Source: Geothrix limicola (GTDB lineage: Bacteria > Acidobacteriota > Holophagae > Holophagales > Holophagaceae). From it: DNA of 64,000 nt. The notes under the pieces are model-generated. The model was not told the origin of the DNA, searched no databases, and worked only from the letters and a program-made list of their open reading frames with translations. Below are positions 1-64,000 of this stretch, piece by piece; positions within the stretch are counted from its first letter, which is position 1, and each line of letters begins with the position of its first letter. Where the stretch lies: the NCBI RefSeq assembly GCF_030268085.1, contig NZ_BSDE01000001.1:1-64000 (forward strand), read 5' to 3'. The position numbers and the translations under genes were made by a program.

Positions 1-488
1 GTGAATTCGGACATCACCTTGTAGGCATCGAGGCTGAGGCCGGCCTTCCAGGTCATGCCCTGGATCCAGGGCAGCGCGTCGGTGTAGCCGCCGCGAAGGC
101 TGAAGCCCTGGGCGGATTCCTTGCGCAGATCCATGGAATTGGCATTGGAGAGGGAGAGGGGCACGCCGTTCCAGGTGGTGACCGGGGCGCCGGAACTGGG
201 CTGGGCGTAGATGGTGCTGCTGGGGGGCGGCACGTCGCGCCAGCGGGCGGGCAGGACGTCGTAGGCGAATTCCAGCGTGAGGGCCTTCTGTCCGCCCAGG
301 GCGTAGCGGCCTTCAACACCGAAGCCGAAGGTCTTGTTGTTGGCGTGGTCCTCGTGGAGCGCGCCGCCGGTGACGCCTCCGTGCAGCTTCAGGTCGAACG
401 AGAAGGGTCCGTCCGCGGACCACAGGGGGCTCGTTCCCAGGAGCGCACATAGAAGGGCGGAGCGTTTCAGGGTGTGGATGATCGTCAT
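1..488 (-). CDS. Outer-membrane beta-barrel-like protein, N-terminal part (cut by window start)
   Basis: The minus-strand frame opens at an ATG at 488 behind a strong ribosome site (AAGGAGGA at about 493-500) and runs off the left edge, so only about 162 codons are visible. Residues 1 to about 25 form a signal peptide (short basic start, LLCALLG core, LWSADG cleavage region). The mature part alternates polar and hydrophobic residues with many Gly, Ala, Tyr and Phe (for example FGFGVEGRYALGG), as in outer-membrane barrels. I infer an outer-membrane porin or assembly-type barrel. No specific family is recognised and the C-terminal strands needed for a firmer call are missing. Confidence 0.6.
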   Translation of the reverse strand, partial: MTIIHTLKRSALLCALLGTSPLWSADGPFSFDLKLHGGVTGGALHEDHANNKTFGFGVEGRYALGGQKALTLEFAYDVLPARWRDVPPPSSTIYAQPSSGAPVTTWNGVPLSLSNANSMDLRKESAQGFSLRGGYTDALPWIQGMTWKAGLSLDAYKVMSEF

Positions 489-869
489 GGATCGTCCTCC
501 TTGGGTTGTGGGGGTGTGGGGTGGGGCTATCGGTGATGTCGCGGAAGGTAGGGGCGGCGCGTGATTCTGGGCGTCGCCCGGAGGGCTTTGGAGCGGGTTT
601 GTGACGTGAGCGGCATCGGATGTTCAACAGAATTTTTTGAGCGAACAAAACAATTGCATGATCGAATAATTTTCCGTAGCGTATGGAAGCTGGCAGGTAG
701 GGTCAAGCAGAATGTTGTGGTTTTGTGAAAATAGTTCGACCGCTCGTTTAAAACATTTAGGTTAGCAGCTCCACCCTGGTCGGATCCGTAGCCGGAAGGT
801 TACTGCCAGAACCCAATCGGCTCGGTCCGTCCTGAACTACCTGGCATTCGAATCAAGTCTGGAGGTTTC
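489..869. other. Divergent intergenic region, no gene seen
   Basis: This 381-base gap separates the minus-strand outer-membrane protein gene from the plus-strand sugar locus, so both must be transcribed out of it. The centre (about 635-760) is clearly A+T-rich compared with the surroundings, as expected for promoters. I see no open frame with a ribosome site and no RNA gene. Confidence 0.6.
723..752 (+). promoter_or_regulatory. Candidate promoter for the sugar locus
   Basis: TTGTGA at 723-728 and TTTAAA at 747-752 are separated by 18 bases inside the A+T-rich part of the divergent gap, about 120 bases before the epimerase start. This is a consensus resemblance only. Confidence 0.3.
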
Positions 870-1799
870 ATGCGAGTCCTGGTCACCGGCGGCGCCGGGT
901 TCATCGGAAGCCATGCGGCGGACAGGTGCCTTCGCGACGAGCACGAGGTGGCCGTGCTGGACAACCTGCGCAGCGGCGCACGAAACCAGGTGGCCGCGGG
1001 CGTCGAATTCATCGAGCTGGATACCCGCGACGGTCGGCTGGCCGAAGTCGTCGCCCGATTCCGCCCCGAGGCGATCCTCCATTTCGCGGCCCAGATCGAC
1101 GTCCGGGTCAGCTGCAAGGATCCCGTCTACGACGCGGAAGAAAACATCCTGAGCACCCTGCGCCTCATCGAGGCGGGCTTGGCCAGCGGTCTGAAGCACT
1201 TCGTCTTCGCGAGCAGCGGCGGCGCCATCTACGGCGAGGCCTCGGGGCCCCAGTCCGAAGGCCATCCCGAAGTTCCCATCAACCCCTACGGCGTGGCCAA
1301 GCTCGCCGTGGACAAGTACCTTCACGCCTACGCGGTGCAGCGGGGGCTGGCGAGCTGCAGCCTGCGTTTCTCCAACGTCTACGGGCCCCGGCAGGGCGCC
1401 AAGGGCGAAGCGGGCGTGATCGCGGTGTTCTGCAAGCGCCTGCGGGAGGGATTGGCCCCCCACATCAACGGGGACGGCCTCCAGACCCGCGACTTCGTGT
1501 ATGCGCCCGATCTGGCCGAGGCCGCCTCCCGCGTGCTGGCCCAGCGCGCCACGGGTGTGTTCAACCTCTCCACGGGCCGCGAGACCTCCATCCTCGACGT
1601 GGCCCGGGCGCTCTGCGCGCAGGCGGGCGTGGATCCCTCCGGCATCGAGCACGCTCCGGCGATTCCGGGCGAGCAGCGGCGCTCCATCCTCGACGCCTCC
1701 AAGGCCCAGCGCGAGCTGGGCTGGACTCCCGCCACATCCCTTACCGAAGGGATGAGACTCACCTACCGCTGGTTTGCCGAGGAACGGGGCGACCGATGA
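870..1799 (+). CDS. NAD-dependent sugar epimerase/dehydratase (GalE-like, extended SDR)
   Basis: A 309-residue cytoplasmic extended SDR protein. The NAD-binding glycine motif TGGAGFIG is at residues 6-13, the conserved SSGGAIYG stretch at 115-122, and the catalytic Tyr140-x3-Lys144 pair follows. GalE-type enzymes invert C4 of UDP-hexoses. Directly after it come a sugar nucleotidyltransferase and an N-acetylhexosamine kinase, so UDP-GalNAc/UDP-GlcNAc or UDP-Gal/UDP-Glc interconversion is the likely job, but the substrate cannot be read from sequence. The start is the ATG behind GGAGG at 861-865. The stop overlaps the next start (ATGA), which implies translational coupling. A 4,6-dehydratase or another epimerase is possible. 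Confidence 0.85.
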   Translation: MRVLVTGGAGFIGSHAADRCLRDEHEVAVLDNLRSGARNQVAAGVEFIELDTRDGRLAEVVARFRPEAILHFAAQIDVRVSCKDPVYDAEENILSTLRLIEAGLASGLKHFVFASSGGAIYGEASGPQSEGHPEVPINPYGVAKLAVDKYLHAYAVQRGLASCSLRFSNVYGPRQGAKGEAGVIAVFCKRLREGLAPHINGDGLQTRDFVYAPDLAEAASRVLAQRATGVFNLSTGRETSILDVARALCAQAGVDPSGIEHAPAIPGEQRRSILDASKAQRELGWTPATSLTEGMRLTYRWFAEERGDR

Positions 1800-2731
1800 T
1801 TCCCGACATGGTGACTCCCGAACTGGTGGTGATGGCCGCGGGCATGGGCAGCCGCTTCGGTGGCCTCAAGCAGCTGGAACCCGTGGGGCCCGACGGCGAG
1901 ACGGTCATGGACTACGCCCTCTACGATGCCCTTCGGGCGGGCGTGAAGCGCGTCGTATTCGTCATCCGCAAGGACATCGAAGCCGCCTTTCGCGAGCAGG
2001 TCGGCAACCGCTACGAACCATGGATGGAAGTGGCCTACGCCTTCCAGGAACTGACGGACCTGCCCGCGGGGTTCACCGTGCCCGCGGAACGCACCAAGCC
2101 CTGGGGTACGGGTCATGCCGTGCTGGCGGCCCGGACGGCGGTGACGGCCCCCTTCCTCGTCATCAACGCCGATGATTTCTACGGCGCCGAAGCCTTCCGC
2201 ATCATGACCGAATGGCTGGCCAAACCCGCACCCACGGGCGCTTTCGCCATGGTGGCGTTCCGCCTCGAGAACACCCTGTCGGAGCACGGCTCCGTCGCCC
2301 GCGGGCTCTGCGAGGTTACGCCCGATGGGCACCTCGCCCGGGTGGTCGAGCATGTGGGATTGATGTGCAACCCCGACGGCCCCGGCGCCGTGGAGGAGCT
2401 GCCCGAAGGGGGGACGCGCCACTTCAGCGGGCTCGAACCCGTCTCCATGAACTTCTGGGGGTTCCGGCCCGACTTGTTTCCCGCGCTCGAAGCAAGGCTC
2501 AGGGACTTCCTCGCCAACTGGGGACAGCACCCGAAGGCGGAGTACTTCCTGCCATCGGTGGTGGATCAGATGATCCAGGATGGCCAGGCGCAGGTGAGCG
2601 TCCTGAACACGCCGGACCGTTGGTTCGGCGTCACCTACAAGGAAGACAAGGCCCTGGTCCAGCAGCGCATCCGGGCCCTCATCGATGCCGGGGCCTACCC
2701 CGCCAGTCTCTGGAACGAACATGCCCGTTGA
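1796..2731 (+). CDS. Sugar-1-phosphate nucleotidyltransferase
   Basis: A 311-residue nucleotidyltransferase of the GT-A-like NTP_transferase fold. The N-terminus has the nucleotide-binding signature AAGMGSRFGGLKQ (residues 14-26, with the conserved Arg20 and Lys25), and a metal-binding acidic pair lies at Asp126-Asp127 in NADDFYG. Family members join an NTP to a sugar 1-phosphate. Because it lies between an epimerase and a NahK-like kinase, I infer that it makes a UDP-hexose or UDP-N-acetylhexosamine from the kinase product. The ATG at 1796 overlaps the upstream stop; an in-frame ATG at 1808 is an alternative start. Its last codons overlap the kinase start at 2721. The base and sugar specificity are not determinable here. 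Confidence 0.8.
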   Translation: MIPDMVTPELVVMAAGMGSRFGGLKQLEPVGPDGETVMDYALYDALRAGVKRVVFVIRKDIEAAFREQVGNRYEPWMEVAYAFQELTDLPAGFTVPAERTKPWGTGHAVLAARTAVTAPFLVINADDFYGAEAFRIMTEWLAKPAPTGAFAMVAFRLENTLSEHGSVARGLCEVTPDGHLARVVEHVGLMCNPDGPGAVEELPEGGTRHFSGLEPVSMNFWGFRPDLFPALEARLRDFLANWGQHPKAEYFLPSVVDQMIQDGQAQVSVLNTPDRWFGVTYKEDKALVQQRIRALIDAGAYPASLWNEHAR

Positions 2732-3830
2732 TGCCTCCCTGCTCCTCGACATCGCACGCCGCTTCCAGGTGTTGGGGGATCTGCTCAGCGCCGTGCCCTA
2801 CGGCACCGGCCACATCAACGACACCTACGTCGTGACCTGTGATCAGGCGGGCGAGCCGGTGCGCTACCTGCTCCAGCGGTTGAACACGAAGATCTTCAAG
2901 ACGCCCCGCGGCCTCATGAAGAACATCGAAGAAGTGACGGGACACATCCGCGGCAAGCTGAAGCGCCAAGGCGAACCCTTCACGCGGCGCGTGCTCACGC
3001 TGGTGCCCCTGGCGGACTCGGGCGTGTGCTTCCTGGATGATCCCGAACTCGGCTTCTGGCGCTGCTACCTCTTCATCGAAGGGGCGCGGACCTACGACGT
3101 GATCGAGCGGGTGGAGCAGGCCTTTGAGGCCGCCAAGGCCTTCGGCGCCTTCCAGAGCCTGCTGGCGGACTATGAAGGGCCCTCGCTCCACGAAACCATT
3201 CCCGACTTCCACCACACGCCCAAGCGCCTGGCGGCCCTGAAGGCAGCCGTGGCGGAGGATCCCCTGGGCCGGGCCAGGGACTGCGAGGCCGACATCCTCT
3301 TCGCGCTGGAGCGGGCCCCGCTGGCGGGCCGCCTCGTGGGGCTGCAGGCCGAGGGGGCGATCCCGGAACGCATCACCCACAACGACACGAAGCTGAACAA
3401 CGTCATGCTCGACGATGCGACGGGCGCAGGCGTCTGCGTCATCGACCTCGACACGGTCATGCCGGGGCTTTCGCTCTGCGATTTCGGCGACATGGTGCGT
3501 ACGGCCTGCAATCCCCTGGCTGAAGACGATCCGGACACGAGCCGCATGGTGGCGCGGGGCGACATGTTCGAGGCCCTGGCCAGCGGGTACCTGCAGGGCA
3601 CGGGCGGCGCGCTGCTGCCCGTGGAGCGGGAGCACCTCGTGGTGGCGGGCCAGCTGCTCACCTACGAGTGCGGCACGCGCTTCCTCACGGACTACCTGCT
3701 GGGCGATACCTATTTCCGCACCCACCGCCCCGCGCAGAACCTGGACCGGGCCCGCAACCAGTTCGCCCTCGTCCGAAGTCTCGAAAGCCAGGAGGAGGCC
3801 TTCATGGGCCGCATCCGCAACCTGGTTTGA
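2721..3830 (+). CDS. nahK: N-acetylhexosamine 1-kinase-like protein (NahK/aminoglycoside phosphotransferase family)
   Basis: A 369-residue kinase of the APH fold, close to the usual NahK length. The N-terminal nucleotide loop reads YGTGHINDTY, the catalytic loop is ITHNDTKLNNVM with Asp222 as catalytic base, and the metal-binding DLD follows at Asp242-Asp244. NahK phosphorylates GlcNAc or GalNAc at C1 using ATP, giving the substrate for the nucleotidyltransferase encoded just upstream. The ATG at 2721 lies inside the end of that upstream gene (11-base overlap), so the two are translationally coupled. Membership in the kinase family is clear; NahK rather than another sugar kinase is my recognition of the N-terminal loop together with the neighbourhood. 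Confidence 0.8.
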   Translation: MPVDASLLLDIARRFQVLGDLLSAVPYGTGHINDTYVVTCDQAGEPVRYLLQRLNTKIFKTPRGLMKNIEEVTGHIRGKLKRQGEPFTRRVLTLVPLADSGVCFLDDPELGFWRCYLFIEGARTYDVIERVEQAFEAAKAFGAFQSLLADYEGPSLHETIPDFHHTPKRLAALKAAVAEDPLGRARDCEADILFALERAPLAGRLVGLQAEGAIPERITHNDTKLNNVMLDDATGAGVCVIDLDTVMPGLSLCDFGDMVRTACNPLAEDDPDTSRMVARGDMFEALASGYLQGTGGALLPVEREHLVVAGQLLTYECGTRFLTDYLLGDTYFRTHRPAQNLDRARNQFALVRSLESQEEAFMGRIRNLV

Positions 3831-3899
3831 AGTCCGCTTTCTGGGGATCCCAGGGAGAATGAACGAGGGGCGGATCAGCCCCCTCCATTGAGGACGACC

Positions 3900-6509
3900 A
3901 TGAAGGCAGCCCACGTGATCTCCCTCATTCTGGCGCTCGGCGCCCTCGCGGTGCGCGCGGCGATGCCTGCGCACGAGGGCGCTGCGGGTCCGACTGCTGA
4001 AAGCGCTGCGCGCCAAGCTCCTGAGAGCGCTCCGCGCCAGGCCGCCGTCGGCGCGGCGCACCGGGGCGGCACCCTGGTGGCGACGGGGCAGACCGTGCGC
4101 CCCGCGGGTCAGGTGATTGCTTTTTCAGGCCGGCCGCTGGACGTGGCCCTCACTTCTGACGGGAAGGTCCTGCTCGTCAAGACCGACGAGGGCGTGCTCG
4201 TGGTGGACGCGGTGACCTGGACCCAGCGCCAGAGCCTGCCCTATGTCGCCAAGGACGGCGCCTCCATGCACGGCCTTGCCGTGGCCCGTGACGGCCGGTC
4301 GGCCTGGCTGAGCGTGGGGAACGGCCTGCTGGTGGAACTGCGCCGGGACGGTGATACCTGGGCCTGGGGCCGGCGTATTCCGCTGCCGTCCCGCGACAAG
4401 GGCTCGGCCTATCCCTGTGGTGTGGCCTTGGCCGCGGATGGGCGGACGGCCCTGGTGGCCCTCTCCCGCGCCAACAGCCTGGCCGTGGTGGATCTGGCGG
4501 AGGCCCGTGTGGCCGGGGAGATCCCCGTGGGCGTCGCGCCTTACGGCGTGGCGATCACGCCCGATGGCCGGAGGGCCTTCGTGTCCAACTGGGGTGGTCG
4601 TCGCCCTGGAGCCGGAGCGCGCACCATGCTTTCTGCGGGCACTCCCGTCCAGGTGGACGACCGGGGCCTGCCCACCAGCGGCACGGTCTCCCAGGTGGAC
4701 CTCGTCGCGCGCGTCGTGACGGCTGAAGTGGCGGTGGGCCTGCATCCCTCCCAGGTCCTGCTGGACGCGGAAAGCCAGCGGATCTTCGTGGCCAATGCCA
4801 ATTCAGACACCGTGTCCATCCTGGATGCGGCCGCCTTCACCGTGCGCGACACGGTGTCGCTTCGTCCCGATCCGGCCCTGCCGTTCGGAAGCCTGCCCAA
4901 TGCGCTGGCCCTCACGCCCGATGGGCGCCGCTTGTTGGTGGCCAATGGCGGAAACAACGCCGTGGGTGTGGTGGAGCTCCAGCCCAAGGCGAAGGTTGCG
5001 GGCTTCCTTCCCACGGGCTGGTTTCCGGCCGCCTTGGCGACGGATGGCCGCTCGCTCTTCATCGCCAACGCGAAGGGGGATGGCTCCCGCCTGGGCGAGC
5101 CGGGACACCGCAAGTGGGCCGTGGGCCTGCAGCGGGGCACGCTCCAGAAGGTGGTGCTGCCGAGTGCGGATGAACTGAAGGCCTACACCGGCGAGGTCTC
5201 GGCCCTGAGCCTCGTGCCCGAGGCGTTGCGGGCCCTCGAGCGGGGGCGCGCGGGTGCGAAGCCCGTGCCCGTCCCAGCCCGCGCGGGCGCACCTTCGGTG
5301 TTCAAGCACGTGGTCTACGTGCTCAAGGAGAACCGCACCTACGATCAGGTGTTCGGTGATCTGAAGCAGGGCAACGGCGATCCGAACCTGTGCATCTACG
5401 GCCGCGAGGTGACGCCGAACCACCACGCCCTGGCCGAGAGCTTCGTGCTGCTCGACAACTACTACTGCAACGGCATCGTCTCCGCCGACGGGCACCAGTG
5501 GGCCACCCAGGGCATCACCAGCGACTACCAGGAGAAGGCCTTCGGCGAGTGGACCCGCAGCTACGACTTCGGCACCGATCCCCTGGCCTTCGCGCCCACG
5601 CCCTTCCTGTGGGATCACGCCCTGATCCGTGGATTGTCCTTTCGCAACTACGGTGAATTCGACTTCCCCACCATCGAGCCCGCCACAGCCAAGTGGGATG
5701 ATTTCCATGACGCGAAGCAGCGGCCCCGCTTCATCCAGAACATCCCGCTCGAGGCCCTGCGGACCTACACTTCGCCCACCTTCCCAGGCTGGGAGATGCG
5801 CATCCCGGACCAGGTCCGCGTGGATGCCTTCCTGAAGGAATTCCGCGAAAGCGAGGCCAGCGGCCAGTGGCCCAGCCTCATCCTCGTCTACCTGCCCCAG
5901 GACCACACCCGGGGCGCCACGCCGGGCGCGCCGACGCCGCGGGCCCACCTGGCGGACAACGACCTCGCCCTGGGGCGGCTGGTGGAGGCCATTTCGAAGA
6001 GCCGCTTCTGGAAGGACACCTGCATCTTCGTGAACGAGGATGATCCCCAGGATGGCTTCGATCACGTGGACGGCCACCGTTCGCTCTGCCTCGTCATCAG
6101 CCCCTACACGAAGCGGGGCCGCGTGATCTCGCGGTTCTACAACCAGGGTTCCGTGCTGCACACCATGGAGCGGATGCTGGGCCTGCCGCCCATGAACCAG
6201 TTGGACGGCGCCGCCCCCACCATGGAGGCCTGCTTCACGGGGAAGCCCGATTTCAGGCCCTTTGCGGCCCTTCCGGCCCGCGTGCCCCTGGACGAGAAGA
6301 ACCCCGCCGGGACGCCCATCGGCATGGACTTCAGCCGTCCGGATCGCATCGATGACAACGCGCTGAACCACGTGCTGTGGGTGGCGGAGAAGGGGGCCAT
6401 CCCCTATCCGTCGGCCTTTAGCGGCGCCCACGGCAAGGGGCTGAAGCGCCTGAGCCTGAGGCTCGATGCGCGGCCCACCCTCGATGACGATGGCGATGAC
6501 GATGACTGA
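3900..6509 (+). CDS. Secreted YVTN beta-propeller protein fused to a phosphoesterase (PF04185-type) domain
   Basis: An 869-residue exported protein. The ATG at 3900 follows GAGG at 3890-3893 and opens a signal peptide (residues 1 to about 22). A short Ala/Glu/Arg/Gln-rich linker follows. Roughly residues 40-440 are propeller blades with repeated ITPDGRRAFVSNWGG- and LTPDGRRLLVANGG-like strands. From about residue 466 a phosphoesterase domain begins with VVYVLKENRTYDQVFGDL, the N-terminal signature of the acid phosphatase/phospholipase C-like family. Later metal-ligand-like stretches are NEDDPQDGFDHVDGH. The C-terminus is a run of Asp and Gly. The fusion is a known bacterial architecture; the substrate is unknown. 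It lies between sugar-activation genes and two glycosidases. Confidence 0.75.
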   Translation: MKAAHVISLILALGALAVRAAMPAHEGAAGPTAESAARQAPESAPRQAAVGAAHRGGTLVATGQTVRPAGQVIAFSGRPLDVALTSDGKVLLVKTDEGVLVVDAVTWTQRQSLPYVAKDGASMHGLAVARDGRSAWLSVGNGLLVELRRDGDTWAWGRRIPLPSRDKGSAYPCGVALAADGRTALVALSRANSLAVVDLAEARVAGEIPVGVAPYGVAITPDGRRAFVSNWGGRRPGAGARTMLSAGTPVQVDDRGLPTSGTVSQVDLVARVVTAEVAVGLHPSQVLLDAESQRIFVANANSDTVSILDAAAFTVRDTVSLRPDPALPFGSLPNALALTPDGRRLLVANGGNNAVGVVELQPKAKVAGFLPTGWFPAALATDGRSLFIANAKGDGSRLGEPGHRKWAVGLQRGTLQKVVLPSADELKAYTGEVSALSLVPEALRALERGRAGAKPVPVPARAGAPSVFKHVVYVLKENRTYDQVFGDLKQGNGDPNLCIYGREVTPNHHALAESFVLLDNYYCNGIVSADGHQWATQGITSDYQEKAFGEWTRSYDFGTDPLAFAPTPFLWDHALIRGLSFRNYGEFDFPTIEPATAKWDDFHDAKQRPRFIQNIPLEALRTYTSPTFPGWEMRIPDQVRVDAFLKEFRESEASGQWPSLILVYLPQDHTRGATPGAPTPRAHLADNDLALGRLVEAISKSRFWKDTCIFVNEDDPQDGFDHVDGHRSLCLVISPYTKRGRVISRFYNQGSVLHTMERMLGLPPMNQLDGAAPTMEACFTGKPDFRPFAALPARVPLDEKNPAGTPIGMDFSRPDRIDDNALNHVLWVAEKGAIPYPSAFSGAHGKGLKRLSLRLDARPTLDDDGDDDD

Positions 6510-6546
6510 TACCACCCCTTCCCATCCATCCCGAGGAGTCGAAGCC

Positions 6547-8322
6547 ATGCGGCGAACCCCTTTGCATCAAGCCTTGCGGGGCCTGGCCCTCGCGTCCATG
6601 GCCCTGCTGGGCCGGGCCCAGGACCTGATTCCGCAGCCGGCCCACTACCAGGCCGGGGCGGGGCGCTTCGCCCTGGGACCGGGCACGCGCCTCGTGGCCT
6701 CGGGCGCGGCGCGCCCCATCGCCGAGCGTCTTCAGGCCGATCTGAGGCCCGCCACGGGCCTCCCCCTCCCGGTTCAGGACAAGGGCGGGCGCGACGCCAT
6801 CCAACTGGCCCTCGATCCCGACGCCGCCTCCCTGGGGCCCGAGGGCTATCGGTTGCGGGCCACAGGAGATCGCGTCGAGATCCGCGCCTTCCGTCCCGCG
6901 GGACTCTTCTACGGGGTGCAGACCCTGCGACAGTTGCTGTCCAGCGAGGGCTTCCGCCAGGCCAAGGTGGAGGGCGCGACCTGGACCGTGCCGGCCTGCG
7001 ACATCGAAGATCAGCCGCGCTTCTCATGGCGCGGCAGCCACCTCGACGTGGGCCGCCACTTCATGCCCAAGGACTTCATCAAGAAGCACCTGGACCTGAT
7101 GGCCCTGCACAAGCTCAACGTCTTCCACTGGCACCTCACCGAAGACCAGGGCTGGCGCCTGGAGATCAAGAAGTATCCGAAGCTCACGGAGGTCGGCGCC
7201 TGGCGCAAGGAGACGGTGCTGCCCATGTACATGAAGGCCGACCGCGCCAGTCAGCGCCTCTTCGACGGCATGCCCCACGGCGGCTTCTACACCCAGGCGG
7301 ACGTGAAGGAGATCGTCGCCTACGCGGCGGACCGCTTCATCACCGTGGTGCCCGAGATCGAGATGCCGGGCCACAGCACGGCGGCCATCGCGGCCTATCC
7401 GGAGCTGGGGAACTTCCCCGACCGCAAGGTGGAGGTGGGCACCTATTGGGGCGTATTCCCATCGGTCTACGGCGTGGAGGACGCCAACATCCAGTTCCTG
7501 AAGGATGTGCTGGACGAGGTGATGGCGCTCTTCCCCTCGACCTACATCCACATCGGCGGGGACGAGTGCCCCAAGTCCGAATGGGCCCGAAGCGAACGTG
7601 CGCTGGCGCGCATGAAGAAGGAGGGCCTGGTGCCCGCCGCCACGACGCTGGAGGACCTGCAGATCTACCGCAACGGGAAGGGGGAGCGCGCCGAGCATCC
7701 TGCCCTCCACAAGCTGCAGGCCTGGTTCATCCGCCAGTTCGATGACTACCTGTCCGCCAAGGAGCGGCGCCTCATGGGCTGGTCCGAGATCCTGGAAGGA
7801 GGCTTCATCTCCGCAAGCCCGAAGGGTGAGCGGGAGCGCCCTGCGGGGCAGGGCGCGATAGATGGAGGCCTGGCACCCAAGGCGGCGGTGATGAGCTGGT
7901 TCGGTGAAGCGGCGGGCATCGAGGCCGCCAAGGCCTCCCATGACGTCGTGATGGCGCCGGAAAGCCACACCTACTTCGACTACTACGCGGCCAAGGGTGC
8001 CGAACCGCAGGCCATCGGCGGCTTTACGCCCCTGGAGAAGGTCTACGCCTACGACCCCATGCCTGCGGGGCTGGACGCCGCCCAGCAGGCCCACGTCCTC
8101 GGTGCCCAGGGCCAACTCTGGACCGAGTACATGGCTACGCCGGCCAAGGTGGAATTCATGGCATGGCCCCGCCTCTCGGCCCTGGCCGAAGTGGTGTGGA
8201 GCCCGAAGGCGACCCGCGATTTCACGGATTTCCAGAAGCGCCTGAAGACGCACCTGAAGCGTCTGGATGCCCTTGCCGTGGGCTACCACCCGCTGGACAA
8301 GCCCCAATCCTTCCCGCGCTGA
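6547..8322 (+). CDS. Secreted beta-N-acetylhexosaminidase (GH20) with an in-frame repeat insertion
   Basis: A 591-residue GH20 enzyme with a signal peptide ending near RAQD. It starts at the ATG at 6547, with GAGGAG eight bases upstream. The N-terminal GH20b-like domain (about 25-150) precedes the catalytic barrel, which starts around FSWRGSHLDVGRHF. The catalytic pair Asp339-Glu340 sits in HIGGDECPKSEW, and substrate-binding WHLTEDQGWRLEI and WTEYMAT segments are present. It removes terminal GlcNAc or GalNAc by substrate-assisted catalysis, probably in the periplasm or outside. At residues about 418-440 the expected EILEGGLAP-type sequence is split by a 22-codon insertion bounded by GGAGGC direct repeats (see the repeat at 7798-7869). 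Whether the loop affects activity is unknown. Confidence 0.9.
   Translation: MRRTPLHQALRGLALASMALLGRAQDLIPQPAHYQAGAGRFALGPGTRLVASGAARPIAERLQADLRPATGLPLPVQDKGGRDAIQLALDPDAASLGPEGYRLRATGDRVEIRAFRPAGLFYGVQTLRQLLSSEGFRQAKVEGATWTVPACDIEDQPRFSWRGSHLDVGRHFMPKDFIKKHLDLMALHKLNVFHWHLTEDQGWRLEIKKYPKLTEVGAWRKETVLPMYMKADRASQRLFDGMPHGGFYTQADVKEIVAYAADRFITVVPEIEMPGHSTAAIAAYPELGNFPDRKVEVGTYWGVFPSVYGVEDANIQFLKDVLDEVMALFPSTYIHIGGDECPKSEWARSERALARMKKEGLVPAATTLEDLQIYRNGKGERAEHPALHKLQAWFIRQFDDYLSAKERRLMGWSEILEGGFISASPKGERERPAGQGAIDGGLAPKAAVMSWFGEAAGIEAAKASHDVVMAPESHTYFDYYAAKGAEPQAIGGFTPLEKVYAYDPMPAGLDAAQQAHVLGAQGQLWTEYMATPAKVEFMAWPRLSALAEVVWSPKATRDFTDFQKRLKTHLKRLDALAVGYHPLDKPQSFPR
7798..7869 (+). repeat. Palindromic element copy B, inserted in frame in the GH20 gene
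   Basis: GGAGGC occurs at 7798-7803 and again at 7864-7869, a spacing of 66 bases (22 codons). Between them is a hairpin with arms CGCCCTGC and GCAGGGCG around GGG. The hairpin is preceded by GAGCGGGAG and followed by CGATAGATGGAG. Near-inverted ends (CTTCATC and GATGGAG) close the element. The copy at 23625-23698 shares both flanks and the hairpin position, while its stem bases differ and still pair. Confidence 0.7.
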
Positions 8323-8352
8323 TTGTTCATCGACCTTTCGGACAGGAGCCCC

Positions 8353-10206
8353 ATGCTTCGACCATTCCTTTTTCTCGGCGCCCTGGCTTGGGCCGCCTTG
8401 CCTGTTTTTGCCGGACCCACGAAATCCGCGCCCAAGCCCGTCTCCTTCACGGTCCAGGGCGAGCGGTTCCTGCTGGACGGCAAGCCCTTCGTCATCCGCA
8501 GCGGCGAGATGCATTACCCGCGTGTGCCGCGCGCCGACTGGCGCGACCGCATGAAAAAGATGCGCGCCATGGGGCTCAACACCCTCTGCACCTATGTCTT
8601 CTGGAACCTCCATGAACCCGAGCCGGGCCGGTTTGATTTCAGTGGAGACCTGGATCTGGCGGCCTACCTCCGCACGGCGCAGGAGGAGGGGCTCAAGGTC
8701 ATCCTCCGCCCCGGGCCCTACATCTGCACCGAATGGGAATTCGGCGGCCTGCCCGCCTGGCTGCTGAAGGCGCCGGACATGAAGGTGCGCACGGCGGATC
8801 CGCGCTTCCTTGAAGCGGCGGCACGCTACCTCAAGCGCGTGGGTCAGGAGGTGGACAGCCTCCAGGCGGATCGCGGCGGCCCCATCCTGATGGTGCAGGT
8901 GGAAAACGAGTACGGCTCCTTCGGCAGCGACATGGCCTACAAGTCGGCCATCCGCAAAGCCATTGTGGATGCGGGTTTCCGTGTGCGGCTCTACACCAGT
9001 GACGGGCCTGGCCAGGACACACTGGCGGGGGGCACCTTCCCCGATCTGGTGCCGACGGTGAATTTCGGTGCCGGGCCCGAATGTGCGGAAGCCTTCGCCG
9101 AACTGGACAAGTTCCGCTCCGGCATTCCCAGAATGTGCGGCGAATACTGGGCGGGCTGGTTCGATCACTACGGCAAGCCCCACCACACCACGGATGCGAA
9201 GGAAGGCGCGGCGGGCGTGACCTGGATGCTGCAGCGCGGCATCAGCTTCAACCTCTACATGTTCCACGGCGGCACGAATTTCGGATTCATGAACGGCGCG
9301 AACTGGACGGGCCGTTATGCTCCCGACACGACGAGCTACGACTACGACGTGATGCTCGATGAGGCCGGCCGCCCCACGCCGAAGTTCTTCGCCTACCGCG
9401 AGGTCATCCGCCCCTTCCTGGCCAAGGGCGAAACCCTGCCCGAGCTGCCCGCGCCGCAGCCCCTAATCGAGATCCCCACCTTCCGCTTTACGGAAAGCGC
9501 GCCGCTGTCCCAGTTGCTGAAGACGCCCGTGCATGCGGAGGCGCCCCTCGCCATGGAGGCCCTGGACCAGAGCTACGGCTACGTCCTGTACCGCCGCGCC
9601 ACGACGCACGCCACCAAGGAGGTGCTGGAGATCGGGGAGGTGCGCGATTACGCGCTGGTGCTCCAGGGGGAGCGGCGCTTCGGCAGCCTTGATCGGCGCC
9701 TGCGCCAGACCTGTCTGGACGTGGACCTGGCGGCGGGTGAACCGCTCGACATCCTCGTGGAGAACACGGGCCGCATCAACTTCGACAAGGCCATGCTCGC
9801 CGAACGCAAGGGCATCCTCGGCAAGGTCAGCCTGGGCGGCCAGGAGCTGAAGGGATGGGACTGCTATAGCCTGCCCCTTTCGGATCTGTCAGGCCTGAGC
9901 TTCCGATCCGGTGATCTGGCTGCGCCTGCCTTCCACCGCGCCAGCTTCGATCTGAAGGCCCCGGGCGCCACCTTCCTGGACCTGCGCGGATGGGGCAAGG
10001 GCCAGGTCTTCGTGAACGGCCGCAACCTGGGCCGTCATTGGAACCTGGGCCCCATGGGTACGCTCTACTGCCCGGCCTCCTTCCTGAAGGCCGGTCCCAA
10101 TGAGGTGATCGTGCTGGAACTGGAGCCCAGTACCCAGCGCGACATGAGCGGTCTGGTGAACCCGGCCCTCAGCCTGCGCCCTGCCTTGACGGCGAAGGTC
10201 CCCTGA
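8353..10206 (+). CDS. Secreted beta-galactosidase (GH35)
   Basis: A 617-residue GH35 enzyme with a signal peptide (residues 1 to about 21, ending VFAG) and start ATG at 8353 behind AGGAG. The barrel begins with the family motif IRSGEMHYPRVPRADWRDR, where the acidic and Tyr residues bind galactose. The acid/base Glu186 lies in QVENEYGSFG and the nucleophile Glu264 in MCGEYWAGWFD; both spacings match the family. C-terminal beta domains include the usual GQVFVNGRNLGRHW stretch. It hydrolyses terminal beta-linked galactose in the periplasm or outside. It is the last gene of the locus; a 26-base gap separates it from the upstream stop. Partner enzymes nearby suggest action on Gal-GlcNAc/GalNAc glycans. 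Confidence 0.92.
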   Translation: MLRPFLFLGALAWAALPVFAGPTKSAPKPVSFTVQGERFLLDGKPFVIRSGEMHYPRVPRADWRDRMKKMRAMGLNTLCTYVFWNLHEPEPGRFDFSGDLDLAAYLRTAQEEGLKVILRPGPYICTEWEFGGLPAWLLKAPDMKVRTADPRFLEAAARYLKRVGQEVDSLQADRGGPILMVQVENEYGSFGSDMAYKSAIRKAIVDAGFRVRLYTSDGPGQDTLAGGTFPDLVPTVNFGAGPECAEAFAELDKFRSGIPRMCGEYWAGWFDHYGKPHHTTDAKEGAAGVTWMLQRGISFNLYMFHGGTNFGFMNGANWTGRYAPDTTSYDYDVMLDEAGRPTPKFFAYREVIRPFLAKGETLPELPAPQPLIEIPTFRFTESAPLSQLLKTPVHAEAPLAMEALDQSYGYVLYRRATTHATKEVLEIGEVRDYALVLQGERRFGSLDRRLRQTCLDVDLAAGEPLDILVENTGRINFDKAMLAERKGILGKVSLGGQELKGWDCYSLPLSDLSGLSFRSGDLAAPAFHRASFDLKAPGATFLDLRGWGKGQVFVNGRNLGRHWNLGPMGTLYCPASFLKAGPNEVIVLELEPSTQRDMSGLVNPALSLRPALTAKVP

Positions 10207-10232
10207 CCCAGGATGGAGCCTCAGGCAGACCC

Positions 10233-10310
10233 ATGACCCGACGGCTCCATCATCATTATTATCGTCCCTCTCGCGCGGATCGCGCGTGGAGCGGCCAGGG
10301 TCTTTCCTAG
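10233..10310 (+). CDS. Attenuator leader peptide with His-His-His-Tyr-Tyr codons
   Basis: A 25-codon frame with ATG at 10233 and TAG at 10308-10310. Codons 6-10 are three His and two Tyr codons in a row (CAT x3, TAT x2; Tyr codons at 10257-10262), and a Trp codon follows later. It lies in the leader of a DAHP synthase gene, and the Tyr codons end five bases before the first strand of a hairpin set (see 10268-10362). Tyrosine is an end product of this pathway, so tandem Tyr codons make sense as sensors; the His codons are unexplained. The ribosome site is weak (AGG about ten bases upstream). Expression is inferred from arrangement only. Confidence 0.6.
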   Translation: MTRRLHHHYYRPSRADRAWSGQGLS

Positions 10311-10341
10311 TTCCGGAACATCCCACCGACCACCCCGATCC
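10268..10341 (+). promoter_or_regulatory. Attenuator: anti-antiterminator and antiterminator hairpins
   Basis: Strand 1 (CTCtCGCGC, 10268-10276) pairs with strand 2 (GCGCGtgGAG, 10282-10291). Strand 2 can instead pair with strand 3: GGATCG and GTGG within 10277-10289 are complementary to CCAC and CGATCC within 10330-10341. Strand 3 is also the left arm of the terminator at 10333-10362, so the pairings exclude each other. A ribosome stalled at the Tyr codons would cover strand 1 and free strand 2, giving readthrough. One that reaches the stop codon at 10308 would mask strand 2 and allow termination. Confidence 0.6.
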
Positions 10342-10362
10342 TCGCAAGGGATCGGGGTTTTT
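10333..10362 (+). terminator. Intrinsic terminator before the DAHP synthase gene (attenuator terminator)
   Basis: A perfect nine-base stem, CCCCGATCC (10333-10341) with GGATCGGGG (10349-10357), is followed by TTTTT at 10358-10362. It ends only 24 bases before the ATG of the DAHP synthase gene. It could simply end transcription from the GH35 gene, but its left arm also pairs with the leader, which favours an attenuator. Confidence 0.85.
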
Positions 10363-10386
10363 CGTCATCTTCAGGAAGCCGCGATC

Positions 10387-11469
10387 ATGAGCCACCAGGC
10401 CCTCGACAACCTCAACATCGATGCCTTCGACGCGATGCCCTCGCCCGGCGAGATCCGCGCGGCCCTGCCCGTGTCCGATGCCGCGGCCGCCACCGTGGCG
10501 GGCGGGAGGCGCGACATGGAGCGCATCCTCTCGCGACAGGATCCCCGCCTGCTGGTGGTGGTGGGCCCCTGCAGCATCCACGATCCCAAGGCGGGCCTGG
10601 ACTACGCGCATCGCCTGAAGGCGCTGTCGGACGAGGTGTCAGACACGCTGCTGCTGGCCATGCGCATCTACTTCGAAAAGCCCCGCACGGCCACGGGGTG
10701 GAAGGGCTTCATCAACGATCCGCGCATGGATGATTCCTTCCACATCGAGGAAGGCGTGCGCCGGGGCCGCGAATTCCTGCTGCACATCGCGGAGATCGGC
10801 CTGCCCGCCGCCACCGAGGCCCTGGACCCCATCAGCCCGCAGTATCTGGGCGACCTCATCGCCTGGACGGCCATCGGGGCGCGGACCTCCGAATCCCAGA
10901 CCCACCGCGAGATGTCCAGCGGCCTATCCACACCCGTGGGCTTCAAGAACGCCACGGACGGCGATCTCAGCGCGGCCGTGAACGCCATCCTGTCGGCCTC
11001 GCGGCCCCACAGCTTTCTCGGCATCAACGACCAGGGACTGGCCTCCATCGTGCGCACCCGCGGGAACGCCTACGGGCACCTGGTGCTGCGGGGGGGCAGC
11101 GGGCGTCCCAATTACGACACCGTGAGCATCGCCCAGGCAGAGGCCGCGCTGCGCAAGGCGGGCCTGCCTGAAAACATCGTGGTGGACTGCTCCCACGCCA
11201 ACAGCCGCAAGAATCCGCGCCTGCAGCCCCTCGTGCTCCAGGACTGCGCCCACCAGATTCTTCGGGGCAACCGCTCCATCCTCGGCGTGATGGTGGAGAG
11301 CTTCCTGGAAGAAGGCAACCAGCCCATTCCTGCGGACCTCGGCACCCTGCGCTACGGGTGTTCGGTGACGGACGCCTGCCTGGGCTGGGATGACACGGCG
11401 GCCATGATCCGGGAGACCCGCGAGCTGCTGAAAGGGCCCCTGCTCAAGCGATGCCTGCAAACCGCATGA
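10387..11469 (+). CDS. 3-deoxy-7-phosphoheptulonate (DAHP) synthase, class I (AroF/AroG/AroH family)
   Basis: A 360-residue cytoplasmic enzyme that condenses phosphoenolpyruvate with erythrose 4-phosphate, the first step of the shikimate pathway. Class I-alpha hallmarks are all visible: VVGPCSIHDP near residue 57, IYFEKPRTATGWKGFINDP, GARTSESQTHREMSSG, PVGFKNATDG, VDCSHANSRK and GVMVESFLEEGNQ (metal ligands Cys, His and Glu). Length and the N-terminal extension match the feedback-sensitive enzymes. A leader with tandem Tyr codons and a terminator precedes it, so I infer control by charged tRNA-Tyr. The start follows AGGAAG in the 3' part of the leader. The allosteric amino acid cannot be assigned with confidence. 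Confidence 0.95.
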   Translation: MSHQALDNLNIDAFDAMPSPGEIRAALPVSDAAAATVAGGRRDMERILSRQDPRLLVVVGPCSIHDPKAGLDYAHRLKALSDEVSDTLLLAMRIYFEKPRTATGWKGFINDPRMDDSFHIEEGVRRGREFLLHIAEIGLPAATEALDPISPQYLGDLIAWTAIGARTSESQTHREMSSGLSTPVGFKNATDGDLSAAVNAILSASRPHSFLGINDQGLASIVRTRGNAYGHLVLRGGSGRPNYDTVSIAQAEAALRKAGLPENIVVDCSHANSRKNPRLQPLVLQDCAHQILRGNRSILGVMVESFLEEGNQPIPADLGTLRYGCSVTDACLGWDDTAAMIRETRELLKGPLLKRCLQTA

Positions 11470-11488
11470 GTTGAACCATACTTTGGAC

Positions 11489-12178
11489 ATGACGACTCAC
11501 GCGGATCGCATGACCTGGGTTCGGCGGGCCTTGGCCCTGGCCCTGCTCACCATGGGCTTCAACCTCCTGGAAGGCCTGGTCTCCATCGGGTTCGGATGGG
11601 AGGAGCAGTCCATCGCGCTGTTCGGCTTTGGCGTCGACAGCCTGGTGGAGGTGGCGGCCGCGGCCCTGATCTATTGGCGGTTCCGCCATGACGGGGCCCT
11701 GCTGGATCAGCAGGCGGCGCGGCGGGAACGCCTCGCGACGCGCTTCATCGGGATCATGCTGCTGCTCCTTGCGGGCGGCACGGCCTTGGGGTCGATCCTC
11801 CAGCTCCTCAGCCACCGCCATCCCGGGACGACGCTTCCCGGCGTGATCGTGTCCCTCGTGAGCCTGCTAGCCATGTTCCTCCTCTGGCGCGGGAAGGTGC
11901 GCACCGCCGCCGCGTTGGACAGCCGGGCCATGATGAGCGATGCCGCCTGCAGCCTCGCCTGCATGCAGCTGTCCACGGTGCTCCTGATCGGAAGCCTCCT
12001 CTTCTGGCGCTGGCCCAGCCTCTGGTGGGTGGACGCGGCCACGGCGCTCGTGGTGGCGGCCCTCATCGCCCGGGAGGGCTGGGGCGGATTCCACGCCTCC
12101 CTTCAGCCGGATTTTTCCGGGGGCTGTGGCTGCGGGCATGCGAATTGCGACGCATCCGGGCGCACTGGGACGAATTGA
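11489..12178 (+). CDS. Small cation-diffusion-facilitator-like membrane protein with Cys/His-rich tail
   Basis: About 229 residues from the ATG at 11489 (a TTG at 11471 is an alternative). Several hydrophobic segments are visible, and the arrangement around VDSLVEVAAA and SDAACSLACMQLS, with Asp residues inside membrane helices, resembles the transmembrane half of CDF metal exporters. The large cytoplasmic C-terminal domain of typical CDF proteins is absent. Instead the chain ends with GGCGCGHANCDASG, a cluster that could bind metal. It follows the DAHP synthase stop by about 20 bases with no terminator, so cotranscription is possible. I infer metal export, but membership in the family is judged by eye. 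Confidence 0.6.
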   Translation: MTTHADRMTWVRRALALALLTMGFNLLEGLVSIGFGWEEQSIALFGFGVDSLVEVAAAALIYWRFRHDGALLDQQAARRERLATRFIGIMLLLLAGGTALGSILQLLSHRHPGTTLPGVIVSLVSLLAMFLLWRGKVRTAAALDSRAMMSDAACSLACMQLSTVLLIGSLLFWRWPSLWWVDAATALVVAALIAREGWGGFHASLQPDFSGGCGCGHANCDASGRTGTN

Positions 12179-12423
12179 GTTCGAGAATATGCACCTAGGT
12201 AGGCGGGGTTTCTATTTGCATAAAAGATGCGTAGGGAAGACTTTGATTTTATGGAATTCAAACGAATCTCAGGCGTGCCGATATCAGTAATCAAAGAAAG
12301 GATGGATCTTTGCTGCTGATATATTTGAATAAATATGGGCCATGGCATGGGCTTTTCAGATCGCCGGCCTATTATGGGAAATATGCGTTAGCTAACATTC
12401 AACCTGCTTAGAGGAGACCCGGC

Positions 12424-12879
12424 ATGCCAAACATCGCCTCTGTCCTAAAAGAAGAAATCCTCCGGCTGGCCCGCAAGGAAGTCCGGACTGAAACCGAAGG
12501 GCTCAAGAAGGCCTCAGCCCAGTACCGCTCGGACATCGCCGCGTTGAAGCGCCGGATCGCCACGCTGGAGAAGCAGCTTTCCCACTTTGAAAAGAAAGGC
12601 GCCACCAAGGCCGCGGCCCCGGCGGAGGGCGAAGCAGCCCCTCGCATCCGTTTCAGCGCCAAAGGCCTGGCGACCCAGAGGCAGAAGTTCGGGTTCTCCG
12701 CCGCCGAGATGGGGGCCCTCGTGGGCGTGTCGGCCCAGACCATCTACAACTGGGAGGCCGGGAAATCCCGTCCCCGGGCCCAGCAGCTGGCGGCCCTCGG
12801 AACCCTGCGTTCCATGGGCAAGCGGCAGGCCAAGGCCCAGCTGGCGGCCATGCAGCCCGAAGAGCAGCCGAAGGATTGA
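12424..12879 (+). CDS. Helix-turn-helix (XRE-type) protein with N-terminal coiled coil
   Basis: A 151-residue protein. Residues about 15-60 are heptad-like and charged (coiled coil, LKRRIATLEKQLSHFEKK), followed by an Ala/Pro linker. Residues about 85-130 form an XRE helix-turn-helix (LATQRQKFGFSAAEMGALVGVSAQTIYNWEAGKSRPRAQQL). It is likely a DNA-binding dimer; its targets are unknown. The start ATG follows AGAGGAGA. The 245 bases upstream (12179-12423) hold no gene and are strikingly A+T-rich for this window, unlike the gene itself, so promoter density or a recent insertion boundary is possible. A strong terminator follows at 12903-12929, which makes it a single-gene unit. Confidence 0.8.
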   Translation: MPNIASVLKEEILRLARKEVRTETEGLKKASAQYRSDIAALKRRIATLEKQLSHFEKKGATKAAAPAEGEAAPRIRFSAKGLATQRQKFGFSAAEMGALVGVSAQTIYNWEAGKSRPRAQQLAALGTLRSMGKRQAKAQLAAMQPEEQPKD

Positions 12880-12902
12880 AGCTGGTTCGGGTTCTTGGGA
12901 GC

Positions 12903-12929
12903 AGAGGGCCGCGGACGCGGCCCTCTTTT
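12903..12929 (+). terminator. Intrinsic terminator after the XRE gene
   Basis: A perfect 11-base stem AGAGGGCCGCG/CGCGGCCCTCT with a two-base loop is followed by TTT, 23 bases after the XRE stop codon. The complementary strand lacks a T run, so it works for the plus strand. Confidence 0.8.
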
Positions 12930-12930
12930 C

Positions 12931-13121
12931 TGGTGCACCCGACTGGAATCGAACTGGTCCGGCTGCGCCGTCCCCGGTCTCGCTCCCGACAGCCCACCGG
13001 GCTGTCTCCGCGATCCCACTCGACCCTAGATCCCTGCAACGCATGCGTTGCGGGGGCTGGTTCGATTCCCTCTCCACCGAAGATCGGAGCCAGGTTATCG
13101 CCCTGGCTCCGGTCTTCTGGG
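12931..13121 (-). repeat. tRNA-end-capped repeat unit 1
   Basis: The unit begins (plus strand) with 24 bases equal, except the last, to the 3' end of tRNA-Arg including CCA (12931-12954). A G+C-rich block with the hairpin GACAGCCC-ACC-GGGCTGTC follows, then an extra 34-base stretch with the palindrome GCAACGCATGCGTTGC (13036-13051), an inverted T-arm-like CTGGTTCGATTCC, and the hairpin at 13079-13117 that also follows the real tRNA. Unit 2 (13122-13278) is the same without the extra stretch. Confidence 0.75.
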
Positions 13122-13278
13122 TGGTGCACCCGACTGGAATCGACCTGGTCCGGCTGCGCCGTCCCCGGTCTCGCTCCCGACAGCCCACCGGGCTGTCTCC
13201 GCGATCCCACTCGCTGGTTCGATTCCTTCTCCAACGAAGATCGGAGCCAGGTTATCGCCCTGGCTCCGATCTTCTGAG
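13122..13278 (-). repeat. tRNA-end-capped repeat unit 2
   Basis: This is the second copy of the unit, 157 bases long and ending exactly where the tRNA-Arg gene begins (its CCA at 13279). The first 23-24 bases again match the tRNA 3' end (one C/A difference near the inner edge). The remainder matches unit 1 almost base for base, apart from the missing 34-base palindrome block. Confidence 0.75.
13236..13274 (-). terminator. Hairpin directly downstream of tRNA-Arg
   Basis: A perfect 16-base stem GAAGATCGGAGCCAGG/CCTGGCTCCGATCTTC with a seven-base loop lies five bases after the tRNA CCA end on the minus strand. There is no T run, so termination or 3' processing is inferred from position. Unit 1 carries a copy with one G-T wobble. 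Confidence 0.6.
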
Positions 13279-13355
13279 TGGTGCACCCGACTGGAATCGA
13301 ACCAGCGACCTTTGGCTTCGGAGGCCAACGCTCTATCCAACTGAGCTACGGGTAC
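13279..13355 (-). tRNA. tRNA-Arg (anticodon CCG)
   Basis: A 77-base cloverleaf on the minus strand. The acceptor stem GTACCCG pairs with CGGGTGC (one G-U), the D arm is GCTC/GAGC, and the anticodon stem TTGGC/GCCAA encloses CTCCGAA with CCG at positions 34-36. The variable loop is AGGTC, the T arm is GCTGG-TTCGATT-CCAGT, and the discriminator A is followed by an encoded CCA. It reads CGG codons, which are common in the genes here. Two copies of its 3' end lie downstream. Confidence 0.95.
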
Positions 13356-13588
13356 TCGTGTTGCACTTGCTTGCCTTGGCTGGTGTTTGGGCTTCCGGTG
13401 TCAGGCTTGGCCTGGTTCGCGCTTCATCCGGAAGCCCGCCGACTGCCTGGCGGAGTTCGATGATACCGCGAGACCCCTGGCTTCTGCCAGCTACGCCTGG
13501 GAGGCGGTGTGAATGGACACTGTCTGTGGAAACAGGCAGGCTACTGGGGAGGGGATCCAGGGCGCCCCCTTACGCAACCGGAGGCGGC

Positions 13589-14080
13589 ATGAACCTTGGT
13601 TCTGGAGGCCAGGATCCCGAATTGTTGCGTCGGCTCCTGCGCGCGAAGGACCGCATGGACGCCGCCTCGCACGAGGCCTGGCCGGTTCCGCGGCTGGCGC
13701 AGGTGAGCGGGGTGTCGGAGGCCCATTTCGCACGCTCCTTCAAGCTGGCCTTCGGCCTCCCGCCGCACCGCTACCTGCTGACGCGGCGGATCGAAAGGGC
13801 GACCGCGCTGCTTCGCGATACGGACTTGTCGATCACGGAGATCGCCTTCAGCACCGGATGGGAAAGCCTGGGCACCTTTGGACGGACCTTCCGCGATGTC
13901 ACCGGCGAAAACCCCGGTGCGGCGCGGACGCGGATGCAGGCGGAGGCGCGGGAGTTCGGCGGCATGCCCGCCTGCGCGTTGAACGCGGCGAGCCGGCCCG
14001 ACCTCAGGATGGCAGTTTCGGAGAAGCGGCGCCGGGAGGTGGGCGATATAAAAGGGGCCGAGGACAAGGAGGCCCCATGA
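13589..14080 (+). CDS. AraC-family transcriptional regulator (short)
   Basis: A 163-residue protein from the ATG at 13589 (CCGGAGG upstream). The double helix-turn-helix of AraC proteins covers about residues 15-118, including LAQVSGVSEAHFARSFKLAFGLPP and the second helix pair with TEIAFSTGWESLGTFGRTFRDVTG. There is no sensor domain in front, only a short tail of about 45 residues. It may therefore act like a SoxS/MarA-type small activator or sense through its tail. Its stop overlaps the start of the next gene (ATGA), so the two form a coupled pair. The target is unknown; the VOC partner is the obvious candidate. Confidence 0.85.
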   Translation: MNLGSGGQDPELLRRLLRAKDRMDAASHEAWPVPRLAQVSGVSEAHFARSFKLAFGLPPHRYLLTRRIERATALLRDTDLSITEIAFSTGWESLGTFGRTFRDVTGENPGAARTRMQAEAREFGGMPACALNAASRPDLRMAVSEKRRREVGDIKGAEDKEAP

Positions 14081-14493
14081 GCCAAGGGATCGAAGTGGTC
14101 GGCCTGTATGTGCGGGACCAGGATGAGGCGCTCGCGTTCTACGTCGGGAAGCTGGGGTTTCGCGTCCACACGGAGGTGCGGAACGGCAGCTATCGCTGGC
14201 TCACGGTTCAGCATCCGGATCAGCCCCTGTTCCAGCTCGGCCTCTTCGAGCCGGGGCCGCCGATGCTCGACGCCGCGACCGCCCAGGCGGTGCGCGCGAT
14301 CGTGGCCAAGGGCGCGATGCCGCCGCTGGTGCTGGCCGTGGATGACTGCCGCGCGGCCTACGAGCGGCTGCGGGCTCAGGGCGTGGAGTTCACGCAGGAG
14401 CCCATGGACCGCTTCGGCACCGTGGACGCGGGTTTCCGCGACCCCTCGGGCAACGGCTGGAAGATGATCGAGCGGCGAACGACCGATCGCTGA
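14077..14493 (+). CDS. VOC-superfamily (glyoxalase/bleomycin-resistance-like) protein
   Basis: A 138-residue single-module VOC protein. It opens with the typical VVGLYVRDQDEALAFYVGKLGF, where the beta strand and helix carry the FY..LGF signature, and ends with GFRDPSGNGWKMIER, the usual metal-site strand. VOC proteins bind a divalent metal and act as glyoxalases, dioxygenases or drug-binding proteins, or have no known reaction. Its ATG overlaps the stop of the AraC gene, so the regulator-effector pair is probably one transcript. The substrate cannot be told from sequence. Confidence 0.85.
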   Translation: MSQGIEVVGLYVRDQDEALAFYVGKLGFRVHTEVRNGSYRWLTVQHPDQPLFQLGLFEPGPPMLDAATAQAVRAIVAKGAMPPLVLAVDDCRAAYERLRAQGVEFTQEPMDRFGTVDAGFRDPSGNGWKMIERRTTDR

Positions 14494-14586
14494 GCCTGGT
14501 GGGAGCTCTGCGCGGAAATCGAGGAGCACCGTTGAACGTCCACGCGGGCCCGATCCGCTTCGGACCCGTTTTGAAAGGAGCATGCC

Positions 14587-14805
14587 ATGACCGGAAACAC
14601 CTTCGTCAGACAGACCCACAGGTGGGTATCGGTTGTCTTCACCCTCGCGGTGGCGGCCAATTTCATCGCCATGACCCGGGGCAAACCGCCGGCCTGGGTG
14701 ACCTACTCGCCGCTGCCTCCGCTGGCCATGCTTCTGTTCACGGGGCTGTACCTCTTTGTGCTGCCCTATGCCCGCCGGCGGAGCGGGCCCCAGGAAGGCG
14801 AATGA
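14587..14805 (+). CDS. Small membrane protein with two predicted helices
   Basis: A 72-residue protein with ATG at 14587 behind AAAGGAG. Two hydrophobic stretches (about residues 13-29 and 44-60) are separated by a short Pro-rich loop, with basic residues at the C-terminal end (YARRRSG), giving a likely two-helix inner-membrane protein. No family is recognised. It stands alone between the VOC gene and a YdeI-like gene, 93 bases after the former. Confidence 0.65.
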   Translation: MTGNTFVRQTHRWVSVVFTLAVAANFIAMTRGKPPAWVTYSPLPPLAMLLFTGLYLFVLPYARRRSGPQEGE

Positions 14806-14891
14806 TTGCAGGGGCGGCTTTTTGGCCGAATCCCGAGGCTGGGCGCGGCATCCCGGCGCCTGCGTTATAACCTTTTTCCCGCGAGGTCATC

Positions 14892-15494
14892 ATGCCCAAA
14901 CCGGTAATGGGTCGGACGAATCCAAAGGTCGACTTCTTTTTCGAGAAGGCCTCCCCGTGGCAGGAATCTTTCAGAGCGTTGAGACAAATCATTCTGGACA
15001 CACCGCTGACGGAAGACCTGAAGTGGGGCGTTCCCTGCTACACGCTTGAGGGCAAGAACGTCGTGCTGATCCACGGATTCAAGGACTACTGCGCGGTCCT
15101 GTTCCACAAGGGGGCCCTGCTGAAGGATCCGCAGGGCGTGCTGATCACGCAGACGGAAAATGTTCAGGCGGCGCGCCAGATCCGATTCACCGCGCTTCGG
15201 GAGATCCACGGGATGGAAAGCCTCCTGAAGGCCTACATCCGGGAAGCCATCGAGGTCGAAGCCTCCGGCCAGAAGGTGGCCTATAAGAAGCCCTCGGAAT
15301 TCGCGCTCCCCGAGGAACTCATCGCCAAACTTGAGAATGTCCCCGGTCTGCAGGACGCCTTCGAATCCCTGACGCCGGGGCGGCAGCGGGCCTACATCCT
15401 GTATTTTTCTGCGCCCAAACAGTCGAAGACGCGAACCTCGAGGATCGAGACGTACACCCAGGCCATTCTTCAGGGGAAGGGCCTGGATGATTGA
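14892..15494 (+). CDS. YdeI/DUF1801-like protein
   Basis: A 200-residue soluble protein. The N-terminal part (about 15-120, with ALRQIILDTPLTEDLKWGVPCYTLEGKNVVLIHGFKDY) has the DUF1801 look. The C-terminal part (about 140-195, with PEELIAKLENVPGLQDAFESLTPGRQRAYI) has the YdeI-type helical domain. YdeI/OmpD-associated proteins are widespread, and their biochemical role is poorly known. ATG at 14892 follows an extended -10-like TGCGTTATAAC at about 14861-14871, suggesting its own promoter. It ends nine bases from the convergent outer-membrane protein gene. Confidence 0.75.
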   Translation: MPKPVMGRTNPKVDFFFEKASPWQESFRALRQIILDTPLTEDLKWGVPCYTLEGKNVVLIHGFKDYCAVLFHKGALLKDPQGVLITQTENVQAARQIRFTALREIHGMESLLKAYIREAIEVEASGQKVAYKKPSEFALPEELIAKLENVPGLQDAFESLTPGRQRAYILYFSAPKQSKTRTSRIETYTQAILQGKGLDD

Positions 15495-15503
15495 GGACCG
15501 ACC

Positions 15504-17981
15504 CTAGAACAAGTGCAGGAAGGCGATGGAGCCGTTGACGGTTTTGACGCCCTTCACGTCGCTCTGGAGGCCGGCGCCGAGATCCACGCGGATCGTCGTG
15601 AACCACCAGAAGCCCGGTAGATCGCCCGCCACCTTCAGGCCGGAAAAGCCGTAGGTCTTCAGGTCCGTCAGGCTGTGGGCCTGGCCGTGGTCGAGGCCGA
15701 GCGTCAGCCGCAGGTTGGGGCCCGTGGGAAAGGCGACGTCGAACCCTCCGTAAGTCATGCGGTCAGCCACCACTGCGTAGGGTTTGATGCCCGAGACGCG
15801 GCCTTCGAAGCTGAGGGGCTGGAACCGGTCGAAGCCCTCGCCGCCCGCTCGGCCGGCATGGGCGCTGAACCAGATGCCGTGGCCCAGTTGCCGGTCGAAC
15901 ATGGCCCGGGTGTCCCATCGCACGAGGCGACCTTCGTTCGGCACCGCCTGGATGGCGCCGGGGGCGCCGTAGCTGCCTTCGGGCCGCGAGCCTTTCAGAT
16001 AGGACCCCTGCAGGTGGAAGCCTTCGTACTGCCAGCTGAGTGCGGCACCTCCCAGGTGGGTCAGTCCGGAAGGCGGGTTGAGGAAGCCCTGGGTCTTGTA
16101 TTTGTCTTCCCGGGGATCGGAGAAGGCGTCGTGGGTGAGCTGAGCCTTCAGCTCGACGCGGAACCCCGCGCCCAGATCATGGCCGAGGCCCAGCTCCAGG
16201 TTCTGGCTGCGGCGCTGGACGCCGTCCACGTCGAGCTGCTTGCCGTCCTTCACGGGGCGCTCGGTGCCGCCCAGCAGGGAAAGGGTGCCCGCCAAGGAGA
16301 GATCCAGATCCAGCAGGGCCCTGGGCACCAGGAGGGAACCCATGTTGAAAACGGCGGCGGTGAACAGCGAATACTGGATGCCCCGATCCAGCGCATTGAA
16401 GTCGGAAAACAGGTACCCGCCCAAGGGCGCCACGGGCGGATCGCCTCCGGGCTGAATCAGGATCATGCCGCCGACGCCCTTCACGCGGCTGCTGGCCTTG
16501 GATTCCAGCTTGCGGCTGCCATCGGCCTGCTTCACGAAGTAGCGGTACCCGTCCGGGGTGTTCTGGAGGATGCTGCCCTGGCCCGCGCGGGCCGAGGCCA
16601 GCGCCTCGTCATAGCCGGCATCGTTGATGGAGAAGCCGCGGTATTCCAGATCGCGAAGCACCTGGACCGTCCCCCCGCTGACGATCCAGCGTTCCGCGGT
16701 GTGGATCCGCATCACCCGCCAGAGTCCCGGCGCGGGTTCGCCGTAGCTGAGTTCGCGGCGCTCGCTCCGCACCAGGCCCGGCAGGTTCGAGCGCTGGCTC
16801 TGTTCGTGGAGGATCCGCCCCGAGCCCTCGTCCACCGTGAGTTCGCCTTCGAAGAGCAGGGGATCGTCGTCCACGGGCTTGAACCGCACGCGCCGTTTTC
16901 CCGCGCCGGCGGGCCCGCCGTCCGCGTAGCGATAGCGCTCGGTCAGGGTGAGGGCGATGGGAGGCGCCGCGCTGGTGCGGGATTCCAGGATGGGCAACTG
17001 GGCCGATTCGGAGAGGTTGGCCCGCACGCCGTTGAAGCGGACCTCCTTCCGCAGCAGTTCCTCGGGCGTGCCGACCTTTTCGAAACCCTGGAATCGGAAA
17101 CCCAGATCCCCGGCGCCGCCTTCACTCTGGATGTGGAGGTTCACGTCCACCGTGGCCTGGGCCGTGCGGATGGCGGACTTGTCGCGCAGTTGGGTCGCGC
17201 GCATTCGGGCGAGCAGGCCCCCGAGATCGTAGAGCTCCTGGCCCTGCACCTGGACTTCGTGGCGGTCGGCGGGCAGGGGTGCGGGAACCCACGTTCCGTC
17301 GCGGAAGATGCGGCGGTAGGCCGCGCCGCCGGAACCCTTGCGGAGGGTGAGGTCGCCCAGCCCGCCCTCCACCTCGGTGTAGCCGGGCGGAAGCTCCTGG
17401 GCCAGGGCGGCGCCGGGCCCGTTCGCGGGGAGGATCAGGCGTCCGCCGTCACCGAGCAGTTGCGCCGTGAGGGCCCCGGGATCCGCAGGCACCCAGAGGA
17501 ACCAGGGCCGCCCGGGAAACGCATTCTGCGCCTGGGTGAGCAGGCCCCGCCAGCGCGCGCCATCCGCTCCGAGGTCCGAAGGCAGCAGGACGCCCCCGTC
17601 CACCGCACCCCAGGCCAGTTCATCCATCACGGGGCCGAGTTCGGGCTGGAAGGCGACGTAGATCCGGACCTTGGGATTCCGAGCGCGAAGCGCCTGGCTG
17701 GCGGCCAGCAGCAGTTGGAGACGCTCGGGCCCCGCGGGCAGCAGGAGCCGGATGCCGGGAGCCGTGTCGATCGGTTGCAGCAGGGGCCGCCAGGCCCGCG
17801 CCACGGCCTCGAGGCGGGCCGGATCCCGGTGCTCTCCCGGCAGCAAGGCCGCCGCGTCCGCCTGCCGCAGGTCCAAGGTCCGCGGTTCGGGCACCGAGAC
17901 CTGGATCGGCGGAAGGGGCTCCTGGGCGATCAGGCCCAGGGCGGCCGGCAGGCAAACAAGCGTTCGAAGAAAGGATCTCAC
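15504..17981 (-). CDS. Large exported protein with C-terminal outer-membrane barrel-like half
   Basis: An 825-residue protein starting at a GTG (17979-17981) behind AAGGAG on the minus strand, with a signal peptide ending near GLIAQEP. The first third (about 25-230) is a globular Pro/Leu-rich domain. The middle carries beta-rich segments (AVDVNLH-, ERYRYADGG-like). The last 300 residues show alternating amphipathic strands with aromatic girdle residues and end in FLHLF, a terminal Phe as in outer-membrane barrels. I do not recognise a family. It is divergent from a two-component system across a 266-base gap that contains a large hairpin, so regulation by that system is plausible. Confidence 0.65.
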   Translation of the reverse strand: MRSFLRTLVCLPAALGLIAQEPLPPIQVSVPEPRTLDLRQADAAALLPGEHRDPARLEAVARAWRPLLQPIDTAPGIRLLLPAGPERLQLLLAASQALRARNPKVRIYVAFQPELGPVMDELAWGAVDGGVLLPSDLGADGARWRGLLTQAQNAFPGRPWFLWVPADPGALTAQLLGDGGRLILPANGPGAALAQELPPGYTEVEGGLGDLTLRKGSGGAAYRRIFRDGTWVPAPLPADRHEVQVQGQELYDLGGLLARMRATQLRDKSAIRTAQATVDVNLHIQSEGGAGDLGFRFQGFEKVGTPEELLRKEVRFNGVRANLSESAQLPILESRTSAAPPIALTLTERYRYADGGPAGAGKRRVRFKPVDDDPLLFEGELTVDEGSGRILHEQSQRSNLPGLVRSERRELSYGEPAPGLWRVMRIHTAERWIVSGGTVQVLRDLEYRGFSINDAGYDEALASARAGQGSILQNTPDGYRYFVKQADGSRKLESKASSRVKGVGGMILIQPGGDPPVAPLGGYLFSDFNALDRGIQYSLFTAAVFNMGSLLVPRALLDLDLSLAGTLSLLGGTERPVKDGKQLDVDGVQRRSQNLELGLGHDLGAGFRVELKAQLTHDAFSDPREDKYKTQGFLNPPSGLTHLGGAALSWQYEGFHLQGSYLKGSRPEGSYGAPGAIQAVPNEGRLVRWDTRAMFDRQLGHGIWFSAHAGRAGGEGFDRFQPLSFEGRVSGIKPYAVVADRMTYGGFDVAFPTGPNLRLTLGLDHGQAHSLTDLKTYGFSGLKVAGDLPGFWWFTTIRVDLGAGLQSDVKGVKTVNGSIAFLHLF

Positions 17982-18087
17982 TCTGGCTCCTTCATGCCAC
18001 GCAGGCTGCGTGTCTTTGTCAAAGGGCGGCCCGCCCGGCGGGACGTGCCGCAAGGTTTCCGAGCATCCGCCCCTTGTCTTAACGCCG

Positions 18088-18126
18088 CCTTACAGCGGGC
18101 CACCTGCGGGTGGTGATCCCGTAAGG
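18088..18126. promoter_or_regulatory. Two-part hairpin in the divergent region before the two-component genes
   Basis: CCTTAC (18088-18093) plus GGG pair with CCC plus GTAAGG (18118-18126). Inside, CCACC-TGCG-GGTGG (18100-18113) forms a second perfect stem. No T run follows. It lies about 105 bases from the outer-membrane gene start and 120 from the regulator start, so an operator or leader structure is possible. Confidence 0.35.
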
Positions 18127-18247
18127 ATTCGATAAGCTTGGGACGCCAGGCTGGAACCGGAACCCAGCGGATCCGCGGGTCAGGGCATGCGCCACGGCTG
18201 CCTTCGGGCCCAGACGACTGAAACGGAACACATGGAAGGTCCCACCC

Positions 18248-18919
18248 TTGAGCGCCGATATCCGGATTCTCCTCGTTGAAGACGATGACCAACTGGGGGC
18301 GGCCCTTTCGCGCTCCCTGATCCAGGCCGGGTTCGAGGTGGCCTGGGTGCGCGGCGCCCAGGATGGGGACCTGCACCTCCGCACGCGGACCTACGACGCG
18401 TTGCTGCTGGATCTCGGGCTTCCCGACGGATCAGGGCTGCGGATCCTGCGGGCCATGCGGCGCCGCGATGACCGCACGCCCGTCATCATCCTCACGGCCC
18501 GGGATGGCATCGAGGATCGCGTACTCGGCTTGGACGAAGGGGCCGACGACTACCTGGTGAAACCCTTCGCCGTGCCCGAGCTCCATTCGCGCATCCGAGC
18601 GCTGGTGCGCCGCAGCGCGGGGTTCGCGGCCCGCCAGTGGGTGCTGGGCGACCTGGTGCTGGAGCCGGAACTCCAGGCGGCCAACCTGAAGGGCGAGCCC
18701 GTGATCCTGAGCCCGCGGGAGTTCCAGGTGCTCTACCTGCTGGCCCGTTCCGCGGGGCGTGTGGTGAGCCGCGCCCAGCTGGAGGAGGGCATCTTCGATC
18801 TGGGCGAAGAACCGGAAAGCAACACCATCGAAGTCCATATCCACCGCCTCCGGCGCAAGCTCGGCCACCGCCGCATCCGCACCATCCGGGGTCTGGGCTA
18901 CCTCCTGGAGAGCGCGTGA
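18248..18919 (+). CDS. OmpR/PhoB-family response regulator
   Basis: A 223-residue response regulator. The receiver domain (about 5-118) has the acidic pocket Glu11-Asp12-Asp13, phosphoacceptor Asp55 in LLLDLGLPD, a T-loop ILTARD, and Lys105 in DDYLVKPF. The C-terminal winged helix (about 130-222) shows SPREFQVLYLLARSAGRVVSRAQL and VEVHIHRLRRKLG-like sequence. The start is a TTG at 18248 eight bases behind GGAAGG; no better ATG lies nearby. It is coupled to the sensor kinase by a GTGA overlap. The divergent outer-membrane protein gene is the natural first target to test. Confidence 0.93.
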   Translation: MSADIRILLVEDDDQLGAALSRSLIQAGFEVAWVRGAQDGDLHLRTRTYDALLLDLGLPDGSGLRILRAMRRRDDRTPVIILTARDGIEDRVLGLDEGADDYLVKPFAVPELHSRIRALVRRSAGFAARQWVLGDLVLEPELQAANLKGEPVILSPREFQVLYLLARSAGRVVSRAQLEEGIFDLGEEPESNTIEVHIHRLRRKLGHRRIRTIRGLGYLLESA

Positions 18920-20307
18920 AGACCTCCCTCCTTCGGCGGATGATCTGGGCCCAGGCCCTGAGCCTGGTCACCCTGTGGCTGATCCAGATGGCGGTGACGG
19001 TCATCCCCGCCTACCGCAGCAGCGAATGGCATTTCGACAGTTCGCTGCGCATGTGCGCCGGGGCGCTGGTGGCCTTCCTGGGGGATGAAACCGATCCCGC
19101 GCGGATCCGCCTCCAGGCCGAGCGGGTGCGTGCGTTGGACGAGACCTTCTCGGCCGAGGGCGGCGGGGTCGTCAAGCCCGGTGAGTACCATTCCCGCTAC
19201 CAGGTTTTCGATGGAGCGGGACACCTGCTCTACCGTTCCCCGTCGGCGCCCTCAGTCTCGCTGGCGGGGCAGGGGCCCGGGTTCCATCGCCTGGAGGTGC
19301 AGGGCGAAGCCTACCGGGTGTTCGTGGAGGATGGCGCCGGCGGCCGTCTCCGCGTGGCCGTGGCCGAGTCGCTGAGTTTCCGGCGGCGCCTGGGGTGGCG
19401 GTTGCTGGGCCAGACCCCCCTGGGTTTCTTCATCCTGTTCGTGATCCTGGCGGTCTGCACCTGGCTCTACAGCCGCCGGGCCCTGCGCCCGCTGCGCCAT
19501 CTGGCGGAGACGGTGGCGCAGCGCAAACCGGGCGATCTGAGCCCCCTGCTGCCCTCCATGGACATCAAGGAGACCCGGCCCCTGGTGGCGGCCATGAACG
19601 GACTGCTGGCCCGTGTGCAGGAACTGATCGAAACCCAGCGGCGCTTCGTGGCCGATGCCGCCCACGAATTGCGCACGCCCCTGGCGGTGGTGGGAACCCA
19701 GGCCCACACCCTGATGCTGGAGACGGATCCCGTGCGGCGCGAAGCCCTGGGCCAGGACCTGCAGCACGGCATCGAACGCGCCACGGGGCTGGTCCGCCAG
19801 CTCCTGGGCGTGGCCCGTCTGGAGGCCGTCCAGCCCGAGCGCATCGAAGGCACCCTGGATCTGGGCCGGCTGGCGCGGGAGCGAGCCGCGCACCTCCTGC
19901 CCCTGGCCCTGGCCAAGGGGCAGGACCTCGGCGTGGAGGGGCCCGAGCGGCTCGAGATCCGCGGGGATGCGGCCGTACTCGCCATGGCCCTGGACAACCT
20001 GTTGGAAAACGCCATCCGCTACACCCCGGAGCGGGGCATCATCACGCTGCGGCTGGGAGGGAGCGACGCAGGTCTCTTCATGGAAGTGGAAGACGATGGG
20101 CCAGGCATGAGCGAGGCTTTCAAGGCCCGCGCCTTCGAACGGTTCTCCAGGGAGTTGGGCACCCATTCGGTCGGCGCGGGTCTCGGCCTCGCCATCGTCC
20201 GGCGGGCCGTGGAATGGCACCGGGGGCAGGTGAAGCTGATGCCGGCGAGCGGGGCCTCCGGCCTTCGGGTGCGAATCGATCTGCCGCCCTTGGCATTGCC
20301 GGATTGA
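18916..20307 (+). CDS. Sensor histidine kinase
   Basis: A 463-residue inner-membrane kinase starting with GTG at 18916 within the regulator stop. One membrane helix is near residues 10-32 and a second around 160-182 (LLGQTPLGFFILFVILAVCTWLYS). Between them is a periplasmic sensor of about 125 residues. A HAMP-like linker follows, then HisKA with His250 in FVADAAHELRTPLAVV, and HATPase_c with N (DNLLENAIRYTP), G1 (EDDGPGM) and G2 (GAGLGLAIV) boxes. The layout is QseC/PmrB-like. The signal is unknown. It pairs with the upstream OmpR-type regulator. Confidence 0.93.
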   Translation: MKTSLLRRMIWAQALSLVTLWLIQMAVTVIPAYRSSEWHFDSSLRMCAGALVAFLGDETDPARIRLQAERVRALDETFSAEGGGVVKPGEYHSRYQVFDGAGHLLYRSPSAPSVSLAGQGPGFHRLEVQGEAYRVFVEDGAGGRLRVAVAESLSFRRRLGWRLLGQTPLGFFILFVILAVCTWLYSRRALRPLRHLAETVAQRKPGDLSPLLPSMDIKETRPLVAAMNGLLARVQELIETQRRFVADAAHELRTPLAVVGTQAHTLMLETDPVRREALGQDLQHGIERATGLVRQLLGVARLEAVQPERIEGTLDLGRLARERAAHLLPLALAKGQDLGVEGPERLEIRGDAAVLAMALDNLLENAIRYTPERGIITLRLGGSDAGLFMEVEDDGPGMSEAFKARAFERFSRELGTHSVGAGLGLAIVRRAVEWHRGQVKLMPASGASGLRVRIDLPPLALPD

Positions 20308-20363
20308 GGCTCGGAAACCTCGCCCCGCAGGCTACTCTGGAGCCTTTCCAAAGCAGGCCCTCC

Positions 20364-21184
<821 letters not shown>

Positions 21185-21185
<1 letters not shown>

Positions 21186-21658
21186 TGTCCTGGGTTCGGA
21201 CCAAGATCCGGGAACCGCTGCTCGGGCTGTTGAAGCAGGGGCTCAGTCCCGCGGGCCTCGCCTGGAGCCTGGCCGTGGGCCTGGCCCTCGGCACCATTCC
21301 GCTCTTCGGAACCTCCACGCTGCTGTGCGTTGGCGTGGGGCTGGTGTTCCGTTTGAACCAGCCCGCGCTCCAACTGGCCAACTACCTGGCCTACCCGCTG
21401 CAGCTCCTGTTGTTCATCCCCCTCATCCGGCTGGGCGAACGCCTCTTCCGGGTCGAGGCCATGCCGCTGTCCCCATCCCTGTTGATGCAGTCCCTGGAGG
21501 CCCATCCCTGGTCGACCCTCACGCTGTTCTGGTCGCGCCTCTGGCATGCCAGCGTGGTGTGGGCCCTGCTGGCGCTGCCGGCCGCGACGCTCCTGGCCCT
21601 TCTGCTGCGCCCGGTGTTCGCCGCCCTCGCCCGGCGGCTGGGACGCGAGACTGCGTAA
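21185..21658 (+). CDS. DUF2062 membrane protein
   Basis: A 157-residue protein whose ATG shares a base with the desaturase stop. The N-terminal region (PAGLAWSLAVGLALGTIPLFGTSTLLCVGVGLVFRLNQPALQLANYL) is the characteristic DUF2062 pattern of Gly-rich membrane helices with a conserved N-P motif. A second hydrophobic region lies at about 115-145. The role of the family is not established. Coupling to a desaturase suggests a membrane or lipid context, which is inference only. Confidence 0.8.
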
Positions 21659-21713
21659 CTCGCTGGTGCGCGGGGCTTCACCGGTGAGATCGGATCATCC
21701 GCCGATCGAGCTG

Positions 21714-21742
21714 TTGATGGCGTCTGGCGCATCCGCTAGCCT
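21714..21742 (+). promoter_or_regulatory. Candidate sigma-70 promoter for the MacAB-like operon
   Basis: TTGATG (21714-21719), a 17-base spacer and TAGCCT (21737-21742) lie 31 bases before the adaptor ATG at 21773. The arrangement is like the candidate before rpmE. Confidence 0.45.
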
Positions 21743-21772
21743 GAACGGGCGAAATTGATGTTTGGAGATCCA

Positions 21773-22873
21773 ATGAGCGAGTCCCCTGCGCGCAAGCCGT
21801 CTGTGATCCGGAAGCGGTTTCCCTGGGGCTGGCTGGTGCTCGGGATCCTCGGCGTCGGCGTGCTGGGTGCCATGGTGGCGGCCAAGGGCGGGCCGGTGTC
21901 GGTGTCCGTGTCGGCGCCCACCGTTTTCAAGGCCGGTGAACGCAACCCGCTGGTGACGGCCTCGGGCTACCTGGTGGCCCGCACCCGCGCCACCCTGTCG
22001 AGCAAGGTGCTGGGCCGCGTGTGCTGGCTGGGCGTGCAGGAAGGCAGCCGCGTCGCCAAGGGGCAGATCCTCGCCCGTCTGGAATCGCCGGATCTGGCGG
22101 CCGCTCGCGATCAGGTGAAGGCCCAGCTCGATCAGGCCAAGGTCGATCTCGACCGGGCCGTGAAGCTGCAGGCCCAGGGCATCCAGGACGTGGCCACCGT
22201 GGACCGGTTGCGCAGCCAGAAGCAGACCCTGGAAGCCCAGCTCGCCTACCAGGAGGCCCTTCTGGAGAGCATGGTGCTGCGCGCGCCCTTCAGCGGCGTG
22301 GTCACCCAGAAGCTATCCGAGGTGGGCGAGACCGTGGCCCCGGGAAGCGCTGGCGGCGCCAACGCCATCAACGCCATCCTCGTGATGGCCGACTTCGACA
22401 CCCTCGAGGTGGAGGTGGAGGTGAACGAGGCCTCCATCGCCAAGCTGAGCCGGAACATGCCCGCGGAAATCCGCGTGGATGCGCTGGATGGGCGGGGCGC
22501 CCGCTCGGTGCTGAAGGGCCGGCTGCGCGAGATCTATCCCAGTTCCAATCGGCAGAAGGCCGTCGTCATCGTGCGGGTGGCCTTCGTGGACAAGGACCCG
22601 CTGCTGGTGCCGGACATGGGCGCCAAGGTCACCTTCCTCGGCGACGCCTACGCGCAGGACGTGGTGGTGTTGGGCCGCGAGCAGGTGAAGAAGCAGGACG
22701 GGAAGCCCTTTGCCTGGGTGGTGGAGAACGGCACAGCCGTTCAGAAGTTCGTCACCGTGACGGCGGAGAATCCCATCGGGCTCGAGGTGAGCGGCCTGGC
22801 GAAGGATGCCGCGCTGATCGTCGCACCGCCCGAATCCCTGAAGCCGGGCGTCAAGGTGAAGGTCAAAGGCTGA
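21773..22873 (+). CDS. Periplasmic adaptor (membrane fusion protein) of an ABC/RND-type exporter
   Basis: About 366 residues from the ATG at 21773 (GGAG five bases upstream; an in-frame ATG at 21758 lacks a site). A single N-terminal membrane anchor ([20 protein letters not shown]) is followed by the biotinyl-lipoyl half ([27 protein letters not shown]), a coiled-coil hairpin ([23 protein letters not shown] to [12 protein letters not shown]), the second lipoyl half ([23 protein letters not shown]) and a beta barrel. This is the MacA/HlyD layout. It bridges inner-membrane permeases to an outer-membrane channel. No outer-membrane factor gene follows, so the channel must be encoded elsewhere. 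The stop overlaps the ATPase start. Confidence 0.9.
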
Positions 22874-23598
22874 TGAACGCCGCGGACCGATTCGATCTGG
22901 GCGGCGGCGAACCCGTCATCACGCTGCGCGACGTGGCCAAGAGCTACTGGCGCGAGGACCTGGAAATCCCCGTCCTGCAGGGCATCGATCTGGAGATCCC
23001 CGTGGGTGCCTACATCGCCCTGATGGGTCCCTCCGGCAGCGGCAAGACCACCCTGCTGAACCTCGTGGCGGGCATCGACCGTCCCACAGGCGGTTCGCTC
23101 GAGGTCTGCGGCTATGACCTGAACGATCTGGACGACGATCAGCTGGCCTCCTGGCGCAATGCGCACGTGGGCTTCATCTTCCAGAACTACAACCTGGTGC
23201 CGGTGCTGAATGCCTTCGAGAACGTCGAGCTGCCCCTGCTGCTCACGGGGGCGGGCCGGGGCGAGCGCCGCGACCGGGTGGAGCAGGCGCTTTCACTGGT
23301 GAACCTGACGGACCGCATGCGGAACTACCCGCGACAGCTCAGCGGCGGCCAGGAACAGCGCGTCGCCATCGCGCGCGCCATCGTGACGGATCCCGACCTC
23401 CTGGTGGCCGACGAGCCCACGGGCGCCCTCGATGCGAAGAACGCCGAGGAAGTTCTGGCCCTGATGGCCCGGCTCAACACCGAGCTCGGCAAGACCATCG
23501 TCATGGTGACCCACGATCCAAAGGCGGCGCATCATGCGCGGCACCAGATCCACCTCGAGAAGGGTGTGCTGGACCGGACCGTCGAGGTGAACCGATGA
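22873..23598 (+). CDS. ABC transporter ATPase (MacB/LolD-type)
   Basis: A 241-residue nucleotide-binding protein. Walker A GPSGSGKT is at 52-59, the signature LSGGQ at 156-160 (followed by E where Q is usual), Walker B LLVADE near 176-181, and the switch His214. The LolD/MacB subgroup look ([34 protein letters not shown]) fits the FtsX-type permeases downstream. It starts at an ATG overlapping the adaptor stop. The last 58 bases of the gene (23541-23598) recur at 23699-23756 after a palindromic element. This separates the ATPase from the permease gene by 174 bases, where the sequence suggests an original gap of only 16. Confidence 0.93.
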
Positions 23599-23756
23599 GT
23601 CCACGTGCCGCGCGTGAGCATCATGGAGGCTCCACCTCCGCCGAGCCGCGGAGCGGCGAGCGGGAGCAGAGCGCGGTGCGCTCTGCGATCGGTGGAGGGC
23701 ACCAGATCCACCTCGAAAAGGGTGTGCTGGACCGGACAGTCGAGGTGAACCGATGA
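23595..23756 (+). pseudogene. 53-codon chimeric frame: repeat element fused to a duplicated ATPase tail
   Basis: An ATG at 23595 overlaps the ATPase stop (ATGA) and opens 53 codons. The first twelve resemble the ATPase segment before its tail (PRAAREHH compared with PKAAHHARH). Then come about 22 codons of element A, then the duplicated final ATPase codons ending TVEVNR. It could be translated by coupling, but I read it as a partial gene copy interrupted by the element rather than a functional gene. Confidence 0.6.
23625..23698 (+). repeat. Palindromic element copy A
   Basis: GGAGGC at 23625 opens the element and GGTGGAGG closes it, with CTCCACC and GGTGGAG as inverted ends. The central hairpin is CAGAGCGC-GGT-GCGCTCTG, preceded by GAGCGGGAG and followed by CGATCGGTGGAG. 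The copy in the GH20 gene (7798-7869) has the same flanks with a different but still paired stem. Read in frame, both give Gly-Glu-Arg-Glu in the middle and Ala-Ile-x-Gly-Gly at the end. Confidence 0.7.
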
Positions 23757-23772
23757 CGGCCTGGGGACGCTG

Positions 23773-24939
23773 ATGCGCTGGCTGGCGCTCATCTGGAAGA
23801 GCCTCATGCGCTCCAAGCGGCGCACCCTGCTCATCGTGGGGAGCCTCGTCCTGTCGGTGTTCACGGTGGCGGTGCTGCAGAGCCTGCTCACCACCCTGGA
23901 CGCGGCGACGAACAATCCGCGTTCCAGCAACCGCTTCGTGGTGCGCCACAAGAGCGGCCTCACCCAGATGCTGCCCCGCAGCTACGAGAACTACCTGCGC
24001 CAGCAGTCCGAGGTGGAGACGGTCTGCGCGCTGCAGTGGTTCGGGGGCTACTACCAGGACCCCCGCAATTTCTTCGCGAACTTCGCCAGCGATGAGACGA
24101 CGCTCTTCCAGATCTTCCGCGAGGAGTTCGGCGCTTCCAACATCACGGAGGCCCAGATCAAGGACTACCTGCGGGATGGCACCGGCTGCATCGTCGGCGA
24201 AAGCCTGGCGAAGAAGAACGGCTGGAAGGTGGGCGACGTGGTGCCGCTGACGGGCACCATCTTCCCCATCAACCCGCGCCTCACCATCCGCCTCATCTTC
24301 AAAAGCCCCAAGCTCTCGGATGAGAACGCGCTGCACTTCCACTACAAGGTGCTGGAGGAGGGCGTGCCGCGCATGAAGGGCCTGTGCGGATCCTTCTGGG
24401 TGCGGGCCCGGCGGCCGGAGGACATCCCACGCCTGCTCGAACGGGTGGACCGGCACTACGCCAACAGCGCCTACGAGACGCTCACGGAAACGGAAAACGC
24501 CTTCAACCTCGGCTTCGTGAAGATGCTCGGCAACATCGGCGCCATCATCCAGGGCATCACCATCGCCGTCGTGATCGCCATCCTCATCGTCACGGGCAAC
24601 ACCATGGCCACGGCCATCCGCGAGCGCACGACGGAAATCGCCGTCTTCCGCGCCATGGGCTTCTCGGCGGGCCGTGTCCTCAGCCTGCTGCTGGCGGAGG
24701 GCGTGCTGCTGGTGGGTGTCGGCGGCTTCCTCGGCGTGGCCCTGGCCAACTTCGCGGCGGGCGGGGTGCGGGGGTCCCTGGGCATGGCCATGCCCTTCTT
24801 CGCGGACTTCTCGATCCAGCCGGAGACGGCCCTGGCCTGTCTGGCGGGCGCTCTCGCCATCGGAATCCTGGCCACCTTCATCCCGGCCTATGCGGCCACG
24901 CGGCGCCCCATCACCGAGGGCCTGAAGGCGGTGGGCTGA
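23773..24939 (+). CDS. FtsX-type ABC permease 1
   Basis: A 388-residue inner-membrane protein with the MacB/FtsX layout: one N-terminal helix (about 15-40), a periplasmic domain of over 200 residues, then three C-terminal helices (from about 255, with GAIIQGITIAVVIAILIVTGNTMATAIRERTTEIAVFRAMGFS, the conserved coupling segment). FtsX/MacB/Lol permeases couple ATP use to work on periplasmic substrates rather than moving them across the inner membrane. The start ATG follows the duplicated ATPase tail by 16 bases. Its stop overlaps the second permease start. With the separate ATPase it forms a split MacB-like unit. Confidence 0.9.
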   Translation: MRWLALIWKSLMRSKRRTLLIVGSLVLSVFTVAVLQSLLTTLDAATNNPRSSNRFVVRHKSGLTQMLPRSYENYLRQQSEVETVCALQWFGGYYQDPRNFFANFASDETTLFQIFREEFGASNITEAQIKDYLRDGTGCIVGESLAKKNGWKVGDVVPLTGTIFPINPRLTIRLIFKSPKLSDENALHFHYKVLEEGVPRMKGLCGSFWVRARRPEDIPRLLERVDRHYANSAYETLTETENAFNLGFVKMLGNIGAIIQGITIAVVIAILIVTGNTMATAIRERTTEIAVFRAMGFSAGRVLSLLLAEGVLLVGVGGFLGVALANFAAGGVRGSLGMAMPFFADFSIQPETALACLAGALAIGILATFIPAYAATRRPITEGLKAVG

Positions 24940-26165
24940 TGATCGGACTGCTGTTCGCCCTGCCATTCCTCACCTACCTGGGTTGGCTCGTCTGGGCCCT
25001 GGTGGCCTACCCGATTCCCCTGAGCTACAACCTTCGCTCGCTCTGGCAGCGCAAGGTCTCCACCCTCAGCACGGCCGCGGCCATCGCGCTGGTGGTGGGC
25101 ATCTTCGTCGTGGTGCTCAGCCTGGCCCAGGGGCTGTCCGTGGCCTTCGTCAGCAGCGGCCGCGCGGACCAGGCCCTGGTGCTGCGCCCCAACGCGCGCT
25201 TCGAATTGAACAGCTCCATCGAGCGCGACCGCATGCGCATCCTCAAGGTCCATCCCATGCTCAAGCGGGATGCGGAGGGTCCCATGGCCAGCGCCGAGGT
25301 GGTGGTCGTCAAGCTCTTCCCCATGGCCGACGGTTCGGATACCAACGTGACCATCCGGGGGCTCGAACGCATGGGCCTTACGCTGCGACCCCAGGTGCAT
25401 CTGGTCCAGGGGCGCTGGTTCCGTCCGGGGCTCAGCGAGGTGGTGGTGCCCCGCAAGATGCAGGGCCGTTTTCCGGGCATGGAGATGGGTCGCAGTCTCC
25501 GCATGGGCGGCCGCGACTGGCAGATCGTGGGTGCATTTGACGCCGGCGGCGCCAGCTTCGAGAGCGAAGTCTGGTCCGACGTGAACGACGTGATGCAGGC
25601 CTTCAAGCGCGAATCCTACTCGGTCATGGCGGCCCGTCTGGAGCAGCCGGAGCGACTGGAAGGCTTCGCCAAGGCCGTCGAGGAGGACAAGCGCCTACAG
25701 CTGGAGGTGGTGCGCGAAACGGACTACTTCAAGGAGCTCACCAAGGCCGGCGACCCCATCAAGATCCTGGGCAACCTCATCACGCTCATTCTCACCGGCG
25801 CCGCGATCTTTGCGGCCATGAACACCATGTACGCGGCTGTGGCCGGGCGCACGAAGGAGATCGGCACCCTGCGGGCCCTGGGTTTCCGTCAGCGGGAAAT
25901 CCTGGCCAGCTTCCAGTGGGAGAGCATCTTCCTCTGCGTGAGCGGAGGCTTGCTGGGTTCGGGTCTGGCCCTCTTCGTCAACGGAATCCAAACGGGGACC
26001 ACCAGCTTCGAAACCTTCAGCGATGTCAGCTTCGCCTTCACCATCACTCCGGGGCTCATGGCCCAGGGTGTGGCCTTCAGCCTGGTGATGGGGCTGCTTG
26101 GGGGATTTTTGCCGGCTTGGCGGGCCAGCCGCCTTCCCCTGACTGAGGCGATGAAGGGGGGCTGA
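24939..26165 (+). CDS. FtsX-type ABC permease 2
   Basis: A 408-residue partner with the same layout: N-terminal hydrophobic segments (two close together, 1-28 and 47-68), a periplasmic domain, and three C-terminal helices with AAIFAAMNTMYAAVAGRTKEIGTLRALGFRQREIL. The last helix ends GGFLPAWRASRLPLTEAMKGG, the standard ending of this family. The ATG overlaps the previous stop. Two different permeases imply a heterodimer. The final 54 bases (26116-26169, including the stop) are duplicated at 26359-26412, 243 bases on. Confidence 0.9.
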   Translation: MIGLLFALPFLTYLGWLVWALVAYPIPLSYNLRSLWQRKVSTLSTAAAIALVVGIFVVVLSLAQGLSVAFVSSGRADQALVLRPNARFELNSSIERDRMRILKVHPMLKRDAEGPMASAEVVVVKLFPMADGSDTNVTIRGLERMGLTLRPQVHLVQGRWFRPGLSEVVVPRKMQGRFPGMEMGRSLRMGGRDWQIVGAFDAGGASFESEVWSDVNDVMQAFKRESYSVMAARLEQPERLEGFAKAVEEDKRLQLEVVRETDYFKELTKAGDPIKILGNLITLILTGAAIFAAMNTMYAAVAGRTKEIGTLRALGFRQREILASFQWESIFLCVSGGLLGSGLALFVNGIQTGTTSFETFSDVSFAFTITPGLMAQGVAFSLVMGLLGGFLPAWRASRLPLTEAMKGG

Positions 26166-26412
26166 GGCGGCCAGCCCTGCCGCGCGCTTGCACCTTCGGT
26201 GCTGCGTTTGCGGAAGCCGGCTGACGCTCAGCCCACCGGGTGCCCGGCTCGGAAGTTTGCATGGATTGAGGCCGACCTGGTTGTGATGCTCAGCCCACCG
26301 GGTGCCCGGCTCGGAACGCTGCTTTGGCAGCACCCCTCGCCACCCGGTTGGGCTTCGCCTTGGCGGGCCAGCCGCCTTCCCCTGACCGAGGCAATGAAGG
26401 GGGGCTGAGGCG
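26116..26412 (+). repeat. Direct duplication of the permease 2 3' end (54 bp, two copies) around a repeat block
   Basis: Bases 26116-26169 recur at 26359-26412 with two differences. The 189 bases between them contain no supported gene. They hold two exact 29-base direct repeats (26226-26254 and 26288-26316) and several G+C-rich hairpins such as GCTGC-TTTG-GCAGC near 26318. An open frame through this block ends with the duplicated permease tail but has no ribosome site. Confidence 0.9.
26226..26316 (+). repeat. Two exact 29-bp direct repeats with internal palindrome
   Basis: Copies at 26226-26254 and 26288-26316 both start GCTCAGCCCACCGGG and contain the palindrome CCGGG-TG-CCCGG. The core CAGCCCACCGGG also occurs in the hairpin of the tRNA-end repeat units, which hints at related REP-like sequences. 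Confidence 0.75.
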
Positions 26413-26468
26413 CAAGATCAATCGTTGGGAAAGATCCCCGCCCGCCTTGACGGCCATCACTTTGCGAG

Positions 26469-26485
26469 GCACATTAAAGATGTGC
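26469..26485. promoter_or_regulatory. Inverted repeat before padR, possible PadR operator
   Basis: GCACAT-TAAAG-ATGTGC is a perfect 6-5-6 inverted repeat, 25 bases before the padR start. PadR-type regulators usually bind dyads of this kind at their own promoters, so autoregulation is a reasonable inference. Confidence 0.5.
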
Positions 26486-26510
26486 ATTTTCTCCTAACCC
26501 GGAGGCCCCC

Positions 26511-26837
26511 GTGGACCGTGAACTGTTGAAGGGCAGCACTCCCCTGCTGCTATTGTCCTTGCTCTGCGAGGGGCCCATGTACGGCTACCAGATCATCGAG
26601 ACGGTTCGCCAGCGCACGGGGGGCACCTATACCTTGAAGGAGGGCGCCTTGTATCCGGCCCTCCATAAACTCGAGGCGACCGAGTTCATCGCCTCGTACT
26701 GGGAGACCCAGGAGAACGGGCGGGAGCGGCGCTACTACGCCATCCAGCCGGCGGGCCTGGCCTTCCTGACGGCCAAGAAGAAGGAATGGAACCAGTTCGT
26801 CGACATGGTTCAGGCCTTCGTGGGGCCGAGGGCCTAG
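26511..26837 (+). CDS. PadR-family transcriptional regulator
   Basis: A 108-residue winged-helix protein starting at GTG 26511 behind CGGAGG. The family pattern is complete: LKGSTPLLLLSLLCEGPMYGYQIIETV (helices 1-2), TLKEGALYPALHKLEATEFI (recognition helix and wing) and GRERRYYAIQPAGLAFLTAKKKEWNQFV. PadR proteins repress membrane-stress or transporter genes. It precedes a membrane protein with a PadR-partner N-terminal domain by six bases and follows the MacAB-like operon, so control of either is plausible. An inverted repeat just upstream is a candidate operator. Confidence 0.93.
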   Translation: MDRELLKGSTPLLLLSLLCEGPMYGYQIIETVRQRTGGTYTLKEGALYPALHKLEATEFIASYWETQENGRERRYYAIQPAGLAFLTAKKKEWNQFVDMVQAFVGPRA

Positions 26838-26843
26838 GCACAC

Positions 26844-27602
26844 GTGTCCCGGGCTCTGGAGGCCTATCTCGCCCAGGTGGGTACAGGCCTCAAGGGGCTG
26901 ACCGGGCGACGCCGCGCCACCCTGATCCGGGAACTGGAAGCCCATCTGCGGGATGAGGCCGAGGCCCGGGGGATCGAATCCGAATCGGCCATGGCGGCCA
27001 TGCTTTCGGAAAAGGAACATCCCAGCTTGCTGGCGGAGGAGCTGGCGGCGGGCGAGGGCCAGGATGCCAATCACCGCGGGGGCGCGGCCCTGGCGGCCGG
27101 CATGATCATCGGCCTCGCCACCGGTGGGCACATGTGGTTCGAGGGCTGGCGCTGGTATATCGCCCTGGCCTTCGCTGCCGCCCAGGGCTTGGCCGTGGGC
27201 GCCGGCTACTTCTGGGTGCGCCGCCACTGGCTGCGCCTCGATCCCTGGGCCCGGACCCTGGTGGCCCTCCTCATCACCTCGATCCTGTCCATCCCCCTCG
27301 GGTTCACGACCCACCACGGCTTCAAACCCACCCGGCTGCTCTACGGCGCCTTCACGGGCTTCCTGCTGGAGCGCCACAGCCAGGAGCGGCCCCTCTGGGA
27401 AACGCTCCTCGAACCCATCGTCTTCACGGCCCTCATGTTCATCCTCGAGGCCGGCATCCTGGGCCGGGTCCGGTTCCAGTGGGGGAAGGTGCCCCTGGAG
27501 CTCAGCTTCAACGCCACCATCCTGCTGAGCGTGATGCTGGCCAACCGCTTCAAGCGGATGCTCGCCGAACGCCGGGTGCTGATGCCCCAAGAGCAGGGGT
27601 GA
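26844..27602 (+). CDS. Membrane protein with N-terminal PadR-partner (HAAS/DUF1700-like) domain
   Basis: A 252-residue protein starting at GTG 26844. The first 65 residues form the small helical domain commonly encoded next to padR genes (LEAYLAQVGTGLKGLTGRRRATLIRELEAHLRDEAEARG). Residues about 75-235 contain five or six membrane helices, with a basic C-terminal end (NRFKRMLAERR). The domain is thought to mediate sensing or interaction with PadR; the membrane part is unrecognised. Six bases separate it from padR, so the two form an operon. Confidence 0.75.
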   Translation: MSRALEAYLAQVGTGLKGLTGRRRATLIRELEAHLRDEAEARGIESESAMAAMLSEKEHPSLLAEELAAGEGQDANHRGGAALAAGMIIGLATGGHMWFEGWRWYIALAFAAAQGLAVGAGYFWVRRHWLRLDPWARTLVALLITSILSIPLGFTTHHGFKPTRLLYGAFTGFLLERHSQERPLWETLLEPIVFTALMFILEAGILGRVRFQWGKVPLELSFNATILLSVMLANRFKRMLAERRVLMPQEQG

Positions 27603-27608
27603 ATGCTG

Positions 27609-27676
27609 TCCGGGGGTTCCCCTCGCAACGCACGCGTTGCAAGGACCTAAGGGCGCGCTGCGCGCACACCCCCGGA
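27609..27676. repeat. REPIN-like palindromic element
   Basis: Perfect nine-base inverted ends TCCGGGGGT (27609-27617) and ACCCCCGGA (27668-27676) enclose two further perfect palindromes: GCAACGC-AC-GCGTTGC (27625-27640) and GCGCGC-T-GCGCGC (27653-27665). The first one matches GCAACGC-AT-GCGTTGC at 13036-13051. It lies just after a gene stop, a common site for REP-type elements. Confidence 0.7.
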
Positions 27677-27683
27677 CCCCCAC

Positions 27684-27712
27684 GCCGTATCTCGGCGGAG
27701 CCGGGATACGGC
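27684..27712. repeat. Hairpin in the gap before rpmE
   Basis: GCCGTATC-T-CGGC pairs with GCCG-G-GATACGGC around GGA (stem of 8 plus 4). There is no T run. It may be part of the same intergenic repeat cluster or end transcription from the PadR operon. Confidence 0.5.
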
Positions 27713-27760
27713 TATTCCTCAACAGGCGGCGTGTCTGCTCGGCTGGTCGGGGAATCCCCC

Positions 27761-27789
27761 TTGAGTCAAGGCGGTTCCGGCGCTAGACT
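27761..27789 (+). promoter_or_regulatory. Candidate sigma-70 promoter for rpmE
   Basis: TTGAGT (27761-27766), a 17-base spacer and TAGACT (27784-27789) precede the rpmE ATG by about 75 bases. Good spacing and the position after an intergenic repeat cluster support it. Confidence 0.5.
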
Positions 27790-27863
27790 GGTCGTCTTGC
27801 GTGGACAAGCCGCGTGCAGATACCCCGCTCATGGGGGCATCCGGTCGGTCCCAGGAGGAAGCG

Positions 27864-28112
27864 ATGAAAGAGAACATGCACCCCGAACTTCATGACGTGA
27901 AGGTTCACTGCGCCTGCGGGAACGAGTTCATGACGCGCTCCACCAAGAAGGAGCTGCGCGTGGAAATCTGCTCCAACTGCCACCCCTACTTCACGGGCAA
28001 GCAGCGCCTGATGGATACCGAAGGCCGCGTGGAGAAGTTCAACAAGAAGTACGCGAAGAAGGAAGCCCCTGCCGCCGCCCCCGAGGTTGCTGCCGAGACG
28101 ACCGAAGCCTAG
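27864..28112 (+). CDS. rpmE: 50S ribosomal protein L31 (zinc-binding form)
   Basis: An 82-residue ribosomal protein, start ATG 27864 behind AGGAGGAA. It begins [22 protein letters not shown]. Cys16, Cys18, Cys36 and Cys39 make this the C+ zinc-binding form, and the conserved [27 protein letters not shown] is present. The Ala/Glu/Thr-rich tail of about 17 residues is longer than usual. L31 sits at the subunit interface. A terminator separates it from prfA. Confidence 0.97.
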
Positions 28113-28125
28113 CTCTGCTGTCCCC

Positions 28126-28160
28126 AAGAACGGGCCGATTTCTCGGCCCGTTCTTTTTTT
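28126..28160 (+). terminator. Intrinsic terminator after rpmE
   Basis: A perfect 13-base stem AAGAACGGGCCGA/TCGGCCCGTTCTT with a four-base loop is continued by five more T, 13 bases after the rpmE stop. It should isolate rpmE from prfA, at least in part. Confidence 0.92.
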
Positions 28161-28214
28161 GTGTGCTTCCAATTTCGGCTTGGCCGAAATTGGAAGGTGG
28201 CGAAAAGGTGGATC

Positions 28215-29288
28215 ATGCTCGATCAATTAGAAGCCGTCGATGCCCGCTTCCAGGAAGTGGAGGCGCAGCTGCAGGATCCGGCCGTGGTGTCGGATCCCAA
28301 GCGCCTGCGCGAGCTGACCAAGCTCCGCGCGGAGCTGGAGCCCGTGGTGCTGGCCTTCCAGGCCCAGCGCACGCGGATGAAGCAGCTGGAGGAGGCTGAA
28401 CTCATCCTGGGCGACAAGACCATGGACGCGGACCTGCGTGAGATGGCCGAGATGGAGATCCCGGTTCTGAAGAAGGCCATCGCCGAAGGCGACGCTGAGA
28501 TCAAGCGGCTGCTCATCCCCAAGGATCCCGCCGACGCCAAGAACGTCATCCTCGAAGTGCGCGCGGGCACGGGCGGGGAAGAGGCGGCGCTCTTCGCCGC
28601 GGAACTCTTCCGCATGTACATCCGTTTCGCCGAACGGCGCGGCTTCAAGGTGTCCGTGCTGGACGAGAGCGACGCCGATGCGGGCGGGCTCAAGGAGGCC
28701 ACGGCCGAGATCCAGGGGGACGGCGCCTACAGTCTCTTCCGCTTCGAAAGCGGCGTGCACCGCGTGCAGCGCGTGCCCAAGACCGAGACCCAGGGCCGCA
28801 TCCACACCTCCGCCGCCACCGTGGCCGTCATGCCCGAGGCGGAGGAAGTCGATATCGAGATCCACCAGAAGGACCTGCGCATCGATACCTTCTGTTCCGG
28901 CGGCAAGGGCGGCCAGAGCGTGAACACCACCTATTCCGCCGTGCGCCTCACCCACCTGCCGACTAACACCGTCGTCAGCTGCCAGGATGAGCGCAGCCAG
29001 ATCAAGAACATGGCCAAGGCCATGACCGTGCTGCGCAGCCGCCTGCTACAGAAGGCCCAGGACGAAGCCGACGCGGCCCACTCGGCGCTGCGCAAATCCC
29101 AGGTGGGCAGCGGCGACCGCAGCGAAAAGATCCGCACCTACAACTTCCCCCAGGGCCGCGTCACCGACCACCGCGTGGGCGTCACCATCCACCAGATCGA
29201 CAGCTTCATGTCGGGGCAAATCGAGCCCATCATCGAGCCCCTGCGCGCGGCCTTCGAGGCGGAGCGGCTGCAGTCCATCGAGGCCTGA
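28215..29288 (+). CDS. prfA: Peptide chain release factor 1
   Basis: A 357-residue class I release factor. The peptidyl-tRNA hydrolysis motif Gly232-Gly233-Gln234 lies in SGGKGGQSVNTTYSAVRLTHLPT. The stop-codon recognition region has the Pro-x-Thr tripeptide of RF1 (PKT in RVQRVPKTETQGRIHTSAA), so it reads UAA and UAG. The start ATG at 28215 follows an AAAAGGTGG site. It lies downstream of rpmE as in many bacteria. A methyltransferase gene (prmC), often next in line, is not found here; the following gene is on the opposite strand. Confidence 0.97.
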   Translation: MLDQLEAVDARFQEVEAQLQDPAVVSDPKRLRELTKLRAELEPVVLAFQAQRTRMKQLEEAELILGDKTMDADLREMAEMEIPVLKKAIAEGDAEIKRLLIPKDPADAKNVILEVRAGTGGEEAALFAAELFRMYIRFAERRGFKVSVLDESDADAGGLKEATAEIQGDGAYSLFRFESGVHRVQRVPKTETQGRIHTSAATVAVMPEAEEVDIEIHQKDLRIDTFCSGGKGGQSVNTTYSAVRLTHLPTNTVVSCQDERSQIKNMAKAMTVLRSRLLQKAQDEADAAHSALRKSQVGSGDRSEKIRTYNFPQGRVTDHRVGVTIHQIDSFMSGQIEPIIEPLRAAFEAERLQSIEA

Positions 29289-29309
29289 TTTTTTTCTGCC
29301 GCCAAATGC

Positions 29310-29338
29310 AGAAACGGGGGGCGAAGCCCCCCGTTTCT
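29310..29338. terminator. Hairpin between convergent prfA and lipoprotein genes
   Basis: A perfect 13-base stem AGAAACGGGGGGC/GCCCCCCGTTTCT with loop GAA. No T run lies on either side, but the position between two convergent stops suits a bidirectional transcription end. Confidence 0.6.
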
Positions 29339-29372
29339 GATGTCGATCCGCTTTCAGCGGATCGGCTGAGAC

Positions 29373-30206
29373 CTACTTCTTCAGCGTCACGCGCTCCGGC
29401 GCGCTGAGGCTGAAGGAGACGGGCTTGGTGTTGGAGATGCGGATGACGGTGTCGGCGGTGCCGGCGGCGAGGGCCGTTCCGGCGGCGGCACCGAGGGCGG
29501 CCCCGCCCAGGGCGTGGTCGTTCTTGTGCTTGCTGTCGGCGAGGATGCCGACGAGGGCGCCGAGAGCCGCGCCGCCGCCGATGTACTTGGCGTTGCGCTC
29601 GCCGCGCGCCGTGGCGACGACCACGTGGGTGTCGGTGTCGATGCCGACGCCGGCGACCTCCGTGAGGCGGATGCCGAGGGCGCCCTGGCCATTGCTCAGG
29701 CGGCCCGCGGCCGCGCTCTGGGTGATGACGCCGCGGGCGGAGCTGCCGGCGCTCCAGACGAGCTTGCCGTCCTGCACCACGTCGGAGGCCAGGGTGCCCT
29801 CCCAGGCATCGCCGGCCTGATCCTTTTCGGTGCTCAGTTCCCGGGCCAGGGTGATCTCGAGCTTGGTGCCGACGGGCACTTCCACGACCACGGGCTTGGA
29901 GGTCTCCTTGGGCGCAGGGGCCTGGGCCAGGGTGAGGGCTTCTTGCTTCTTGGTTTCGGCGCGGCGCTTGGCGTCGGCCACCTGCCGTTCGAGGGCCTTG
30001 ACCTGGGACTTGGTGAGGTGCTCCGCATCCTCGCCGGAGAGCTTGCCGGACTTGGCCTCGGCCAGCTGCTGTTCGAGCTGGGCGACCTTGGCGTCGGCGG
30101 CCTTGGCGGCTTCCTCGGCCTGGATGGCGGCCTCACTCTTGCGATTGCAAGCGACGGTCAAGACGAGGGCCGCTGCGAGAGCGGCATGGTAAAAGGCGGG
30201 GCGCAT
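29373..30206 (-). CDS. Lipoprotein with coiled coil and glycine-zipper segment
   Basis: A 277-residue protein starting at the ATG at 30206 behind a near-perfect AGGAGGT. The signal peptide ends in LVLTVAC, a lipobox with the lipidated Cys at about residue 20. Residues about 25-85 are an Ala/Glu/Lys/Gln coiled coil. A beta-rich domain follows (VPVGTKLEITLARELSTEKDQAGDAWEGTL, resembling the conserved segment seen in bacterial surface and tail-like proteins), and then a glycine zipper (GGGAALGALVGILADS, GGAALGAAAGTALAAGT). I infer a cell-envelope lipoprotein; no function is recognised. It is divergent from hrcA with 64 bases between starts. Confidence 0.7.
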   Translation of the reverse strand: MRPAFYHAALAAALVLTVACNRKSEAAIQAEEAAKAADAKVAQLEQQLAEAKSGKLSGEDAEHLTKSQVKALERQVADAKRRAETKKQEALTLAQAPAPKETSKPVVVEVPVGTKLEITLARELSTEKDQAGDAWEGTLASDVVQDGKLVWSAGSSARGVITQSAAAGRLSNGQGALGIRLTEVAGVGIDTDTHVVVATARGERNAKYIGGGAALGALVGILADSKHKNDHALGGAALGAAAGTALAAGTADTVIRISNTKPVSFSLSAPERVTLKK

Positions 30207-30270
30207 GGGGACCTCCTGAAGATCGTTGAGCGTGCCGTATAGTATGGCATCCCCATGTGGGATTCGCGCC

Positions 30271-31320
30271 ATGGCCCAACCCAACCTCAACCCCCGCGGC
30301 GAATCCGTGCTGCGCACCCTCATCGAGACCTATCTCGAGGAGGGGGAGCCTGTGGGTTCGCGGCTGCTGGCCAAGCGGTATCCCGAGTCCCTGTCGAGCG
30401 CCACGATTCGCAGCGTGCTGTCGGATCTGGAGGACGAATCCCTCGTCGCCCAGCCTCACACGTCCGCAGGCCGGATCCCCACGGAGCGCGCCTACCGGTA
30501 CTACGTGGACCGCTGGCTCAAGGGCATGCCGCCGGATCCCGAGGTGGAGGGCCGGCTGTCGTCGACCTTCGAAGGCCTGGACATGGACCCCGAGACCTGG
30601 GCCCGCCACGCCAGCCGAACCCTGGCGGAGGTCATGGGCGGGGTCTGCGTGGCCCTGCCCATGGCCCTCACCCAAAGCCGCCTGGTGCGGCTGGAATTCG
30701 TCTCCGTGGGGCCTGGGCGGCTGGTGGCCATCTGGGTGGGCAGCCTGGGCGAGGTCGAGCATCGCCTGATGGAGAACTTCTGGAACCACTCCCAGGAGGT
30801 GCTCACGGAGCTCGGAAACTACGCCACGGCCCAGTTTGCGGGCCTCACGTTGGCGGAGATGCGATCCCGCCTGCTGGACGCCCTGCGGGTGGGGGTGCAG
30901 GAAGGCGAATCCATCCGCCTCCGGCTCCAGGAGCTGGCGGCCCGCTGGCCGGAGGATCCGGCGGTCGATGACCCGCCCGTGCTCGTCTCGGGCCTGGGCC
31001 AGCTGGGCGGCCTGCCCGAATTCGAAGATGTGGTCCGCTTCCGGGATCTGGTGGCCGCCTTCGAGGAGCACGGGCGCCTGGCCCGCCTCCTGAACGCCTT
31101 TGCGGGCAGGGCCTCGGAAGAAGTGCAGCTGCTGCTGGGAACCGAGAACCCCTACTTCGAGACCTGGCCGCTGGCCACGGCCGTAAGGACGGTGGCCCTC
31201 GGCCCCGCGGGTTTCGTCACCTTCGCCCTGGTGGGCCCGCTTCGCATGGACTACCGACGGGTCATGGGCGGTCTGCAGTGGTGGTCGCGCCAGGTCCACC
31301 GGCGGCGATCTCGGCCCTAA
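30271..31320 (+). CDS. hrcA: Heat-inducible transcription repressor HrcA
   Basis: About 349 residues from the ATG at 30271; another in-frame ATG lies at 30244, and neither has a clear ribosome site. The N-terminal winged helix (ESVLRTLIETYLEEGEPVGSRLLAKRYPESLSSATIRSVLSDLEDESLVAQPHTSAGRIPTERAYRYYVD) is the standard HrcA start, and GAF-like and C-terminal segments (PRMDYRRVMGGLQW-like LRMDYRRV) follow. HrcA normally represses chaperone genes by binding CIRCE. I find no CIRCE sequence near this gene, grpE or dnaK, so its site here may be diverged or elsewhere. It begins the grpE-dnaK-dnaJ cluster. Confidence 0.93.
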   Translation: MAQPNLNPRGESVLRTLIETYLEEGEPVGSRLLAKRYPESLSSATIRSVLSDLEDESLVAQPHTSAGRIPTERAYRYYVDRWLKGMPPDPEVEGRLSSTFEGLDMDPETWARHASRTLAEVMGGVCVALPMALTQSRLVRLEFVSVGPGRLVAIWVGSLGEVEHRLMENFWNHSQEVLTELGNYATAQFAGLTLAEMRSRLLDALRVGVQEGESIRLRLQELAARWPEDPAVDDPPVLVSGLGQLGGLPEFEDVVRFRDLVAAFEEHGRLARLLNAFAGRASEEVQLLLGTENPYFETWPLATAVRTVALGPAGFVTFALVGPLRMDYRRVMGGLQWWSRQVHRRRSRP

Positions 31321-31360
31321 AGCATTCCCGGCGCTTGCGTGACCTGCTTATACTGCTGCG

Positions 31361-32047
31361 ATGCCTACTGATATCCCTGAACATCCGGACGCCAAGCCCC
31401 TCGCTTCCCAAGGTGAGGGCGAAGACCTGGTGGATCTCAACCTCGACGATTCGCTGGAGGGGGACCTCCAGTCCGTGGCCGATGAGGTCGCTTCGGAGTA
31501 CCACACCCAGATCGTGCCGGAGATGGAACTGTCCGATTCGCCCGAGCCCTTCGAGGCTGATGCGCGCGTGAACCTGGAATCGGCCCTGACCGAAGCCGAG
31601 CACCAGATGGAGGATCTCCTCCGCCGCGAAGCCGAGCTGATGGATCAGCAGCGCCGCCTGGCGGCGGACTTCAACAACTTCCGCAACCGCGCCCAGCGGG
31701 ACATCGCTCTGGCGGTGGAGCAGGCGGAGCGCAAGATCCTCCTGGAAATGCTGCCCGTCCTCGACAATTTCGATCGCAGCCTCGGGGCCAGCTACCAGGA
31801 CGTTGAATCCTTCCGGGCCGGCGTCGACCTGATCCGCAAGCAGTTCCTGGAAGCCTTCCGCCGCCTCAACGTGGAGCAACTGCCCCTCCAGGTGGGCGAT
31901 CCCTTCGACGCCCTCAACGCGGAAGCCCTCACGACCTACGCGGATCCGAACCTTCCGGACGGGGCCGTGGCGGCCATCTACGAGCGGGGTTTCAACCTCA
32001 AGGGTCAGCTTCTCCGGGCCGCCCGGGTGGTGGTGAATCGGCTTTGA
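31361..32047 (+). CDS. grpE: Nucleotide exchange factor GrpE
   Basis: A 228-residue co-chaperone that drives ADP release from DnaK. The first 70 residues are acidic and probably disordered, followed by a long coiled coil (ALTEAEHQMEDLLRREAELMDQQRRLAADFNNFRNRAQRDI) and the C-terminal beta domain with GDPFDALNAEAL and VAAIYERGFNLKGQLLRAARVVV, the GrpE signature region. The gap to hrcA is 40 bases and contains TATACT only six bases before the ATG, which would give a leaderless message if used; this is weak evidence. Confidence 0.95.
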   Translation: MPTDIPEHPDAKPLASQGEGEDLVDLNLDDSLEGDLQSVADEVASEYHTQIVPEMELSDSPEPFEADARVNLESALTEAEHQMEDLLRREAELMDQQRRLAADFNNFRNRAQRDIALAVEQAERKILLEMLPVLDNFDRSLGASYQDVESFRAGVDLIRKQFLEAFRRLNVEQLPLQVGDPFDALNAEALTTYADPNLPDGAVAAIYERGFNLKGQLLRAARVVVNRL

Positions 32048-32142
32048 ATTTCGGGAATATCCTAGCCGGCTCTTGTGCTTGTGCTGGATGCGCCGCCGAG
32101 TTGTCGGTACGATGATTCAACGTGATCCCTGGAGTTCAACCC

Positions 32143-34008
<1,866 letters not shown>

Positions 34009-34047
34009 GATTCGGAATCATCGGCTATCCTGAAAGATCAGGATGGG

Positions 34048-35211
34048 ATGATGAAACGCGACTACTACGAAGTGCTCGGCGTCTCCAAGGAGGCCGGGGC
34101 CGATGAACTGAAGAAGGCCTACCGCAAGCTGGCGATGGAACTCCATCCCGACCGCAATCCGGGCAACAAGGAAGCGGAAGAGAAGTTCAAGGAGGCTGCC
34201 GAGGCCTACAGCGTGCTGTCGGACGCCGAAAAGCGGAAGGTCTACGATCAGTTCGGCCACGCGGGCCTAGGCGGCGCGGGCGGCGGCGGCCAGCAGTTCC
34301 AGTTCGACCCGGGCCAGTTCGCGGATTTCGAAGACATCCTCGGCAGCTTCTTCGGCGGCGGCATCTTCGGCGACCTCTTCGGCGGCGGCCGGCGCAAATC
34401 CGGCGGCGAGGAACGGGGCTCCGACCTGCAGTACAACCTCAAGCTCAGCTTCCAGGACGCCATCTTCGGCAAGGACGCGGTGGAGCTGTCCATTCCCCGC
34501 CTCGAAGCCTGCGACACCTGCCACGGCTCCGGCTGCGAAGCCGGCACGCGCGCCGAAACCTGCCCCCAGTGCCGTGGCGCGGGCCAGGTGGCCGTGCGCC
34601 AGGGCTTCTTCCAGATGCTCGCCCCCTGTCCGCGCTGCGAAGGCCGTGGGCGCATCATTCCCAAGCCCTGCAAGAGCTGCCACGGCGAGGGCCGGGTACA
34701 TCGCAAATCCAAGGTCAGCTTCAAGGTCCCCGCGGGCGTGGATCGCGGCACGCGGCTCCGGCTCCAGAACCAGGGCGAGGCCGGCCGCTTCGGCGGCCGC
34801 ACGGGCGACCTCTACGTGGTCTTCGACGTCGAGCAGGATACCCGCTACGAGCGTGATGGGAGCGATCTCCACCGCCGACTGGAAGTCCACTGGCCGTTGC
34901 TGGTGACGGGCGGCACCCTCGAGGTGGAGACGCCCTACGGTCCGGACAAGGTGAAGCTGGCCGCGGGTACCCCTGCGGACCATGTCGTGAAGCTCGTGAA
35001 CGCGGGCGTGCCGCGCCTGCAGGGCAGCGGCCGGGGTGATCTGTATTTGCACCTGCGGGTGGCCGTGCCGAAATCCCTCAGTGCCGAGCAGCGCGAACTG
35101 GTCGAACAGCTCCGCCGCAGCCTGGAAGGCGAATCCGACCCGGCCGAGGATGAAGGCTTCCTCGCCAAGGTATTCGGATCCGAGAAGGGCAAGAAGAAGA
35201 AACGGAAGTAG
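34048..35211 (+). CDS. dnaJ: Chaperone DnaJ (type I Hsp40)
   Basis: A 387-residue co-chaperone. The J domain (1-70) contains the His33-Pro34-Asp35 motif that stimulates DnaK. A Gly/Phe-rich stretch follows (GGGGQQFQF and the [16 protein letters not shown] repeat region). The zinc domain has four CxxCxGxG repeats: [24 protein letters not shown] and CKSCHGEG. The C-terminal peptide-binding domains are followed by a basic KKKKRK end. Two adjacent ATGs (34048, 34051) are possible starts. The gene is 39 bases after dnaK and ends the cluster; the convergent diguanylate cyclase gene follows. Confidence 0.97.
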
Positions 35212-35231
35212 CTCGGGATCTCGTCCCGGGC

Positions 35232-36389
35232 TCAGCCCGCCACGACGACGCGGCCCTTGCCTTCGCTCTTGGCCTGGAGCAGGGCGTGGTCGGCCTGGGC
35301 GATGAGATGCCCGGCGCCATCGGCGTGCTCGGGATAGGCGGCGACGCCCGCGCTGAGGGACACCGCGAGGTGATCGCGCCCCAGGTCCAGCGGGTGTTCC
35401 TGAAGCACCTGGAGCAGGCGCTCGCCCAGCTTTCGTGCGCCCTGGGAGGTGGTGCCGGGCATGAGGATGCAGAACTCGTCTCCGCCGTAGCGGTAGAGCC
35501 GGTCGTGGGCGCGGCAGAGACGCTGGGCCGTGCGGGCGACGGCCTCCAGCAGGAGGCTGCCGGCCGGATGGCCATGGCGGGTGTTGACCCGCTTGAGGTC
35601 GTCCACATCCAGGAAGAGCAGGGCGAGGGGTTCGGCGTTGGCCGCGGCGGAGCGGACGGCCTGGGGCAGTTCGGCCTCGAGGCAGCGGCGGTTCTGGGCC
35701 ACCGTGAGGTCGTCCTTGAAGGACAGGGCGCGGCTTTCCTCCAGGTGCCAGGCGTTGAGCAGAAGGGGAGCCATGTCGTCGAAATCGCGCAGAAAGCGGT
35801 CGGGCGGCTCTTTTGGATCGGCGAGGCGCAGGATGCCCAGCTGTTCGGAGGGCACGAGGAGGTAGGCTTCGCCGCGCCGCACGAGGTCCGCCGCTTCCTG
35901 TCCGGGCAGGGGGGCCTCGGGGAAGATGCCGTCGCCGGCGCGCTGGTAGAAGAGGTCGTCCCGTCGAAGCCAGATGGCGCCGCCCTTGGCGCCGGACAAG
36001 CGGATGGCCCGGCCGAGGGCCAGCCGCAACAGCTCATCCAGGGTCGCCAGGTGCATCATCTGCCGCAGCCAGCCCTCACTGCCCAGGTCCCGTTGACGCA
36101 GGTGGAGGATGGCTTCGCGGGCGGCCTCCAGGGGGCGGTCCTGCAGCAGAACCCACCCGGGCCGGAGGTTGAGCACGGCGCTGACTTCCTCGGGTTCCGC
36201 CTGTTCGACCCACCAGAGGATTTCCGTTCCTTCGGCGGGAACCAGCCGGGGATCAGGATGCTCCGCCACCAGCACCAGCGATCCGGGGCCGGCACCTGGA
36301 ACGATCTCGTGTCCCCAGGCCGCCAGGGCCGCCCGCAGCCTCTCCCCGGCGGGGGAAGGATGGACGTCCAACCAGTGGATGCGAGGCAT
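35232..36389 (-). CDS. Diguanylate cyclase (GGDEF) with N-terminal sensor region
   Basis: A 385-residue soluble protein. Residues 1 to about 95 resemble a small receiver-like or Rossmann fold (IHWLDVHPSPAGERLRAALAAWGHEIV) but lack a clear phosphoacceptor. Residues about 110-215 look like a GAF domain. The C-terminal catalytic domain has the active-site loop GGDEF at 302-306 and, exactly five residues earlier, RAHD (293-296), an inhibitory I-site. It therefore likely makes cyclic di-GMP with product feedback. The start ATG follows GGGAG. Its place between chaperone and pilus genes suggests, but does not prove, a link to surface behaviour. Confidence 0.9.
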   Translation of the reverse strand: MPRIHWLDVHPSPAGERLRAALAAWGHEIVPGAGPGSLVLVAEHPDPRLVPAEGTEILWWVEQAEPEEVSAVLNLRPGWVLLQDRPLEAAREAILHLRQRDLGSEGWLRQMMHLATLDELLRLALGRAIRLSGAKGGAIWLRRDDLFYQRAGDGIFPEAPLPGQEAADLVRRGEAYLLVPSEQLGILRLADPKEPPDRFLRDFDDMAPLLLNAWHLEESRALSFKDDLTVAQNRRCLEAELPQAVRSAAANAEPLALLFLDVDDLKRVNTRHGHPAGSLLLEAVARTAQRLCRAHDRLYRYGGDEFCILMPGTTSQGARKLGERLLQVLQEHPLDLGRDHLAVSLSAGVAAYPEHADGAGHLIAQADHALLQAKSEGKGRVVVAG

Positions 36390-36434
36390 GGGGCTCCCGG
36401 ATGGCCTGCTCTTCGGCATGAGGCTGGGCCCCGG

Positions 36435-38393
36435 TTAACCCAGGGCCGCTTCGAGGCGCAGGGCCAGCTGGCGGAGGTGGGCGGCCAATTGGCCGAGGGT
36501 CGGAAGCGAGCCCTCCTTCTGCCCGCGCTCCACGCGAACCCAGCGCTTCAAAAGGGCCAGGGACTGGGGATCCCGCACGCCGAGCCGCTTGGAGGTCTGG
36601 ATGAGTTTGTGGGAGAGGCGGGTGCGATCGGCGCCGGTGGGATTGGCCTGCAGTTCGACGATGAGCTTCAGGGCCTCCTGGGCCACTTCCAGATCCTGGC
36701 GGATGAGGGGGACCCGGGCGTTGATGCGGAGCAGGAAGAGCTCGAGGAAACGCAGCAGCTCGCCCAGCAGATCCATGCCGTCCCGGAGGGCCTGGGGCAC
36801 ATCCTGCGGGGACTCCAGTAGCTGGCCCAGGCCTTCGATCAGGCGTTCGGCTTCCTCGCGGTCCGGCCGGCGCATGAGCGGAAACTCCGGGCTCCGCCGG
36901 AAGGCCAACAGGTGCCGGTAGGTCTGGGACAGCCCCAGGGCCAGGCGCGGCCAGTCCTGGAGTTCGAGGTGGAGCTGCAACTGACCATGAAGGGGCGGCA
37001 CCTGTTCCCAGAGCCGCTGGATGCGCAGGCGCAGGCGCTCCCCTTCTTCCATCATGCTGGGCGATTCGGGGAAGAGCCGGTGCTGCACGTCGGGGGAGAA
37101 GATCCCTACGAGTTCGCCCATCAGCTGCTTCTGGTGATTGATGAGGAGGCCCCGCAGGTTGTCCAGAGTCTGGGCCAGCTGGTCCGCGTCCTGGCCGGCC
37201 AGGGCCTGCTGGAGCAGGCTCCTCAGGGTTCCCTGATCCTGGTGGAGGCTCAGCACGGCCTGGCGGAGGAAGGCCCGCACGCGGTGAGTCTGAGGCGTGG
37301 TTGAATCCAGGCCGTCGCCATGGGCCGGGTCATAGGCCCGCTCGGCGAGCCGGCCCAGTTCGGATTCGAGGACGAGGAAGGTGGGCACCGCGGCATAGCG
37401 ATCCCGGAGGCCTGCCGCGGCGGCGGGCTCGAGCGACTCCAGGAGGCCGAGCAGGGAGATGTGGCTGAGCAGGGCCCGGGCGACCACGGAAAAGGCAGGG
37501 CGATCGTGCAGGCGCAGCTGCTGAAGGAGGCGGCGCAGGTCCGGGGGCATGCTTTCCCGCAGGAGATCGGCATCCATGCGCGGCAAGGACCAGCCCAGGT
37601 GATCCCAGAGCCAGCGCAGGCTCCCCCGGACCTGCTCTACGGCGGGCCAGTGGATGCCCCGGTCCAGAGGACGAACCAGACTCAGACGCAGGTTGGAGAC
37701 CACGTGCTCCAGGAGGAGCATCGGTTCGACGCGGGCGTGGATTTCGGCGGGGATACAGGCCTCGAGCTGCTCGGCCAGGCGGGTCAGCGATTCCTCCAAC
37801 CGCCCCTGGCCGCGTATGGCCCGGTTCACGGACTTCATCTGGGCGTTGAGCCGGGCCACGGAGGCCGTACCGGGCTCGCTTTCCTGCAGGGCCGTGAGGA
37901 CCCGGCGGAAACCGTCGCGGTGATCCGACAGAAAGGCAGACCACAGATGGTGGAGGTTGCCGGTGTCTTCGGAAGGCGCGAGGGACATGGCGCGCAGCGA
38001 GGCCAGGAGGTCCAGCAGCTGGGTCACCCACTCGGGCTGCTGGAGCTCCGCCAGCAGTTCCCGGTGGGCGGCCTCGGCCTGTTCACCCAGGCGCGCCAGG
38101 CTGTGGAGCATGACCAGGCCCATGGCGTTCCGGGATTCACCCAGCCGGCGGGGCGAGAAGGTGTGCAGGAAGGCGAGGAAGTAGCCCAGGTTCCGGCGGA
38201 GGGCCGCTTGGGCAGGGGACTCCTCCTGGGCTGGGACCCGCTGGGGCGCGGCCTCGAGGAGGGGCTCCAGATCCCTGGCCCCTTCCCGCAGAATGTCCTC
38301 CAGCAGCACGAGGTCCGTCCTCGATAGACCCTTCTCGCGGATCAGCTGCCGGGCCAGCAGCAGGCGCTGGGGCTGAGTACCTGGGGAGGACAT
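36435..38393 (-). CDS. Unrecognised large helical protein
   Basis: About 652 residues from the ATG at 38393 (a TTG at 38408 is an alternative; neither has a good ribosome site). The whole chain is rich in Leu, Arg, Glu, Gln and Ala, with long amphipathic helices and few Gly or Cys. There is no signal peptide and no membrane helix, so it should be cytoplasmic. Heptad-like stretches suggest helical repeats or a scaffold. I do not recognise a family. It is divergent from pilB with about 80 bases between starts and lies 45 bases upstream of the GGDEF gene on the same strand, so a role connected to pili or cyclic di-GMP signalling is a guess only. Confidence 0.6.
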   Translation of the reverse strand: MSSPGTQPQRLLLARQLIREKGLSRTDLVLLEDILREGARDLEPLLEAAPQRVPAQEESPAQAALRRNLGYFLAFLHTFSPRRLGESRNAMGLVMLHSLARLGEQAEAAHRELLAELQQPEWVTQLLDLLASLRAMSLAPSEDTGNLHHLWSAFLSDHRDGFRRVLTALQESEPGTASVARLNAQMKSVNRAIRGQGRLEESLTRLAEQLEACIPAEIHARVEPMLLLEHVVSNLRLSLVRPLDRGIHWPAVEQVRGSLRWLWDHLGWSLPRMDADLLRESMPPDLRRLLQQLRLHDRPAFSVVARALLSHISLLGLLESLEPAAAAGLRDRYAAVPTFLVLESELGRLAERAYDPAHGDGLDSTTPQTHRVRAFLRQAVLSLHQDQGTLRSLLQQALAGQDADQLAQTLDNLRGLLINHQKQLMGELVGIFSPDVQHRLFPESPSMMEEGERLRLRIQRLWEQVPPLHGQLQLHLELQDWPRLALGLSQTYRHLLAFRRSPEFPLMRRPDREEAERLIEGLGQLLESPQDVPQALRDGMDLLGELLRFLELFLLRINARVPLIRQDLEVAQEALKLIVELQANPTGADRTRLSHKLIQTSKRLGVRDPQSLALLKRWVRVERGQKEGSLPTLGQLAAHLRQLALRLEAALG

Positions 38394-38473
38394 GGCAAAA
38401 GCATACAATGGTTAGGCCTTCGATTGTCTTTACGTGGTGATACCATCGCTTCACCCCAATCTGGAGGCAGCAC

Positions 38474-40312
38474 GTGGTCAGCAAGCTCGGGGAAATGCTC
38501 GTCAAGGCCCAGCTCATCACCGATGCCCAGCTGGATGAAGTCATCAAAATCCAGCGCAGGGAAGGCGGCAAGCTCGGAAGCATCGTGGCGAGAGCCGGAT
38601 TTTGCTCGGATCAGGACATCGTGAGCTTCCTGGGCATGCAGTACGGGGTGCCCGCGGCGGACCTGGAGCAGTGGCCTCCCATCGACCCGGCCGTCATCGC
38701 CCTGATCCCCAAAGACCTGGCCCAGCGCCACAAGGTGCTGCCCCTCCAGCGCACGGGGAATGTCCTGACCCTTGCCATGTCCGACCCCACGGACATCTTC
38801 GCCATGGATGATGTGCGCTTCCACACGGGCTACAACGTGGATCCCGTCGTCTCCAGCGAAATGGGGCTCGCCCGGGCGGTTGAAAAGTACTACGGGGGTG
38901 CCAGCGCCGTGCGCCTGGCCGACGGCACGCGGGCGGCCGGTTCCCAGGGATCGGGCCCGGCGGCCAGTGGACCCACGACCACGTCAGGGGGGACAAGCAC
39001 CTTCAGTGACGAGGACGAACACATCGATCTGGCGGAACTGGAGCAGGAACTCGACGCCGATGCGGAGTTCGACGCGGCGGATGAGGACGAGGACAGCGTC
39101 AACGTCGGAAGCCTGAAGCGGGGCAGCGAAGACGCGCCGGTGGTGAAGCTCGTGAACATGGTGCTCATCGACGCCATCAAGCGTGGCGCCTCGGACATCC
39201 ACATCGAGCCCTACGAGAAGAACTACCGCATCCGGTTCCGCATCGACGGCATCCTCATGGAGGTCATGCGGCCCAACCTCAAGCTGAAGGATCCGCTGAC
39301 CTCGCGCGTGAAGATCCTCGCCAAGCTCAACATCGCCGAGCGGCGCCTGCCCCAGGACGGCCGCATCAAGCTGCGCGTCAACATGGGCGGCAAACAGAAG
39401 GTCATCGACTACCGCGTGAGCATCCTGCCGACGCTCTTCGGCGAAAAGATCGTGCTGCGGCTGCTGGACAGCGACAAGCTCATGCTGGACCTCACCAAGC
39501 TCGGCTTCGAACCCGAAAGCCTGGAGCGATGGGACCGCCAGATCTCGAAGCCCTACGGCATGGTGCTGGTGACGGGGCCCACGGGATCCGGCAAGACGAA
39601 CACGCTGTATTCATCCATCGCCAAGCTCAACACGGTCGACACGAACATCATGACGGCCGAGGATCCGGTGGAATTCAATTTCCCCGGGATCAACCAGGTG
39701 CAGATGAAAGAGCAGATCGGGCTGAATTTCGCAGCCGCCCTGCGTTCCTTCCTCCGCCAGGACCCCAACATCATTCTCGTGGGCGAGATCCGCGACTTCG
39801 AAACGGCCGAGATCGCCATCAAGGCGAGCCTCACGGGCCACCTGGTGCTCTCCACCCTGCACACCAACGATGCGCCGAGCACCATCAATCGCCTCATGAA
39901 CATGGGCGTGGAACCCTTCCTGGTGGCCACCTCCGTGAACATCATCTGCGCCCAGCGGCTGGTGCGCCGCCTCTGCAACAACTGCAAGGTGGTGGATTCC
40001 CATCATCAGCCGGAGGAAGCGCTCTACAAGGTGGGCTTCACGCCGGAAGAAGTGCAGCGGGGCATTACCTTCTACAAGCCCGTGGGCTGCGATACCTGCA
40101 ACAAGCGGGGGTACAAGGGCCGCGTGGGTCTCTACGAAGTGCTGGAGATGTCCGAAACCCTCAAGGACATGATCCTCACGGGCGCGTCGGCCATCGAGAT
40201 CCGGGAGCAGGGACAGAAGGAAGGCATGATCACCCTCCGCCGCTCCGGTTGCCGCAAGGTGCTGGATGGCGTCACCACGATCGAAGAGATCATCCGAGAG
40301 ACCGTTCTTTAG
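38474..40312 (+). CDS. pilB: Type IV pilus assembly ATPase PilB
   Basis: A 612-residue extension ATPase starting at GTG 38474 (GGAGG upstream). The N-terminal MshEN/GspE-N domain (1-150) is followed by an unusually acidic, Ser/Thr-rich linker (about 160-215, EDEHIDLAELEQELDADAEF) and the catalytic core, with Walker A GPTGSGKT at 368-375, Asp box MTAEDPVEF, Walker B ILVGEIRD and His box STLHTNDAP. A zinc knuckle (CNNC ... CDTC) is near the C-terminus. PilB powers pilin polymerisation. It is first in pilB-pilT-pilC-pilin, 12 bases before pilT. The MshEN domain can bind cyclic di-GMP in related proteins; a cyclase gene lies about 2 kb away. Confidence 0.95.
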   Translation: MVSKLGEMLVKAQLITDAQLDEVIKIQRREGGKLGSIVARAGFCSDQDIVSFLGMQYGVPAADLEQWPPIDPAVIALIPKDLAQRHKVLPLQRTGNVLTLAMSDPTDIFAMDDVRFHTGYNVDPVVSSEMGLARAVEKYYGGASAVRLADGTRAAGSQGSGPAASGPTTTSGGTSTFSDEDEHIDLAELEQELDADAEFDAADEDEDSVNVGSLKRGSEDAPVVKLVNMVLIDAIKRGASDIHIEPYEKNYRIRFRIDGILMEVMRPNLKLKDPLTSRVKILAKLNIAERRLPQDGRIKLRVNMGGKQKVIDYRVSILPTLFGEKIVLRLLDSDKLMLDLTKLGFEPESLERWDRQISKPYGMVLVTGPTGSGKTNTLYSSIAKLNTVDTNIMTAEDPVEFNFPGINQVQMKEQIGLNFAAALRSFLRQDPNIILVGEIRDFETAEIAIKASLTGHLVLSTLHTNDAPSTINRLMNMGVEPFLVATSVNIICAQRLVRRLCNNCKVVDSHHQPEEALYKVGFTPEEVQRGITFYKPVGCDTCNKRGYKGRVGLYEVLEMSETLKDMILTGASAIEIREQGQKEGMITLRRSGCRKVLDGVTTIEEIIRETVL

Positions 40313-40324
40313 GCGAGGTAGATC

Positions 40325-41506
40325 GTGAGCGAAATCGGCGCCAACTATGTGGCCCCCCTCCAGCAGCTGCTCAAGACCATGGTGGAATACGGAGGCACCG
40401 ACCTCCACATCACCACGGAAACGGCGCCGCAGATCCGCATCGATGGGCGCATGGTGCCCCTCAAGCTGCCGCCGTTGGATGCAGCCCAGACCCGCTGGCT
40501 CTGCTACGGCGTGATGACGGATCAGCAGAAGCACCGCCTAGAGGAAGATCTCGAAGTGGACTTCTCCTTCGGCCTTCAAGGCGTGGCCCGTTTCCGCGCG
40601 AATGTGTTCAACCAACGGGGCGCCACCGCCGGCGTGTTCCGAACCATTCCCGAACAGATCCGGAGCTTCGATCAGCTGGGCTTGCCGCCGTCCATCCAGG
40701 GGCTCTGCGACAAGCCGCGCGGACTGGTGCTGGTGACGGGCGTGACGGGTTCCGGCAAATCCACGACCCTGGCCGCCATGGTGGACAAGATCAACACCGA
40801 GGAGCCGGTGCATATCCTCACCATCGAGGATCCGGTCGAGTACGTGCACAAGCACAAGCGGGCCCTGGTGAATCAGCGCGAGATCCACGCGGACACCCAC
40901 AGTTTCAAGAAGGCCCTGCGCTCCGCCCTGCGCCAGGATCCGGACGTGGTGCTCGTGGGTGAGCTCCGCGACCTGGAGACCATTGAATCGGCCTTGACCA
41001 TCGCGGAGACGGGCCACCTCACCTTCGGTACCCTGCACACGAACAGCACGGTGCAGACCATCAACCGCATCATCGACGTCTTCCCCAGCCATCAGCAGCC
41101 GCAGATCCGGGCCCAGCTCTCCCTGGTGCTCGAAGGCGTCGTGTGTCAGAGCCTCATCCCCAAGGCCAGCGGCAAGGGACGGGCCCTCGCTCTTGAGATC
41201 ATGATTCCCAATCCCGCCATCCGGAACCTCATCCGTGAGGATAAGATCCACCAGATCTACGGTGTCATGCAGTCGGGCCAATCGAAATACGGGATGCAGA
41301 CCTTCAATCAGAGCCTTTCGGACCTGGTCATGCGAAAGGAAATCACCCAGGAACAGGCTTTTGAATATTCCTCCAACACCGATGAACTCCGTGAACTCAT
41401 CAATCGTGGTGTGGGTCTAGGGGCGGCGGGCGGACGCGCGAGCGCACCGGCCCAGCCCACAAGTCCCGTTCTGGGGGGGCGGAATCCCAACATCAAGTAC
41501 ACCTAG
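40325..41506 (+). CDS. pilT: Type IV pilus retraction ATPase PilT
   Basis: A 393-residue hexameric ATPase starting at GTG 40325. Walker A GVTGSGKS is at 139-146, Asp box LTIEDPVEYVHKHK, Walker B VVLVGELRDLET and His box GTLHTNSTVQTINR. The usual PilT C-terminal region with SLVLEGVVCQSLIPKASGKGRALALEIMIPNPAIRNLIREDKIHQ is present. The last 30 residues are Gly/Ala/Pro-rich. It drives pilus retraction for twitching and DNA uptake. It is 12 bases after pilB and 70 before pilC, where the sequence TTCTCT-17-TATCCT could be a further promoter. Confidence 0.95.
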   Translation: MSEIGANYVAPLQQLLKTMVEYGGTDLHITTETAPQIRIDGRMVPLKLPPLDAAQTRWLCYGVMTDQQKHRLEEDLEVDFSFGLQGVARFRANVFNQRGATAGVFRTIPEQIRSFDQLGLPPSIQGLCDKPRGLVLVTGVTGSGKSTTLAAMVDKINTEEPVHILTIEDPVEYVHKHKRALVNQREIHADTHSFKKALRSALRQDPDVVLVGELRDLETIESALTIAETGHLTFGTLHTNSTVQTINRIIDVFPSHQQPQIRAQLSLVLEGVVCQSLIPKASGKGRALALEIMIPNPAIRNLIREDKIHQIYGVMQSGQSKYGMQTFNQSLSDLVMRKEITQEQAFEYSSNTDELRELINRGVGLGAAGGRASAPAQPTSPVLGGRNPNIKYT

Positions 41507-41576
41507 CACTTCTCTATGGGGGTTTTCCTGCCTATCCTGAAGTCACCACTCGTTCCCGCTGCTCGCTGAGGTCCGC

Positions 41577-42779
41577 ATGCCCGCATATGCATGGAAAGGC
41601 AAGAATCGAATGGGGGAGATCCAGGAAGGAGTCCTGGTCTCCGATTCCCGCGATGCCGCCGCCAACACGTTGAAGCGCAACGGCATCGAGGTCATGAACA
41701 TCCGGGTGATGGCCGCCGAAGGGACCAAGTCCTGGGGCAAGGTGAAGGCCAAGGAACTGGCCATTTTCACCCGCCAGTTCAGTGTGATGATCGATGCGGG
41801 CCTGCCCCTGGTTCAGTGCCTGGAGATCCTGGGGGCCCAGCAGCAGGACAAGGGCTTCCAGCGCATCATCGAAGCCGTCCGGGACGATGTGGAAAAGGGA
41901 TCCACCTTGCAGGCGGCCCTGTCCAAGCACCCCAAGGCCTTCAACGACCTCTACGTGAACATGGTGGGTGCCGGCGAGAGCGGCGGCATTCTGGACATCA
42001 TCCTGCAGCGCCTGTCCGGGTACATCGAAAAGGCCGTCAAGCTCACCTCCAAGGTCAAGGGCGCGATGACCTATCCCATCGCCGTCATCAGCATCGCCAT
42101 CACCGTGGTGGTCATCATCATGATCAAGGTGATCCCCGTGTTCTCGGCCATGTATGAAGGCATGGGGGCCAAGCTTCCCTACCCGACCCTGATCTGCATG
42201 GGCATTTCCAATGCGCTCATCAACTACAGCTGGCTCATCGTGCTGGCCACGATCCTGGTGGTGTTCGGCTTGCGCCAGTATTACAAGACGCCCCAGGGAC
42301 GCCTCCAGATCGATGCCTTCCTCCTGAAGCTTCCGATCCTCGGCGACGTCCTACGGAAGGTGGCCGTGGCCCGATTCTGCCGAACGCTCGGTACCCTCAT
42401 CAGCTCTGGCGTTCCCATCCTCGAAGGCATGGATATCACGGCCCGTACCGCCGGGAACATGGTCATCCAGAATGCGATCCTCAAATCAAAGGACGCCGTG
42501 GAGCAGGGCCGCAACATCAGCACCCCCCTGGCGGAGACCAAGGTGTTTCCCCCCATGGTGGTCCAGATGGTGGGAGTGGGTGAGGCCACGGGTGCCCTGG
42601 ATGCCATGCTGGCCAAGGTGGCTGATTTCTACGAAGACGAAGTGGATAACGCCGTGGCCAACCTCACCAGCCTGATGGAGCCCGCGATGATCGGCGTCCT
42701 GGGCGGCATCATCGGATTCATCGTGGTCGCCATGTACATGCCGATCTTCAATATGGCGAACGTGATGGGCAAGGATTGA
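41577..42779 (+). CDS. pilC: Type IV pilus inner-membrane platform protein PilC
   Basis: A 400-residue polytopic protein of the GspF/PilC family: two repeated cytoplasmic helical domains (with FTRQFSVMIDAGLPLVQCLEILG and FCRTLGTLISSGVPILEGMDITARTAGN) and three membrane helices (about 168-190, 220-240 and 375-398). It is the membrane platform that the PilB and PilT motors act on. The final residues NVMGKD are typical. It lies between pilT and the first pilin, and the pilin's sigma-54-like box starts immediately after the pilC stop. Confidence 0.95.
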   Translation: MPAYAWKGKNRMGEIQEGVLVSDSRDAAANTLKRNGIEVMNIRVMAAEGTKSWGKVKAKELAIFTRQFSVMIDAGLPLVQCLEILGAQQQDKGFQRIIEAVRDDVEKGSTLQAALSKHPKAFNDLYVNMVGAGESGGILDIILQRLSGYIEKAVKLTSKVKGAMTYPIAVISIAITVVVIIMIKVIPVFSAMYEGMGAKLPYPTLICMGISNALINYSWLIVLATILVVFGLRQYYKTPQGRLQIDAFLLKLPILGDVLRKVAVARFCRTLGTLISSGVPILEGMDITARTAGNMVIQNAILKSKDAVEQGRNISTPLAETKVFPPMVVQMVGVGEATGALDAMLAKVADFYEDEVDNAVANLTSLMEPAMIGVLGGIIGFIVVAMYMPIFNMANVMGKD

Positions 42780-42795
42780 TTGCACGATTCTTGCA
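42780..42795 (+). promoter_or_regulatory. Sigma-54-like promoter before the pilin at 42823
   Basis: TTGCACG-ATTC-TTGCA matches the -24/-12 consensus TGGCACG-N4-TTGCA with one mismatch (TG for GG at -24) and exact spacing. It would start transcription around 42806, 17 bases before the GTG, with GGAGG at 42813-42817 inside the leader. Confidence 0.6.
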
Positions 42796-42822
42796 ACAAT
42801 CCTCGCATTCCTGGAGGTTCAT

Positions 42823-43254
42823 GTGTCATCTCAGGCCAAGCGGACAAAAGGCTTCAGTCTCATCGAATTGCTTCTGGTTCTGGCCATCCTTGGCATCATT
42901 AGCGCCATCGCCATTCCGAGTTTTCTTGGCCAGCGCCGGCGGGCACGGGTCATCGGTGACGCCCGCAGCAATGCCAACGTACTGATGATGGCGCTGGAAT
43001 CCCGGAAGGCTGAAACGGGAATCTACGGCACCGCCGGGACCTACCTCTGGAAGTCCGATGGGACCCGTCCGTCCACGGACCTTGCCCCGACGTTCATCCC
43101 CAAGGGATCCAGCCAGATGAATTTCAGCGTTGAAGTGCTCGCTGGAGGCATCACCTACAACATGACGATTACGGATCCCGTGCTCGGCGACGCCCAGGTG
43201 CTGACGGCCAATCAGAGTGGGGCCATCACTTTGAATACCGTTTATAACAAATAA
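42823..43254 (+). CDS. Type IV pilin-like protein (first pilin gene)
   Basis: A 143-residue prepilin starting at GTG 42823. The ten-residue basic leader ends at Gly10, and the mature protein starts FSLIELLLVLAILGIISAIAIPSF, with the conserved Glu at mature position 5. A short globular part follows (Tyr/Thr/Gly-rich, no Cys pair). It is cleaved and N-methylated by PilD, then assembled by PilB/PilC. It could be the major or a minor pilin; a longer pilin gene lies at 48519-49046. The sigma-54-like box right upstream separates its expression from pilBTC. Confidence 0.92.
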   Translation: MSSQAKRTKGFSLIELLLVLAILGIISAIAIPSFLGQRRRARVIGDARSNANVLMMALESRKAETGIYGTAGTYLWKSDGTRPSTDLAPTFIPKGSSQMNFSVEVLAGGITYNMTITDPVLGDAQVLTANQSGAITLNTVYNK

Positions 43255-43427
43255 CAGGCGTGGGCTTCTTGCTTGATCTAAAGGGGCCCGTCTGTCGGTA
43301 GGGCATGCGTCTATTTGACGAAACGCCGACATTGAAAATCAAATCGATCGGGCCATTGATTTAGGGATCAAACCTCCGCCTTTGCCCGGCCGGCTTGAGT
43401 GTATCTGAAGGACTAGAAGGGATTTTC

Positions 43428-44198
43428 ATGCTTGATGGAAAAAAAATTGTCGTCGTCATGCCGGCTTATAACGCGGCCCTCACTTTGAGAAAAACCTACG
43501 ATGAAGTAATGTCGCACGGCATCGTCGACCTCGTCATTCTCGTCGACGATTCGAGCCGGGACGAGACGGTGTCGATCGCCCGCTCCCTGCCGTCCACGCT
43601 GGTCCACGTACACGAGAAAAATTGCGGCTACGGCGGCAACCAGAAGTCGTGCTACCGGCTGGCCCTCAAGGAGGGGGCGGACATCGTCATCATGGTTCAC
43701 CCGGACTACCAGTACACACCCAAACTCATTCCGGCCATGGCGTCCATCATTGCCCAGGGACTCTACCCCTGTGTGCTGGCGTCAAGGATCCTGGGGGGAT
43801 ACGCCCTCAAAAATGGGATGCCCTGGTGGAAATACATTGCAAACCGGGGCCTGACCCTGATTGAAAACCTCATGATCGGCGCCAAGTTGTCCGAGTATCA
43901 CACCGGGTACCGCGCCTACTCGAGGGAGGCCCTGGAACAGTTGGATTTTGAGCGTTACAGCGATGACTTCATGTTCGATAACCAGTTCCTGGCCCAGGCG
44001 GTCTGGAATCGTTTGACCATCGCCGAGATTACCTGCCCGACCAAGTATTTTCCGGAGGCCTCATCCATCAATTTCGTGCGCAGTGTCCAGTACGGCTTCG
44101 GGTGCCTCGGTACGGCGCTAAGGTTTCGACTGGCGCGCATGGGGTTCGGCTCAGACCCTCTCTTTCCCCGCAAACCCGCACCTTCTGAGGGGGTCTGA
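43428..44198 (+). CDS. Family 2 glycosyltransferase (polyprenyl-phosphate sugar synthase-like)
   Basis: A 256-residue GT-A enzyme starting at ATG 43428 (AGAAGG seven bases upstream). It opens IVVVMPAYNAALTLRKTYDEV, with the metal-binding region ILVDDSSRDET. Later HPDYQYTPKLIP and the acceptor region (EYHTGYRAYSREALE) are like dolichol-phosphate-mannose synthases. Such enzymes make lipid-linked monosaccharides that GT39-type membrane enzymes use, and two polytopic membrane proteins of that style follow directly. No membrane anchor is evident at the C-terminus. I infer it supplies the donor for glycosylation of an exported protein. Confidence 0.85.
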   Translation: MLDGKKIVVVMPAYNAALTLRKTYDEVMSHGIVDLVILVDDSSRDETVSIARSLPSTLVHVHEKNCGYGGNQKSCYRLALKEGADIVIMVHPDYQYTPKLIPAMASIIAQGLYPCVLASRILGGYALKNGMPWWKYIANRGLTLIENLMIGAKLSEYHTGYRAYSREALEQLDFERYSDDFMFDNQFLAQAVWNRLTIAEITCPTKYFPEASSINFVRSVQYGFGCLGTALRFRLARMGFGSDPLFPRKPAPSEGV

Positions 44199-44200
44199 CC

Positions 44201-46276
44201 ATGATGAGCCTGGACACTGATGGCGCGAAAGGGGACGTCGGGGGATCGGCTGCGTCTCCAGCGGGTTCCCGGATTCTGACGACGACACAGGTGACCTGGA
44301 TTGCAGTGGCCATCGTCCTCCTGACCGTGGGGGTCTACCTGCAAGTGGGCTGGGCGGATTTCGTGACCTTTGATGATCCGGTCTACGTATCCAACAATCC
44401 CGTCATCCTCAAAGGATTGAATTGGGAAACCCTGCGATATGCATTCAGTTCCGGACCAGAGGGGAATTACATCCCCCTCGTCTGGCTTTCCCATGCGGCC
44501 TGTGTGTCCCTCTTCGGAACCTGGGCAGGTGGTCATCATCTGGCCAACCTCTTCCTTCACGTTCTCAACAGCGTCCTTCTCTTCTACTTCCTGCGGCGCA
44601 TCACGGCTTCGGCCTGGCCCAGCGCTGGCGTGGCGCTGCTCTTCGCCCTCCATCCTCTGCACGTCGAAAGCGTGGCGTGGATCGCCGAGCGGAAGGATGT
44701 CCTCAGCACGCTCTTCTGGATCCTGACGTCCTGGGCGTACGTGCGGTGGGTCGAACGGCCCTCGAAGCTGGGCTACTTCTGGATGCTCCTGCTCTTCTTC
44801 CTCGGCCTGCTCTCCAAGAGCATGCTGGTGACCTTGCCGGTGATCCTGCTTCTGCTCGATGCCTGGCCGCTCCAGCGGCTGGATCTTGCCAACCGGGGCT
44901 TCAAGGCGCTCTGGTCCAGGGAGGCCTGGAAACTGCTGGTGGAGAAACTCCCGCTCTTTGCTCTTTCGGCTGCGTTCGGGATCCTGACCATCCTGATCCA
45001 GAAGACTGTGGGGGCCATGTCCAGCCTGAGTAGCCTGCCCGCTCATCAGCGGCTCAGCAACTCTCTGGGAGCGATCTTCGTCTACCTCCGCCAGATGGTC
45101 TGGCCAGACAAACTCAGCGCCTTCTATCCCATCAGCTGGGATTTCCATCCCGTGTTTCACATCGTCGGCGCCTCCCTCGGCCTGGCCCTCATCACAGCCG
45201 TGTGCGCCCTCAACCTCCGCCGGCGGCCCTATCTGGCGGTGGGATGGCTGTGGTACCTGGTCACCTTGCTGCCGGTGGTCGGGATCATCCAGGTGGGTGG
45301 GCAGTCCCATGCTGATCGCTACACCTATGTCCCCCTGATCGGCGTGTTCATCGCATTGGCCTTCCTCGCTGAAGAGTTTATTTACCGCTGGAGGGTTCCC
45401 CGCGTTGCCGTCCTGGGCGTGTCAGCCTGTTTCCTGGGAGGGATGGCCACACTGACGGCAGCCCAGACCCAGATCTGGCGCGACAACCTTCGGTTGTTTT
45501 CCTATGCCCTCACCATGGATCCTGAAAACCCCGTGGCGCTCCTGAACATCGGGGATGAGTACCTCAAGCTGGGGCAACTCGAAAACGCGCAGGCGGCCTA
45601 TTCCCAGGGCTTGAAGTATTCCACGTCTCTCTATCTTGCCCATTATCGGGTTGGCTACGTCCTGGAACTGCTGGGGAAGTACGATCGGGCCCTAGTCTTC
45701 TACCGGAAATCCTACGAGTTGAAACCTGGATTCCTGGGCGTGAACCAGGGCCTCGGCCACCTGCTGACGAGGATCGGGAAGTATGAGGAGGCCGCCCCCT
45801 TCGTCGAACGGATCATGCACCTTCCCGACGCCGCTGGTACGGCCTCCGACCGGGTGAATCCTGTCACTTCGCAGGTGGACTGGGCCCTCATCCTCCTATC
45901 GCGCCAACAGCTCCCGGAAGCCTTGAAGGCCACGGAGGTTGCCCTGGGGCGGGACCCGAAATCCTTCTATGCGGGCGTGGTTTACGGACGCCTGCTCTAC
46001 GAGGCAGGTCGCCAGGACGAGGGTAATCGGCAATTGGACAAGGTCTGGGCCATGAAACCTGCCGACCCGGAACAGTTGTTCAATCTGGGGATGGCCTTCC
46101 TGGGGAATCATCGTCCGGAGGAGGCACGTCATATCATCGAACGCATCCGGACCGAGAAGCCGGATTCCCCGTGGTTGTCCCAGGGGCTCGACAAGCTTGA
46201 GCGTGCGGATCCGACCCTGACCGTCCAGACGCTGCGAAGCCTCACGCCCACGGCTAAGGCCGGATCCCAAGGATGA
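44201..46276 (+). CDS. Polytopic TMTC/GT39-like protein with C-terminal TPR repeats
   Basis: A 691-residue membrane protein two bases after the GT2 gene. About ten membrane helices cover residues 28-430. The first periplasmic loop carries FVTFDDPVYVSNNPVILKGLNWE, followed by YIPLVWLSHAACVSLFG, LALHPLHVESVAWIAERKDVLSTLFW and SKSMLVTLPV, the conserved pattern of TMTC-type O-mannosyltransferase-like proteins. Residues about 455-665 are TPR motifs (ALLNIGDEYLKLGQLENAQAAYSQGLK). The Asp-Asp in the first loop fits a GT-C active site. I infer transfer of sugar from a lipid carrier to secreted protein; the pilin is a candidate acceptor. Confidence 0.8.
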   Translation: MMSLDTDGAKGDVGGSAASPAGSRILTTTQVTWIAVAIVLLTVGVYLQVGWADFVTFDDPVYVSNNPVILKGLNWETLRYAFSSGPEGNYIPLVWLSHAACVSLFGTWAGGHHLANLFLHVLNSVLLFYFLRRITASAWPSAGVALLFALHPLHVESVAWIAERKDVLSTLFWILTSWAYVRWVERPSKLGYFWMLLLFFLGLLSKSMLVTLPVILLLLDAWPLQRLDLANRGFKALWSREAWKLLVEKLPLFALSAAFGILTILIQKTVGAMSSLSSLPAHQRLSNSLGAIFVYLRQMVWPDKLSAFYPISWDFHPVFHIVGASLGLALITAVCALNLRRRPYLAVGWLWYLVTLLPVVGIIQVGGQSHADRYTYVPLIGVFIALAFLAEEFIYRWRVPRVAVLGVSACFLGGMATLTAAQTQIWRDNLRLFSYALTMDPENPVALLNIGDEYLKLGQLENAQAAYSQGLKYSTSLYLAHYRVGYVLELLGKYDRALVFYRKSYELKPGFLGVNQGLGHLLTRIGKYEEAAPFVERIMHLPDAAGTASDRVNPVTSQVDWALILLSRQQLPEALKATEVALGRDPKSFYAGVVYGRLLYEAGRQDEGNRQLDKVWAMKPADPEQLFNLGMAFLGNHRPEEARHIIERIRTEKPDSPWLSQGLDKLERADPTLTVQTLRSLTPTAKAGSQG

Positions 46277-48087
46277 ACGAGGCTGCGCCTTCCCGGATTG
46301 CCGAATCGCCTTCCACGACTCTGCCGGTTCAAGGGCAGGGAGGGGTGGCGGATTCTCTTCCAGGACGAGCCAGGCGGGGTGGCTGGTCGCGTGTGGCAGA
46401 GGTCACCCGCGATTGGCCTCGGCTCTCCGTGCTGGCCGTGCTCACGGGAGTCCTGCTTCGTCTGGTCCAGGTCTGGGGCCAACCCCTGCTCGATGACGAG
46501 TGGCACGGGCTTCATTTCATCGTCGGGAAAAACCTCGCCTGGCTCACCATGCACTTCTCCATTCCGGGAGCCACCTGCATCCCCCTGAATGTCTATGGGA
46601 AGGTGCTGCTGAATACCATCGGTCTGCACGAATGGCTGCTGAGGCTTCCGTCCATTGTGGCTGGCCTGGCGATGCTCCTCGTGTTTCGTCGCCCCCTGAC
46701 CCGGTTGACGGACCGGACTACGGCCACCTGGTTCCAGTGGCTGCTGGCTTGCTCACCCCTCCTGGTGCTGTACAGTCGAGTCTTTCGTCCCTACAGCCCG
46801 ACTGCCCTGCTGACCTTCGCTGCGTTGGTGGCCGGCGGGCTCTGGCTCTCCACGGGGCAGAAGCGGATGCGCTGGATCTACTTCGCCACTAGCCTGGCGG
46901 CGGTTGAATTTCACCTCTTTGCCGCGGTGGCCGTCTGCCTGCCACTCGGCGTTGGAGGCCTATTCGCACTCCGGAAGCGAGACCAGGCTTCCGGGCCTTC
47001 CTCGGTCTGCCAGGTCCACTTAACTGAGGTCGCTCAGACCGCAACCTTCCTGTTGGTGGGCGCGCTGATACTCATGGGCTGGCCGACCCTGGATTCCATG
47101 CGGACGAGCCTGGGCCAAGTGGCGGGGCAGGGGCATCTGACTTTGAGGACCCTGCTTCTGTCCTTCAAACTGGTGGCAGGGACCCATAACCTGGCCCTGG
47201 CGATGGCCATCGGCGGGCTCGCCATCTGGGGAGCCTTTCGCCTGTTCAGGGAGAATCCGCCCTTCGCGCTGATCCTGGTGCTCTGCATTCCTGCACACCT
47301 CCTGGCCGGGGTGGTCCTCCATCCGCGCTCCATCGATGCTCCCGTCGTCCTGACCCGGTACAGCATCGTGTGCGTCCCGGTCTTTCTGCTGCTGGTGGCT
47401 AGGGGATTGGCGGCCTGCGCCTCATTCGGGCGGAACTCGGCTCGGTTGGCAGGGGGGCTGGGAGCGGTCATCCTCCTCGCTGGTTTCTGGACGGGACCCC
47501 TGCCTGAGCTTTTCAGGTTCCCGAATTCCTTCACCGCGCAGACCGTCTACTTCCAGTTCCACACCCAGGAAGATCGCTCCGAGTCTCTGGACAGCGAACT
47601 GAGGCCCGTGGCGGTGGCCAAACGGACCGTGAAGGTTGGAGACATCCCCCCGTATTATCTGGAACTCGCCCGCGAGGGGACGGGCCCAATCATCGAGTTT
47701 CCGATGATGGCGGGTGACCACCGAAACCCATTCTACTTCTATCAACGCGTCCACCACCGCCCCGTCCTGATCGGCTACGCGCCCCTCTTCCCGGAGGCAC
47801 CCTCCGCCGTACCCGGCATGATCTACGGGAACACCTACATCGATCAGGTGCTCAGCCCGATTCCCAGTGGGAAGCGGAAGGGTTTGTCGTCACTTGTGGA
47901 CCTCACGGATCCCACGGCGATCAGCCGCAGCGGCGCCACTCACCTTTTGTTGCACCGCCATTTGGCCTTTCCGAGCACCTACCCGCCGGGCCTGCTTCGA
48001 GCCCTGTTCGCCATGTACCGGCAACTCCTCGGTCCCCCAGTCTATTTAGATTCAGAGATGGCCGTGTTCGCCTTGAAACGAAGCTGA
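46273..48087 (+). CDS. Polytopic GT39-like membrane glycosyltransferase
   Basis: A 604-residue membrane protein whose ATG overlaps the previous stop (ATGA). The N-terminal 45 residues are cytoplasmic. The first helix is followed by GQPLLDDEWHGLHFI, an acidic Asp-Asp-Glu motif in the first outside loop as in GT39/ArnT-like GT-C enzymes. LHEWLLRLPSIVAGLAMLLVFRR is also typical. Nine or ten helices run to about residue 425, and a soluble C-terminal domain of about 170 residues follows. It probably acts in the same pathway as the GT2 and TPR proteins. The substrate is unknown; the pilin link is inferred from position only. Confidence 0.7.
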   Translation: MNEAAPSRIAESPSTTLPVQGQGGVADSLPGRARRGGWSRVAEVTRDWPRLSVLAVLTGVLLRLVQVWGQPLLDDEWHGLHFIVGKNLAWLTMHFSIPGATCIPLNVYGKVLLNTIGLHEWLLRLPSIVAGLAMLLVFRRPLTRLTDRTTATWFQWLLACSPLLVLYSRVFRPYSPTALLTFAALVAGGLWLSTGQKRMRWIYFATSLAAVEFHLFAAVAVCLPLGVGGLFALRKRDQASGPSSVCQVHLTEVAQTATFLLVGALILMGWPTLDSMRTSLGQVAGQGHLTLRTLLLSFKLVAGTHNLALAMAIGGLAIWGAFRLFRENPPFALILVLCIPAHLLAGVVLHPRSIDAPVVLTRYSIVCVPVFLLLVARGLAACASFGRNSARLAGGLGAVILLAGFWTGPLPELFRFPNSFTAQTVYFQFHTQEDRSESLDSELRPVAVAKRTVKVGDIPPYYLELAREGTGPIIEFPMMAGDHRNPFYFYQRVHHRPVLIGYAPLFPEAPSAVPGMIYGNTYIDQVLSPIPSGKRKGLSSLVDLTDPTAISRSGATHLLLHRHLAFPSTYPPGLLRALFAMYRQLLGPPVYLDSEMAVFALKRS

Positions 48088-48458
48088 GTTTCGTTCGTGG
48101 CTTGAAAAAAGCGGTCACGTTCCGTGGTGATGCTTTCGAAGGCTAAAGTCCTAGCCCTACGGGTGGTTGAATAGGTCCCTCAAATTTGAGTGCTCAAGGG
48201 GAAAACGCTGGGGAATTCGCGGATTGCCAGGGTAGTCATCAAAATGAACTGGCTGGGCCGCGCCTGGATCTGATTTCCACCTCGGAAACGGGAGATCGTC
48301 CACGTGGATGACCTTGGCAATGGAGAGAGGCGGGCAATCACAATCGGGCTCAGACGTAGCCTAACTGTGAGGCGCCCACATGGCTGGAACTGTGCCAGGC
48401 GGGATCCGTTCGAAGGAGCGACAGAACCGGGTATGGGATCTTCAGAAGGCGAGACAAA
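48088..48458. other. Intergenic region between convergent glycosyltransferase and pilin genes
   Basis: About 370 bases hold no supported gene. A frame crossing 48304-48546 has no ribosome site and runs through the pilin terminator. Composition is less G+C-rich than the coding sequence. I see no clear hairpin until the pilin terminator at 48459. A small RNA cannot be excluded. Confidence 0.5.
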
Positions 48459-48492
48459 CAAAAAAGAAGGGGAGGCATGCGCCTCCCCTTCT
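48459..48492 (-). terminator. Intrinsic terminator of the second pilin gene
   Basis: On the minus strand a perfect 12-base stem AGAAGGGGAGGC/GCCTCCCCTTCT with a four-base loop is followed by TTTTTTG, 26 bases after the pilin stop. It is strong, as expected for a highly expressed gene. Confidence 0.92.
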
Positions 48493-48518
48493 ACTCGGTA
48501 CCCACAGGTGCGAGATGG

Positions 48519-49046
48519 TTACTCGACCGCGACGGACTTGATCTGAATCATGTTCTTGCCGGCGGAATCCTTGCCGTTGAGCACGACGCCGACGCCCACG
48601 AATCCAGGAACGGTGGCCGTGGGGGGCTGCAGGTAGGCCTGACCCTGGCCGATGGTCTTCCCAGCCATGGCCGTAACAAGCTTCGAGTCGAAGTCGGACT
48701 TGTCGGTGGCAGCGGTGATGGAGGTGGTGTCGATCGCGGACACGAAGATCAGATCCGTGGAAGCCGTGCCCCAGGGGTTCAGATCCTTGGAGCTGACGGC
48801 GGTGCTGAGGTAGGAATCCATGATTCCCTTGATGGTGCCGGTATCGCCGTTGGCGATCATTTCCTTGGCCTTGTCGTACTGACCGACCAGATCACCGATG
48901 CGGCCGATGGAGCCCTGGATGGCCGTCTTGTCGCGGGCACGGGCGCGCTGTCCGAGCAGGGCCGGCAGCGCGATGGCGCTGATAATGCCGATGATGGCGA
49001 GCACGAGCAGCAGCTCGATGAGGGTGAAGCCCTTCTGGTTCTTCAT
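48519..49046 (-). CDS. pilA: Type IV pilin (second pilin gene, probable major pilin)
   Basis: A 175-residue prepilin starting at ATG 49046 behind AAGGAG. The leader MKNQKG is six residues. The mature N-terminus FTLIELLLVLAIIGIISAIALPALL has Glu5. The globular part is rich in Thr, Ser, Asp, Ala and Gly, with few aromatic residues and no Cys pair, and ends KSVAVE. A sigma-54-like box upstream and a very strong terminator downstream suggest high, regulated expression, which is why I favour it as the major subunit. It is on the opposite strand to the pilBTC cluster. It is much longer than the short aromatic-rich Geobacter-type pilins. Confidence 0.92.
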   Translation of the reverse strand: MKNQKGFTLIELLLVLAIIGIISAIALPALLGQRARARDKTAIQGSIGRIGDLVGQYDKAKEMIANGDTGTIKGIMDSYLSTAVSSKDLNPWGTASTDLIFVSAIDTTSITAATDKSDFDSKLVTAMAGKTIGQGQAYLQPPTATVPGFVGVGVVLNGKDSAGKNMIQIKSVAVE

Positions 49047-49083
49047 GGAGATCTCCTTGTGGGCGGTGGCCGCACGGAAAGAT

Positions 49084-49100
49084 ATCAAGGCCTATGCCAA
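49084..49100 (-). promoter_or_regulatory. Sigma-54-like promoter before pilA
   Basis: Minus strand TTGGCATAGGCCTTGAT: TGGCA at -24, exact six-base spacing, and TTGAT at -12 (one mismatch to TTGCW). It would start transcription about 30 bases before the pilA ATG. PilR-type sigma-54 control of pilin genes is well known in other bacteria. Confidence 0.55.
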
Positions 49101-49273
49101 AGCTCAAGAAAAGGATCAAATCGTCTTGCACATTGAATTTAGAGAATTTGGGATTCCATCCGGTTTGGTTAAAAACCCCGATAATTCTGGGCGAATTGAC
49201 GTAATGGGGCAGCGTGTTGCCGCCGCGCGTCCGGGCCGCTTCCGGGGAGGTCATTCTGCTGATCCTGTAGGAC

Positions 49274-50350
49274 TCAGGAACGATCCAGCTTCTCCAGCAA
49301 CTCCCTCGCCCCCCGGTGTTTCGAATCGAGCTTGAGGGTTTCCTGGGCGGCACGGCGGGCCTCGTCGTTGCGGCCGAGGCGGTGGAGGATCTGGCCTTTG
49401 CGCCACCAGGTGCCGGGGTAGCCGGAGGAGCCGCCCTCCAGGGGTTCCCGCAGCACCTGGTCGAGGGCGGCCAGGCCCTCCTGGAGGTGGGTGCCACTGA
49501 GGGCGGAAACCTTGCCGAGCTGCTGGCGGACGAGGCTGGGGGCTTCCACCTGGTGGAGATGATCCTGCAGCACCTTCCAGGCCGTTTCGGGTTGGCCGGC
49601 ATGCACGTAGGCATCGCTGACGGCGATGACGCCCTGGGCGCGGCTGCGCACGCTCGGCAGCAGGCGAGCGGCTTCGGATAGCAGGCGGGCGTTCTTTGCG
49701 GCTTCACCGAGCGCTTTCCGGGCGGGGCGGCTGTCCAGCGCGTCCAGCCATTGGCCCACCACTTCCGGATCCTGGGGAGCCAGGGCGAGGGCACGGCCGA
49801 AATAGGGTTCGGCCTCCTTCCACCGGTCTTCCTCCACGAGAATGAGGGCCTGCAGGAGGTCGCCCCGGGCGGGATTGAGCGCGCGCAGAGAGCTGGCGCA
49901 TTGCAGGGCCTTGCTGGTCGATCCTCCAAGTAGGCCCGGCAGCATCTCGTAGGCCAGCCCGAGGCTGGTCCAGGCGGAGGCCAACGTTGGATCCGCCGCA
50001 GTGGCGGCGCGGAGGTCGTCCATGGCATTCAGGGCCTTGCGAAGGCCGCTGAGGTTGCGTTGCCGGATGGCTTCGCCGGCCCGGGCCAGGCCCCGCGCCA
50101 GCAGCGCTTCGGCCAGGCCCGGCCGAAGCGCGACCGCGCGATCCGCCGCCGCCAGGGCCTCGGCGAACCGCATGAGGCTGCAGAGGGCCTGGGATCTGGC
50201 GGCCAAGGCCAGCGCATCGTTCGGATCCTGGCGGAGCCGCTGTTCCGTTTCGGCCATCACCTTGAGGTAGCGGCCCGCATCCAGATCCGCGCGATAGGCC
50301 GGACTCTGGAGCTGGACGTGGGCGAGGAAGATCGCAGGTGCGAAGATCAC
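49274..50350 (-). CDS. TPR-repeat protein
   Basis: A 358-residue protein starting at GTG 50350. Tetratricopeptide repeats cover most of the chain (LALAARSQALCSLMRFAEALAAADRAVALRPGLAEAL, SAWTSLGLAYEMLPG, PYFGRALALAPQDPEVVGQWLDAL, WWRKGQILHRLGRNDEARRAAQETLKLDSKHRGARELL). The N-terminal MIFAPAIFLAHVQLQSPAY is hydrophobic and may be a signal peptide, so export is possible. TPR proteins are scaffolds; the partner is unknown. It lies upstream of pilA on the same strand with a 227-base gap. Confidence 0.8.
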   Translation of the reverse strand: MIFAPAIFLAHVQLQSPAYRADLDAGRYLKVMAETEQRLRQDPNDALALAARSQALCSLMRFAEALAAADRAVALRPGLAEALLARGLARAGEAIRQRNLSGLRKALNAMDDLRAATAADPTLASAWTSLGLAYEMLPGLLGGSTSKALQCASSLRALNPARGDLLQALILVEEDRWKEAEPYFGRALALAPQDPEVVGQWLDALDSRPARKALGEAAKNARLLSEAARLLPSVRSRAQGVIAVSDAYVHAGQPETAWKVLQDHLHQVEAPSLVRQQLGKVSALSGTHLQEGLAALDQVLREPLEGGSSGYPGTWWRKGQILHRLGRNDEARRAAQETLKLDSKHRGARELLEKLDRS

Positions 50351-50478
50351 GATGGCCTCGTTGGAACCTGAACGAGTCAGGATCAGCCAGTGTAAGGGAA
50401 GCGGCCAGCCCGATCCGGGCAGGAGCTGTCTTTACCCTGGGTATAGTCTGGGAACGTGATTTTACGGTATGCTAAGTG

Positions 50479-50492
50479 CTTGTTAGAACAAG
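50479..50492. promoter_or_regulatory. Perfect inverted repeat before fabI
   Basis: CTTGTT-AG-AACAAG lies 17 bases before the fabI ATG, just ahead of the AAAGGAG ribosome site and within ten bases after TATGCT, a possible -10. This is a good position for a repressor operator of fatty-acid synthesis. The regulator is not identifiable here. Confidence 0.5.
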
Positions 50493-50509
50493 ACTCTAAA
50501 GGAGATCGC

Positions 50510-51289
50510 ATGGTGGCCAAGGGTGGCTTGCTCGAAGGGAAGCGGGGCCTGATCATCGGCGTGGCGAACAAGCGGTCCATCGCCTGGGGCATCGCCCAGC
50601 GGGCGAATGAGGCCGGCGCCCAACTCTGCCTCACCTATCAGAATGAGCGCCTGGGCGAGAACGTCCGCGAACTGGCCGCCGAACTGAAGAATCCCCACCT
50701 TCAGATGATGGACGTGGGCAGCGACAGCCAGATCGTCATGGCCTTCGACGAGATCCGCAAGAAGTGGGGGAAGATCGACTTCCTCGTGCACTCGGTGGCC
50801 TATGCGCCGCGCCAGGCCCTGGAAGGCCGCTTCGTCGACACCAGCCGCGAGGATTTCCGCGTGGCCCATGACATCAGCGCCTACTCCCTGGCCGCCGTCT
50901 GTCACGCGGCCCAGCCTCTCATGGCCGAAGGTGGCTCCATCGTGACCCTCAGTTACCTCGGGGCGGAACGGGTGGTACCCGGCTACAACGTCATGGGTGT
51001 CGCCAAGGCCAGCCTGGAAGCCTGTGTGCGCTACCTCGCCTCGGATCTGGGCCCCCAAGGCATCCGCGTGAACGCCATTTCAGCCGGCCCCATCAAGACC
51101 CTGGCGGCTTCGGCCATTCCGGGCATCGGCTCCAAGCTCAAGGCCCACCGCTCCCACACGCCGCTCCAGAAGGACACGGATCAACTGGAAGTGGGCGATG
51201 CCGGCGTGTTCCTGCTCAGCGACATGGGCCGCGGCATCACCGGCCAGACGCTCTACGTCGACGGCGGCTTCAGCATCATGGCTGGATGA
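50510..51289 (+). CDS. fabI: Enoyl-[acyl-carrier-protein] reductase (NADH) FabI
   Basis: A 259-residue short-chain dehydrogenase that reduces trans-2-enoyl-ACP in the last step of each fatty-acid elongation cycle. The NADH-binding start is GKRGLIIGVANKRSIAWGIA (FabI form of the glycine motif). Active-site residues are Tyr149, Tyr159 and Lys166 (SYLGAERVVPGYNVMGVAKA), with the FabI Y-x6-K spacing. The C-terminus DMGRGITGQTLYVDGGFSIMAG is typical. The start ATG 50510 follows AAAGGAG. A palindrome just upstream suggests transcriptional control. It is the standard triclosan-target enzyme family. Confidence 0.96.
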   Translation: MVAKGGLLEGKRGLIIGVANKRSIAWGIAQRANEAGAQLCLTYQNERLGENVRELAAELKNPHLQMMDVGSDSQIVMAFDEIRKKWGKIDFLVHSVAYAPRQALEGRFVDTSREDFRVAHDISAYSLAAVCHAAQPLMAEGGSIVTLSYLGAERVVPGYNVMGVAKASLEACVRYLASDLGPQGIRVNAISAGPIKTLAASAIPGIGSKLKAHRSHTPLQKDTDQLEVGDAGVFLLSDMGRGITGQTLYVDGGFSIMAG

Positions 51290-51320
51290 TCGCCTCGGTA
51301 CTCGAAGCGATAAAAATCTG

Positions 51321-51455
51321 AACCGCGAATGGCGCGAATGCACACGAATGGACGGTGTCCTGATCTGCGGTCCAAACGATTTCCGCCGCGGCTTGGTCCC
51401 CCAGCGACCCCATTCGCGTGGCTTGCAATGCAAGCCTTTCGCGTCATTCGCGGTT
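51321..51455. repeat. Large imperfect inverted repeat between fabI and bcp
   Basis: The left arm starts AACCGCGAATGGCGCGAATG (51321) and continues to CACGAATGG (51351). The right arm ends CATTCGCGGTT (51445-51455), with CATTCGCGTGG at 51411. A perfect palindrome GGCTTGCA-A-TGCAAGCC lies inside the right arm (51420-51436). It may serve as a transcription end for both convergent genes or be a dispersed repeat. No protein gene is supported here. Confidence 0.6.
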
Positions 51456-51492
51456 AAATCTTTGTTCTTTCAGGACGCGAATCGCAGCGCCC

Positions 51493-51963
51493 TTATTTGG
51501 ATAGACCCGCCAGGATCTCGATCACCTCCGCCACGTGGCCCTTCACGCTGACCTTGGGCCAGACGTGGCGGATGATGCCCTTGGGGTCCACGAGGAAGGT
51601 GCTGCGGATGATGCCCTCCACTTCCTTGCCGTACATCATCTTCTTGCCGAAGGCGCCCAGGGCCTTGAGCAGGGCCGTGTCGGGATCAGAGAGCAGACGG
51701 AAGGGGAGGTTCTGCTTGGCGATGAAGTTCGTGTGGCTCTTCAGGCTGTCGCGACTGATGCCGTAGACCTGGGCGCCCAGGGACTGCACGCGGGCGAGGT
51801 TGTCGCGGAAGTCGCAGGCCTCCGTCGTGCAGCCGGGAGTGCTGTCCTTGGGGTAGGCGTAGAGCACGGTCCAGTGGCCCTTGAAATCCTTGGCCGTGAC
51901 GGTGGTGCCCTGGTCGTCCTGCAGGGAGAAAGCGGGAATGGGGTGTCCGAGGAGGGGGCTCAT
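51493..51963 (-). CDS. bcp: Thioredoxin-dependent peroxiredoxin (Bcp/PrxQ)
   Basis: A 156-residue thiol peroxidase. The peroxidatic Cys45 and resolving Cys50 lie in KDSTPGCTTEACDFRD, the atypical 2-Cys arrangement of PrxQ. The conserved GISRDSLKSHTNF and FLVDPKGIIRHVW follow. It reduces H2O2 and organic peroxides in the cytoplasm with thioredoxin. The start is ATG at 51963. It converges with fabI, and an importer operon lies upstream on the same strand. Confidence 0.95.
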   Translation of the reverse strand: MSPLLGHPIPAFSLQDDQGTTVTAKDFKGHWTVLYAYPKDSTPGCTTEACDFRDNLARVQSLGAQVYGISRDSLKSHTNFIAKQNLPFRLLSDPDTALLKALGAFGKKMMYGKEVEGIIRSTFLVDPKGIIRHVWPKVSVKGHVAEVIEILAGLSK

Positions 51964-52014
51964 ATCCCCAGGTTAGCGCGGGTTCTGGCGGCGGGGGACA
52001 TGGTCCCGGCCCGA

Positions 52015-52719
52015 TCACTCCGCGCGCCCGGGCGCGGAGACCCAGGCCAGGAGCAGCACCACCGCCAGGGCCGCCCAGGCCAAGGGTGAAGGATCCGATC
52101 CGAGGCGCGGCAGTTCTTCGGCCAGCAGGCGGCCAAGGCTGTCGTGACCTGGGCCGGGCCCGAGTCCCAGGGCCGACAAGGTCGCCTCGCCCCAGAGGGC
52201 CGCGATCCAGGCGCCGGGGAAGAGCGCCGCGGCCTGCTGCCAGCCCCAGGGGGACCAGCGCCGCAATGTCGAAGGCCAGGTCGCGCCGAGGGTGCGCTCC
52301 GCCGCCCAGGCGGGCGAATGACGGAACCATTCCAGCCGCGTGCGCAGGGGAGGCTCCAGATGGGGGGCGATGAGCAGGCCCAGCAGCAGCCCCAGGGGCA
52401 AAGGTGAAAGCCCACCGAGGAGGGCGGCGAGGGGCAGCAGGAAGAGCAGGGGCGGGAGGCTGCGAAGGGCGGACCAGGCGCTGCGCAGCCTCCCGCCGTA
52501 CCAGGCCAGCAGGAGACCGAGCGAGAGGGCCAGCAAGGCGCAGGCACTGGCGAACCCCAGACTGCGTGCAGCTGCCAGTGCCAGCCGCAACAGCGCGTCC
52601 CGCCCAAGATCATCCGTTCCCAGGGGATGTCGGAGGGTGGCGGTCAACCCGCCGCGGAAGGGATCCAGGGCCAGGTCGGGAATCAGCAGCGCCCCGAGAA
52701 AGGCGAGGCGCCACCTCAT
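52015..52719 (-). CDS. Oligopeptide-type ABC importer permease (DppC/OppC-like, short)
   Basis: A 234-residue inner-membrane protein starting at ATG 52719 (GGAGGTCTC upstream; overlaps the previous stop). The sequence TDDLGRDALLRLALAAARSLGFASACALLALSLGLLLAWYGG is the DppC-type permease start. An EAA-like loop (ALWGEATLSALGLGPGP) is visible near the C-terminus. It is clearly shorter than usual DppC proteins (about 280-300 residues), mainly in the N-terminal part. With the two genes before it, it forms a three-gene importer operon that lacks an ATPase. Confidence 0.75.
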   Translation of the reverse strand: MRWRLAFLGALLIPDLALDPFRGGLTATLRHPLGTDDLGRDALLRLALAAARSLGFASACALLALSLGLLLAWYGGRLRSAWSALRSLPPLLFLLPLAALLGGLSPLPLGLLLGLLIAPHLEPPLRTRLEWFRHSPAWAAERTLGATWPSTLRRWSPWGWQQAAALFPGAWIAALWGEATLSALGLGPGPGHDSLGRLLAEELPRLGSDPSPLAWAALAVVLLLAWVSAPGRAE

Positions 52720-53369
52720 GAGACCTCCGGGTCCCAGGTCTGCGACAGGGCCCAGAGCAGGGCCAGGGCGAGGATCCATACCGTCAGCCCCGCCCGGTCC
52801 CGCAGGGCCACGCGAGTCATCCAGTCGGTGCCGAGGCCCGGCACTCCGAGAACCCGCTCCAGCACCAGGGTGGCCGTGAGCCAGATGGGCAGACGTGCAG
52901 CGACCCAGCGGCCCCAAAGACGTGTCAGCGCCAGGTGCCGGACCCGCCGCACCGCCGCGCTCCCCCAGGCCTGCGGGAAGGGATGCTCGGCGGGGATCGC
53001 CTGCGCGAGCCACCGGACCTCGCTGGGAAGGGATGCGAGCAGGAAGGCCGCCAGCCATCCGCCGAGGCCTGGAGGGCCCCAGGCTGATGGCCAAAGGGCC
53101 AAGAGCAGGGCCGCCCACATCAGGTCGGGCGGCGCCTCCAGAAGGGCGAGGGATCGGTGTCTCGCCAGGTCGGGGCCACCCCGCCAGGCCAACAGCGGCG
53201 CCAGGAAGGACAGAGCGGCCACGGCTAGGAGGGAGGGCCCGAGGGCTTCCCAGGGGAAGAGGGGCGGGGTGGCGGATTTCCAGGTGGATCCGGGAAGGGC
53301 CAAGGCAAGACCGAGTCCGGAAACCCAGACCATCCACCCCGGGGCCATCCGCCAGAAGGTGCTCTTCAC
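52716..53369 (-). CDS. Oligopeptide-type ABC importer permease (DppB/OppB-like, short)
   Basis: A 217-residue polytopic protein starting at a GTG (53369) that overlaps the binding-protein stop (GTGA). Five or so membrane helices are present. The coupling-loop region reads AWGSAAVRRVRHLALTRLWGRWVAARLPIWLTATLVLERVLGVPGLGTDWMTRVALRDRAG, matching the end of DppB-type permeases (VFSIPGLGxLLxxAIxxRD). It is some 100 residues shorter than typical DppB proteins. The overlap with the binding protein and the second permease shows tight coupling. Confidence 0.7.
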   Translation of the reverse strand: MKSTFWRMAPGWMVWVSGLGLALALPGSTWKSATPPLFPWEALGPSLLAVAALSFLAPLLAWRGGPDLARHRSLALLEAPPDLMWAALLLALWPSAWGPPGLGGWLAAFLLASLPSEVRWLAQAIPAEHPFPQAWGSAAVRRVRHLALTRLWGRWVAARLPIWLTATLVLERVLGVPGLGTDWMTRVALRDRAGLTVWILALALLWALSQTWDPEVS

Positions 53370-54739
53370 CGTGCGTTCCAGCGCCACCCGGCGGCCCCCG
53401 GGGTGTGGAAGTAGAGGCCCAGGGGGCTCGGTTCCACCTGCAGTCGCCTGTCCACCCAGATCACGCTTTGGAAATCCACCAAGGGCAGGGCAGCGGGCGC
53501 CTTGGCCCAGAGGCTTTGGAGCTCGCGCCAGGCTGTGTCTCCCGGCTGCTGGGCCTGGGCGCTGAGTTCCGCAAGGCGGGGATGGGTCCAGCCTGTGAAG
53601 TTCATGGGGCCCTTCGGTTCCAGATACTCCATGACCGCCCATGGATGAGGATCGAAGACCACGAGGGAGCAGGCCAGCTGAAAATCCCCCTGTTGAAGGC
53701 GCCCCACCAGCAGCCCTTGTTCGAGGGGCGTCAACTGGATGTCGAACCCATCCCGCCGGGCGCGTTCGCGCAGGGCCAGGAGGAGTTTCTCCACCGTTTC
53801 ATCCCCGGCGGGATAGAGCAGGCGGAGCAGGCCGGGGCCCTTGGGGGCCGCCGAGTTCGCGGCGATGGCCTGGGGTTCGAAGCCGAGGGTCTCCGGCCAC
53901 AGGCCACGGCTTGGGTGGCCATTGAGGGCGAGGAGCTGGGGCGGGAAGGCGTCCCTGCGCCAGCGCTCCAGCAACTGGAGGGGCCCCACACCCACATGGC
54001 TCCATACCACCAGCTGGGCCTGCATGGGCTGGGTCACCAGGCGGTGGGTCTGCGGCACCTCGGTCTGTCGCCGCGTGGCCGGGGCGCCGAGGCTCAGCCA
54101 TCCCTTCTGGAGCGCGGCCATGACGCCGGCCGCATCGGGCAGCAGGCGGAAGCGGATGCCTTCGATGCGAGGTTTCAGGAAGTGGTCGCGGCGCGTGAAG
54201 ACCCAGGCGCCGGGCTCTTTGCGGAAGGCGAAGGGGCCCGAGCCGCGGTCCGGATGGCCCTGTTGCGCGATGGGCACGCGGGCCAGTTCCATAAGCAGGC
54301 GTCCGATGGGCTTGGGTGAGCGCACCCAGGGACGGCCGTTTTCGACGCCCGCTTCGGCGCCCTCGAGAATGGCCCGCTTCGTGGGGCTGGCCTTGGGATC
54401 GCGCAGCAGTTCGCGCAGCGTCCAAAGCACGTCCTCCGCGCCGACGGGACTGCCATCCGTGTAGTGGGCGTCGGTCCGCAGCGCGAACTGGACGCGGCCG
54501 TCCTTCAGGACCTTCCAACTCATCGCCAAGCGGGGCACGAGCCGGCCGTCCGGCGCGAGGCCCACCAGGGCGTCCCCCGACAGGGATTGCAGGATCCACT
54601 GCTCGTAGCCCTCGCCTTCGATGAAATCGAGTGGACCCGGATCCCGGGCCAGGGACTCCTCGACCATCTGGGCGGCGAGTGGAAGGGGTGTCAGGGCCGA
54701 GAAGACGATCAGGCCGAATGCGAGGAGCATGTCGCGCAT
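53366..54739 (-). CDS. ABC importer substrate-binding protein (SBP_bac_5/DppA-like)
   Basis: A 457-residue exported protein. The ATG at 54739 opens a signal peptide ending PLPLAAQ. The family pattern is present: LDFIEGEGYEQWILQSLSGDALVGLAPDGRLVPRLAMSWKVLKDGRVQFALRTDAHYTDGSPVGAEDVLWTLR. Family-5 proteins bind peptides, nickel or sugars. The protein is shorter than the usual 500-540 residues. It is first in the operon, with two permeases following. No ATPase gene lies nearby, so the importer must borrow one or use a distant gene. Confidence 0.82.
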   Translation of the reverse strand: MRDMLLAFGLIVFSALTPLPLAAQMVEESLARDPGPLDFIEGEGYEQWILQSLSGDALVGLAPDGRLVPRLAMSWKVLKDGRVQFALRTDAHYTDGSPVGAEDVLWTLRELLRDPKASPTKRAILEGAEAGVENGRPWVRSPKPIGRLLMELARVPIAQQGHPDRGSGPFAFRKEPGAWVFTRRDHFLKPRIEGIRFRLLPDAAGVMAALQKGWLSLGAPATRRQTEVPQTHRLVTQPMQAQLVVWSHVGVGPLQLLERWRRDAFPPQLLALNGHPSRGLWPETLGFEPQAIAANSAAPKGPGLLRLLYPAGDETVEKLLLALRERARRDGFDIQLTPLEQGLLVGRLQQGDFQLACSLVVFDPHPWAVMEYLEPKGPMNFTGWTHPRLAELSAQAQQPGDTAWRELQSLWAKAPAALPLVDFQSVIWVDRRLQVEPSPLGLYFHTPGAAGWRWNAR

Positions 54740-54852
54740 GGTTTGGAATCCCTGAATTTCCTCTAGGATGCGCCGGCCCGCGCTTCCGAGGAAGATGCTT
54801 CCTGGCACCGAGGGAGGATTGGTGTTGCTACTCTGATTGCCTGGAGGCCCGC

Positions 54853-56604
54853 TTGGCGGATCTTTCGAATTCGAAACTGTGGTGGTGGTGGCCGCTGATG
54901 GCGCGACACCGGCGCACCCTCTACTGGGGCCTGACGGCCACGGTCTGGTGCAGCGTGGCGGCCTCGGTGGTGCCCTACTGGTCGGGCCGCGCGGTGAACG
55001 CGCTGGAACGCCAGGATTGGCACGGATCGCGGGTCTTCCTGGGCTGGATGCTGGGCTTCACGGTCGCCGCCGGCATCGGCCGCTACCTCATGCGTAACAC
55101 CCTCATCGGACTCAGCCGCGAGGTGGAGCGGGAACAGCGCGAGTCGCTCTACAGCTACCTGCTCTCGCGCCCCTTCGCGTTCTACGAGCGGCAGCGCGTG
55201 GGCGACCTCATGTCGCGCGTGGGCGACGACGTGGGTACGGTGCGCATGGCCACGGGGCCCGGGCTCATGAGCTTCCTGCAGGTGCTGTCGATCCTGCCGG
55301 TGACGCTGGGGCTGATGTTCCATACCAGCTGGCGGCTCACGCTGGCCGTCATGCTGCCGTTCTCGTTTCTGGCCCTGGGCTTCTACGTCATCGGGAAGTG
55401 GAGCCACATGGTGCAGCAGAAGCTGCAGCTGGCCTTCTCGGCCCTCTCGACCTTCAGCCACGAGACCATCAGCGGTGAGCGGGTGGTGCAGGCCTTCGGC
55501 CTCGAAGAGGCGCGGGTGGCGCAATTCGGGACCCTCAGCCGCCGCCACGCCATGCTCAGCATGAAGCAGTCGGTGATCTTCAGCGCCTACGCGCCGCTCT
55601 CAGCCCTCATCGGTGGCATGTCCGCGCTGGTCCTCGTCTCCTACGGCGGCAACCTCGTCGTGCACGGCAAGCTGACCCTGGGAGACCTGACGGCCTTCAC
55701 AGGATTCCTCGTGGCCCTCGCCTGGCCCATGATGAGCCTGGGCTGGTCGGCGAACCTCTTCCAGCGCGCCAAAGCCGGCCAGGAGCGCCTGGATCAGTTG
55801 GTCCACAGCCCCGAACCGGCGCTCCCGGCCGCCGACCCCATCGCCCTTCCCGACATTCCGGTGTCTCTGAGCCTGGAGGGCCTGAGCCACCGGTTCGAGA
55901 CGGGACGCGGGCTCGGTCCCCTCGATCTCCACCTGACGCCCGGCGACAGCCTGGCGGTGGTGGGCGGCATCGGTTCGGGCAAGACGCTGCTGCTGCAGGT
56001 GCTGGCGGGCCTGCGGGAACCCCAGTCGGGCCGGATGCTCGTCGACGGCGAACCGCTGTCCCACGCCACGCTCCGCCGCCACTGGGCGGGCCTCGGCTGG
56101 GTGCCCCAGGAGGCCTTCCTCTTCTCGGACACGCTTCGCGTCAACCTGGCCATGGGCCGTCCCGATGCCACGGAAGAAGAGATCTGGGAGATCGCCCGGG
56201 TGGTGGCCATGGATGAGTTGATCCGGCGCCTGCCCGATGGCCTGGACACGGTGGTGGGCGAACGGGGCGTGATCCTCAGCGGCGGCGAGCGCCAGCGCAC
56301 GGCCCTCGCGCGGGCCCTCCTGCGCCGCCCGCGCCTGCTGCTGCTGGATGACGCGCTGTCCGCAGTGGATGCGGAAACCGAAAGCCGCATCCTCGAGAAC
56401 CTGCGCGGCTTCCTGGGCACCTCCACACTCGTGCTGGCCACGCATCGCGTCTTCGTCGCCGAAACCTGCGCCCGCGTGCTGGTGCTGGAAGAAGGCCTGC
56501 CCATCCAGCTCGGCAGCCCCGAAGCCCTGGCCGGGCAGGCTGGCACCTTCGCCCGCCTGAAGCGCCTGCAGAGTCTGGAGCGGGAGTTGGTGCGGGGGGC
56601 CTGA
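54853..56604 (+). CDS. ABC exporter half-transporter (MsbA/MdlB-like)
   Basis: A 583-residue fused membrane/ATPase protein. I choose the TTG at 54853 because GGAGG lies six bases before it; the next ATG is 54898. Six membrane helices (about 20-320) include ESLYSYLLSRPFAFYERQRVGDLMSRVGDDVGTVRM, the standard coupling segment. The ATPase domain has Walker A GGIGSGKT near 372-379, LSGGERQRTALARALLRRPRLLLLDDALSAVD and a switch His in ATHRVF. It exports lipid, drug or peptide as a homodimer or with a partner; no partner gene is adjacent. It is divergent from the importer operon. Confidence 0.9.
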   Translation: MADLSNSKLWWWWPLMARHRRTLYWGLTATVWCSVAASVVPYWSGRAVNALERQDWHGSRVFLGWMLGFTVAAGIGRYLMRNTLIGLSREVEREQRESLYSYLLSRPFAFYERQRVGDLMSRVGDDVGTVRMATGPGLMSFLQVLSILPVTLGLMFHTSWRLTLAVMLPFSFLALGFYVIGKWSHMVQQKLQLAFSALSTFSHETISGERVVQAFGLEEARVAQFGTLSRRHAMLSMKQSVIFSAYAPLSALIGGMSALVLVSYGGNLVVHGKLTLGDLTAFTGFLVALAWPMMSLGWSANLFQRAKAGQERLDQLVHSPEPALPAADPIALPDIPVSLSLEGLSHRFETGRGLGPLDLHLTPGDSLAVVGGIGSGKTLLLQVLAGLREPQSGRMLVDGEPLSHATLRRHWAGLGWVPQEAFLFSDTLRVNLAMGRPDATEEEIWEIARVVAMDELIRRLPDGLDTVVGERGVILSGGERQRTALARALLRRPRLLLLDDALSAVDAETESRILENLRGFLGTSTLVLATHRVFVAETCARVLVLEEGLPIQLGSPEALAGQAGTFARLKRLQSLERELVRGA

Positions 56605-56614
56605 TTTTGATCCC

Positions 56615-57208
56615 GTGCCTTTTTCATCAAATCGCATGAAGGACCGCCGGCAGGATCGTGCCCGCACCCAGCGCCGTGTGGCGCTGGCGAGGGCGGTGGA
56701 ACGGGTCGAATCCGAAGGTCTGACGGCCCTCTGCAGCGCCCCGCCTGATCGCGGGACTGGCTTGAATGTCCGCGACTTCGAAGCCCAGCCCCTGAACCTG
56801 CTCTTCCTGGACGAGGATGATCTCCGGACCTGGTTTTCCGAGGCCCTCGACGCCGCGGGACTGGTGGAGGCCGCCCTGGGCTGGGCGCGGCACCTGGAGG
56901 AGGATTCGGAGCTGTGGCGGCGGCGCCTGAGCCTGATTGGGCGGGAAGCGCGTCTGCGGGCGCGGCGGGCCGAACTCGACGAGGCCTGGCGCGCGCTCTT
57001 CCGGGAGCACTTCCGCCGCTGGGGCGCCGCAAGCCTGGCGGGCGAGCGCGTGGCCAGCCTCGAGGCGGACCTGGCTCTGGCGGCCCTGCGCGGCGCCGAG
57101 CGGCTCTGGGTGGAGGGCGGTGGGCGGCCCCTGCTGCCGATCCTGGCGCAGGAGGCCCTGGCCGCGGTGTGGCCCGCCCTCTACGCGCACGCACGGAAAG
57201 CGCGCTAG
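56615..57208 (+). CDS. Unrecognised protein
   Basis: 197 residues if started at GTG 56615, or 190 from the ATG at 56636. The protein is helical, very rich in Ala, Arg, Leu and Glu, with no signal peptide or membrane segment. The N-terminal KDRRQDRARTQRRVALARAVERVESEGLTALC faintly resembles the start of TetR-type DNA-binding domains, but the following helices do not fit well. It is 10 bases downstream of the ABC exporter gene and therefore probably cotranscribed. It converges with the PilB-like gene, five bases away. Confidence 0.5.
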   Translation: MPFSSNRMKDRRQDRARTQRRVALARAVERVESEGLTALCSAPPDRGTGLNVRDFEAQPLNLLFLDEDDLRTWFSEALDAAGLVEAALGWARHLEEDSELWRRRLSLIGREARLRARRAELDEAWRALFREHFRRWGAASLAGERVASLEADLALAALRGAERLWVEGGGRPLLPILAQEALAAVWPALYAHARKAR

Positions 57209-57213
57209 CGGTT

Positions 57214-58845
57214 CTAGGCGCCTTCCCGGAAGGTGACCTTGTTGATCTCGGCGAAGGTCGTAATCCCCGCCCGCACCTTCTCGATGGCGCTCTCCCGGAG
57301 GAACTGCATGCCGTGGCGCCGCGCGGCTGCCTTCACTTCGCGCACGGGGGCGCGCTGGATCAGCAGCTCGCGGATCTCGTCGTTGAGGCCCATGAATTCG
57401 ATGATGGCCTGGCGGCCGCGGAAGCCCGTGCCGTGGCAGTCCACGCAGCCCACGCGATCGAAGAGGGTGGCGCTGCGCAACCAGGCCTCGTCCACGCCGT
57501 TCTCTTCGAGCTCCTGCGGGGTGGGCTTGGCGGCGGGCCGCTTGCACTTGGGGCAGAGCACACGCACGAGGCGCTGGGCGAGGATGCAGTTCAGCGATGA
57601 GACGAAGTTGTAGACCTCGACGCCCATGTGCTGGAAGCGGCCCAGCACGTCCAGCACGTTGTTGGCGTGAACGGTGGTGAAGACCAGGTGACCCGTGAGG
57701 GCCGACTGGATGGCGATCTGGGCCGTTTCGGGGTCGCGGATTTCGCCCACGAGGATCTTGTCGGGATCGTGGCGCAGGATGGACCTCAAACCCAGCGCGA
57801 AGGTGAGACCTTTCTTCTCGTTGACGGGAATCTGGGTGACGCCCTCGAGCTGGTACTCGACCGGATCCTCGATGGTGATGATCTTGTCCTCGGGGGCCTT
57901 GATCTCGCTGAGCACGGCGTAGAGGGTGGTGGTCTTGCCTGAACCCGTGGGGCCCGTCACGAGGAACATGCCGTAGGGCTCGCGGGCGAAGCGGCGCAGG
58001 CGCTTCAGCTCGTGGTCGGAAAAGCCGAGGATCTCCAGGCTCAGGGCCTGAAATTCTTCCGTCAGGTTCTCTTTGTCGAGGATGCGGATCACCGAATCCT
58101 CGCCGTGGATGGTGGGCATGATGCTCACGCGGAAATCGATGGCCCGGCCCCGCACCTTGAGCTTGAAGCGGCCGTCCTGCGGCTTGCGCTTCTCGGCGAT
58201 GTCCAGTTCGGACATGACCTTGACGCGGCTGATGATGGGCGAGGCGAAGCGCCGGTCGATGGGCTCGGCTGCGGGGTAGAGGCTGCCGTCGATGCGGTAC
58301 TTGATCTGGAAGCCCGTGGCGGTCGTCTCGAGGTGGATGTCCGAGGCCCGGCGCTGCAGGGCGTTGAAGATGGTCGTGTCCACCAGGCGGACGATGGGGG
58401 CCTCGTCCTTGTCCGTCAGGCGTTCGAGGTCGAGCACCTCGTCGTCCAGATCCTCCTCGTGCAGCACCTGGATCTTGAGGGCCTCGCCGGCCTCGTCCAT
58501 GACCTTCTGGCCGCTTTCGGATTTCTTCAGCACTTCCTGGATCTGGGCGAGGGGGGCGCCCGCAAACCTCAAAGGGCGCTTGAGGCGCAGCCGGAGCATG
58601 TCCTGGGTGGGGATGTCCAGCGGATCGGCCATGGCCAGCCACAGGACCCCCTCGCGCTCCTGCACGGGCACGAAGTGGTGCTTCAGCATCAGATCGAGGG
58701 GCAGGGCCTGGAACAAGGCGAAGTCCACCACCTCGCGGGTGAGGTCCATGGTGGGGTAGAGCTCGCGGACCGGTCGGAAATCATCCAGCCGGGTTTCGCC
58801 GGAGTCGGCCGCATCCGCGGGATTCGGTGGGTTTTGCATCGACAT
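57214..58845 (-). CDS. PilB/GspE-family secretion ATPase (second copy)
   Basis: A 543-residue ATPase starting at ATG 58845 (or 58839). It has an MshEN-like N-terminal domain (about 25-135), then the core with Walker A GPTGSGKT at 298-305, IITIEDPVEYQLEG, KILVGEIRDPETA and TTVHANNVLDVLGR, and a zinc knuckle (CPKC ... CVDC). The acidic linker of the pilB gene at 38474 is missing, and the sequence is closer to GspE/PulE. No pilin, platform or secretin gene is adjacent, so whether it serves type II secretion or a second pilus is undecided. It is divergent from nuoA. Confidence 0.9.
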   Translation of the reverse strand: MSMQNPPNPADAADSGETRLDDFRPVRELYPTMDLTREVVDFALFQALPLDLMLKHHFVPVQEREGVLWLAMADPLDIPTQDMLRLRLKRPLRFAGAPLAQIQEVLKKSESGQKVMDEAGEALKIQVLHEEDLDDEVLDLERLTDKDEAPIVRLVDTTIFNALQRRASDIHLETTATGFQIKYRIDGSLYPAAEPIDRRFASPIISRVKVMSELDIAEKRKPQDGRFKLKVRGRAIDFRVSIMPTIHGEDSVIRILDKENLTEEFQALSLEILGFSDHELKRLRRFAREPYGMFLVTGPTGSGKTTTLYAVLSEIKAPEDKIITIEDPVEYQLEGVTQIPVNEKKGLTFALGLRSILRHDPDKILVGEIRDPETAQIAIQSALTGHLVFTTVHANNVLDVLGRFQHMGVEVYNFVSSLNCILAQRLVRVLCPKCKRPAAKPTPQELEENGVDEAWLRSATLFDRVGCVDCHGTGFRGRQAIIEFMGLNDEIRELLIQRAPVREVKAAARRHGMQFLRESAIEKVRAGITTFAEINKVTFREGA

Positions 58846-58931
58846 GGAGGAATCCTACCGGAAGGGGGCCGATCCCGGTTGACCGGATTCGGACATGAGT
58901 CACAACCGACCGCCCGGTCAGGTCTGAAACA

Positions 58932-58961
58932 TTGACCCCACCGCGACGGACAGCCCACAAT
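58932..58961 (+). promoter_or_regulatory. Candidate promoter for the nuo operon
   Basis: TTGACC (58932-58937), an 18-base spacer and CACAAT (58956-58961) precede nuoA by 20 bases, in the only gap before the operon. The -10 is poor and the leader would be short, so this is tentative. Confidence 0.3.
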
Positions 58962-58980
58962 CAGGAACTCGGGAGGGCCC

Positions 58981-59334
58981 ATGCGTGGGTATGCGCCAAT
59001 TCTGCTTCTGGTTCTCATCGCGATGGTCCTGCCGCCGCTGGTCTGGACCCTGTCGAAGCTGCTGAGGCCGACATTTCCCAGTCATAACAAGTATGCGGCC
59101 TACGAGTGCGGCATCACCGCCACCACCGAGGCCCGGGAAAAGTTCAGCGTCCGCTACTACCTCGTGGCCGTGATGTTCCTCGTGTTCGACGTGGAAACCG
59201 TGTTCCTCATGCCCTGGGCCATCCAGATGAAGGAACTCGCGGTCTTCGGCCTCATCGAAATGGGGATCTTCCTGTTTCTTCTGCTGTTCGGCTACGGCTA
59301 CATCTGGTCCAAGGGAGCCCTGACATGGGAGTAA
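58981..59334 (+). CDS. nuoA: NADH-quinone oxidoreductase subunit A
   Basis: A 117-residue membrane subunit with three helices. The conserved [39 protein letters not shown] loop and helix (Cys and acidic residues near the quinone channel) is complete. The start ATG follows GGGAGG. It is first in the nuo operon, and its last four codons overlap nuoB by ten bases. Confidence 0.97.
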
Positions 59335-59834
59335 ACCAGCCCACCGCCCTTGAGCACGTGCTCATCACCACCAAGGTGGAGAAGGTCATCAACTGGGCCC
59401 GGGCTTCCAGCGTGTGGCCCATGACCTTCGGCCTGGCCTGCTGCGCCATCGAGATGATGGCCGCGGGCGCCAGCAAGTTCGATTTCGACCGCTTCGGCGC
59501 AGGCATCTTCCGCGCCACGCCCCGCCAGAGCGACTTGATGATCGTCGCGGGCACGGTCACCTACAAGATGGCCCCCGTGATCAAGAAGCTCTATGACCAG
59601 ATGCCCGAGCCCAAGTGGGTCATCGCCATGGGCTCCTGCGCCACCGCGGGCGGGCCCTTCGACTCGTACCACACGATCCAGGGCGTGGACAAGGTCGTGC
59701 CCGTGGACGTCTACATCCCCGGCTGCCCGCCCCGGCCCGAAAGCCTGATCTACGGCTTCATGAAGCTGCAGGACAAGATCATGACGAGCAGCATCGCGGA
59801 CCGCTACAAGGACATCTTTGAGGAGGTCGGCTGA
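59325..59834 (+). CDS. nuoB: NADH-quinone oxidoreductase subunit B
   Basis: A 169-residue peripheral subunit carrying the terminal [4Fe-4S] cluster N2. The ligands Cys39, Cys40 ([10 protein letters not shown]), Cys105 (MGSCATAGG) and Cys134 (IPGCPPRPE) are all present. The ATG at 59325 lies inside nuoA. The stop overlaps the nuoC start (TGATG). Confidence 0.97.
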
Positions 59835-60724
59835 TGTCTGAACCGAACACTCCAGACACGCCGCAAGAGAACGCGGTGACCCCGGAAGTGCCCAGCGGAC
59901 CCTATGTCTACGACTACGCGGCCTCGCCCCAGCGCCAGATCGTGATGCCGAAGACGGTGCCCCTGCCGAGCCTGAAGACCTACCAGGCCGAAGTGGTCGC
60001 CGCCGCCGCGGCCGACGAGGCCAAGTGGCAGAAGCAGCTGGCCGACTTCGAGGTGGCCAAGGCCAAGGCCGAGGCCGAAGGCAAGGACGCGCCCAAGCTC
60101 CCCGTGCGCGCCGTGCCCCGCAAGGATGACAACGACATGAAGACGCCCTGGCCCGTCGAGGCCAAGGACGCCGACCTGCTGAAGCTCCAGGAGCTGCTCG
60201 GCGACAAGGTGGAGGAGATCTTCGAACAGGCGGGCGAGCTGGTCTGCCAGGTGAAGAAGGAAGCCATCCTCGACGCGCTGAAGGTCTGCCGGGATGACGT
60301 CTCGCTGAAGTACGAGATGCTGGCCGATCAGTCCGCGACCCACTATCCGGCCGCCAAGGATTTCGCCTTCTCGGTGGTCTACCACCTCACGAGCATCAGC
60401 CGCTGCAAGCGCCTGCGCCTGCGGATCCTGATCCCCGAAGGCTTCAGCCCCGAGAGCGCCTGTTCCGAATACCCCAGCGCCAACTGGATGGAGCGCGAGA
60501 TCTACGACATGCTCGGCATCCGGTTCCTGAACCACCCGGACATGACCCGCATCCTCTGCCCCGAGGACTGGGAGGGCTACCCGCTGCGGAAGGAATACCC
60601 GACCGTGGGCTGGGGCCAGCGTGACATCGACTTCCGGGAAGACCGGGGCGGTGTGCTCAATCGCCTCGCCATGGAAAAGGCCGGCCAGATGGGCATCAAC
60701 CTGAAGCAACCCAAGGCTGACTAG
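59834..60724 (+). CDS. nuoC: NADH-quinone oxidoreductase subunit C with long N-terminal extension
   Basis: 296 residues, compared with about 150-220 in many bacteria. The conserved C-terminal two thirds has HLTSISRCKRLRLRILIPEG, SANWMEREIYDMLGIRFLNHPDMTRIL and DWEGYPLRKEYP, the 30-kDa subunit signature. The first 110 residues are an Ala/Lys/Glu-rich segment with a probable coiled coil (AAAAADEAKWQKQLADFEVAKAKAEAEGKD) and Pro-rich edges, not part of the normal fold. The subunit packs against NuoD in the peripheral arm. The extension might contact another subunit or replace missing ones; that is speculation. C and D are separate genes. Confidence 0.93.
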   Translation: MSEPNTPDTPQENAVTPEVPSGPYVYDYAASPQRQIVMPKTVPLPSLKTYQAEVVAAAAADEAKWQKQLADFEVAKAKAEAEGKDAPKLPVRAVPRKDDNDMKTPWPVEAKDADLLKLQELLGDKVEEIFEQAGELVCQVKKEAILDALKVCRDDVSLKYEMLADQSATHYPAAKDFAFSVVYHLTSISRCKRLRLRILIPEGFSPESACSEYPSANWMEREIYDMLGIRFLNHPDMTRILCPEDWEGYPLRKEYPTVGWGQRDIDFREDRGGVLNRLAMEKAGQMGINLKQPKAD

Positions 60725-60733
60725 GAGCGGACG

Positions 60734-61834
60734 GTGTTCAAGAACGAGGAAATGGAAATCAACCTCGGGCCGCAGCACCCCTCCACCCATGGTGTGTTGC
60801 GGGTGAAGCTGCGCCTCGACGGCGAAACGGTCACGCATTGCACGCCGGTCATCGGCTACCTGCATCGCGGCGTCGAGAAGATCTGCGAGAACAAGACCTA
60901 CTTCCAGGGCCAGGTGTGGACGGACCGCATGGACTATGTGGCCTCCATCAGCAACAACCTGGGCTGGGCCGAGGGCGTGGAGAAGCTGTTCGGCATCGAG
61001 GTGCCGCGCCGCGCCAAGTACATCCGCACCATGCTCACCGAGCAGAACCGCCTCGCCTCCCACCTGCTGTGGCTGGCCACGCACGCGCTCGACATCGGGG
61101 CCATGACGGTCTTTCTCTACGCCTTCCGCGAGCGCGAGTACCTGCTCGACCTCTTCGAGGCCTTCTGCGGCGCGCGCCTAACCACCACGGCCTTCCGCAT
61201 CGGCGGCCTGCGTGAGGACCTGCCTCCGGGCTTCATCAAGAAGGCCCAGGCCTTCCAGGACCTGTTCCTGGACTGCGTGGACGAGTACGAGACCCTACTC
61301 ACCGAAAACCGCATCTGGAAGAAGCGCACCATCGGCGTGGCCAAGCTCAACGCCGAGGACTGCATCGCCCTGGGCGTGACGGGCCCCGTGCTGCGCGCGG
61401 CGGGCGTGCCCTACGACATCCGCAAGGCCTTCCCCAACGCGGCCTATGCCGAGATGGATTTCGAGATCCCCACCCGCACCGAGGCCGACACCTACGCGCG
61501 GTACCTCGTGCGTCTGGCGGAGATGCGCCAGAGCCACCGCATCATTCAGCAGTGCATCGACGGCCTGCCCGAAGGCCCAGTGATGGCCAAGATCCCGAAG
61601 ATCCTCAAGTCCGAGGTGAACGAGGTCTACCATCCCATCGAGGCCCCCAAGGGCGAGCTGGGCTACTACTTCGTGGGCGAGAAGGGGGGGCTCAACCCCT
61701 ATCGCATGCACGTCCGGGCACCGAGCTTCGTGAACCTGCAGGCCCTGCCCAAGATGATCGAAGGCCGACTCCTGGCCGACGTGATCGCCGCCATCGGCAC
61801 CCTCGACGTGGTGCTGGGCGAGATTGACCGCTGA
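60734..61834 (+). CDS. nuoD: NADH-quinone oxidoreductase subunit D
   Basis: A 366-residue subunit starting at GTG 60734 behind GGAG. It opens [25 protein letters not shown] with the conserved His-rich quinone-site loop, and has [12 protein letters not shown] and [11 protein letters not shown]. It ends [39 protein letters not shown], the standard C-terminus. It forms the quinone pocket with NuoB. The next gene is nuoH, so nuoE, F and G are not in the usual place. Confidence 0.97.
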
Positions 61835-61845
61835 GGACGACGACG

Positions 61846-63015
61846 ATGCCGACCCAAGCCATTCCAATGACCCTCACTCAAACCTTGATCATGGGCGTGA
61901 TCCAGATCCTGGCCGTCCTGATCGTCATCTTCATCATCGTGCCGCTCACGACCTTCGCCGAGCGCAAGGTCATCGGCTACATCCAGGTCCGCCTGGGCGC
62001 CACCCGCCTCGCCGGCGGCCACGTGGGCATCACGGGCCCCATGAACCGCATCATGTGGGGCATGGGCAAGGTGCCCATGCTGTCGATCCTGCGCGGTCTG
62101 CCCATCTTCATCGCCGACGCGCTGAAGCTCATCACCAAGGAAGACATCATCCCGGCCAAGGCCGACCGCGGCGTGTTTACGCTGGCCCCCATCATCTCCG
62201 TGATGGCCGCCTTCGGCGTGTTCGCCTGCGTCGCCTACTATCCCGGTGTCATGTTCTACATGCCCAAGAGCTGGCCGGTCATCGGCGGGCTGCCCTTCCA
62301 GGGCTTCATCACCGACGTGAACGTGGGCCTGCTGTTCATCCTGGGCCTCGCTTCCGTGGGCGTCTACGGCATCGTGCTCGGCGCCTGGGCCTCCAACTCG
62401 AAGTACCCCCTGCTCGGCAGCCTCCGCTCCGCCGCCCAGATCGTCAGCTACGAAGTGCCCCTGACCCTGAGCCTGCTGGTGCCCGTCCTGCTGTCCGGCA
62501 GCCTGAGCTTCAAGGACATGTCCGTGGCCCTGTCCACGGGCAAGGACTTGAATCCCCTGGCCATCATTCCGCTCTTCATCGGCTTCTTCGTCTACCTGAC
62601 CTGCGGATTTGCGGAAACCAACCGCGTGCCCTTCGACTTGGCCGAAGCCGAAACCGAGCTGGTGGCGGGCTTCCACACCGAGTATTCGGGCATGAAGTTC
62701 GGATTCTTCTACCTGGCCGAATACGCCAACATGATCGTCGTCTCCTCGCTGGCCACGGCCTTCTTCCTCGGCGGCCACTACCTGCTGCCTTTCGGCCTGC
62801 AGCGGTTCATCCCGGCCACGATGCCGATCATCGGCGGCCCCAGCTTCTTCTTCTTCTTCGCGAAGATCCTCTGCATCCTCTTCGTCTTCCTGTGGGTGCG
62901 CGCCACGCTGCCGCGCTACCGCTATGACCAGCTCATGGATGTGGGTTGGAAGTACCTGATCCCGCTGACCCTCGTGAACCTCTTCCTCGCGGCCATCATC
63001 CGCTTCGCGTTCTGA
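61846..63015 (+). CDS. nuoH: NADH-quinone oxidoreductase subunit H
   Basis: A 389-residue membrane subunit with eight or so helices. Conserved segments are TFAERKVIGYIQVRLGA, LKLITKEDIIPAKAD, the Glu-rich loop GFAETNRVPFDLAEAETELVAGFHTEYSGMKFGFFYLAEYANM, and LWVRATLPRYRYDQLMDVGWKYLIPL. It links the quinone site to the proton-pumping arm. It is 11 bases after nuoD. Confidence 0.97.
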   Translation: MPTQAIPMTLTQTLIMGVIQILAVLIVIFIIVPLTTFAERKVIGYIQVRLGATRLAGGHVGITGPMNRIMWGMGKVPMLSILRGLPIFIADALKLITKEDIIPAKADRGVFTLAPIISVMAAFGVFACVAYYPGVMFYMPKSWPVIGGLPFQGFITDVNVGLLFILGLASVGVYGIVLGAWASNSKYPLLGSLRSAAQIVSYEVPLTLSLLVPVLLSGSLSFKDMSVALSTGKDLNPLAIIPLFIGFFVYLTCGFAETNRVPFDLAEAETELVAGFHTEYSGMKFGFFYLAEYANMIVVSSLATAFFLGGHYLLPFGLQRFIPATMPIIGGPSFFFFFAKILCILFVFLWVRATLPRYRYDQLMDVGWKYLIPLTLVNLFLAAIIRFAF

Positions 63016-63025
63016 GGGAGGACCC

Positions 63026-63535
63026 ATGAGCATGCTGAGAACCCTCATCCCCTTTGACATCGCCGGCGGCATGGCGCTGACCGGAAAGTACTTCGGCAAG
63101 GTGTTCTTCTCCGCCAACCGGAAGAAGATCCGCACCCAGCTCAAGCACTTCACCCAGGAATACCCCGAGGTGAAGGTGAACTTGGCGCCCCGGTACCGCG
63201 GCCGCCTCACCCTCCTGAAGGACGAGCAGGGCGAGATCAAGTGTGTCTGCTGCCTGGCCTGCGAAAAGATCTGCCCCACCGAAGTGATCACCATCGAGAA
63301 GGGCAAGAAGGAAGGGCGCAAGATGCCTTTCCCCGTGCGCTACGACTTCGAGATGGAGCGCTGCATCTTCTGCGAGTTCTGCGTCGAAAGCTGCGGTTTC
63401 GATTCGATCATCCTCAACCATCAGTTCGAACTGGCCACCTACAACCGCGAGGACTTCTCGATCGGCATGGAAGGCGCCGGCCAGAACATGTTCATTCCCT
63501 CGCCTGTGGGCCGCCATAGCGTGGCTGAGGACTGA
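63026..63535 (+). CDS. nuoI: NADH-quinone oxidoreductase subunit I (2x[4Fe-4S])
   Basis: A 169-residue ferredoxin-like subunit with two cluster motifs: Cys73-x2-Cys76-x2-Cys79-x3-Cys83-Pro and Cys113-x2-Cys116-x2-Cys119-x3-Cys123. In the second motif the residue after the last Cys is Gly instead of the usual Pro. An additional Cys75 is present. It passes electrons toward cluster N2. The start ATG follows GGGAGG, ten bases after nuoH. Confidence 0.96.
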   Translation: MSMLRTLIPFDIAGGMALTGKYFGKVFFSANRKKIRTQLKHFTQEYPEVKVNLAPRYRGRLTLLKDEQGEIKCVCCLACEKICPTEVITIEKGKKEGRKMPFPVRYDFEMERCIFCEFCVESCGFDSIILNHQFELATYNREDFSIGMEGAGQNMFIPSPVGRHSVAED

Positions 63536-63576
63536 CCCCTTTTCTGCATCCGAGCCTTCTGTCCCAAGGACGTCCC

Positions 63577-64000
63577 ATGGAACATCTACTCGAAACGATC
63601 GGCCGGAACATGTTCGCCATCTTCGGCGTCATGGCCCTGTGCGGCGCCGCGTTCATGGTCGCCTCCAAGAGCGCCGTCCACAGCGTGCTGGGCTTCCTGT
63701 TCGCCATGCTCTGCGTGGCGGGCTGCTTCCTCAGCCTGGAGGCGGAGTTCCTCGGCATGGCCCAGATCCTGGTCTACGCCGGCGGCATCGTCGTGCTCTT
63801 CCTCTTCGTGGTCATGCTCGTCGAGCTGAGCAAGTTCAAGGAGAAGTCGGTCTTCCAGCTCCAGTCCCGCTACGCCGTCGTGGCGGTGCTGCTCGGGGCC
63901 GCGGCCTTCGTGGCCATCTTCCGGAACCTGATCTTCGGAACCCCTTCGACCGAGGCCCTGGTGCTGCGCCCCGAACTGGCCAACGGGCTGAACGTGGCCC
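63577..64000 (+). CDS. nuoJ: NADH-quinone oxidoreductase subunit J (cut by window end)
   Basis: The ATG at 63577 (AAGGA upstream) opens 141 visible codons, and the frame continues past the window. Membrane helices at about 13-30, 32-52, 57-80 and 95-115 contain the family pattern AVHSVLGFLFAMLCVAGCFLSLEAEFLGMAQILVYAGGIVVLFLFVVML, with the pi-bulge helix of NuoJ. It is 41 bases after nuoI. nuoK, L, M and N are expected next. Confidence 0.93.
   Translation, partial: MEHLLETIGRNMFAIFGVMALCGAAFMVASKSAVHSVLGFLFAMLCVAGCFLSLEAEFLGMAQILVYAGGIVVLFLFVVMLVELSKFKEKSVFQLQSRYAVVAVLLGAAAFVAIFRNLIFGTPSTEALVLRPELANGLNVA

Follow-up and report, generated by a model that had tools for sequence, protein, structure and literature searches.

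A family of protein-compatible palindromic insertion elements in Geothrix with a predicted three-way-junction fold and an unusual insertion signature

The Rickettsia palindromic elements are about 150 bp in length (Ogata 2000, 2002, reviewed in PMC10969869). They are palindromic and dispersed, and they are found in frame in unrelated proteins, essential ones included, where they encode a recurring peptide (PMC10969869). The Geothrix element described here shares these properties. It differs in its length of about 65–80 bases, with a range of 60–83 bp among the sampled copies, in its predicted three-way junction with stems that run free in sequence, in its occurrence in another phylum, in being mostly intergenic and in the local direct and inverted duplications that accompany it. 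Mitochondrial double-hairpin or repetitive hairpin elements (Allomyces, sponges; PMC2800124) offer a second comparison because they also combine a pair of hairpins in a short mobile unit and also lie within structured-RNA genes. In the Geothrix element the two hairpins are the P2 and P3 arms, whose conserved GA/GA feet are seen in 107 distinct copies. Compared by description, the Geothrix element is set apart from the mitochondrial ones by being bacterial, by a third stem (P1) that closes the unit and by its conserved joints. The Allomyces elements are, moreover, said to be without flank duplications (PMC2800124), whereas these are present at about half of the Geothrix copies.

REP and REPIN sequences (PMC2817692, PMC3733652) are likewise GC-rich palindromes at many loci, arranged in inverted pairs and, at some sites, in tandem, and the P3 foot of the Geothrix element, GGGAG...CGAT, resembles that of Pseudomonas REPs (PMC2817692). 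The Geothrix element, however, has no fixed GT(A/G)G head, the columns in question being the covarying 3' strand of P2; its stems are variable, its predicted fold is a three-way junction and a Y1 transposase is absent from most of its carriers. Like the MITE of a DNA transposon, it is short, non-coding and non-autonomous with inverted terminal arms, but no parent transposon was found, its target duplications do not appear to be short and of fixed length, and the copies share their fold more than their sequence. The family is apparently undescribed: a literature search, with most subscription journals outside its reach, found no description of it, and no RNA or ribozyme family in Rfam 15 fits the element itself. 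It works like the Rickettsia palindromic and double-hairpin elements, yet is a separate family, set apart by their descriptions.

Two copies in the Geothrix limicola window

The window is a stretch of 64,000 nucleotides from G. limicola (contig NZ_BSDE01000001.1, positions 1 to 64,000), and coordinates given without a locus name refer to it. A first-pass annotation had placed two copies of a palindromic element here, with GGAGGC repeats and the flanks GAGCGGGAG and CGAT, and inspection of the sequence bears this out. Copy 1 is located at 7798–7869 and copy 2 at 23625–23699, both on the plus strand. With a covariance model rebuilt from 111 copies (R2; the first model was built from five), they score 78.2 and 77.4 bits, respectively, compared with 15.9 bits for the next best place in the window, indicating that the two copies are not chance matches. 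The window also contains a tRNA gene on the minus strand at 13282–13355 (Rfam match) that is unrelated to the element.

Copy 1 lies in frame within a gene for a GH20 beta-hexosaminidase at 6466–8322 on the plus strand (start codon putative; Pfam PF00728, E = 4.6e-113, and PF02838). The GGAGGC at its 5' border (7798–7803, plus strand) occurs a second time at 7864–7869, and the orthologues have a single GGAGGC. The GH20 orthologues of two relatives have an empty site, reading GAAGGAGGC followed by CTGGCG and GAAGGCGGC followed by TTGGCG, and it follows that exactly 66 nt were gained after GGAGGC. This net gain of copy 1 over the orthologues corresponds to 7804–7869 and to 22 codons; the alignment that had been proposed as a check on the in-frame insertion therefore supports it, because the 22 codons are missing in both relatives. 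The insert is open and in frame, as an ordinary variable loop of the GH20 protein would also be. However, the orthologues are empty and the same element is found between genes and in unrelated proteins and RNAs, so we rule out this reading, whose probability is practically nil. We also considered programmed ribosome bypassing, of which T4 gene 60 is a case, because matched GGA GGC codons flank the GH20 insert. Bypassing over GGA...GGA seems superfluous, as the in-frame copies that we see are open and keep the frame. Plain readthrough of an in-frame copy, in GH20 or in DnaG, would be expected to yield a peptide such as SASEASGSAQGAR.

Copy 2 is intergenic, located after the stop codon (23596–23598) of an ABC ATPase gene (Pfam ABC_tran) and before the next gene (23773). 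The last codons and stop of the ATPase gene, at 23540–23598 on the plus strand, form the first copy of a 59-bp direct duplication identified in a repeat search. The second copy (23698–23756, plus strand) is 97% identical to the first and is flush with the 3' end of the element. A repeat search and an inverted-copy test identify GTGCCGCGCGTGA at 23605–23617 (plus strand) as an inverted copy of 23532–23544, a source segment that straddles the start point of the 59-bp duplication. Copy 2 has what we refer to below as the full duplication-type layout: ATPase end, inverted copy, element and second ATPase end. Both copies had been described as compatible with a protein frame. This holds for copy 2 insofar as its frame is open and contains Gly-Glu-Arg-Glu, but the copy lies outside any gene, beside the 59-bp duplication.

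Fold and covariation

In the covariance model, the element is a three-way junction in which conserved GA/GA and GA...GAT joints connect the stems P1, P2 and P3. The single central hairpin first proposed has to be replaced by this arrangement because P2 and the outer P1 also covary. In copy 1, the 5' strand of P1 (TTCATCT, 7804–7810, plus strand) is predicted to pair with AGATGGA at 7860–7866, in agreement with P1 covariation in 107 distinct copies. The P2 arm, CCGC-AA-GCCC-GAA-GGGT-GA-GCGG, occupies 7811–7833 (plus strand) and includes a tandem A/G internal loop; the P3 arm, GCGCCCTGC-GGG-GCAGGGCGC, occupies 7836–7856 (plus strand), with GA at 7834–7835 on one side and GAT at 7857–7859 on the other. 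The assignment of both arms is based on the predicted fold and on covariation. Folded alone, copy 2 gives a slightly different predicted P2 pairing.

Across the family, P1 has 7 bp, of which the outer pairs are mostly UCC/GGA in the main subtype and the inner pairs are free. P2 starts with CCGC/GCGG, continues through a tandem RA/GA mismatch and ends in a short stem of free sequence; J2/3 is GA, P3 has 6–9 bp of free sequence and J3/1 is mostly GAT. A second subtype has the borders GACGGGGCCCC...GGGGGTAGTCC. The upstream GGAG(GC) is a repeat of the P1 3' end, and the CTCC strand of P1 could therefore pair with either.

The stems are supported by extensive covariation. Paired cells make up 94.5% of the alignment of the 107 distinct copies compared with 72.3% in shuffled alignments, and 21 of the 25 base pairs have changed on both sides. 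Double-change cells number 484 versus 125 in shuffles, the covariation score is 0.466 versus 0.130, and shifting the structure by one to three columns abolishes the signal. P2 covaries as CCGC/GCGG, CCAC/GTGG, CTGC/GCAG, CCAA/TTGG and CGGC/GCCG. When copies are selected by P1 alone, 406 of 429 P3 pairs are Watson–Crick, demonstrating that the pairing is no artefact of the covariance model, and the P3 stem is perfectly paired in 38 of 56 copies. The P3 stems of the two window copies differ in sequence and each is fully paired, as originally reported.

The folded form is either one DNA strand or its RNA. Strand asymmetry was dropped as proof of RNA: G-U outnumbers A-C by 58 to 14 among matches chosen with an RNA model, and we discard this excess because those matches came from such a model. 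When copies were selected independently, the ratio fell to 10 to 3 in P3 and to 7 to 8 in P1.

The hairpin had also been suggested to be under selection. The stems are indeed paired and covarying, but template switching during replication can rewrite one arm from the other, and such events yield multi-base compensatory changes and maintain stems (PMC8794818). Because template switching alone can maintain hairpin stems, covariation by itself does not prove selection. The many perfect P3 stems are what would be expected if pairing were kept by mutation rather than by selection, and the inverted target copies beside the element resemble template-switch products. A purely mutational origin of the pairing would, however, leave unexplained both the conserved unpaired GA/GA and GA...GAT joints and the three-way arrangement kept across subtypes, and we regard it as possible but doubtful. 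The conserved unpaired joints argue that the fold is recognized by something.

Distribution and in-frame copies

Scanning the genome with a covariance model, as the first-pass annotation had recommended, does reveal further copies: the G. limicola genome (4.23 Mb, 20 contigs) has 26 at E ≤ 1.4e-5, and the first model gave 24 at E ≤ 1. All 37 of the Geothrix genomes searched contain copies, from 2 to 44 each by the first model. Among 297 Acidobacteriota genomes, searched with strict filters that make the counts lower bounds, 27 have copies, 24 of them Holophagaceae and three in one other family. The matches come from four Holophagaceae genera and two genera of the other family, and from nowhere else in the 297 genomes; some Holophagaceae genera (g16 and g19–g21) have few copies or none. 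In the other family, copies occur singly per genome, and two of the three are at group II introns: one is an insertion within an Rfam match to group II intron domain 1 (L069 1434–1671, genome G054), and one adjoins a group II intron match (L245, G091). Viral spread was rejected; there is one IMG/VR pattern match, and it is absent from the R1 search results at E ≤ 0.1.

In two genomes the element forms part of larger, near-identical repeats that extend over a few hundred bases (L097, L144, L145, L096; L078, L125, L134, L143). These larger repeats are often at contig ends, suggesting recent multiplication of a larger unit. Back-to-back inverted pairs of the element are also seen within a larger conserved repeat unit (L150 869–1009, L155 4074–4214, L075 227–367 and L092 2797–2937).

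The element is mostly intergenic, and genes are not its main habitat. A coding score applied to 102 sampled copies classifies five as coding in frame on both sides and none as frameshifted. In-frame sense copies occur in six protein families: GH20, DnaG, IspA (L073, Pfam-supported), an inositol-monophosphatase-like protein (L153), the tail of NuoM in two species and the linker of an ABC-F ATPase. The NuoM, ABC-F, IMPase and DnaG hosts are named by sequence recognition, without a family search, and are presumably these proteins. Nearly all of the in-frame copies read GGSxS... in one common frame.

The DnaG site shows both states. It is empty in 26 relatives, which read MGEGQPKYL or MGDGQPKYL (e.g. 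ATGGGCGAAGGCCAG), and filled in frame in four, which read MG-GGSTSASEASGSAQGARYGG-GQPKYL or a modified form. The net gain is 57 nt in three of the four filled relatives, with GAAGGC becoming GGAGGC...GGAGGC. In one dnaG copy (L255, G005), extra in-frame sequence breaks P1 and leaves the frame open; here the structure decays and the frame is kept. At GH20 and DnaG the GGAGGC border repeats match or nearly match the target. These 6-nt repeats may represent the ends of the element itself; long direct duplications are present at other sites.

The element had been likened to the Rickettsia palindromic elements as a protein-compatible insertion. The likeness stands in that it is inserted, dispersed and palindromic, occurs outside Rickettsiales and is found as in-frame sense copies in six protein families. 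It does not extend to size and fold, and the small number of copies that are coding in frame on both sides also limits it.

Target duplications and the route of insertion

Direct repeats flank 51 of 100 copies, compared with 6 of 405 control places taken from the same loci, with orthologous loci only partly collapsed in these counts. In the typical case the repeated segment is the terminal or initial 30–90 nt of a gene or tRNA, often extending to the stop or start codon, and the element sits between the intact end and the duplicate of that end. Examples include what we take, by recognition, to be the starts of miaB-like and queE-like genes, the end of a fliP-like gene, the start of a cupin gene and the ends of tRNAs. 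In the spacer between the element and the intact end, the target sequence that surrounds the insertion point is repeated in inverted orientation. This inverted copy extends across the junction in 10 of 15 duplication-type loci and is adjacent to it in the others, compared with 3 of 208 mismatched spacer–target pairs; it accounts for only part of the origin of the spacer.

Both states can be compared at the cupin gene behind manC across 30 Geothrix loci. The empty site reads AAGCCCTGGGGCTCC, and the filled site has the order leader-ATG-D-element-spacer-ATG-D-rest. The stretch from manC to the cupin gene also contains short tandem GACTGAA repeats (as in L223), whose number differs between species. 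The copy at this site is kept in at least eight species, and a comparison of 13 resident sequences reveals compensatory changes in five pairs. Such retention would be expected of a cis-acting RNA kept by the host for a local role, such as regulation or mRNA stability, with mobility being old. The hosts are, however, unrelated (glycosidase, primase, tRNA neighbours and a group II intron), many relatives are empty at the cupin site, one resident copy there (L215, G065) is without the P3 arm and P1 of the L255 DnaG copy is broken by its extra insertion. We hold a host-kept role to be improbable.

Incomplete tRNA copies (of the D-loop, T-arm or 5' end) that are split by the element adjoin intact tRNA genes (L107 about 5559–5780, L128 102–381, L100 3698–3933 and L071 about 1500–1721). 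Insertions within structured RNAs, namely these tRNA copies and group II intron domain 1, could reflect spread through RNA, with either reverse transcription or insertion at the RNA level, a route that has been suggested for the Allomyces double-hairpin elements. Spread of this kind would also fit the clean insertions, which have no duplication beyond the 6-nt border repeat, and a mild sense bias beside genes (37 ++ and 18 --). However, only 14 of 41 Geothrix genomes have the reverse transcriptase family PF00078, and several many-copy genomes are among those without it, which leads us to reject a group II intron or retron RT as an obligatory mover, and antisense copies relative to genes and tRNAs exist. 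We consider spread through RNA unlikely.

No dedicated transposase was identified for the element. A Y1 transposase of the RAYT or IS200/IS605 type might move it as a REP/REPIN-like element by cutting GGAG-type single-strand sites, either in trans or from a source since lost. Flanks included, the P3 arm reads G(C/T)GGGAG-stem-CGAT and is indeed similar to the GTGGGAG-stem-CGAT of Pseudomonas REPs (PMC2817692), and the 5' GGAG and 3' GGAG are both able to pair with the same internal CTCC, in the manner of a guide and cleavage site. On the other hand, the IS200/RAYT Y1 family PF01797 is absent from 36 of 41 Geothrix genomes, including four with 36–44 copies (G009, G006, G017 and G032), and the G. 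limicola genome has only a fragment. The G-T-A/G-G head is also variable, with P2 covarying through GCGG, GTGG, GCAG, TTGG and AGGG. Long direct and inverted duplications are unexpected of the Y1 transposase mechanism and count against it as well. RAYT/IS200 as the current mover is rejected because PF01797 is missing in most carriers, and we see little likelihood in the wider Y1 explanation. Two genomes (G020 and G063; L168–L180) have five to seven IS200-like Y1 transposase genes each, mostly identical, which is atypical for the genus.

The direct and inverted target duplications suggest that the element is inserted through template switching during replication or repair. A short match to its own end would allow a folded single strand to join an end that is broken or stalled. 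The polymerase would then switch template, copying the target backward and then forward again, such that the broken gene end would be recopied. The survivors would be insertions that leave genes functional, whether intergenic, in frame or with the gene end restored. As judged by sequence comparison, the element is dispersed, its stems covary around a conserved fold, it has inserted at identified sites (GH20, DnaG and the cupin gene), and its insertions into gene or tRNA ends bring a direct and an inverted copy of the target. We are evenly divided on whether the whole is best described as short, non-coding and non-autonomous insertion elements that form a family found mainly in Holophagaceae and that enter by template switching during replication or repair. 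A bolder proposal is that it represents a new kind of mobile element without a transposase of its own, in which a folded three-way-junction strand enters via host replication or repair and gene ends are recopied in direct and inverted form, allowing essential genes and tRNAs to survive. We think this possible, but lean against it.

The Geothrix element belongs to a real family of palindromic insertion elements that is protein-compatible and has a complex fold and an unusual insertion signature. It is the second example of a selfish palindrome that can enter essential proteins in frame, and it comes from a phylum distant from that of Rickettsia; here the in-frame insertions are accompanied by clean empty sites in close relatives. 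The family also allows selection and template switching to be distinguished as causes of stem covariation, and the dozens of insertions that are accompanied by target copies in both orientations offer material for working out how a palindrome can be inserted without a transposase.

Follow-up and report, generated by a model that had tools for sequence, protein, structure and literature searches.

Why should the 3' end of a tRNA gene, complete with its CCA, recur twice at short intervals downstream of the gene itself? The question is raised by tRNA-Arg(CCG) of Geothrix limicola, which lies on the reverse strand at 13279-13355 of a window of 64,000 nt (the whole stretch of DNA analysed), encodes its CCA, and is recognized both by ARAGORN and by Rfam model RF00005 (68.6 bits). 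Within the window, the last 22 nt of this gene are found at just three places, 12931, 13122 and 13279. As the original prediction had it, the gene is followed on the same strand by two units, a proximal one of 157 bp from CCA to CCA (13122-13278; repeat family D2, spacing 157) and a distal one of 191 bp (12931-13121; repeat family D1, spacing 191). Each closes with a stretch that repeats the 3' end of the tRNA exactly and in sense orientation, here called the T copy, comprising 22 nt of T-arm, acceptor and CCA in the proximal unit (13122-13143) and 24 nt, tRNA nt 53-76 including CCA, in the distal unit (12931-12954). A hairpin with a 16-bp stem, directly 3' of the tRNA and inside the proximal unit (13236-13274; inverted repeat I4), was also correctly seen to have a counterpart in the distal unit (13079-13117; I5), which differs by one arm base, and the extra 34-base block of the distal unit was confirmed at 13022-13055, where the palindrome GCAACGCATGCGTTGC is joined to GGATCTAGGGTC.

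The sense copies account for only part of the anatomy, and two further components had been missed: an antisense copy of the T-arm, designated T', with which each unit starts, and a 68-nt core that is identical in the two units (reverse strand, 13145-13212 and 12954-13021). In the proximal unit T' is GGAATCGAACCAGCGA (13211-13226; inverted repeat I2, 16 nt, 100%), the exact antisense of the tRNA T-arm TCGCTGGTTCGATTCC. In the distal unit it is GGAATCGAACCAGC (13056-13069; I7), exact over 14 nt and separated from the core by the 34-nt block, which we regard as an optional extra arm; four further genomes have a similar block at the equivalent position within T', including behind tRNA-Asp. Read on the tRNA strand, the layout of a unit is therefore T' antisense, conserved junction core, and T copy, the last in some instances extending through acceptor and CCA. 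The array is bounded by the intrinsic terminator (12903-12926, forward strand) of a convergent upstream gene (ORF 12424-12879, forward strand). Its coding potential is confined to overlapping mechanical ORFs, and the 64,000-nt window (G000:C1:1-64000) yields no match to integrases of Pfam family PF00589. A terminator-like U-tract site on the reverse strand between tRNA-Arg(CCG) and the units was not found in the window; with no U-run following the post-tRNA hairpin, read-through from the tRNA into the units is plausible. We hold with moderate confidence that the units are structured RNA modules on the 3' side of the tRNA ("tRNA tails"), built like the rtT repeats of Escherichia coli, whose T' may serve as a switch or which may give rise to a small RNA. 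Repeat-driven amplification, one of the explanations first offered, does account for copy number within a single array: tandem copies could have arisen by recombination between direct repeats of the T half and the hairpin, which would suffice to yield two units rather than one.

The array is not an isolated occurrence. When its own genome was searched with the array, related elements came to light downstream of the tRNAs Pro, His and Arg-TCT; their core is that of the window array, and their ends match each host tRNA. Ten elements from several genomes (alignment A1) were the basis of a covariance model, R1, that defines class 1. In the window, R1 recognizes the three-way-junction element of the proximal unit, comprising T', core and the start of the T copy, at 13136-13226 (97.9 bits), and that of the distal unit at 12945-13034 (76.7 bits). 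The model detects 10 elements in the own genome and, within the genus Geothrix (Holophagaceae), has matches in 43 of 47 genomes; among 247 genomes of the phylum, its matches fall only within the own taxonomic family. A pattern search through 84,980 species, each represented by a single genome, returned 18 stretches, all from organisms designated Geothrix, Holophagaceae or Acidobacteria bacterium. A second class, with a different core, was seen with Ser, Cys, Glu and Gly elements (alignment A5, model R2), and R2 matches 59 of 93 genomes of the taxonomic class, in nine genera of the family Holophagaceae. The class-2 T copy usually starts exactly at tRNA nt 57, as seen in about ten loci, and extends to CCA, and at the Cys, Glu and two Ser loci the terminator that follows it is duplicated as well; many class-1 T copies are devoid of acceptor and CCA. 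Class-2 elements also lie behind what appears, from the sequence GGACGTGGGTTCRACTCCCACCACCTCCACCA recognized by eye, to be the 3' end of tmRNA (ssrA), in three loci (L215, L218 and L220, approximately 1350-1510); in L215 and L220 an additional, different structured unit is interposed between the apparent tmRNA 3' end and the class-2 tail.

A census of the 450 nt downstream of each of the 46 tRNAs in the own genome identified a clear antisense copy of the tRNA's own 3' half (score of at least 13) in 13 of them, placed 1-56 nt after CCA: three Pro, two Arg, Val-GAC, Met, Asp, three Ser, Cys and Glu-CTC. Inspection added four with divergent or decayed forms (His, Gly-CCC, Leu-CAA and Ser-GGA), so that tails follow a minimum of 13 tRNA genes out of 46, and probably 17. 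Some tRNAs and some species are without one, which argues that the tail is dispensable.

The affiliation of these elements with tRNA genes is close. For 133 of 152 class-1 elements an intact tRNA on the same strand is present no more than 800 nt upstream; 9 run into contig ends, and 8 occur behind displaced tRNA 3' halves or in arrays of T halves; tRNAs or tRNA 3' halves thus precede the element in 141 of the 143 cases that contig ends do not truncate. The two exceptions, which have no tRNA explanation, are a single inverted pair in a metagenome-assembled genome. This pair (L156, 541-786) flanks one hairpin, has no tRNA in the stretch retrieved around it, and may be an assembly artefact. Identical units far from any tRNA, which would have made the tRNA similarity incidental, were not encountered among the 152 elements. 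Six of the eight displaced cases follow tRNA 3' halves that begin at the anticodon loop (Pro, Thr, fMet and His), one follows a Pro T half, and one lies in a His T-half array. Examples of the first kind, in which tail elements come after the truncated tRNA, are found at L184, L143, L182 and L176 (Pro-TGG, Thr-CGT, fMet and His). Such displaced halves probably mark the distal boundary of genomic islands whose integration in the anticodon loop moved the original 3' half away from its gene, and since the displaced halves bring the tail along, the tail must be older than the displacement. This bears directly on the suggestion that the units are scars of serial island integration and excision. Genuine scars of that type are probably present in relatives of this organism, and tRNA 3' ends in direct repeat are what they would leave behind; a T' in antisense, or a conserved core that covaries, is not expected of them, and tails that predate the displaced halves cannot readily be their product. 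We find this origin for the units scarcely credible.

The element folds as a three-way junction whose outer closing helix is formed by T' with the T copy. In an alignment of 146 distinct sequences (A3), 94.9% of cells pair and 28 of 33 pairs are changed on both sides, with a covariation score of 0.405 against 0.159 for shuffled alignments, a value attained by none of 500 shuffles; A3 was fitted to the model, and these counts are biased toward the structure to that extent, yet the unfitted set A1, likewise examined for covariation, supports the same structure. Covariation was seen for the long arm of class 2 as well. In class 1, G.U pairs greatly outnumber A.C mismatches (273 versus 49), also when the one conserved U.G pair is set aside (139 versus 49) and in the outer helix (91 versus 21), counts to which the bias toward the structure applies likewise. 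This excess, together with the covariation, argues that the structure belongs to RNA of the tRNA-sense strand.

T' is faithful to the tRNA that it follows. It is complementary to nt 49-61 of the host tRNA, and in 80 of 83 first units the best match is to the tRNA's own isotype, with a tie in one more. Across these 83 loci a Watson-Crick match to T' is present in 81-83 at each of nt 49-53 and in 65-81 at nt 54-61, where the remaining cells are mostly G.U, and the match declines at nt 62-65. Between species, within one isoacceptor, T' is nearer to the tRNA of its own species in 21 comparisons and to that of the other in none, with 3 ties, although the loci share ancestry and these coevolution counts are not independent of one another. 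All three T-stem variants of tRNA-Pro(TGG) are tracked by T', and at orthologous Arg(CCG) loci where the tRNA has GAATCC both T' and T copy match it, the three having changed together. The correspondence is better in the unit that adjoins the tRNA (12.4 of 13 positions) than in later units (9.1 of 13). In class 1, the T copy provides no pairing partner for nt 49-52, and T' is for this reason most likely to pair with the tRNA itself.

Such tracking could stem from gene conversion between inverted repeats instead of selection. In its fullest form this alternative makes T' the product of fold-back copying of the tRNA 3' half, kept matched thereafter by template switching (quasipalindrome correction), with the core as a passenger loop. 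The near-perfect tracking of tRNA changes agrees with it, and conversion that depends on distance would also leave the best match in the unit nearest the tRNA. Such a process predicts neither the covariation of the core helices nor the excess of G.U over A.C, and it gives no account of why identical core types recur behind unrelated tRNAs. Nor does it anticipate that positions of T' lacking a Watson-Crick match are mostly G.U opposite U54, U55 and U60 (29 of 249 cells), C.A opposite A being rare (at most 4 of 188). We therefore judge a neutral inverted repeat to be unlikely, and retain the interpretation of the units as RNA modules.

How the modules came to occupy so many loci is partly answered by their cores. 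For 83 locus representatives, the nearest-neighbour core is found behind a tRNA of the same anticodon in 39 cases (11.5 when shuffled, maximum 21) and in the same genome in only 1 (2.3 when shuffled). Nearest cores that share anticodon but rarely genome imply that the elements are mainly inherited in place, and recent spreading within genomes is disfavoured by the same comparison. Inheritance of this kind, in company with the covarying modules, the coevolving T' and a window free of PF00589 matches, leaves successive excisions of integrated elements, one of the alternatives first offered, without support. It also weighs on the idea that the units are minimal mobile elements, non-autonomous and inserted at T-loop nt 56/57, which restore the tRNA with their own 3' half and are moved by an integrase supplied in trans. 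Class-2 T copies running from nt 57 to CCA in about ten loci, the direct repeats of T half and terminator that flank some units, the shared cores behind many tRNAs and tmRNA, and the existence of related loci without an element would all suit that idea; beyond the in-place ancestry of most cores and the absence of a PF00589 match from the window, mobility alone would not provide a T' that matches the new host tRNA. On balance we consider it quite improbable. Likeness to known integrative elements that target tRNA genes (tyrosine-recombinase att sites) is limited to the duplicated tRNA 3' end, the tails differing in their size of 157-191 bp, their lack of integrase or cargo, their antisense T', their covarying RNA core and their inheritance in place. 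As to the presence or absence independent of locus history that marks such elements, the picture is mixed: element-free loci do exist, yet cores are mainly inherited with the locus. In a separate observation, two integrase-family matches occur at G000:C9:77133-80351, 1-3 kb from a divergent pair of tRNA-Ser genes with class-2 tails.

What RNA modules of this design might do is suggested by partition-function folds of the tRNA together with the first unit, in which about 15 base pairs form between T' and the tRNA. Addition of the tail lowers the predicted probability of the acceptor stem from 0.996 to 0.000 in the window, and from a mean of 0.40 to 0.00 over 83 loci. The minimum free energy of the joined RNA lies below the sum of its parts by 15 kcal/mol in the window, 10 at the Cys locus and 12 at E. 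coli Tyr, and in the folds of all three the distal T copy re-pairs with the 5' acceptor strand of the tRNA. These are equilibrium folds of unmodified RNA, in which co-transcriptional order, tRNA modification and tertiary structure are ignored, and for this reason the predicted capture of the T-arm by T' might fail to occur in cells. A scheme consistent with the predictions is that tRNA and tail are co-transcribed, and that in the read-through precursor T' would base-pair with the T-arm and disrupt the cloverleaf, a full T copy re-pairing with the 5' acceptor strand; once the tRNA has folded and been cut off, T' would pair instead with the T copy, and the tail would become a compact RNA. The tail could then act as a cis-antisense switch on tRNA maturation, yield a small RNA with a CCA end, or do both. 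Tentatively, we extend this to a family of such switches, cis-antisense RNAs that act on tRNA and tmRNA genes, in which T' would be selected to pair with its own T-arm and would govern the folding or processing of the precursor, the T copy being a competing partner or a substitute 3' end, and of which E. coli rtT may be the sole member studied so far. Such a switch, if real, would be a cis mechanism on single tRNA genes that acts at the level of folding.

Since 1991 rtT, an RNA from the tRNA-Tyr operon of enteric bacteria, has stood as an isolated oddity. It is a stable RNA, about 171 nt in length, that is released from the transcript of the tRNA, and to our knowledge it has no clear function. 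In E. coli tyrV/tyrT, 178-bp repeats have the layout T' (GGGGAAGGAT), hairpin core and AATCCTTCCCCCACCACCA, with annotated rttR ending at that CCA, and in the Rfam RtT model (RF00391) the T':T helix is the outer stem. The Geothrix tails correspond in being tandem units behind a tRNA, each of which finishes with a copy of that tRNA's 3' end including CCA (19 nt in E. coli), in forming the outer helix with a 5' strand antisense to the 3' half of the tRNA, and in a joined fold that captures the tRNA 3' half. The earlier idea that extra CCA ends may generate tRNA-like 3' fragments in the transcript fits this precedent. The class-1 arm displays GGGA-UCGC/GCGA-GACC with facing GA/GA and covarying flanks in most members, C-G replacing one G.A in some; a tandem GA motif has been reported for RtT (PMC7657543, PMC8250186), where it is framed by a covarying helix (PMC7657543). 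A possible link of RtT to the stringent response, and a resemblance of rtT to BIMEs, have also been mentioned (PMC2965389).

There are differences as well. The tails have two other core sequences, they follow many tRNAs and tmRNA whereas rtT is confined to tRNA-Tyr in E. coli, and class-1 T' spans nt 49-61 of the T-arm whereas that of rtT corresponds to the acceptor side. RF00391 had no match above its cut-off (45 bits) in the 47 genomes of the genus; the E. coli control was positive. The window region, together with ten other tail loci, gave no RF00391 match with E<=1, and a general Rfam scan of these sequences returned only tRNA and sub-threshold noise, the sX4 matches overlapping tRNA-Ser. 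The best sub-threshold RF00391 matches in the genus, which recur at the same part of the model (E 0.0015-0.08, model positions 33-111; G006:C4:317960, G015:C2:286348, G001:C2:248114 and others, L187-L193) have no tRNA within about 1 kb and were not counted. The tails are thus a variant of the rtT kind, which share its build but fall outside RtT as defined by its sequence model. Within the literature on bacterial tRNA-linked repeats that was surveyed, mostly outside subscription journals, nothing besides rtT was found. REP and BIME sequences resemble the tails as structured intergenic repeats, but the tails are tied to tRNA or tmRNA genes, oriented by strand and equipped with ends specific to the host tRNA; the dispersal irrespective of neighbouring gene type that typifies REP/BIME is not seen, as judged on class-1 neighbours rather than on a REP consensus. 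The small RNAs rrA, rrB and rrF, situated between the dual terminators of E. coli rRNA operons (PMC8144298), offer a precedent for read-through only, being derived from a stable-RNA transcript that passes its first terminator; they belong to rRNA operons and, as far as they are described there, do not carry a copy of the upstream RNA in either orientation.

That roughly a third of the tRNA genes in one genome carry rtT-like modules suggests a wider family of tRNA-attached RNAs, which may control precursor folding. A layout equivalent to rtT in another phylum, behind many tRNAs and tmRNA and with a T' that tracks its host, also provides a strong comparative handle on tail function. Other repeats linked to tRNAs were noted in passing. 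Downstream of tRNA-Leu(GAG), a tandem repeat of about 85 nt (CCGGGGGTTCCTCGCTGCGCGAACACCCCCGG...) follows the terminator (L132) and is not of the tail type. A further repeat, with the form TTTCGCAGGATTGCGAAATAGGACGG...GGCACA...CACCA, lies behind tRNA-Leu(TAG) and tRNA-Met (L118, L198 and L201); at L201 this TTTCGCAGGATTGCGAAATAGGACGG repeat is in tandem, and its GCCGCAGGC and CCGAAGGG hairpins resemble those of E. coli rtT.
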